Origin: Actinomycetota bacterium | GTDB lineage: Bacteria; Actinomycetota; Actinomycetes; Nanopelagicales; Nanopelagicaceae | Direction of reading: 5' to 3' | DNA length: 34,331 nt | Assembly: GCA_016870815.1 (NCBI GenBank) | Contig: VGAI01000010.1 | Location: 1-34,331 of the forward strand | Shown: positions 1 to 34,331 of the stretch, in pieces | Layout: each line of letters starts with the position of its first letter | Numbering within the stretch: position 1 is the stretch's first letter | Program-made: the position numbers and the translations under genes | Notes under the pieces: model-generated | The model's database searches: none | The model's input: only the letters and a program-made list of their open reading frames with translations | Told to the model about the DNA's origin: nothing

Positions 1-394
1 CTGAGTTAAAGAGCGCAGATTTCTTCTTATGAGTTCCGGGAGTCAAACGGTTTAGCGCTTCGCAAACTTCGATATAACCCATGTAAGGGGCGATCATGAA
101 GCAGGTATGCGTGAATGCTTCGACTTGCGCCTTGACATTGGCAACTACGCGATCGGCGCTATTGCCGACATTGACTACCGCGATCCCAGCGCCCATATCG
201 ATAATGGAGTTTCCATCAATATCAATGATTACTCCACCACCTGCTCGCTCCACAATAACTGGCATCGACATCCCAAGGGCGGCAGAGACTGCCTCGTTTC
301 GTCGCTTGATCAACTCTTGCGATTTTGGTCCTGGAATTTCAGTAACTAGTCGTCGCTCTTGCGGAAGGTGTGGCCCATGGGTGGTCTGATACAT
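1..394 (-). CDS. gabT: 4-aminobutyrate aminotransferase-like class III PLP aminotransferase, N-terminal part (runs off left edge)
   Basis: Reverse-complement reading from ATG at 394: MYQTTHGPHLPQERRLVTEIPGPKSQELIKRRNEAVSAALGMSMPVIVERAGGGVIIDIDGNSIIDMGAGIAVVNVGNSADRVVANVKAQVEAFTHTCFMIAPYMGYIEVCEALNRLTPG..., typical of GabT N-termini. Absent from the ORF track because it is truncated. Confidence 0.85.
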   Translation of the reverse strand, partial: MYQTTHGPHLPQERRLVTEIPGPKSQELIKRRNEAVSAALGMSMPVIVERAGGGVIIDIDGNSIIDMGAGIAVVNVGNSADRVVANVKAQVEAFTHTCFMIAPYMGYIEVCEALNRLTPGTHKKKSALFNS

Positions 395-430
395 AGGCAG
401 GAGTGTATTAAGAGGTGAGAAGATTCATCC

Positions 431-1561
431 ATGCGTGACCTTGTGATTCTCGGTTCAACGGGCTCAATCGGGGTACAAGCTCTCGAAATCGTCCGCAGCC
501 ACCCCGATAAGTTTCGGGTTCTTGCCCTCTCGGCGGGATCTTCGAACTATCCGGTTTTGGCTGAGCAGGCCCGAGAGTTCAATGTTCCCGTCATTGCTAC
601 TTCGGGGGAGCGGGCTCCACTCACTGCGCTCTTCCAGGGTGAAGTCATCGACGGGCCTCAGAGTGCATCACAAGTTGCAGCAATTCCTTGTGACATCGTT
701 CTCAATGCAATAACAGGCTCGATTGGTCTGGGCCCAACGCTTTCTGCACTTTCAAGTGGCAATAAGGTTGCGCTCGCCAACAAGGAATCCCTCGTCGCTG
801 GTGGTGAGCTGGTGACCGATTACGGGCGGGATCGAATCATTCCAGTTGACTCTGAACACTCTGCTCTCGCTCAAGCGATGCGCTCTGGCGCAGCCGGTGA
901 GATAAAGAAAGTGATTCTTACTGCAAGTGGTGGACCATTTCGAAAGCGCAGGGATCTCAGTGATGTGACGCTGGAGGATGCGCTCGCCCACCCAACATGG
1001 GATATGGGAAGAGTGGTGACGATCAACTCGGCGACGATGGTCAATAAGGGCCTCGAAATCATCGAAGCGCACCATCTCTTTGGGACGCCTTATAAGTCAA
1101 TAGAAACCGTGATCCACCCCCAGTCGGTCGTTCACTCGATGGTTGAGTTCAGGGATGGATCGACAATCGCCCAAGCAAGCCCACCTAATATGAAGGGGCC
1201 GATTGCTTATGCAATCTCTGAAGGCGAGAGATTGAGTTCGGTAATGCCAGCAGTAGATTGGTCAAAGGGTTCGTCATGGGATTTTGAGCCGCTCGATAAT
1301 GAGAGATTCCCTGCTGTGTTATTAGCGAAGCGATGTGGCGAACTCGGGACTGCGGTCACTGCGATGTATAACGCGGCAAATGAAGAGGCGGTCGCAGCAT
1401 TCATCGCAGGAAAGATTGGATTCTTGGGGATAGTTGATCTCTTGGAGAAAGTGGTCCAGAAACTCGGAGGCGGAGCAGTCTCTCAACTGCGAAGTCTCGA
1501 GGATGTCAGTGCGATAGAGAAGGATGCTCGAATACTGGCGCGAGAGTTGATGGGAGCATAA
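431..1561 (+). CDS. dxr: 1-deoxy-D-xylulose 5-phosphate reductoisomerase
   Basis: N-terminal GSTGSIG nucleotide-binding motif, ANKESLVAGG and full-length 376 aa; neighbours rseP and ispG as in other actinobacteria. Confidence 0.97.
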   Translation: MRDLVILGSTGSIGVQALEIVRSHPDKFRVLALSAGSSNYPVLAEQAREFNVPVIATSGERAPLTALFQGEVIDGPQSASQVAAIPCDIVLNAITGSIGLGPTLSALSSGNKVALANKESLVAGGELVTDYGRDRIIPVDSEHSALAQAMRSGAAGEIKKVILTASGGPFRKRRDLSDVTLEDALAHPTWDMGRVVTINSATMVNKGLEIIEAHHLFGTPYKSIETVIHPQSVVHSMVEFRDGSTIAQASPPNMKGPIAYAISEGERLSSVMPAVDWSKGSSWDFEPLDNERFPAVLLAKRCGELGTAVTAMYNAANEEAVAAFIAGKIGFLGIVDLLEKVVQKLGGGAVSQLRSLEDVSAIEKDARILARELMGA

Positions 1562-1563
1562 AA

Positions 1564-2781
1564 ATGGAGTTACTCGGGATTGTCGGCGTACTGGCTTTCA
1601 TCATCGCACTTCTGGCTTCTGTGATGATTCACGAGGCAGGTCATTACTTCGCCGCAAAGCGCTACGGCATGAAAGTAACCGAGTTCTTCCTTGGATTTGG
1701 CGCACGCATCTGGTCGACAAAGCGCGGTGAAACTGAGTTCGGCATCAAAGCGATTCCTGCTGGTGGCTACTGCAAGATCATCGGAATGACCCCACATGAT
1801 GAGATTGCCGAAGCGGATAAGGATCGAACTTTCTTAAGTGGGACCATTAGAGAGCGCCTTATCGTTCTCGGGGCGGGCTCGTTCCTTCACTTTCTTCTTG
1901 GTTTTCTCTTGATCTTCACCCTCTTTGTAGGAGTCGGAATCAACCAAGCTCTCAATAGAGTCGATGAAGTTGTCCCATGCATCATCACAACAAGTGATGG
2001 AGAATGCCCACCTACCTCAGCGAAATCACCAGCCTTGCTCGCGGGGCTTCTAGCAGGTGATGAGATTGTCGCAATCCGAAAATCCGATGGGCCAGAAGTC
2101 ACTGGGGATATGAAATGGGCAGATGTTCTTGAGGTGATTCGCTCTTCGCCGAGTGAGGCAGTGATTCTCACCGTTCAACGCGGTCCGGAACGATTTGAAG
2201 TGGATCTCACTCTAGGATCTAGAACGGTCGCTGGCGAAACTCGCGGAGTAATCGGCATCATCTCAAGTTACGGAATCGTTCGACTGGGCCCCATCGAAGG
2301 AGCGATAGAGAGCACAAAATTCGTTGGCGATATCGTAAAAGGTAGCGCGACAGCCCTTATTCGCTTGCCTGTGATGATCCCTGATCTGATCAATCAGACA
2401 TTTGGTGATGAAGAGCGTGACCCCGAAGGTCTTGTTGGCGTCGTTGGAGTGGCTCGAACCACTGGGGAGATCTCATCGAGTGAGCGCCTTGATTTTCATG
2501 GAAAGGTCGTCTTCTTTCTGTTGATTGTTGCTGGCCTCAATATCTTCGTCGGAATATTCAATCTTCTTCCGATACTTCCACTTGATGGTGGTCATATGGC
2601 CGTGGCAATCGCAGATGGAGTGCGTCGTGGCAACGCAAAAAGGAAAGGCAGGCCCGCACCACCACCAGTCGATGTTGAGAAGCTGACTCCGATCACTCTT
2701 GTTGTTGTCCTGCTAATGATCTCGCTCACCGTTCTGCTACTACTCGCAGATATCATCAACCCAGTGAGGCTCGGTTTGTAG
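1564..2781 (+). CDS. rseP: Site-2-protease family (M50) membrane zinc metalloprotease, RseP/Rip1-like with PDZ region
   Basis: HEAGH motif in the first TM and NLLPILPLDGGH motif near the C-terminus; multiple TMs. Confidence 0.93.
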   Translation: MELLGIVGVLAFIIALLASVMIHEAGHYFAAKRYGMKVTEFFLGFGARIWSTKRGETEFGIKAIPAGGYCKIIGMTPHDEIAEADKDRTFLSGTIRERLIVLGAGSFLHFLLGFLLIFTLFVGVGINQALNRVDEVVPCIITTSDGECPPTSAKSPALLAGLLAGDEIVAIRKSDGPEVTGDMKWADVLEVIRSSPSEAVILTVQRGPERFEVDLTLGSRTVAGETRGVIGIISSYGIVRLGPIEGAIESTKFVGDIVKGSATALIRLPVMIPDLINQTFGDEERDPEGLVGVVGVARTTGEISSSERLDFHGKVVFFLLIVAGLNIFVGIFNLLPILPLDGGHMAVAIADGVRRGNAKRKGRPAPPPVDVEKLTPITLVVVLLMISLTVLLLLADIINPVRLGL

Positions 2782-2844
2782 CGATTTTTAGGGCCTTAGC
2801 GAGTTAGATTTCCGCTCGTCGCGACAATCGTAGAGAATACGCTC

Positions 2845-4011
2845 ATGTCGAATAAGGGTGGCGTAAGTCTCGGGATGCCTCAGGCTCCACTACCTACCCT
2901 TGCTCCGCGGAGAAAATCAAAGCAACTCAAAGTAGGAAGTGTTCTGGTCGGGGGCGACGCACCCGTTTCGGTCCAGTCGATGACCACCACGCTTACTGCT
3001 GATGTCAACGCTACCTTGCAACAGATTGCAGAGCTCACGGCTTCGGGATGTCAGATCGTTCGAGTGGCAGTTCCGAGTCAAGATGATGCTGATGCGCTCG
3101 CTCAGATAGCAAAGAAATCTCAGATTCCGGTGATCGCAGATATCCACTTTCAACCTAAGTACATCTTTGCTGCGATTGATGCGGGGTGCGCAGCGGTCCG
3201 AGTCAATCCTGGAAACATCAAACAGTTCGATGACAAAGTCAAAGAAGTGGCAAAGGCTGCAGGAGATGCGGGTATACCGATTCGTATCGGAGTAAACGCA
3301 GGCTCACTCGACCCACGACTTCTTGCAAAATATGGAAAGGCGACTCCTGAAGCTCTTGCCGAGTCAGCGCTCTGGGAGATAAGCCTCTTCGAAGAGCATG
3401 GCTTCACCGATATCAAGCTCTCGGTAAAACACCATGACCCGGTCACGATGGTGAAGGCCTATCGACTCTTGGCTGCGCAATGTCCATATCCACTTCATCT
3501 CGGTGTGACAGAAGCTGGCCCACTCTTCCAAGGAACAATCAAATCTGCGACTGCATTTGGCATTCTCTTATCCGAAGGAATCGGCGACACGATTCGCGTC
3601 TCACTCTCCGCACCTCCAGTAGAAGAGGTCAAGGTCGGAATCGCAATACTCGAATCGCTCAATCTTCGTCAACGAAAGTTGGAGATCGTCTCCTGTCCAT
3701 CATGTGGCCGCGCCCAAGTAGATGTCTACACCTTGGCCGAGAAAGTGCAGGCGGGCCTTGAGGGAATGACTGTGCCACTTCGCGTTGCCGTGATGGGTTG
3801 TGTAGTCAATGGGCCAGGAGAAGCGCGTGAAGCCGATCTTGGTGTTGCATCTGGAAACGGCAAGGGCCAGATTTTCGTCAAAGGCCAAGTGATCAAGACT
3901 GTTCCCGAAGCGCAGATCGTCGAAACATTGATTGAAGAGGCAATGCGACTTGCTGATGAAATGGAGGCCGCTGGAGTAGCTTCGGGCGAACCTTCAGTTT
4001 CGGTGAAGTAA
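2845..4011 (+). CDS. ispG: 4-hydroxy-3-methylbut-2-enyl diphosphate synthase (flavodoxin)
   Basis: [21 protein letters not shown] and [10 protein letters not shown] motifs; follows dxr and rseP. Confidence 0.97.
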
Positions 4012-4018
4012 GGGGCCC

Positions 4019-5749
4019 TTGATGCTACGAATGTCGACGCTCTTTCTTCGCACGCTACGAGATGACCCTGCAGATGCAGAGGTTGCAAGCCATAGGCTCC
4101 TAGTTCGCGCGGGTTACATTCGTCGGATCGCTGCGGGTATCTATTCCTGGTTGCCTCTTGGCTACATCACTTATCGAAATATCGAGCGAATCATCCGCGA
4201 AGAGATGGATGCAGCTGGATTCCAAGAGGTTCACTTCCCTGCACTCTTGCCAAAGGAACCATATGAAGCAACGAATCGTTGGAAAGAATACGGAAAAGAC
4301 CTCTTTCGCCTCAAAGATAGAAAAGAGGGTGATTACCTCCTAGGCCCTACCCATGAAGAGATGTTCACTCTCATGGTCAAGGGCGAGTACTCCTCTTATA
4401 AGGATCTGCCACTAATCATCTATCAGATCCAAACTAAGTATCGTGATGAACCACGACCACGAAGCGGAATCATTCGCGGTAGGGAATTCGTGATGAAGGA
4501 TTCCTACTCCTTCGACCTTGATGATGAAGGACTTGCGCGCTCGTACGACCGTCATCGAGATGCCTACATCAAGACCTTTGATCGCCTAGGTTTGAAGTTC
4601 AACATAGTCTCGGCAATGTCTGGCGCGATGGGTGGCTCAAGGTCAGAAGAATTCCTTGCTCCTGCACCAACGGGTGAAGATACCTACGTTCTCTGCAACT
4701 CCTGTGGCTATGCGGCAAATGTTGAAGCGATGAAGACCCATGTCGAGCCATTCAAAGGCGAAACCCCTGGCCCCATCGAAGAGTTGGATACGCCAAACAC
4801 ACCTACGATTGATTCACTTGTTTCAGTGATGAACGAGAAATTTGGTGGTGGATACAAGGCGAGTGACACGCTCAAGAATGTCTTGTTGATGGCAGATGGC
4901 GAAGCTATTTCAGTGCTCGTACCAGGTGATCGCGAAGTCGATCTCAAACGGCTTGAGGCAAATCTGCCAGGAGTTAAAGAACTTCGGCTTTTTGAAGACG
5001 CCGATTTCGCCAAACGGAAAGAACTGGTCAAAGGCTATGTCGGACCGCAAGATGCAAAGCGCTTTGGATTGAAACTCTATGCCGATCCTCGAATAGTCGT
5101 GGGATCGCATTGGATTACTGGTGCAAACAAACTCAATCGCCATGCAAGATTTGTGACACATGGTAGGGATTTCACTATTGATGCGTTTGTGGAAGCCGCT
5201 GAAGTGAGGACCGGAGATGGGTGTCCAGAGTGCTCAAAGCCGGTGATTATCGATCGTGCGATTGAGATCGGCCATATCTTCCAACTAGGCAGGAAGTACG
5301 CCGAGTCTCTTGATCTCACTGTTCTCGATAGCGAAGGAAAGTCGCGAGTAGTGACCATGGGCTCTTACGGAATCGGTGTATCGCGTGCAGTTGCTGCAGT
5401 CGCAGAACAGTCTCATGATGAGTTAGGACTCGTCTGGCCAATGGAAATCGCTCCTGCAAAGGTTCATATCGTTGCAACTGGAAAGGATGATGCACCATTC
5501 GATAGCTCTGAGCGTTTCGCTCTTGAGCTTGAGTCAAATGGAATCTCCGTAATGCTAGATGATCGCAGGGAGGCATCACCTGGCGTCAAATTCAAGGATG
5601 CAGAGTTGATCGGAAATCCAGTAATCGTGATCTTTGGAAAATCTTTGGCTGATGGAAAAGTCGAACTTCGAATCCGTAAAGGAAATGAGAAGCGTGAGGT
5701 TGCCCTCAGCTCGATCCTTGATGAAGTTCGCTCACTCGTCAACGCCTGA
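4019..5749 (+). CDS. proS: Proline--tRNA ligase, bacterial type
   Basis: 576 aa; class II motifs ([38 protein letters not shown]); length allows the INS editing domain. Confidence 0.97.
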
Positions 5750-5755
5750 CCAAAT

Positions 5756-6532
5756 TTGATGGAACTATCCTTTGAAGTCCTGGCATTTCTTCTCCTTGTC
5801 TCTTGCTTTGCAGGTTTTGTCGATGCGATCTCCGGCGGAGGAGGGCTAATCCAGCTACCTGCGCTTCTTCTTGGAATGCCAACAAGTGAGCCAGCTACTG
5901 TCTTAGGGACCAACAAAGTTCCTTCATTCATTGGCACTACAAGCGCCATGATCAATTACTTACGACGGATCAAGATCGACCTTCGATTCACACTCCTGAT
6001 GGCGGTTCCAGCATTCCTTGGCTCTATGTCGGGAGCCCATTTTGCTAGCCGAATACCGAAAGATGCTTTCCGGCCCATCATTCTCTTTATGCTGATCGCA
6101 GTCGCGATCTACACCTTCACAAAGAAGGATCTGGGACTTGTGACTAATCATCGCCATACTCTCAAGCGCCGCAATCTCATCGCCATCGTCTCTGGGGCGG
6201 TGATTGGTTTCTACGATGGAATCTTTGGTCCAGGCACTGGCTCATTCATCGCACTAATCCTGGTCGCCGTAATCGGTTTTGCTTTTCTAGAAGCAACAGC
6301 GATGACCAAGATCGTGAATTGGGGGACGAATCTCGCCGCAATCATCACCTTCCAACTAACTGGTCACATCATTTGGGCGATTGGATTTGCCTTGGGTGCT
6401 GCGAATCTAACCGGAGCGCTCCTGGGAGTGCGCGTCGCAGTCAAGGGAGGTTCGGTCTTGATACGAAAGGCCTTCATTGCTGTCGTTATTCTCTTGATTC
6501 TGCGTCTTGGCTACGACATCACCAACGGCTAG
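5756..6532 (+). CDS. TauE/SafE family sulfite exporter-like membrane protein
   Basis: GFVDAISGGGGLIQLPALL...GTNK motif and a second GFYDGIFGPGTGSF repeat; multiple TMs. Start could be TTG 5756 or ATG 5759. Confidence 0.88.
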   Translation: MMELSFEVLAFLLLVSCFAGFVDAISGGGGLIQLPALLLGMPTSEPATVLGTNKVPSFIGTTSAMINYLRRIKIDLRFTLLMAVPAFLGSMSGAHFASRIPKDAFRPIILFMLIAVAIYTFTKKDLGLVTNHRHTLKRRNLIAIVSGAVIGFYDGIFGPGTGSFIALILVAVIGFAFLEATAMTKIVNWGTNLAAIITFQLTGHIIWAIGFALGAANLTGALLGVRVAVKGGSVLIRKAFIAVVILLILRLGYDITNG

Positions 6533-6581
6533 ACTTCGCTCTCACAACGACAACTTCATATACAACTACACATGGAGCACC

Positions 6582-7055
6582 ATGAAACAAGCCACGCAAA
6601 TCGAAGGATTCTTGACTACTGTAGTCGAGCGTGCCGGTGCTTCGCTTGAAGAAGTCAAAGTCTCAGCTCAAGGAAAACATCGCTTTCTTACTGTTCTCAT
6701 CGATCATGAAGAGAGACATCTCACCCTCGATGAAGTTACTGAAGTTTCGAAGGCGATCTCGCAGGCAATCGATGAGAGTTCTGAGTTTGGTATTTCGGCC
6801 TTTACTCTTGAAGTCTCATCCCCGGGGATCGATCGTCCCTTAACCAAGCTTCGACATTTTCGAAAGAATATCGGTCGACTCGCGAACATCACTACGGCAA
6901 CGGGTGAGAAGTATCAGGGAAGAATCGAATCAGCAGATCCAGTTCCAGTGATTGATGGTCGTGCTTTTCCGCTCGATGAGATCAAGCGCGCGATGGTCGA
7001 AATCGAGTTTCGTCGGCCGGATGATTCGAATCACTCAGCGAAGCGGAGGGGATGA
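6582..7055 (+). CDS. rimP: Ribosome maturation factor RimP (start moved to ATG 6582, MKQATQIEGFL)
   Basis: VEVSSPGIDRPL-like motif (LEVSSPGIDRPLTKLRHFRKNIGR) and position upstream of nusA. The ORF-track start at 6507 overlaps the upstream gene. Confidence 0.93.
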   Translation: MKQATQIEGFLTTVVERAGASLEEVKVSAQGKHRFLTVLIDHEERHLTLDEVTEVSKAISQAIDESSEFGISAFTLEVSSPGIDRPLTKLRHFRKNIGRLANITTATGEKYQGRIESADPVPVIDGRAFPLDEIKRAMVEIEFRRPDDSNHSAKRRG

Positions 7056-7058
7056 GCA

Positions 7059-8051
7059 ATGCATGTAGATATGAAACTCCTCGCCGCGCTCACAGCTGAG
7101 CGGGATATCCCACTGGATAAGTTGATTATCGCGATTGAGATTGGCGTCAAGACTGCTTACCAGAATCTCCCTGATGCGAAAGCAAATGCGATTGCTCGAT
7201 TGGATCGCGCGAGCGGTGAGATCTCTATTGTCATTCCCACCTATGGGCCAGACGGTGAACATGTCGGAGATGTAATTGAATCTCGAGAAGGATTCTCACG
7301 GATTGCCACAGCGACGGCAAGACAGGTGATCAAACAGAAACTTCGAGAGAAGAATGATGAGGCGGTTGTAGGTGAGTTCACTGGAACTGTCGGAGATATC
7401 GTCTCTGGGGTGATTCAGCAGGGAAGAGATTCAAAGATGGTCTATGTCGATCTAGGTAAAGTCGAAGGCCGCATCCCGCCACACGAGCAAGTTCCTGGTG
7501 AGTCTTACAAGCACGGCGAAAGAATCAAGGCATTCGTTGTTGAAGTTAAACAAGGGGCTAAGGGACCAGAAGTACTTCTCTCTCGAACGCACCCAGCACT
7601 TGTGAAGCAACTCTTTGCACTTGAAGTACCTGAGATTCGCGATCGGATTGTTGAGATTATGGGTATATCGAGAGAAGCAGGTCACCGAAGCAAGATTGCA
7701 GTGAGAAGTCACCGCGCTGGTGTCAGCGCGAAAGGTTCGTTAATCGGTCCAGTGGGCTCTCGTGCTCGCAATGTGATGAACGAACTTCATGGCGAGAAGA
7801 TAGATATCGTCGATTGGTCAGAGGATCCTGCGCAATATGTTGCTAGTGCGCTTGCTCCGGCTCGAGTAGCCAAGGTCGAAATCGTCGATGCTGAGTCGAG
7901 GTCTGCAAAGGTGACCGTTCCGGATTTCCAACTCTCCCTTGCTATCGGCAAAGACGGCCAAAATGCCCGATTGGCGGCTCGCCTTACCGGGTGGCGGATT
8001 GATATCCATTCAGATGCTGTCGGCTCACAGCCGATCGACCCAGTAGGCTAG
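7059..8051 (+). CDS. nusA: Transcription termination/antitermination protein NusA
   Basis: S1-KH-KH architecture: GPVGSRARNVMNELHGEKIDIVDWSEDPAQYVASALAPA and IGKDGQNARLAARLTGWRIDI. Confidence 0.96.
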   Translation: MHVDMKLLAALTAERDIPLDKLIIAIEIGVKTAYQNLPDAKANAIARLDRASGEISIVIPTYGPDGEHVGDVIESREGFSRIATATARQVIKQKLREKNDEAVVGEFTGTVGDIVSGVIQQGRDSKMVYVDLGKVEGRIPPHEQVPGESYKHGERIKAFVVEVKQGAKGPEVLLSRTHPALVKQLFALEVPEIRDRIVEIMGISREAGHRSKIAVRSHRAGVSAKGSLIGPVGSRARNVMNELHGEKIDIVDWSEDPAQYVASALAPARVAKVEIVDAESRSAKVTVPDFQLSLAIGKDGQNARLAARLTGWRIDIHSDAVGSQPIDPVG

Positions 8052-8171
8052 GGCTCTGATTTCGGGCATCTGTCGAAATGCGGCAGATAGATAATGGAGT
8101 GATGAACGGTCATGGCACTCAAATGAGCACCACACGATCATGAGGTCCGCCCGGATCTAGGCTGCGTTCGT

Positions 8172-8201
8172 CTCCTCCCGAGATGCGCGGAGTCGGAGGA
8201 G
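8172..8201 (+). promoter_or_regulatory. Hairpin in the infB leader containing a GGAGGAG purine tract
   Basis: CTCCTCC(c)GA at 8172-8181 pairs with TCGGAGGAG at 8193-8201 (9 bp with one bulged C, 11-nt loop); infB GTG start at 8216. Confidence 0.45.
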
Positions 8202-8215
8202 ATTAGAGGAGAACA

Positions 8216-10960
8216 GTGGCGAAAGTCCGCGTATATGAATTAGCAAAAGAACTCGGCATGGAGAGCAAGGATGTCCTTGCAAAACTCCAAGAGCTAGGTG
8301 AGTTCGTTCGTTCTGCATCCTCTACAGTTGAACCACCTGTCGTTCGCAAGATGCGCGACCTCTATCCAGCCGTTGCCGCTGCAGGGGCTGAAGAAAAACC
8401 AAAAGCGAAGAAGCCTGCGCCAAAGAAGAGCGCTGCAAAGAAGCAAGCTGAAGCCGCGCCAGAAATTCCTGCTGAGTTAGAGGCAGCGATAAAAGAGGCG
8501 CAAGCAGCGAGAGAAGCACAAGCGGCAAGAGAAGCCGAGCGCGAGATTGTCGATCAAAGACCAACATTCACGGCGCCACCACAAGCGCCTCGACCAGCAC
8601 CGGCCTCGCAACCTCCGCGACCTCAGGGCGATCGAGGGCGAAATAACCAACCACCTCGCCCACAGCGAACCGGAAACAATCCTTTTGGTACATCTGCGAT
8701 TCCTCGTCCACCGAGGCCACAACAAGGTCAAACAGTTCGTCCTGGACAACGTCCGCCCATGGCAGGACCACGACCAGGATCAGTTCGCCCAGGATTTGCA
8801 GCGCGACCACAACAAGGTGGAAGACCTGGACAACCAACTCGTCCTGTCGGACCCGGTGGTGCCGGTGGACCTGGTGGTCGTGATTCACGCGGAGGTGGAG
8901 CTGGCTCTCCTTATCGTTCATCGCGACCCGGTGGAGCAGGTGGCGGTACCAGTGGACCTGGTGGCGGCGGTTTTGCTGGACGAGGTGGAAGTGGTGGACC
9001 TAGCGGTCGATCAGGCGGTGCACCAGGTGGTCGCGGATCAACTGCAGGTGCATTCGGCAAAGGTAAGAAGAAATCGAAGATCTCTAAATCAAAGAAAGCG
9101 CGTCGTGAAGAGATCGACAACATGGAGGCGCCAGTACTTGGTGGCGTAAAGGTCCAACGTGGAAATGGCGCAACTATTCGGCTGAGGCGCGGTGCGACGC
9201 TTGCTGACCTTGGCGAGAAAATCAATGCAGAGCCAAGCCAGTTAGTTGCAGCGCTCTTCCAACTGGGCGAGATGGTGACGGCGACACAATCCGTTGATGA
9301 AGACACCTTCAAGATTCTTGGAACAGAAATCGGCTACGAGATTGAGATTGTCAGTCCTGAAGATGAAGATCGAGAGATCTTGCAGGGCTTTGATATCGAC
9401 CTTGAAGATGAGTTAAATACCTACGAACAAGATCTCCTTATTGCACGACCACCAATTGTCACAGTAATGGGCCATGTCGATCACGGTAAGACTCGACTCC
9501 TTGATGCAATCAGGCAGACTGAAGTAGTCAAAGGCGAGGCTGGTGGAATCACACAGCACATCGGCGCCTATCAAATTCACCACAACCATGATGGAATTGA
9601 AAGAGCGATCACCTTTATCGATACACCAGGTCATGAAGCCTTCACCGCAATGCGTGCTCGTGGCGCGAAAGTCACGGATATCGCTGTTCTCGTCGTGGCG
9701 GCAGATGACGGCGTGATGCCTCAGACGATTGAAGCGCTCAATCACGCACAGGCTGCGAATGTTCCTATCGTTGTTGCAGTCAACAAGGTCGATAGAGAAG
9801 GTGCTAATCCAGGCAAGATTAGGCAACAGTTGACCGAATATAACCTGGTTGCTGAGGAATATGGTGGCGAGACGATCTTTGTTGATGTCTCTGCGCTACA
9901 AGGAAAAGGAATCGATAGTCTGATTGATGCGATTCTCTTGACTGCCGATGCAGCGATTGATCTTCGTGCGATCCAAGATGGCGATGCTCGTGGCGTTGCC
10001 ATCGAAGCTCACCTCGATAAGGGACGCGGTCCAGTTGCTACGGTCCTGGTTCAACGCGGACAACTCCATGTGGGAGATGCTGTCGTTGCGGGTGGCGCAT
10101 TTGGTCGTGTCCGAGCGATGCTTGATGAATTTGGTTCGCCGGTAGAGGTTGCAGGACCTTCGCGTCCGGTTCAAGTACTTGGCTTCACATCAGTTCCAAG
10201 TGCAGGTGATGGCTTCATCGTCGCACCAGAGGATCGAACTGCTCGTCAGATTGCTGAGAAGCGCCAAGCGGCTGAGCGCAATGCTGCGCTGATGAAGGCA
10301 CGAAAGAAGGTCTCGCTCGAAGACTTCATGGAGCAATCAAAGGTCGAAACGCTCAACCTCATCCTCAAGGGTGACGTCTCTGGTTCAGTTGAAGCCTTGG
10401 AAGATGCGTTAGTGCAACTTGACGTTGGTAGTGAAGTAGAACTTCGCGTCATTCACCGCGGAGTTGGTGCAATCACGAAGAGCGATGTCACTCTTGCTTC
10501 GGCATCACAAGCTGTTGTCATCGGCTTCAATGTCAAACCTGAAACTCATACTGCGATCTTTGCTGAGCAAGAGGGTGTTGAGATTCGCTTCTACTCAGTG
10601 ATCTACAAGGCGATTGAAGAGATTGAGGCAGCGCTCAAGGGACTTCTCAAGCCAGAGTTCGAAGAGGCCGTCCTTGGTAATGCCGAGATTCGAGAGATCT
10701 TCAGATCATCTAAGTTCGGAAATATCGCCGGTTCCATGGTTCAAGATGGACTCATCCGACGAAATGCCAAGGCCCGTGTCATTCGTGGCGGCGTAGTCGT
10801 CGGGGACAACTTAACTATCGAGTCACTGAAGCGATTCAAAGATGATGCCACGGAAGTCAAAGAAGGTTACGAGTGCGGTATTGGCGTCGGATCCTTCAAG
10901 GACATCCAGGTGGGTGACCAGATCCAAGTATTTGAGATGCGTGAGAAGAAGCGGGTATAG
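8216..10960 (+). CDS. infB: Translation initiation factor IF-2
   Basis: [13 protein letters not shown]1 motif, [12 protein letters not shown]; long N-terminal Ala/Pro/Gly/Arg-rich region; GTG start with AGAGGAG just upstream. Confidence 0.98.
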
Positions 10961-10962
10961 CA

Positions 10963-11406
10963 ATGCGCCATCACTCAAACCCTTCACATCGAACTGGACG
11001 AGTTGCTGATCGAATCAAGGAGGTAGTGGCATCCGCCCTTGAAAGCAAGGTGAAGGATCCAAGGCTTGGCTTTGTCACAGTCACCGATGTGCGCGTCACG
11101 GGTGATCTGCAGAGCGCTTCGATCTTCTACACCGTCTTTGGCAGCGATGAAGAACGGAAAGCCACCTCAGCGGCGCTCAAGAGTGCGACTGGACTCCTTA
11201 GATCCGAAGTAGGTCAAGCACTTGGCACTCGATTGACGCCGACCATCACATTCTTCGAAGATGCGATTAGTGAGAGCGTGACAAGTTTCGACTCACTCCT
11301 TGCCGAAGTGAAGAAACATGATGCAGAAGTTGCAGCGATTAGGGAGAAGGCAAAACCGGTTGGCGATGCTGATCCTTATCGGCATTCACCGAAGAGCCAG
11401 AGTTAG
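10963..11406 (+). CDS. rbfA: 30S ribosome-binding factor A
   Basis: RVADRIKEVVASALESKVKDPRLGFVTVTDVRVTGDLQSASIFYTV. Confidence 0.96.
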   Translation: MRHHSNPSHRTGRVADRIKEVVASALESKVKDPRLGFVTVTDVRVTGDLQSASIFYTVFGSDEERKATSAALKSATGLLRSEVGQALGTRLTPTITFFEDAISESVTSFDSLLAEVKKHDAEVAAIREKAKPVGDADPYRHSPKSQS

Positions 11407-11421
11407 TCAGGCAGAGAAAAG

Positions 11422-12264
11422 TTGAACGCAGGCTTTCTCGTTCTTGATAAGCCAGAGGGCATCACGAGCCATGATCTTGTGGCGCGCGCACGGCGAATAC
11501 TTGGCACTCGCAAGATTGGTCATGCCGGAACTTTGGATCCGATGGCAACGGGTTTGATGGTCCTTGGAATCGAATCAGCGACCAGGCTTCTTGATTACAT
11601 CATGCAGGGCAAGAAGCGTTACCTCGCAACGGTCAAAGTTGGAGTCCTTACCTCGACAGATGATCGCGAAGGCGACGTTATTGCCACCAACGAAGTGAAC
11701 GCTGCTTCAATAGAGAGAGCAATCATCGACTTAGAGTCGATGATTGGTGTGATTGATCAGGTTCCAAGTGCAGTCTCGGCGATAAAGGTGGATGGCAAGC
11801 GCGCCTACCAGAGGGTCCGCGATGGCGAGAAGGTCGAGCTGAAGGCGCGGCAAGTGGAGATATTTAGGATAGAAATCTTGCAGGCACGAAGTGATGAGAT
11901 TGATCTCGACATTACCTGCTCTGCCGGTACTTATATCCGTTCGATCGCACGCGATATCGGTGGCCATCTCATCTCACTGAGAAGAATCGAGGCATCACCT
12001 TTTACTCTGGCTGATGTCAAGGAAATCTCCACCGAAGCAATCATTCCTGCAGCGAGCGCAATTTCTAAGGTATTGCCAAGCAGGAATCTCAGTGATGAAG
12101 AAACGAGCGCGCTCTCTTTTGGTAAAGCTATTACTTCTTCAGGAATGTCAGGCGATTCAATCGCTGCGATATCGCCAGTTGGTGAACTCGTGGCGATAAT
12201 CAAAGATGACGGTGCCTCTGCGAGTCCAAAGACTGTTTTTGCGACACGAGTTGGGGCGCTCTGA
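11422..12264 (+). CDS. truB: tRNA pseudouridine(55) synthase TruB (TTG start)
   Basis: GFLVLDKPEGITSHDLV and KIGHAGTLDPMATGLMVLGI. Confidence 0.96.
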   Translation: MNAGFLVLDKPEGITSHDLVARARRILGTRKIGHAGTLDPMATGLMVLGIESATRLLDYIMQGKKRYLATVKVGVLTSTDDREGDVIATNEVNAASIERAIIDLESMIGVIDQVPSAVSAIKVDGKRAYQRVRDGEKVELKARQVEIFRIEILQARSDEIDLDITCSAGTYIRSIARDIGGHLISLRRIEASPFTLADVKEISTEAIIPAASAISKVLPSRNLSDEETSALSFGKAITSSGMSGDSIAAISPVGELVAIIKDDGASASPKTVFATRVGAL

Positions 12265-13190
12265 TGAACCCTAGTAATCAATTGATCTGGCATGAGAGCG
12301 AGATTCGCGGTGGTGCTGTGGCAATTGGAATCTTCGACGGAGTACATCAGGGCCATCAACTACTTCTCGAGCGAGCCCGCTCGCAGAGCGAACGCGTTGT
12401 AGCTCTTACTTTCTATCCTCATCCAACAGCGATTCTCGCGCCTGAGAAAGAGCCAACGTTTTTGCTCTCACTGGAGGATCGTGTTGCCCAGCTTCGTCTT
12501 ACCGGTGCTGATTCAGTTGCAGTCCACCCATTCACCAAAGAGTTTGCTGCTTTGACGCCTGATCAGTTCATTGAAGAAATCCTGATTGGCGCGCTTGATT
12601 CAAAGCATGTGGTTGTCGGTTCAAATTTCACATTCGGGGCAAAGGCATCCGGTGACGTAACGACTTTGTCTGACCGCAAGGAGTTCTCACTTGATGTGGT
12701 TTCACTTGCTGAGAAACTAGGCGAGGCTGTCTCATCGACTCGGATCAGAAAGTTGATTAGAGATGGTGCGGTTGAGATGGCGAGTGAACTGCTCACAAGA
12801 GCGCATCAACTCACTGGTGAGGTGGTTCACGGTGAGAAACGTGGTCGAGAAATTGGATATCCCACAGCGAATCTTGCCCTCGACCCCAAGGCGACAGTTC
12901 CAAAAGAAGGTGTCTATGCCGGATGGCTCACAGTGGGAACATCACGATGGCAAGCAGCGATATCTATCGGTCGTAACCCGACTTTTCCAAAAGCAAATGG
13001 TGAGCGGGCAATTCAAGTTGAGGCTTATGCAATTGATGAAGTCGGATTGGATCTCTATGGCAAGGACGCGCGAATTGAGTTCGGGTATCTCCTCCGTGAA
13101 ACATTGAAGTTCGATTCACTCGATGCTCTCCTGGCGCAGATGCGAGATGATGTGAATCAAGCGCGAAAATTGACCCAGATTGAGCGGTAA
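12264..13190 (+). CDS. ribF: Bifunctional riboflavin kinase/FAD synthetase
   Basis: GIFDGVHQGHQLLL; VGSNFTFGAKASGD; GREIGYPTANL kinase motif. Confidence 0.95.
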   Translation: MNPSNQLIWHESEIRGGAVAIGIFDGVHQGHQLLLERARSQSERVVALTFYPHPTAILAPEKEPTFLLSLEDRVAQLRLTGADSVAVHPFTKEFAALTPDQFIEEILIGALDSKHVVVGSNFTFGAKASGDVTTLSDRKEFSLDVVSLAEKLGEAVSSTRIRKLIRDGAVEMASELLTRAHQLTGEVVHGEKRGREIGYPTANLALDPKATVPKEGVYAGWLTVGTSRWQAAISIGRNPTFPKANGERAIQVEAYAIDEVGLDLYGKDARIEFGYLLRETLKFDSLDALLAQMRDDVNQARKLTQIER

Positions 13191-13236
13191 TCGGGGCCGA
13201 TTTCCTTGGATCTGTGGGGCGCTGGTAACCTTCGGC

Positions 13237-13265
13237 GACTCAGTTATAGAGAAACTATGTGAGTC
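13237..13265 (+). promoter_or_regulatory. Stem-loop in the rpsO leader (candidate S15 autoregulatory RNA)
   Basis: GACTCA (13237-13242) pairs with TGAGTC (13260-13265); inner ATAG-AGAAA-CTAT hairpin; located in the 143-nt ribF-rpsO gap. Confidence 0.4.
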
Positions 13266-13333
13266 ACGCGAGATAACTGGTGGCTTTGTGAGAGATACCG
13301 AAGTCCCTCGCCTACGATGCAAAGGAGTCAGCA

Positions 13334-13603
13334 ATGGCGCTAAAGCCCGCTGAGACGAAAGAACTTGTATCCACCTACGGTGCCTCTGCATCGGATACCG
13401 GAAGCCCAGAGGCGCAGATTGCGATTCTCTCGAAGCGAATAGATCAGATCACTGAGCATTTGCAGACCAACAAGAACGATCATCACAATAGACGTGGTCT
13501 TCTTCTCTTGGTCGGTAAGCGTCGGCGTATCTTGCAGTATCTCGCCAAGGTCGATATCGAGCGATACCGCGCGATCATCGACAAACTTGGTATCCGCCGC
13601 TAA
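13334..13603 (+). CDS. rpsO: 30S ribosomal protein S15
   Basis: 89 aa; [50 protein letters not shown]. Confidence 0.98.
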
Positions 13604-13645
13604 GCGAACATCGCTTCACTCGGCACCAAAAACTTCATAGAACTT

Positions 13646-13672
13646 GTTTGAGACCTTGAAACAGTCTCAAAC
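13646..13672 (+). terminator. Stem-loop after rpsO in the rpsO-pnp gap; attenuator or processing hairpin
   Basis: GTTTGAGAC (13646-13654), 9-nt loop, GTCTCAAAC (13664-13672): perfect 9-bp stem; no strong U-tract follows. Confidence 0.45.
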
Positions 13673-13686
13673 CATTTCAAACCATT
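13667..13686 (+). repeat. Two-copy 10-bp tandem repeat TCAAACCATT
   Basis: TCAAACCATT TCAAACCATT read directly at 13667-13686; overlaps the 3' arm of the preceding hairpin. Confidence 0.7.
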
Positions 13687-13759
13687 GAGGTCGGCTTCGA
13701 TCGCAAGGGATTGACGTAAGTCTCTTTCATTTATAGATGACTGGTCCTCGGTAGTGGTT

Positions 13760-13791
13760 CACAGAGAGTTCTCTGTGTGCTTCGATCGAAG
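13760..13791 (+). promoter_or_regulatory. Hairpin plus palindrome in the pnp leader
   Basis: CACAGAG-AGTT-CTCTGTG (13760-13777) followed by the perfect palindrome CTTCGATCGAAG (13780-13791), about 100 nt upstream of pnp. Confidence 0.45.
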
Positions 13792-13889
13792 ATCGTTATC
13801 TCAGTGAAGATTCTTTCGCCTCAATTCCCTTTCTTCGTCGTCTACCTCGCCTGCAATGAGCATGGTGCTCAACGGCAGGAGTACGAGAC

Positions 13890-16139
13890 GTGAAGGAGAC
13901 CCAATACGTGGGTAATCAAGTCCATACATCAATAGCAACAATCGATAACGGCAAGTTCGGCAAGCGCGAGATCCGCTTCGAGACCGGACGCCTAGCACAA
14001 CAAGCATCAGGAAGCACCGTCGTCTATCTCGACGAGGAGACGATGTTGCTCTCAGCAACGACTGCATCAAAGTCGCCTCGCGAATCATTCGACTTCTTCC
14101 CACTGACGGTGGATGTAGAGGAGCGGATGTATGCTGCAGGTCGTATCCCTGGATCTTTCTTTCGCCGCGAAGGTCGACCAAGTGAAGAAGCAATTCTCAC
14201 CTGCCGATTGATCGATAGGCCACTTCGCCCATCATTCGTCAAAGGACTTCGCAATGAAGTTCAAGTAGTAGTCACCGTGATGGCACTTCATCCCGATCAT
14301 ATGTATGACGTCGTTGCAATCAATGCTGCTTCGATGTCGACTCAACTAGCAGGCTTGCCATACGCCGGCCCAGTTGGGGCAGTTCGAGTCGCACTGATTG
14401 AAGGCCAATGGGTCGCTTTTCCTGATCACTCACAGGTAGCGGGCGCTGTCTTCGATATGGTCGTAGCTGGCCGTATCGCACATGATGATGTCGCAATCAT
14501 GATGGTTGAGGCAGAGGCTACTGATAACACAATCGAATTGATCAAGGGTGGGGCAACCGCTCCAACTGAAGAGGTAGTAGCTTCAGGCCTTGAGGAAGCG
14601 AAGAAGTTCATTCGCATCATGTGCGAAGCGCAGATTGAACTCGCCAAGATTGCCGCGAAGCCAACTGCAGAATTCCCGGTCTTCCTTGACTATCAAGATG
14701 ATGTCTATCAAGCCGTTGAGAAATCGGCGAAAGAGAGCATTGCAAAAGCGCTCACCATTGCCGGAAAGCAAGAGCGCGAAGAGCAACTCGCTTCCATCTC
14801 TGAAAGTGTGACCTCAGAGCTCGCACCTTCCTTTGAAGGACGTGAGAAGGAAATCTCTGCAGCAATCCGCTCGGTCACGAAGAAATCGGTTCGCCAACGC
14901 GTGCTTCGCGACAAGATTCGTATCGATGGTCGTGGTCTGAAGGACATTCGGCCTCTCTCTGCTGAGGTAGAGGTTGTGCCTCGCGTTCACGGATCTGCAC
15001 TCTTTGAGCGAGGCGAGACTCAGATTCTCGGAATCACTACTCTCAACATGCTCAAGATGGAGCAACAGCTCGACACTTTGAGCCCTGAGACAACGAAGCG
15101 CTATATGCATAACTACAACTTCCCGCCTTACTCAACTGGTGAGACAGGTCGCGTTGGGTCACCTAAGCGACGAGAGATCGGACATGGCGCTCTCGCTGAG
15201 CGCGCGCTTGTTCCAGTCCTGCCAAAGCGTGAGGAGTTTCCTTATGCGATCCGCCAGGTCTCAGAGGCACTTGGTTCCAATGGTTCAACATCAATGGGAT
15301 CGGTCTGCGCATCGACACTTTCACTGCTCAACGCCGGAGTGCCACTCAAGGCTCCTGTTGCCGGTATCGCCATGGGACTCATCTCAGATGATCTTGATGG
15401 CAAGACTGAATATGTCGCACTCACTGACATCCTCGGTGCTGAAGATGCATTCGGCGATATGGATTTCAAGGTCGCAGGAACTCATGAATTCGTCACCGCG
15501 CTCCAACTCGATACTAAACTTGATGGAATCCCAGCAAGTGTTCTCGGTGGCGCGCTGCATCAAGCACGTGAAGCACGGCTTCGAATCCTTGATGTGATGG
15601 CAGAGGCGATTGATCGTCCAGATGAGATGAATCCTCTTGCGCCACGCATTATCTCGGTCAAGGTCCCTGAGGACATGATCGGAGCGATCATCGGACCAAA
15701 GGGCAAGATGATCAATCAGATTCAAGATGAGACCGGAGCGGAGATCACCATCGAAGATGATGGAACGGTCTATATCGGTGCCACCAATGGAACTGCAGCG
15801 GATGCCGCAAAGAAGATGATCAATGACATCGTGAATCCTAAGGTTCCACAAGTAGGGGAGCGATATAACGGAAGCGTCGTCAAGTTGGCTGCTTTCGGTG
15901 CTTTCATCAACTTGGTTCCAGGAAAAGATGGGCTTCTGCATGTCTCACAGATTCGAAAGATGCATGGTGGAAAGCGCATCGACAATCTTGAAGATGTGAT
16001 GAAGGTCGGAGATAAGGTTCATGTTGAGATTGGTGAGATCGACCCGAAGGGCAAGCTCTCACTCATCCCAGTCCTTGATGACTCAGCAGAAGCCAACTCA
16101 GGGCATGCTGATAATGCAAAGGCCGAGGCGCAGGAGTAA
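13890..16139 (+). CDS. pnp: Polyribonucleotide nucleotidyltransferase
   Basis: Two RNase PH domains, KH motif [33 protein letters not shown]-terminal S1 domain. Confidence 0.98.
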
Positions 16140-16186
16140 GACTGAGGCATCGGCTCAAGACGAACTTCGAAACGTAAGGTACTGAT

Positions 16187-18224
<2,038 letters not shown>

Positions 18225-18240
18225 TTCACTCTTAACTCGT

Positions 18241-18280
18241 TGCTACTTATTGCTACTTATTGCTACTTATTGCTACTTAT
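18241..18280. repeat. Four perfect tandem copies of the 10-bp unit TGCTACTTAT between dapB and azlD
   Basis: Read directly: TGCTACTTAT x4, followed by degenerate TGATATTTGT. Confidence 0.95.
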
Positions 18281-18293
18281 TGATATTTGTTGA

Positions 18294-18620
18294 TTAGATG
18301 AAGTTGTAGACCAGCGCTCCGGTCAGCCCTGCAACTACCAAGACGACGAGAAAACTTCTCTTGAGTCGTAGCGCAATGGCACCAGCAAGTAGACCGGCAA
18401 GACGATGATCGATGACCACTTCACCACTTTTTACCATGGTCTGTGAACCAACAAGAGCGGCTAATAGAACGATCGGAATCAGGGTCGTTATTCGTTGAAG
18501 ACGTTCCTTCGCAAGTATCGAACTCGGAACGTTATATCCGATGATACGAGCAATAAATATCAGTGCACTCGAAATCAGAATCGTTAGCCAGATGCTGTTA
18601 GTAGTCATCGGGCCCGCCAC
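18294..18620 (-). CDS. azlD: AzlD-like branched-chain amino-acid transport protein
   Basis: 108 aa, several hydrophobic segments, overlaps the 3' end of an AzlC-like gene on the same strand. Confidence 0.82.
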   Translation of the reverse strand: MAGPMTTNSIWLTILISSALIFIARIIGYNVPSSILAKERLQRITTLIPIVLLAALVGSQTMVKSGEVVIDHRLAGLLAGAIALRLKRSFLVVLVVAGLTGALVYNFI

Positions 18621-19261
18621 CCGGCAATGAATGCGATGACTACGACCGAGATAATTGGAAGACCAGGGGAGAGGAAAGGTGAGAGAAGAAGTGCCGTGGC
18701 CATCGCGATGAGTGCGATGACTCGAAGCCTTGTTGTGGTGAGTTGGGGCCAGAGCAGTGCAAGAAATGCGGCGGGAACAGCGCTATCAAGGCCCCACTTC
18801 GATGGGTCATCCAAGAGGGATGCGCCGAATGCGCCAACGAGGGTGAAGAGATTCCAGAAGAAGAAGACGCCAAGACCTGTAAACCAAAATCCTTGACGGA
18901 CTCGGTCCTGGTCGCTTTGATCTTGCGCGAGAGCAACGAGAGTGGATTCATCGATTGTGATGTGGGAGGCAACGATTCGCTTAATCCCAGAAGTTCCAAG
19001 AAGTGGCGCCATTCGAAGGGCGTAGAAACCATTACGTAATCCCAAGAGAACGCCAGCGAGAATTGCCGCAATGAGAGTTCCGCCCGCACCGATAACGCCA
19101 ACGATTGCAAACTGTGATGCACCAGAGAATAGAAGGAGTGAGAGCGCACTGGTTTGCCAGATAGAGAGGCCCGCTGCAATTCCGGCCGCGCCGAAGGCTG
19201 CTCCGTAGATACCTACTGGAATCGCAACTCCCATGGATTGGCGGAAGATAGGAGATGACAC
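18605..19261 (-). CDS. azlC: AzlC family branched-chain amino-acid exporter subunit
   Basis: GIAAGLSIWQTSALSLLLFSGASQFAIVGVIGAGG and LRNGFYALRMAPLL match AzlC signatures. Confidence 0.9.
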   Translation of the reverse strand: MSSPIFRQSMGVAIPVGIYGAAFGAAGIAAGLSIWQTSALSLLLFSGASQFAIVGVIGAGGTLIAAILAGVLLGLRNGFYALRMAPLLGTSGIKRIVASHITIDESTLVALAQDQSDQDRVRQGFWFTGLGVFFFWNLFTLVGAFGASLLDDPSKWGLDSAVPAAFLALLWPQLTTTRLRVIALIAMATALLLSPFLSPGLPIISVVVIAFIAGWRAR

Positions 19262-19317
19262 GCGGAGATTCTGCCCTATGGCAAAGAGATATCAGTACTT
19301 TAGATAAGGTCTGGCGC

Positions 19318-20043
19318 GTGAGTGAAGCTAACGAAATCATCTTTCGCGACGATGTGACAGTCGAATTGGTCAAAGCAAGCGCTAATGATGCCGACGTCAT
19401 CTGGGCTGCGCGCGTCTCTACCGCAGGAGAGCAGTCACTGGCAGAGATTGATGCTGATCCCTCTCGTTCTGCCGGGTTGATCAATTACTTGGCTCGCGAG
19501 CGTCATGGCTCACCCTTCGAACATACTTCGATGACCTTCTTCATCTCGGCACCCATCCTTGTCTTTCGTGAGTTCATGCGACATCGAATCGCTTCCTATA
19601 ACGAAGAGAGCGGCCGTTACCGAGAGCTTCGTCCAGTCTTTTACGTGCCGAACAAAGATCGAAAGCTGGTGCAAATCGGAAAGACTGGTGCTTACGAGTT
19701 CATCGACGGAACGAGTGAGCAATTCGATTTGATGGTCGCTGCCATGAAGGAGAGTTACATCAAGTCCTACGAGAGTTATAAGAAAATGCTCGATGCTGGA
19801 ATCGCACGAGAGGTCGCACGCGCTGTCTTGCCGGTCGCGCTCTACTCATCAATGTATGTCACGATGAATGCGAGAGCCTTGATGAATTTCCTCTCACTTC
19901 GAACCTCGCGTGAAGGTTCCCACTTTCCAAGTTACCCGCAACGTGAAATAGAGATGGTGGCGGAGAAGATGGAGTCCCATTTCGCGCAGTTGATGCCCTT
20001 GACCTACTCGGCATTTCAAAAGTCTGGACGAGTAGCCCCTTAA
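19318..20043 (+). CDS. thyX: Flavin-dependent thymidylate synthase
   Basis: ThyX motif RHRIASYNEESGRY; RAREVARAVLP-like C-terminus. GTG 19318 preferred because the ORF-track start at 19255 overlaps azlC. Confidence 0.95.
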   Translation: MSEANEIIFRDDVTVELVKASANDADVIWAARVSTAGEQSLAEIDADPSRSAGLINYLARERHGSPFEHTSMTFFISAPILVFREFMRHRIASYNEESGRYRELRPVFYVPNKDRKLVQIGKTGAYEFIDGTSEQFDLMVAAMKESYIKSYESYKKMLDAGIAREVARAVLPVALYSSMYVTMNARALMNFLSLRTSREGSHFPSYPQREIEMVAEKMESHFAQLMPLTYSAFQKSGRVAP

Positions 20044-20055
20044 ATCGACTCCTCT

Positions 20056-20076
20056 GATCGCCCGCCCGTGGCGATC
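20056..20076 (+). terminator. Stem-loop after thyX
   Basis: GATCGCC-CGCCCGT-GGCGATC (20056-20076), 7-bp perfect stem followed by TCTC. Confidence 0.5.
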
Positions 20077-20102
20077 TCTCGACACCTAGTAACCTTAGCC
20101 TT

Positions 20103-21002
20103 ATGAGCTCGCCTTTCGAGATCCGTCCGCCATTCGGTCGCCTTCTCACCGCTATGGTCACACCTTTTAAGGATGACCTAACAATCGATTGGCAAGGAGT
20201 CGAGAAACTTGCGGCACATCTCGAATCAACCGGCCACGACGGCATTGTTGTCAACGGAACAACCGGAGAAGCTCCGACGACGAGTGATGAAGAGAAGATA
20301 GAGATAATCAAGGTCGTCAAAAATGCGACAGGTGGGCGACTCAAGATTGTCGCAGGCGCAGGAAACAACGAGACGTCGCACTCGATTGAGCAGGCACGAA
20401 TGGCTGCGAAAGCAGGTGCCGATGGGTTACTTGTCGTCACGCCTTATTACAATAAGCCACCACAGGCAGGAATATTCGCACATTTCAATGCCATGGCTAG
20501 CGCAACTGACCTTCCCGTGATGCTCTATGACATTCCTGGGCGAACTGGTGTGGCAATCGAGAGTGAGACCATTGTTCGACTCGCAGAGAATCCAAAGATC
20601 GTCGCACTGAAAGATGCCAAAGGAGACCTAGCCTCGACATCCTGGGTGATAAAGCGATCGGGAATTCCGGTCTACTCTGGTGATGACATTCTCAATCTCA
20701 CTTTCCTTGCAATCGGTGGCGTTGGTTTCGTCTCTGTCTGTGGTCACACTGTTGGCGCTCGCCTTCGCGCGATGCTTGATTCTTGGTTCAAAGGTGACAT
20801 TGCTGCTGCTCAAACGATCCACCATGAGTTGCTTCCGGTATTTACCGGAACTTTCCGCACTCAAGGCGCGATCTTGACCAAAGCCGCGCTCAATCTGATG
20901 GGCCTTCCTGGAGGAAAAGTGCGATTGCCACTGGTCGATGCGACATCCGAACAGATCTCACAACTTCGTGAGGATCTTCGTGCGGGATCAATCAAGATCT
21001 AG
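20103..21002 (+). CDS. dapA: 4-hydroxy-tetrahydrodipicolinate synthase
   Basis: GTTGEAPTTSDEEK, VTPYYNKPPQAGIFAHF, MLYDIPGRTG, KDAKGDL. Confidence 0.96.
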   Translation: MSSPFEIRPPFGRLLTAMVTPFKDDLTIDWQGVEKLAAHLESTGHDGIVVNGTTGEAPTTSDEEKIEIIKVVKNATGGRLKIVAGAGNNETSHSIEQARMAAKAGADGLLVVTPYYNKPPQAGIFAHFNAMASATDLPVMLYDIPGRTGVAIESETIVRLAENPKIVALKDAKGDLASTSWVIKRSGIPVYSGDDILNLTFLAIGGVGFVSVCGHTVGARLRAMLDSWFKGDIAAAQTIHHELLPVFTGTFRTQGAILTKAALNLMGLPGGKVRLPLVDATSEQISQLREDLRAGSIKI

Positions 21003-21037
21003 ATGCCTTTAAGTAACTAGATAAGAATCCAAAACCT

Positions 21038-22720
21038 ATGAACCATCCGCATCCAAACCTTGGTGCACCACCTCGACTGAAGGATGGTGCGCTTCGATTC
21101 ATTCCGCTAGGTGGCCTCGGTGAAGTTGGCCGAAATATGGCTGCTATTGAATATCGCGGAAAGATCTTGATTATCGATTGCGGTGTGCTCTTTCCGGAAG
21201 AGAATCAACCGGGAATAGATCTGATACTTCCAGATTGGTCATCGCTTCGGCACCGAATGAATGACATCGTGGCAATTTTCTTGACCCACGGTCATGAAGA
21301 CCATATCGGAGCGGTTCCCTACCTGCTCAAGGAGAAAGCAGATATCCCGATCATCGGCTCGCAGCTAACAATTGCTTTTCTCGCGACAAAGTTGAAAGAG
21401 CGTCGGATCAAAGCAGATCTTCGAATCGTGAAAGAGGGGGTTCGTGAGAAAGTCGGTGGCTTCGATCTTGAGTACATCGCTGTCAATCACTCGATTCCTG
21501 ATGCCCTGGCGGTCGCGGTAAGGACTGATGCGGGAACCTTCCTTCATACTGGTGATTTCAAGATGGACCAACTCCCACTGGATGGGCGAGTGACGGATCT
21601 TGAGGCCTTTTCGCGACTAGGAAGAGAAGGTGTCGATCTATTCTTCGTCGATTCGACTAATGCCGATATACCTGGCTTCACCATCTCAGAGCGCGAGATC
21701 ATGCCAATACTCGATCGTGTTGTAGCAAGCACAAAGAAACGAGTCATCGTTGCTTCCTTCGCTTCACATGTGCACCGCATCCAACAGGTGATTGATATAG
21801 CCGCCGAACATCAGCGAAAAGTGGTTTTTATCGGTCGCTCCATGGTGAAGAACATGGGAATCGCTGATGAACTTGGATACCTACATATCCCGCCACATGT
21901 GATGATTGATGAGAAAGATCTTGAGAAGCATGGGGACAATGTCGTTCTCATTTGTACCGGATCGCAAGGAGAACCCCTTGCTGCACTCTCTCGCATGGCA
22001 AATGGTGATCACCAGATTCGAGTAGGGGAGGGCGACACAGTCATCTTCGCGTCATCACTAATACCTGGTAATGAGAATTCGGTCTATCGAGTCATCAACG
22101 AGCTCACCAGATTTGGCGCACGTGTAGTTCATAAGGGAAATGCTCTGGTTCACGTCTCGGGTCACTCTGCAGCAGGAGAGTTGATGTACTGCTACAACCT
22201 AGTGAAGCCGAAGAATGTCGTCCCAGTTCACGGCGAGTGGCGACATATGCGTGCCAACGCAGATCTTGCAATCAAATGCGGCGTTCCAGCAAAGAACGCG
22301 ATGGTAATAGAGAATGGCGTTGCGATTGACCTTGAAGCAGGGGTTGCAAAAGTTGTCGGTGCCGTGCCATGCGGTTATGTCTATGTTGATGGTCAAACAA
22401 TCGGTGAGATAACCGAAGCATCACTCAAAGATCGTCGCGTTCTTGGCGAAGAAGGTTTCATCTCAGTCATCGTGGTTATCGATTCGCAGAATGGACGAAT
22501 AGTGGCTGGCCCCGATATTCACGCGAGGGGATTTACAGAGAATCAGAGGTTGTTCGATGAAGTTACTGGGCGAATCGAATCTGCATTAGGAAAAGCAGTG
22601 AGCGAAGGAATCAATGGCACGCATCAACTTTCGCAGATTGTTAGAAAGACTGTAGGAAGTTGGGTGGGCGAAGAACATCGCCGTCGTCCGATGATCGTGC
22701 CCGTTGTCATCGAAGTGTGA
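21038..22720 (+). CDS. rnj: Ribonuclease J
   Basis: Metallo-beta-lactamase HGHEDHIGAVPYLL motif, HTGDFKMD, HVSGHSAAGELMYCYNLVKPKNVVPVHGEWRHM. Confidence 0.95.
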   Translation: MNHPHPNLGAPPRLKDGALRFIPLGGLGEVGRNMAAIEYRGKILIIDCGVLFPEENQPGIDLILPDWSSLRHRMNDIVAIFLTHGHEDHIGAVPYLLKEKADIPIIGSQLTIAFLATKLKERRIKADLRIVKEGVREKVGGFDLEYIAVNHSIPDALAVAVRTDAGTFLHTGDFKMDQLPLDGRVTDLEAFSRLGREGVDLFFVDSTNADIPGFTISEREIMPILDRVVASTKKRVIVASFASHVHRIQQVIDIAAEHQRKVVFIGRSMVKNMGIADELGYLHIPPHVMIDEKDLEKHGDNVVLICTGSQGEPLAALSRMANGDHQIRVGEGDTVIFASSLIPGNENSVYRVINELTRFGARVVHKGNALVHVSGHSAAGELMYCYNLVKPKNVVPVHGEWRHMRANADLAIKCGVPAKNAMVIENGVAIDLEAGVAKVVGAVPCGYVYVDGQTIGEITEASLKDRRVLGEEGFISVIVVIDSQNGRIVAGPDIHARGFTENQRLFDEVTGRIESALGKAVSEGINGTHQLSQIVRKTVGSWVGEEHRRRPMIVPVVIEV

Positions 22721-22770
22721 CGGCGCGCCTTTTCCAGGCCGCGCAGACTTTGTCTTAGGGTTTATCGGTC

Positions 22771-25083
22771 ATGGCCAAGAAAAAAAAGACTGGATTCCTC
22801 CCGGTGCTGGCAGGCGTCATGGGGGCTATTTGGCGTGGCATAGCTAAGACTGTCGGTGGCGCAGTCAGGGTTATATCTCGTTCGGCAAAGGACATGGATG
22901 TCGAGCATCGACGCGACGGGATAGCACTACTTCTTTTGATCGTGATGCTTTTGGCTGTAGCGACTACCTGGTGGAGCCTTGACAATCTATTTGGTCGGTT
23001 TCTTCATGACCTCTTCTTTGGTTTATTCGGTCGGGTCGCTGTGCTTACACCACTCGTCTTTGCTTATCTCTCGTTTCGACTCTTCAAAACTGCCGCAGGT
23101 GAGAGATTTCCACCGAGGTTGATTTTTGGCTCTTTCACTTTGATCTTTTCATCAACTGGCTTGATTCATATCATCAATGGCTCGATAGGAACGGATTCAT
23201 CCTCACTTCAGGCAGGTGGAGGATGGCTTGGATTCGCAATATCGACGCCGCTCGTCGCCCTCGTCACTATCCCACTCGCTTATCCGATTCTAATTCTTCT
23301 CTTTATGTTTGGGATCTTGATAGTGACCGGAACACCAGTCTCGTCAATTTGGCGATGGATCTCTAACTTTGTCACGGGTACCAAAGAGAAAGTTCAAGAG
23401 CGTCGAGAAGCTCGAGAGGAAATCGAAATCGCCGATACCCCGCCCTTTGAAACTCCACTCGTCAAGCAATTAGAAGAAATCGAAGAGTTCGAGGGTTCTG
23501 AGATCGACGAGGAAGAATTTGATGACGAGTTTTCTCAAGAGGTCGAACTCCCTCGTGAATTCACGCCCGAGTCCGAGGCAAAAAAGCCACTACGACCAGT
23601 CCAGCTGGTACTCACTCCCGAGGATGATTACCAACTTCCAAGCATGGATCTGCTGAGACAGGGGCCGCCCAGTAAAGGCAAGAGCAAAGCTAACGAGGAT
23701 GTGGTTGCTGCACTACGCGATGTCTTCCATCAATTCGATATTGACTGTGAAGTCACGGGCTTTATGCGCGGACCCACTGTCACACGGTATGAGGTGGAAC
23801 TTGGTGATGGGGTTAAAGTTGAAGCGATTACTGCTTTAGCAAAGAACATCGCCTATGTCGTCGCAAGTCCTGATGTTCGAATCCTCTCCCCAATTCCTGG
23901 TAAATCAGCTGTTGGTATTGAGATCCCCAATACCGATCGAGAGATAGTGGCTCTGGGGGATGTACTTCGTTCCTCAGTTGCAGGAAATGATCACCACCCG
24001 ATGTTGGTCGCTCTCGGTAAGGATGTCGAGGGAACATTTATCTGTGCAAACCTTGCGAAAATGCCTCACTTGCTCGTTGCTGGCGCAACGGGCGCCGGCA
24101 AATCTTCAATGATCAACTCCCTCGTAACCTCGATTTTGATGAGGGCCACACCTAATGATGTCCGAATGATTCTCATTGATCCCAAGCGAGTTGAGCTCAA
24201 TTCTTATGAGGGAATTCCGCATTTGATCACTCCCATCATCACTCATCCCAAGAAGGCAGCTGATTCACTTGCCTGGGTAGTTCGTGAGATGGATATTCGC
24301 TACGACGATCTCTCTAACTACGGATTCCGACATATTGATGATTTCAATAGAGCGGTTCGCTCTGGAAAGTTGACTGCTCCCGCTAACGCAGAACGCCCCC
24401 TTGAGCCATATCCCTACCTACTTGTCATTGTGGATGAGCTGGCAGATTTGATGATGGTGGCCGCTAAAGAGGTAGAAGATTCGATCGTTCGAATAACTCA
24501 GCTAGCCCGCGCTGCAGGAATCCATTTGGTCATTGCCACGCAACGGCCAAGCGTCGACATCGTCACTGGTTTGATCAAGGCAAACGTTCCATCGCGTCTC
24601 TCCTTTGCGACATCGAGCCTTGCTGATTCTCGAGTCATCCTCGACTCCCCAGGTGCAGAGAAGTTAGTAGGACAAGGTGACGGGCTCTTTTTGCCGATGG
24701 GTGCAAGTAAGCCGATTCGGATTCAGGGCGCTTATATCTCTGAAACCGAGATCAAGGCAGTTGTATCCCATGTCAAAGGGGAGTTGGCGCCGGTATATCG
24801 CGAAGATGTCCTCACGGTCGCTCAAATAAAGAAGATGGTTGATGAAGATATTGGCGATGATATGGATGATCTTCTCGCTGCTGTAGAACTAGTTGTCTCT
24901 ACCCAGTTCGGGTCTACTTCGATGTTGCAACGCAAACTTCGAATCGGTTTCGCAAAGGCTGGGCGCTTGATGGATCTCATGGAGAGTCGAGGAATAGTCG
25001 GGCCATCGGAGGGTTCCAAGGCTCGAGTAGTTCTTGTTAAACCAGAAGACCTTGCTTCGGTGATGGAAACGATCCGGGGCTAA
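22771..25083 (+). CDS. ftsK: DNA translocase FtsK/SpoIIIE
   Basis: N-terminal TMs, [14 protein letters not shown] Walker [14 protein letters not shown] Walker B, C-terminal gamma winged-helix ([38 protein letters not shown]). Confidence 0.97.
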
Positions 25084-25102
25084 AAAACCTTCGAGGAAGT
25101 AC

Positions 25103-25681
25103 TCATTTCTTTGTAAAGGTGAAGCGCACCAAAACTTTGCTTTGTGGGACATCGGAACTCGAACGGATTGCGGTCGAGGTGTTTGCCAGGTACTCAAGGC
25201 CACTCTCCTTCATTTTGATGCTGAAGGCTATTGCGCGCAAAGTTCCTTTCTCTGCCGATTCGGTTTTTTCATCAAATCCACCAGTAATCTGGGCAAAGAC
25301 TATTTCAAAGTTTTCGCCAAGATTCTCCTGAGTTCCGAACCGTTCAACATCGGCTACAAAGCGATTGAGGTCGAAGTCTTCGTACAAGAGAGCCAGTCCT
25401 TGATCGAATGTGTATTCAGCGGCAGGTATTCCGCTATTCGATTGAGCAGACGCACCACTATTTGTAGTGCCACTTCCGATGCCTATGCCGCCAGCACCTT
25501 GTTGGGAACTATTACCTATACCTGATCCAGTAGGACTTCGAGTATCGAGAAATTGAGGGACGAAAGAAATAGTGGCCAGAAAGATCACCATCAACGCTAG
25601 AAGAAGATCGGCATACATCCATCCTGCTTGATCTGCGGTGTTCTCTTCCTGCGCGTCGGAAGTTAGCCGTTCGCGTCTCAT
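25103..25681 (-). CDS. Membrane protein with MotB/ExbD-like N-terminal TM (YADLLLALMVIFL) and diverged C-terminal domain
   Basis: 192 aa; AGWMYADLLLALMVIFLATISF resembles MotB/ExbD-type proton-channel TMs with an Asp at the start of the helix. A Gly/Ser linker and about 100-aa C-terminal domain follow. Confidence 0.6.
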   Translation of the reverse strand: MRRERLTSDAQEENTADQAGWMYADLLLALMVIFLATISFVPQFLDTRSPTGSGIGNSSQQGAGGIGIGSGTTNSGASAQSNSGIPAAEYTFDQGLALLYEDFDLNRFVADVERFGTQENLGENFEIVFAQITGGFDEKTESAEKGTLRAIAFSIKMKESGLEYLANTSTAIRSSSDVPQSKVLVRFTFTKK

Positions 25682-26436
25682 TTATCCCAGTCAAATGAGA
25701 ATGAAGGCTTGAGTTTGCGAACCTCTTTGAGAATCTCAGTGTTTGAAGGCATTGCTTTTGTCGTCTTTTCTAGACTCTTGGCAATCTCAAGGAGTGATTT
25801 CGTGCTATTCGATAAATCTTGAACCGATTTCGCAAGTGAATCGCGCATGGTGAGCGGAGTGATCGCTCTCTTATCGAAGAGATATTCACTCAACTCGAGT
25901 GCAAGTTCAAATCGCTCGGCATCAAGAGCGAGAATCTCCTTGTTCCTCATATCTTGCGTGCGTCTTGTTAGCGAGGCCACGACCACTGTTAGCACGATGA
26001 CGAGAGCAATAATGAGGAAGTCCAAGAATGCAATTCGAGTCAAAGTCCACTCTTCTGCGATGTAGCCGTATCCATCTTGCCAAAATTCTAAGAAGTTAAC
26101 GATAGCCGCGGGGTTCTCATCGATATATCGGGAGAAGCCATCTGATGCTTGACCGACCGCGAACCATGTCAGCGCAACTGGAGCGAAGAGCAGTACTCCT
26201 CGGAGAATCGAGAGCCTTCGAGTCCATGCTGAAATTCCGCCGTCACCTTTCGTCTCGGGGCGAGGGAGGTAATCGACGGGATTGAGATCGGCCCAGAGCG
26301 GAAGATTCTTCTGTTCGCGCAAAGCGATGCGTAGCCCCGCGACGTAGGAGTCGTCGATGACCTTATGCCGAGATGACCACTCTTCAAGTTTGGTCGTGAG
26401 CAGTAAGGATCCATCATTTCGGCGCTTCTTTGCCAT
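25678..26436 (-). CDS. Putative membrane partner protein (two TM segments plus coiled-coil-like C-terminus)
   Basis: 252 aa; TMs around LRGVLLFAPVALTWFAVG and FLDFLIIALVIVLTVVVASL; 4-nt overlap with the downstream MotB-like gene. Confidence 0.6.
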   Translation of the reverse strand: MAKKRRNDGSLLLTTKLEEWSSRHKVIDDSYVAGLRIALREQKNLPLWADLNPVDYLPRPETKGDGGISAWTRRLSILRGVLLFAPVALTWFAVGQASDGFSRYIDENPAAIVNFLEFWQDGYGYIAEEWTLTRIAFLDFLIIALVIVLTVVVASLTRRTQDMRNKEILALDAERFELALELSEYLFDKRAITPLTMRDSLAKSVQDLSNSTKSLLEIAKSLEKTTKAMPSNTEILKEVRKLKPSFSFDWDK

Positions 26437-26533
26437 AGCCCGAAACTACCCCATGAGCCCACTCGCAGTCAGCAGTCTGAGGGAGACTCGTACTTTCTTG
26501 CCCTTGCTCGCCCAATGATGGAAGAATCTGTGC

Positions 26534-27349
26534 ATGTTGCGACCGTTCTCCTTCTTAGTCGAGCGGTTAATCCATCTGAGTGAACATATTCCTCTGTGGG
26601 TAAGAAATCAGAGTCGAGGATCCAGATGGATTCTTCGCATCGCTGGACTTTCTCTGGCGGCCCTCGCGGTGACGCAGTTGATTCCAACTTTGGCGGATGA
26701 AGCAACACCACCACCAAATGAAATCCTCGCCCCTTCCGTAAGTGATAGTGAAACCGTGGTGGTTGTAGACGACACTTCTGAGTCAGGGGGCACGGGTGGT
26801 GATAACTCTGCGGTGACGCCAGGGGAGACTCAAGTAGTCACTTACAGCACTACTGAAACTCAGACGATTGCACCAAAAGAAAAGGCTCGTGCGAAAGAAG
26901 TTCAGTCCACGAACCTACGTATCCCATCAAGGATCAAGATCGACCCACGTTCGGTCACCGCGTTGCTGCCCCTCATCGATCTATCAGGAGAGGGGACGCT
27001 CTTGGCATGTCTTTCTGGTGTGGGACTTCGCTTCGATGGTGCAAATAAGGGTTTCGTTGACGATGTGGATGACGAGAGTTACTTGGTCGACGGAGACTTG
27101 ACCGGGGCGCTTCGAATTTCGGGAAGCGCGGCTCAAATCCTGGGAATCGTCAATGGGTCGGGCGGGCTTCGGGTTTGGGCCAATAGTGGGAGGGTGGTCG
27201 GAAAGACCTTCTCGCTCTCCTTGACCTCTGTGAGTGACCTAACGACTGAGAGCGAGTTCTGTGGCTCTGGTACCACGCGCCAAGTGGCGATTGAGGCTCT
27301 TGGAGTCGGACTTGAGACGAAAAAGGGTAGGCTAGAGCTCAACCGCTGA
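26534..27349 (+). CDS. Uncharacterised secreted/anchored protein with Thr/Ser/Pro-rich stalk
   Basis: 271 aa; hydrophobic segment ILRIAGLSLAALAVTQLIPTLADEA then a low-complexity acidic/Ser/Thr region and a possible beta-rich C-terminal domain. Confidence 0.6.
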   Translation: MLRPFSFLVERLIHLSEHIPLWVRNQSRGSRWILRIAGLSLAALAVTQLIPTLADEATPPPNEILAPSVSDSETVVVVDDTSESGGTGGDNSAVTPGETQVVTYSTTETQTIAPKEKARAKEVQSTNLRIPSRIKIDPRSVTALLPLIDLSGEGTLLACLSGVGLRFDGANKGFVDDVDDESYLVDGDLTGALRISGSAAQILGIVNGSGGLRVWANSGRVVGKTFSLSLTSVSDLTTESEFCGSGTTRQVAIEALGVGLETKKGRLELNR

Positions 27350-27358
27350 ACGATTTGA

Positions 27359-27373
27359 TGGCCCTCGAGGCCA
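27359..27373 (+). terminator. Short stem-loop downstream of the 26534 gene
   Basis: TGGCC-CTCGA-GGCCA (27359-27373) followed by CTTTCTC. Confidence 0.4.
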
Positions 27374-27432
27374 CTTTCTCAATACCGAGTGGTTGTCACG
27401 AGTACCCATTCTCCGATAGATTTTCGTACAAA

Positions 27433-27450
27433 TCACCCCAATTGGGGTGA
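27433..27450. promoter_or_regulatory. 18-bp perfect palindrome immediately upstream of the first EFGQG-family gene
   Basis: TCACCCCAATTGGGGTGA, exactly self-complementary. Confidence 0.7.
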
Positions 27451-27456
27451 CCCCGT

Positions 27457-28170
27457 GTGCTGAAGATGAGGATTCTCATGTCCATGTTGCAGTCGCCGCT
27501 GAGCGGGCGAGTGCGCACGGGTTTTGGTGGCGCAAGGCGTCATAGATCGAAAATACTTTTCGGAACAGCCGTTATCGCTTTTGTTCCATTTCTTCTCTCT
27601 ACTTTTGCAGCGAGCGTGACTGTCGGCAGTGGAACGCTCGAGTTCGGACAGGGTTCTCAGCAAGCGGTGGCATGTGACGAAGTTGTTTATGTAGCTCTTA
27701 GTCAAGAATGGCATTCATCGCCTCAACCAAGTGACTCTTCTTTCGGTTTCTTCCGAATCAAATCGGTAACTGTTTCGAATCTCGATCTTCTAACATGTCG
27801 AGATAAGAAACTTCGAGTTCGACTCATTGATGTGAACGGGCAAGAGATTCAAATTGGTGGAGCAGTCGATGCGAAAGTTCTCCAGGTAATCCTGCCAAAC
27901 AGCGATGCGCCGGTGAGTAGCAGCGACCCAGTTGCTCTACGTCTCACTTATCTAACTGGCGGCGGCCAAGTGATAACAGGAACAGTAAATGCGAGTGTTG
28001 CCGTTTCAGTCTCTGGAACTTCTATTTACGATGGAAGTGTCTTAACGCCTCAGTCGGCAGATGTCACTTTCTACCTTGATCCAACCGCGCAGGTAGTGAA
28101 CGTCAATGGAGAGTCAGTTGGAAGAACAACTGTTGAGACTATGAATAATCCGAAGCCTATGAATAGTTGA
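27457..28170 (+). CDS. Secreted protein of the EFGQG/CD...C family, paralog 1 (true start uncertain; 27457, 27466, 27478 or 27484)
   Basis: Signal-like segment ILFGTAVIAFVPFLLSTFAA then SVTVGSGTLEFGQGSQQAVACDE ... LLTCRDKK ... TTVET. Confidence 0.7.
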   Translation: MLKMRILMSMLQSPLSGRVRTGFGGARRHRSKILFGTAVIAFVPFLLSTFAASVTVGSGTLEFGQGSQQAVACDEVVYVALSQEWHSSPQPSDSSFGFFRIKSVTVSNLDLLTCRDKKLRVRLIDVNGQEIQIGGAVDAKVLQVILPNSDAPVSSSDPVALRLTYLTGGGQVITGTVNASVAVSVSGTSIYDGSVLTPQSADVTFYLDPTAQVVNVNGESVGRTTVETMNNPKPMNS

Positions 28171-28368
28171 TATGTAATTCTTTTTTTGTTTTGATTGATT
28201 CGTCAGCTTTTTGAGGTCTGTCGCAATTTTGTTTTCTACCATGCTCGCATTTAATGCCAAGCAAATTCATTCGCAAAATTTCTAGATATTTCTCTTATTT
28301 TTTGGTTGAATCAGTGCATGGATTGAGATTCCTCTAAGCCAAGAGGGTTAACGATCCTGTACTACCAA

Positions 28369-28380
28369 TGTTTGCAAACA
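28369..28380. promoter_or_regulatory. 12-bp palindrome TGTTTGCAAACA upstream of paralog 2
   Basis: Exact self-complementary sequence 25 bp before the 28406 ATG, in an AT-rich 235-bp intergenic region. Confidence 0.4.
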
Positions 28381-28405
28381 ACTGACAGAAGAGGAAAACA
28401 TAAAA

Positions 28406-28960
28406 ATGGAAATACTTAAGTTCGAAGGCTCTTCGCGAGCGCCTTTGAAACAAAAGAAATCATTCCGAGTAATTCTCGGAATCACTGTGATGGGTGTATT
28501 TGCAGCGCTTGGTTCAACTCTCGCTGCCAATATCACCATCAACTCGGGACCGGTTGAATTCGGTCAAGGTCTCGCTGCGGCAGCGGCTTGTGATAGTTCA
28601 ATTTCAGTCATACCGAGATCAAGCTTTACAAACTCTTCGGACACGGCGGGTACCTTCTATCTTTCGGGTATCACCTTTACGAACGTCGACACCACAACTT
28701 CGGGCTGCCGCGGAAAGTCATTTGTAATCAACTCATATGACTCTGGTACTACTCGAGCGAACTACCATGGTTATGGTGCAGGCTCTGAGTCGTACACAGC
28801 GGTGACTGTTGCCATTACTGACACCTTCTCGGTGAGCAGCATGGGCACAAATAAGCCTTCGATTTCGACAAGCGGCACAGGATTTATCCTGACTTTCGAC
28901 ACCCCGATCACTACTGCGGGAAGCGTTTATAAAGTCACGGTTGAATCGCAAGGAAGCTAA
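28406..28960 (+). CDS. Secreted protein of the EFGQG/CD...C family, paralog 2
   Basis: MEILKFEG start, TM ending in STLAA, NITINSGPVEFGQGLAAAAACDSS ... SGCRGKS ... VYKVTVESQGS. Confidence 0.75.
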   Translation: MEILKFEGSSRAPLKQKKSFRVILGITVMGVFAALGSTLAANITINSGPVEFGQGLAAAAACDSSISVIPRSSFTNSSDTAGTFYLSGITFTNVDTTTSGCRGKSFVINSYDSGTTRANYHGYGAGSESYTAVTVAITDTFSVSSMGTNKPSISTSGTGFILTFDTPITTAGSVYKVTVESQGS

Positions 28961-28984
28961 GTAACCCTTGGCTTTCCTTCTTGA

Positions 28985-29035
28985 ACTGACCAGCAAAGCT
29001 GAGTCAGTCCTCTTGCGTATCTTCTTGACGCAAGA
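28985..29035 (+). promoter_or_regulatory. Two consecutive hairpins between paralogs 2 and 3
   Basis: ACTGACCAGC-AAA-GCTG(a)GTCAGT (28985-29008) and TCTTGCGT-atcttcttg-ACGCAAGA (29011-29035). Confidence 0.55.
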
Positions 29036-29071
29036 AATGCCTCAATGTCAGTAATCGTGGGAGTCTGATAC

Positions 29072-29665
29072 ATGGAGATTTTGAATCTCGAAGGGCCGAA
29101 ACGCCCTAAGGGAAAACACCCTTTCCTCAAGGGTCTCCTTGGCCTGGGCGCACTCAGCGCCCTGGCCGGTATCAGCATGACGGTTGCCGCACAGATAAAC
29201 ATAAATGCTGGAAGTGGATCGGTTGAATTTGGCCAAGGTTCCGCTACAACCATCACTTGCGATGAAGAAGTAACTGTCACGCCTTATAGCGGTTATGTGA
29301 ATCTCTCGGATACGGCGGCGATGTTCACTGTTGATTCAATAGAAGTCGCAGGAATATCTGATGCCTGCATAGGCAGCGACTTCGTTTTGAGAGTCTTCTC
29401 TTCGACATCGGGTACCGCAGCAGCAAATCTCACGAATAGCGATTCCGGTACTGTCTTCTATGACTACGCACGAATCTCTTACAGTGCTGGAAAGCAATTC
29501 TCTCAAGTTGGAAATGGATATGTGTGGATTGAGGCGGATACTGCCACCACAAACTCGGCTACGTTTGAAGTGGTTCTAGATCCTGACGAAATTGATAGCG
29601 GTCAGATTATTGATGCGAGAAATGTGTCAAAGGTGACTCTTGAGACTGTCAAAACTGGCAGCTAA
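29072..29665 (+). CDS. Secreted protein of the EFGQG/CD...C family, paralog 3
   Basis: MEILNLEG start, TM ending in TVAA, INAGSGSVEFGQGSATTITCDEE ... SDACIGSD ... VSKVTLETVKTGS. Confidence 0.75.
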   Translation: MEILNLEGPKRPKGKHPFLKGLLGLGALSALAGISMTVAAQININAGSGSVEFGQGSATTITCDEEVTVTPYSGYVNLSDTAAMFTVDSIEVAGISDACIGSDFVLRVFSSTSGTAAANLTNSDSGTVFYDYARISYSAGKQFSQVGNGYVWIEADTATTNSATFEVVLDPDEIDSGQIIDARNVSKVTLETVKTGS

Positions 29666-29677
29666 TGACACTGCAAA

Positions 29678-30379
29678 ATGTCTAGTTATCAACGCGTGCG
29701 CGTCTTTCCTGATGATGCTGGGATAGACCTCTTCATCGAGGGTCAGGAGACCAATGATCCATGCAACGTCCTGGTCACTGTCTCTAGTGGTGAAGGTGAA
29801 CGGACTTCGCTCATTCGCCCGAATAAGATTGTGGAAACAAAAGCAAAGTACTTTGTAGCAACGCCGCCAGAACGAGTTGTCACTGGCAAAGAGAAGTCTC
29901 TACAAAAACTTAGAAGCATCGCAATTGCGGCTGGTTATGTCCTCGCATCAATTTTGATTGCCTTCTCGGCCCTATCTTTTACGGATGTCGTTCGTGCCAG
30001 GATTGTTCTCACAGAATCTATGTCGCCAGCAATCGATCCAGGAGATTTGATTCTTACAACTTCGCCTGAACGTCTGATGCCGAAGATTGGAGATGTAGTT
30101 TCATATACAGCCAGAAGGTTCGATGGCGCACCAGTCGGAACCTTCTCACACAGGATTATTGAGGGTGACCCGGTCAACGGGTTTCTAGTCAAGGGAGATA
30201 GCAACCCCAGCCCCGATGTTCAGCGTCCTAAACTCGGTGACATTGATGGCGTTGTAATATTCGTTATTCCTTTTCTTGGCTTGCTTCTCTCTCCGCGCGC
30301 ACTTTTTATAATCATCCCAAGTATCTTTGGTTTCTGGCTAGTGATGGATGCGCTTCGAGGCGATGATGAAGTCAAGTAG
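29678..30379 (+). CDS. Signal peptidase I of the SipW/ER (Ser-His) type with N-terminal extension
   Basis: TM LASILIAFSALSF, catalytic-like ESMSPAIDPGDLIL, GDVVSY, FSHRIIEGDPVNGFLVKGDSNPSPD, VVIFVIPFLGLLLS; His rather than Lys in the second catalytic position. Confidence 0.88.
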   Translation: MSSYQRVRVFPDDAGIDLFIEGQETNDPCNVLVTVSSGEGERTSLIRPNKIVETKAKYFVATPPERVVTGKEKSLQKLRSIAIAAGYVLASILIAFSALSFTDVVRARIVLTESMSPAIDPGDLILTTSPERLMPKIGDVVSYTARRFDGAPVGTFSHRIIEGDPVNGFLVKGDSNPSPDVQRPKLGDIDGVVIFVIPFLGLLLSPRALFIIIPSIFGFWLVMDALRGDDEVK

Positions 30380-31937
30380 ATCTTTCGCACTCATCCTTCT
30401 CGCCTTTACTTTTATCTTTATCCCAGTATCGGCGAAGGCACTTGATATTCCACTCCTCACCTGGGAGCGTGGCAAAGAACAAAATTTGGTCCTAGGTGGC
30501 AATGTAGAGAATCAGTGGAAAATAGAACTCATCAATGAAGCAAATGAGAAAGTTCTTGATTTCCGAGAGAGTGATATCAGCGCCAACGGATTTAAGGTCT
30601 ATTCGACCTCTATCCCCAATGACTTTCCGATTGGTGCATATGCAGTTAGAGCCACTGGGATTGGCATTCCAGGCTCAATAGTTGCGGGTGTAACTATCGT
30701 TGGCCTCTCTTACTTTGAGGTCACACAGATTCCTTTCGAGTTGCTTTTAGTCTTCCTTGCCTACGTCTTTGTGACAGCGTCTTTTGCCGTGATGCGAATC
30801 AGAAAATATGGCCTGGTAAGAGTGCCAGAATTCGATGACTTAGATCTGGATATCATTCCGCCACGATTGGCTACGTTGCATCGCCTTCGCGAGAAGGCAA
30901 CTGGCAATCTTGAGCCATCACTCTTTCAACTCCTTTTGAGAAGAGAGGGCGGATGGATTCGCTTGCGATCACATTTCCTTTGGAGCGCATTCCCGATCTT
31001 GAGCCTTCTTATTGGTGGGGCGCTAGGTATTCAAATCCTTCGCGAAGGCGGTCTTGGTAAAGCATCCTGGCTCTGGCTCTTGCTCGGCGCGATGATTGCT
31101 TTGATTGATCTCTATTCCGCAATCATTGCATTTACGGGACTCGTCTTCTCACATCTCATCTTTGGTGATGTGGTTTCACTGAGAGAAGTGATGGTACTTC
31201 TCGCTCTTGGTCTTGGCTGGTTTGGTTCTTACGCATTGGCATCAATCATGGACCTTCTTCATGAGAAGAGGGATAGCTCTGACGATTTGAGTGAGAGATC
31301 ACGAGAATCCGAGAACTGGCAAGGAAGAGTTCTTGCATCCTTGATAGCAGGAATGGTCTTCCATGCGACTCAAATTCTTGTGCTGAGCCTTGTGGTCGCG
31401 GTCGCAGAGCCAAGAGCGACCTCGTGGCTGCTCTCTGCTGCTTTTGCAGCGGCAACCCTTTTGAGACTTCAACTACGAAGCTCGCTTGAATCTTCAACCG
31501 CACGTAGTTCTTTGACTATGGATTCTAAAACGGTGGGCCGAGTGATTGCGGGCAAGACCACCGGGTTCCTTGCACTTTTCTTTGTTGGAACAATTTATAT
31601 CTGGGTCAGAGATTGGATTTCTGCTCTTGCCTTGGGTATTGCACTAGTAGCGCCGTATGCCCTTCTCCTAGTTCGATTCACTGGTCCAAAACTCTCTTGG
31701 TTGAGGAAAGTGCCTCGTTCAGCACTTGTGGAGGCATTGATCGTTACTGCATTCGCCTATGGGATTTTCACCGCTCTGCAAGATATGCCATTCGAAGTCT
31801 TGGAGCGATCGCGACTCTTCTTGATTATTGGAGTGATTCCAGTTCTCGTGCATTCTCTGTATTGTGCGTTGTGGGATGTAGTTGATCGCGACAGGTCGCT
31901 AGATGAATTCGCTACCGAAGAGGGGAGTAGATTGTGA
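30363..31937 (+). CDS. Uncharacterised polytopic membrane protein with N-terminal signal and extracytoplasmic domain
   Basis: Hydrophobic N-terminus (FALILLAFTFIFIPVSAKA), about 85-aa hydrophilic domain, then many TMs. Start (30363/30366) overlaps the signal peptidase stop; 3' end overlaps the collagen gene start. Confidence 0.65.
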   Translation: MMKSSRSFALILLAFTFIFIPVSAKALDIPLLTWERGKEQNLVLGGNVENQWKIELINEANEKVLDFRESDISANGFKVYSTSIPNDFPIGAYAVRATGIGIPGSIVAGVTIVGLSYFEVTQIPFELLLVFLAYVFVTASFAVMRIRKYGLVRVPEFDDLDLDIIPPRLATLHRLREKATGNLEPSLFQLLLRREGGWIRLRSHFLWSAFPILSLLIGGALGIQILREGGLGKASWLWLLLGAMIALIDLYSAIIAFTGLVFSHLIFGDVVSLREVMVLLALGLGWFGSYALASIMDLLHEKRDSSDDLSERSRESENWQGRVLASLIAGMVFHATQILVLSLVVAVAEPRATSWLLSAAFAAATLLRLQLRSSLESSTARSSLTMDSKTVGRVIAGKTTGFLALFFVGTIYIWVRDWISALALGIALVAPYALLLVRFTGPKLSWLRKVPRSALVEALIVTAFAYGIFTALQDMPFEVLERSRLFLIIGVIPVLVHSLYCALWDVVDRDRSLDEFATEEGSRL

Positions 31938-32878
31938 AACGCCTTGCCCTCTTTCTACTTGTTATGACTTTGACCGGCGCGGGAGTCTCGTACGCTGAAA
32001 CTAATAATCGAATTCGGAGTTTCTTTCTTGGAAATCAACAACTAAGTGGAACTGGACTCAATCAAGTTCTCTCACTACTTGTTGGGCCGGAAGGAGAGCC
32101 AGGTCCTGCAGGTGTGCGCGGAAGAGATGGCGCCGCGGGCTTGAATGGAAATGATGGCGCACCTGGTCCACAAGGGCCGGCTGGGGCTACGGGTGCACAG
32201 GGTCTTCAAGGACTACCGGGGACTCCGGGGCAATCGGTTGTGACTGTGCAACTAGCGATCGGATCGACAAATTGTCCTAACGGAGGGACGCAGATAACGG
32301 ATGGTTCAGGTGTTGTGACCTTTCTTTGTAACGGTGAACGTGGTGCAGCTGGAGTTGCAGGAGCAACCGGAGCGACAGGAGCAACCGGAGCGACAGGAGC
32401 GCAAGGCGCTGCAGGAACGGTCGGTGGCGGAACAAGCATTAACGGCACAGGGCAGATTTCATTGGGCGCCTGCGATTCGAATCTCACCGTGGACTTCAGC
32501 TCCCTCTTCGTCAGCAATGGATTCATACTTCGAAAGATCAACATGAATGATCTTGCTAGCGCATGTAATACGCGACGGATAAGCGTCTTCTTTCCTGTTA
32601 AATCAGATACGCCCACAATAGGTGCGAACCCCACGCCGCCATATCGCTATGCATCAGGGTCAAACCGCGATTACATAGATTGCACCACTGATTCCGCGAT
32701 TACAGGAATGGCGGGCGACACCAATACCGTGACTCTCGCGTCATCAAATCCCACCGTGACAGGATCAGGGGTCTATACGATGAGTTGTACGGTAAGAAGA
32801 ACGGGAAGCACGGTTACCTTCGCAGAGCTCTATACGGCAGATATCGATGAGAACATCGGTTTCCAGATCGCACCGTAG
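31934..32878 (+). CDS. Secreted collagen-like (Gly-X-Y) protein with C-terminal CD...C domain
   Basis: Signal peptide LALFLLVMTLTGAGVSYA; 17 Gly-X-Y triplets then 10 more; C-terminal ISLGACDSNLTVDFSSLF...ASACNTRRISVFF. GTG start overlaps upstream TGA. Confidence 0.85.
   Translation: MKRLALFLLVMTLTGAGVSYAETNNRIRSFFLGNQQLSGTGLNQVLSLLVGPEGEPGPAGVRGRDGAAGLNGNDGAPGPQGPAGATGAQGLQGLPGTPGQSVVTVQLAIGSTNCPNGGTQITDGSGVVTFLCNGERGAAGVAGATGATGATGATGAQGAAGTVGGGTSINGTGQISLGACDSNLTVDFSSLFVSNGFILRKINMNDLASACNTRRISVFFPVKSDTPTIGANPTPPYRYASGSNRDYIDCTTDSAITGMAGDTNTVTLASSNPTVTGSGVYTMSCTVRRTGSTVTFAELYTADIDENIGFQIAP
32084..32236 (+). repeat. Gly-X-Y collagen-like tract 1 (17 triplets)
   Basis: GPEGEPGPAGVRGRDGAAGLNGNDGAPGPQGPAGATGAQGLQGLPGTPGQS. 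Confidence 0.9.
32333..32422 (+). repeat. Gly-X-Y collagen-like tract 2 (10 triplets), includes an 18-bp DNA tandem repeat (32360-32395)
   Basis: GERGAAGVAGATGATGATGATGAQGAAGTV; DNA unit GGAGCAACCGGAGCGACA x2. Confidence 0.9.
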
Positions 32879-32896
32879 AAGTTAGACTTTGGTCCG
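32876..32896 (+). promoter_or_regulatory. 21-bp element, copy 1 (contains -10-like TAGACT)
   Basis: TAGAAGTTAGACTTTGGTCCG, 19/21 identical to 33670-33690; starts at the upstream stop codon in both copies. Confidence 0.45.
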
Positions 32897-32925
32897 CTTG
32901 ATTTCTCAATTCCCCGGAGGCGAGC

Positions 32926-33672
32926 ATGGCAAAGAAGAAGATTGAGGCGCAGGAGCCCGCCATATCCACAATACCCCTGCCTTCACAAGATTCGCCGCTC
33001 GTAATCGACTTACCGGATGGGCAGAAACTCGTTGTTGGCAACATCGCTCAAGGTACGGTTATCGAAGTTGCTACATGGCGAGGAACTGGGCGACCCGACT
33101 CGCGAACCAATCGTTTAATGCTTGGCGTTAGCTCCACAGAAGAAGCGTCGCAGCCAGTGAATAAGGATTCAGCTCCATCAGGGAGTGAAGAAAAGAAACC
33201 TCAGAACAAATTTCTTGGAGTAGCATTGAATTTCTTCAAATCGCTCTTTGTATCCAAGAAGAAAGATCCAGCTCTCGATGAACTCGATGCCTTCATTGCA
33301 GAAAAAGAACGCGAGGCTCTCGATAACCTGAAAGAAGATCTCAGCGCTAAGGAGAAGGATTCTTCAAAGCCAAAGGCCAGTCGCAGAGCTCCACTCATCG
33401 AGGAGTCGGAAGATATAAAGAGTTGGCTTGATGAATTAATGGATAGCACCACTAAGGAATTCGAGCGACAATCTGAAGAGATTGCGATCCCTGCAAAAGG
33501 AAAGGTTCGTCGCGTTACCGAGAAGTCGAGATCTGGTGCGAGTAAGGGTAGGAAGGGCGCGAAAAAGGGTCAGAGAGTTGGAAAGAGGCGCTCTGGATCG
33601 AGCTCAAGCGCGAGTAAGGCGAAGAAAAGACCTGCTTCGAAGCGGGGCAATACCAAGAAGCGTAGGAAGTAG
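32926..33672 (+). CDS. Uncharacterised cytoplasmic protein with Lys/Arg/Ser-rich C-terminal tail
   Basis: 248 aa; N-terminal VIDLPDGQKLVVGNIAQGTVIEVATWRGTGRPDSRTNRLMLGV, central acidic helix-rich part, tail RSGASKGRKGAKKGQRVGKRRSGSSSSASKAKKRPASKRGNTKKRRK. Confidence 0.7.
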   Translation: MAKKKIEAQEPAISTIPLPSQDSPLVIDLPDGQKLVVGNIAQGTVIEVATWRGTGRPDSRTNRLMLGVSSTEEASQPVNKDSAPSGSEEKKPQNKFLGVALNFFKSLFVSKKKDPALDELDAFIAEKEREALDNLKEDLSAKEKDSSKPKASRRAPLIEESEDIKSWLDELMDSTTKEFERQSEEIAIPAKGKVRRVTEKSRSGASKGRKGAKKGQRVGKRRSGSSSSASKAKKRPASKRGNTKKRRK

Positions 33673-33690
33673 AAGTTAGAATTTGGACCG
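33670..33690 (+). promoter_or_regulatory. 21-bp element, copy 2 (contains -10-like TAGAAT)
   Basis: TAGAAGTTAGAATTTGGACCG, two mismatches to copy 1. Confidence 0.45.
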
Positions 33691-33702
33691 ATCGTTGCTC
33701 TG

Positions 33703-34092
33703 TTGCGTATGCAGCAGGAGCGAGGTGAGGAGAGCCAAGTGTTAACGCGGCGTGGGAAAGTTGCTATTGGGGTGGTCGTTGCCCTCGTGATTCTCTTCGC
33801 GCTTGGAATCCGCGTGACTCATCCGCAATCTGGTATGGAACACGCTTTAGGTTCTGCGGAGTCGAGTATTGCAATCTATAGAGTGACGGATAACTATTCG
33901 CTGGACGACAAAGTGGTGGTGGCTCTCCCTGAGAATGGTCCTGCGCTCGGTATTGTCCGGGGAGTCGTTGACGGTTCACTTGACGTTCAGATTGGCGGAA
34001 CCCTCTTTCGTCTTGCTCTCGATGATGTGAATGGCAAGATGGTTGTGATAATTCCGTTCTTGGGTTATCCACTCAGTTGGGTCGGGCTCTAG
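33703..34092 (+). CDS. Small membrane-anchored protein resembling a degenerate S26 signal peptidase fold (start may be GTG 33739)
   Basis: One TM (VAIGVVVALVILFALGI) then DDKVVVALPENGPALGIVRGVVDGSLDVQIGGTLFRLALDDVNGKMVVIIPFLGYPLSWVGL. It ends like SipW/ER-type peptidases but lacks SM-P and HRI motifs. Confidence 0.55.
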   Translation: MRMQQERGEESQVLTRRGKVAIGVVVALVILFALGIRVTHPQSGMEHALGSAESSIAIYRVTDNYSLDDKVVVALPENGPALGIVRGVVDGSLDVQIGGTLFRLALDDVNGKMVVIIPFLGYPLSWVGL

Positions 34093-34094
34093 TC

Positions 34095-34108
34095 CCGCTG
34101 GCCAGCGG
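34095..34108. terminator. Perfect 14-bp palindrome just after the 33703 gene
   Basis: CCGCTGGCCAGCGG two bases after the TAG stop; no U-tract. Confidence 0.45.
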
Positions 34109-34229
34109 ATTCACCCCGATTCTCACACCGATTTAGAGGATGGAATGGGTGTGCAAGGGCCTCTGACCTTGTCCCGACCTCTTCTGGTGCCTTACCCTTC
34201 GCTCTCCCCAACGCGAGAAAGTCCAGTCC

Positions 34230-34331
34230 ATGTCATATGGCGATCAACTGAAGGCCGCACGTCTAGAGAGCGGGTTATCTCTCTCAAACGTTGCCGAGCG
34301 CACTCGCGTACGCGAACGGCTCATTGAAGAT
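34230..34331 (+). CDS. RodZ-like HTH protein, N-terminal part (runs off right edge)
   Basis: MSYGDQLKAARLESGLSLSNVAERTRVRERLIED... matches the HTH_25/RodZ N-terminal pattern; partial. Confidence 0.75.
   Translation, partial: MSYGDQLKAARLESGLSLSNVAERTRVRERLIED

Follow-up and report, generated by a model that had tools for sequence, protein, structure and literature searches.

A conserved Nanopelagicaceae gene cluster pairs secreted beta proteins with a SEC11/SipW-like signal peptidase and may encode a surface fibre

Results

Three related secreted proteins are encoded side by side

The window analysed here is the whole stretch of 34,331 nucleotides from an Actinomycetota bacterium of the family Nanopelagicaceae (contig VGAI01000010.1). 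It carries three neighbouring genes, P1 to P3, as follows.

27457..28170, + strand: P1, secreted beta protein (ORF call)
28406..28960, + strand: P2, secreted beta protein (ORF call)
29072..29665, + strand: P3, secreted beta protein (ORF call; alignment with 73 other members)

The start of P1 is ambiguous, with GTG at 27457 and in-frame ATGs soon downstream. All three proteins share a signal peptide, the motif EFGQG-x6-CD, a second Cys located 41, 39 and 36 residues on, respectively, and a C-terminal T(V/L)E strand. The landmarks are a predicted mature start at ~27610, EFGQG at 27640-27654 and Cys codons at 27673-27675 and 27796-27798 in P1; ~28526, 28556-28570, 28589-28591 and 28706-28708 in P2; and ~29192, 29225-29239, 29258-29260 and 29366-29368 in P3.

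An earlier note on this DNA had proposed from such motifs that the three proteins form a paralogous family. The three ORFs and all the quoted motifs were recovered: the Cys are separated by exactly 40, 38 and 35 intervening residues (C73/C114, C62/C101 and C63/C99 in ORF numbering), the C-termini are GRTTVET, YKVTVES and SKVTLET, and paralogs 2 and 3 have MEIL(K/N)xEG and N(S/L)SDTA(G/A) in common. The note did not mention the N-terminal signal/transmembrane segment that each protein carries, the fourth, two-domain paralog or the signal peptidase gene that follows P3. The family itself is real, as local-alignment scores of the mature parts (P1-P2 106, P1-P3 87, P2-P3 158) exceeded the maxima of 1000 shuffles per pair (70, 64 and 79, respectively). 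In the region past the CD motif, P2-P3 was still significant (0/1000 shuffles as high); P1-P2 and P1-P3 were not significant over that region alone (68/1000 and 134/1000). P1 was placed firmly in the family because the wider family profile, whose rows include P1 and its orthologs, scores it at 137 bits.

The same note had taken the three genes for a tandem duplication. Between P1 and its orthologs from other genera the identity is 62-64%, against only ~26% with P2 and P3, so the paralogs are older than the genera and the duplication is not recent. It is thus very improbable that P1-P3 arose by recent tandem duplication of some ordinary secreted protein and have no special system behind them: three related genes do stand in tandem, but both these identities and the conserved order of the cluster contradict this reading. 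P1-P3 are true paralogs and belong to a wider family rather than forming an isolated tandem duplication.

The family has no Pfam or NCBIfam entry and is patchily distributed

Searches of Pfam and NCBIfam with P1-P3 gave no meaningful match, and the family, which is unknown to both databases, is patchy within Nanopelagicaceae. A profile of P1-P3 found relatives in 9/60 relative genomes, all of the same taxonomic family. A DNA pattern for EFGQG-x6-CD, which fixes EFGQG and CD and leaves the second Cys free, was then run on 85,462 species genomes and matched 101 stretches, nearly all in freshwater actinobacterial assemblies, several of them titled Candidatus Nanopelagicaceae or Planktophila. HMM searching yielded 191 distinct family members of 67 to 598 residues (some cut by contig ends), with up to 17 matches per genome. 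In an alignment of 74 sequences, E11, G13, G15, C22 and C61 were invariant. Selection by the pattern sets EFGQG and CD, but not the second Cys, the N-terminal alternation described below or the gene neighbours. The second Cys was present in 116/118 motif-selected members, though it lay outside the search pattern, and its conservation is the best evidence for a presumed structural Cys pair.

Long members fuse the N-terminal module to Laminin_G_3, Lectin_C, Lcl_C or TIG domains (the Lcl_C matches are under the Pfam cut-off). The source genome holds four family genes, the fourth being a two-domain paralog on another contig (G000:C24 15715-16692; loci L039, L155 and L156). The second domain of this protein has the Cys pair and lacks EFGQG, a natural test of whether EFGQG is needed only at a free N-terminus.

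Pattern matches in Parashewanella, Bacteroidales, Saprospiraceae, Alphaproteobacteria, Streptomyces europaeiscabiei, Rhodococcus and Nonomuraea were rejected, as their records contained no family member. One match in viral contigs (L148) was likewise set aside because the motif is not in frame in any of its ORFs; the viral-contig pattern search gave no sign that the family is viral, and A3 also yielded no relative. Several assemblies (L048, L085, L095, L097, L112, L134) are titled Bifidobacterium breve or Streptomyces griseus and contain Nanopelagicaceae-type family genes or clusters; these titles are probably wrong.

The genes lie in a conserved cluster with a dedicated signal peptidase

The remaining genes of the cluster are as follows.

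26534..27349, + strand: secreted protein upstream of P1, with a conserved place in the cluster and no Pfam/NCBIfam family
29678..30379, + strand: ER/archaeal-type signal peptidase (S26B, SEC11/SipW-like) with Ser-His-Asp catalytic residues
30348..31937, + strand: cluster membrane protein with a signal peptide, an N-terminal extracellular domain and ~11 hydrophobic segments
31934..32878, + strand: collagen-like protein (Pfam Collagen 1e-13)
32926..33672, + strand: charged cytoplasmic protein at a conserved cluster position, with no Pfam/NCBIfam family
33703..34092, + strand: small single-pass membrane protein at a conserved cluster position

The recurring order is a divergent pair (25678/25103), 26534, P1, P2, P3, the peptidase, the 11-TM protein, the collagen-like protein, 32926 and 33703. 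The peptidase, membrane protein and collagen-like gene followed one another in every Nanopelagicaceae cluster with enough downstream sequence. In Microbacteriaceae/Micrococcales the cluster is shorter, consisting of a 155-200 aa beta protein and the peptidase without the membrane protein, and a collagen-like or related gene was present in 3/4 loci. Both the family and its conserved cluster are direct observations, and the unit of interest is the entire cluster with its own peptidase rather than three isolated paralogs. The C-terminal head (~32438-32875) of the collagen-like protein is the Cys-pair domain of the family, but has no free N-terminal strand (hhalign of the heads against the family, 97.5%, E 9e-12). 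The 11-TM protein had no relative in Pfam or PDB. Consensus promoters and terminators were no commoner than in shuffled sequence.

The 29678-30379 protein has the features of an S26B peptidase: a Ser nucleophile, His replacing Lys and Asp in KGDxN. S114, H158, D174 and D180 were invariant in 22 sequences, and the peptidase profile matched human SEC11A at 2e-9 with the catalytic residues aligned. This catalytic Ser-His-Asp layout, the SEC11A match and the TIGR02228 hit liken it to SEC11 and Bacillus SipW (S26B), whereas it scores 48.7 bits against TIGR02228, slightly under the cut-off of 51.85, and has an N-terminal extension of ~75 residues. The source genome also encodes an ordinary signal peptidase I (contig C72, 136.9 bits). 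The C-terminus of the 33703-34092 product (IPFLG..) resembles the end of the peptidase and lacks catalytic residues (hhalign only 38%); this product is a possible inactive partner of the peptidase.

The association was scored in 200 genomes of the taxonomic family, independently of the family-selected loci from which the peptidase profile had been built. Close peptidase relatives were defined by E < 1e-40, a line drawn where scores fall from E 3e-40 to 1e-17. All 26 genomes with a close peptidase relative also carried the beta family, which was present in 38/200 genomes overall (Fisher p 9e-24). The other 12 of these 38 had no close peptidase relative; some are incomplete bins, and they include two genomes about 99% complete (G018 and G082) and one single contig (G101). 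The peptidase is thus linked to the family.

This linkage bears on an improbable alternative, in which the N-terminal helix stays uncleaved and anchors the proteins in the membrane as adhesins with a beta domain, while the linked peptidase acts on another substrate. In each member a basic stretch precedes one hydrophobic helix at the N-terminus, and this helix might just as well serve as an anchor. Small residues at the expected cleavage place (T-x-A-A) speak against it, however, as does the linkage of a dedicated signal peptidase in Nanopelagicaceae and in distant classes alike.

Several observations concern the surroundings of the cluster. The divergent pair beside it (25103-26436, - strand) resembles a MotA/MotB- or ZorA/ZorB-like ion-driven motor pair. 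One partner is a single-pass protein whose conserved N-terminal membrane segment (GW..AD..L.L.VIFL..ISF) contains an invariant Asp; two membrane segments are predicted in the other. The pair is kept beside the cluster in several genomes, and the ZorB match is weak (E 0.012). Further upstream (16187-25083) lies a housekeeping run with an M16 peptidase, dapB, an AzlC-like gene, thyX, dapA, RNase J and FtsK.

Short relatives occur in other Actinomycetota classes

A phylum-wide search found short relatives of about 130-150 aa in other classes, in which SLGAG replaces EFGQG and the Cys pair is kept. The family profile matched the short-relative profile at 99.5% (hhalign, E 4e-23). Since this second profile includes some EFGQG members, the independent evidence is a direct HMM match at 4e-14. 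Most of the short relatives stand in tandem. Six genomes have an S26B peptidase on the same strand at a distance of 610-804 bases from them. No nearby S26B peptidase was found at G847:C31 or in G760, where contigs end near the genes. In one distant genome, the beta genes are separated from the peptidase by the gene of a secreted protein whose sequence looks like a DNRLRE-type domain (L158:4953-5627).

A conserved N-terminal segment is predicted to be disordered in the monomer

AlphaFold models of P1 (pLDDT 84) and P2 (pLDDT 80, eight strands) were all-beta and are predicted beta-sandwiches with a similar strand order, in which the C-terminal strand holds the T(V/L)E motif. In the P2 model both Cys lie a few residues ahead of strands, in confident regions. 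Residues 1-13 of P1 and 1-14 of P2 were almost all below pLDDT 50 and are predicted to be disordered; the mean pLDDT over residues 1-10 was 36-40 in both models. Despite this low pLDDT, residues 3, 5, 11, 12 and 13 were among the most conserved. Mature residues 3, 5, 10 and 12 were hydrophobic (VILMFWY) in 97, 100, 73 and 100% of sequences, respectively, with polar or small residues between them, an alternation over residues 3-12 that has the pattern of a beta strand lacking a partner in the monomer.

The earlier note's suggestion of a compact secreted beta domain with one disulfide therefore holds in part. Secretion is borne out by the signal peptides and the adjoining signal peptidase, the compact beta-rich domain by the P1 and P2 models, and a single Cys pair by its conservation. 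EFGQG does not simply belong to the compact domain: it begins within the conserved segment that is predicted to be disordered in the monomer.

Recognition by the peptidase or by a partner could also account for a conserved disordered N-terminus. A processing or sorting signal for the peptidase, perhaps involving the 11-TM protein, on separate and non-polymerising secreted or surface-attached beta proteins is an unlikely but serious alternative. It is consistent with the tight linkage of the peptidase, with the position of EFGQG only about 11-15 residues past the predicted cleavage site, and with an N-terminal module common to long members whose C-terminal domains differ. Against it stand the beta-strand alternation, the extent of the shared module, which goes beyond a short signal and takes in the folded Cys-pair part, and the collagen-like proteins, which retain the Cys-pair part without a free N-terminus.

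Foldseek searches against PDB gave no match at E < 0.001 for either model; antibody domains and unrelated sandwiches (E > 0.05) were rejected. Matches of PDB profiles to the fusion protein F2 were rejected as chance, the best being 0.00075; they cover a stretch of ~35 residues.

Discussion

A surface fibre is the favoured reading

Given the dedicated peptidase, the strand-pattern N-terminus, the subunit paralogs, the collagen-like protein with the same head and the members with lectin domains, we lean towards reading P1-P3 as surface-fibre subunits whose processed N-terminus would act as a donor strand into the next subunit. In the scheme that we infer, each protein would be exported by Sec, and the SEC11/SipW-like peptidase of the cluster would cut the signal peptide at about T-x-A|A. 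Cleavage would free the alternating-hydrophobic mature N-terminus, A-N-I-x-I-N-x-G-x-V-E-F-G-Q-G, which would enter the beta-sandwich of the following subunit as a donor strand, a disulfide between the two Cys fixing the subunit fold. The collagen-like protein, with the same head domain and no free N-terminal strand, may be a tip or cap, and members from related genomes whose C-termini are lectin-like may be adhesive tips. The 11-TM protein is a candidate platform that would anchor or assemble the fibre. The roles given to the collagen-like protein and the membrane protein are guessed from how the two are built.

The S26B linkage, the N-terminal alternation, the second Cys, the lectin/TIG members and the lack of a sortase count for the fibre. 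Counted against it are the lack of a significant Foldseek match, the lack of a sequence relation to TasA or threads, and the 12/38 genomes without a close peptidase relative. The source genome (83% complete) contained no sortase, which does not fit sortase-assembled pili. Nor was a VKOR, which might have formed the disulfide, found in that genome, and no chaperone-like gene was evident; both absences weigh against the fibre.

Comparison with known fibre systems

The tapA-sipW-tasA operon of Bacillus encodes TasA together with SipW, which processes it; residues 28-38 at the mature N-terminus of TasA form a donor strand for the next subunit (PMC9674648). The present cluster likewise places genes for secreted, predicted beta-sandwich subunits beside that of a dedicated ER/archaeal-type signal peptidase, and the mature N-terminus of its subunits has the pattern of a hydrophobic strand. 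It differs from TasA-SipW-TapA in its conserved Cys pair, several subunit paralogs, collagen-like member and 11-TM protein. P1-P3 matched no TasA/camelysin family model in Pfam or NCBIfam; no sequence relation to TasA or threads emerged from these or from the PDB profile searches, where no TasA appeared. The TasA jelly-roll was not among the 50 best Foldseek matches listed for P1 and P2. Because sequence and fold gave no such relation, the cluster was not assigned to TasA; it resembles TasA-SipW in gene layout and would be a variant of the donor-strand kind of fibre.

Archaeal threads also have an N-terminal donor strand, and the residues that immediately follow their cleavage site are conserved (PMC9715654). 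The present proteins resemble threads (Saci_0406) and bundling pili in their presumed export by Sec and cleavage by a signal peptidase, in a conserved mature N-terminus, which is the donor strand there, and in a possible cap encoded next door (PMC9715654). Those fibres are archaeal and glycosylated, however, and share no sequence or significant fold match with the present proteins. Chaperone-usher and type V pili resemble the cluster in the proposed donor-strand polymerisation and in lectin-like tip proteins, but no chaperone or usher was recognised in it.

Significance

Nanopelagicales are generally described as tiny free-living cells, and we found no published description of such fibres in them in the literature searched. 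They rank among the most abundant freshwater bacteria (PMC10202952). The cluster was present in about a fifth of the sampled genomes of the taxonomic family. Tentatively, and with rather less than even confidence, it may represent an undescribed, phylum-wide class of Actinomycetota donor-strand fibres with its own SEC11-like peptidase, a collagen-like tip and lectin-bearing adhesive subunits, unrelated in sequence to TasA or archaeal threads and patchy in these abundant free-living freshwater bacteria. If true, such a fibre would be a surface organelle, possibly relevant to attachment, phage contact and grazing. The cluster points to dedicated SEC11/SipW-type peptidases being paired with beta-sandwich subunits far beyond Bacillus and archaea, and it provides a domain family, without a Pfam or NCBIfam entry, that is open to direct testing.
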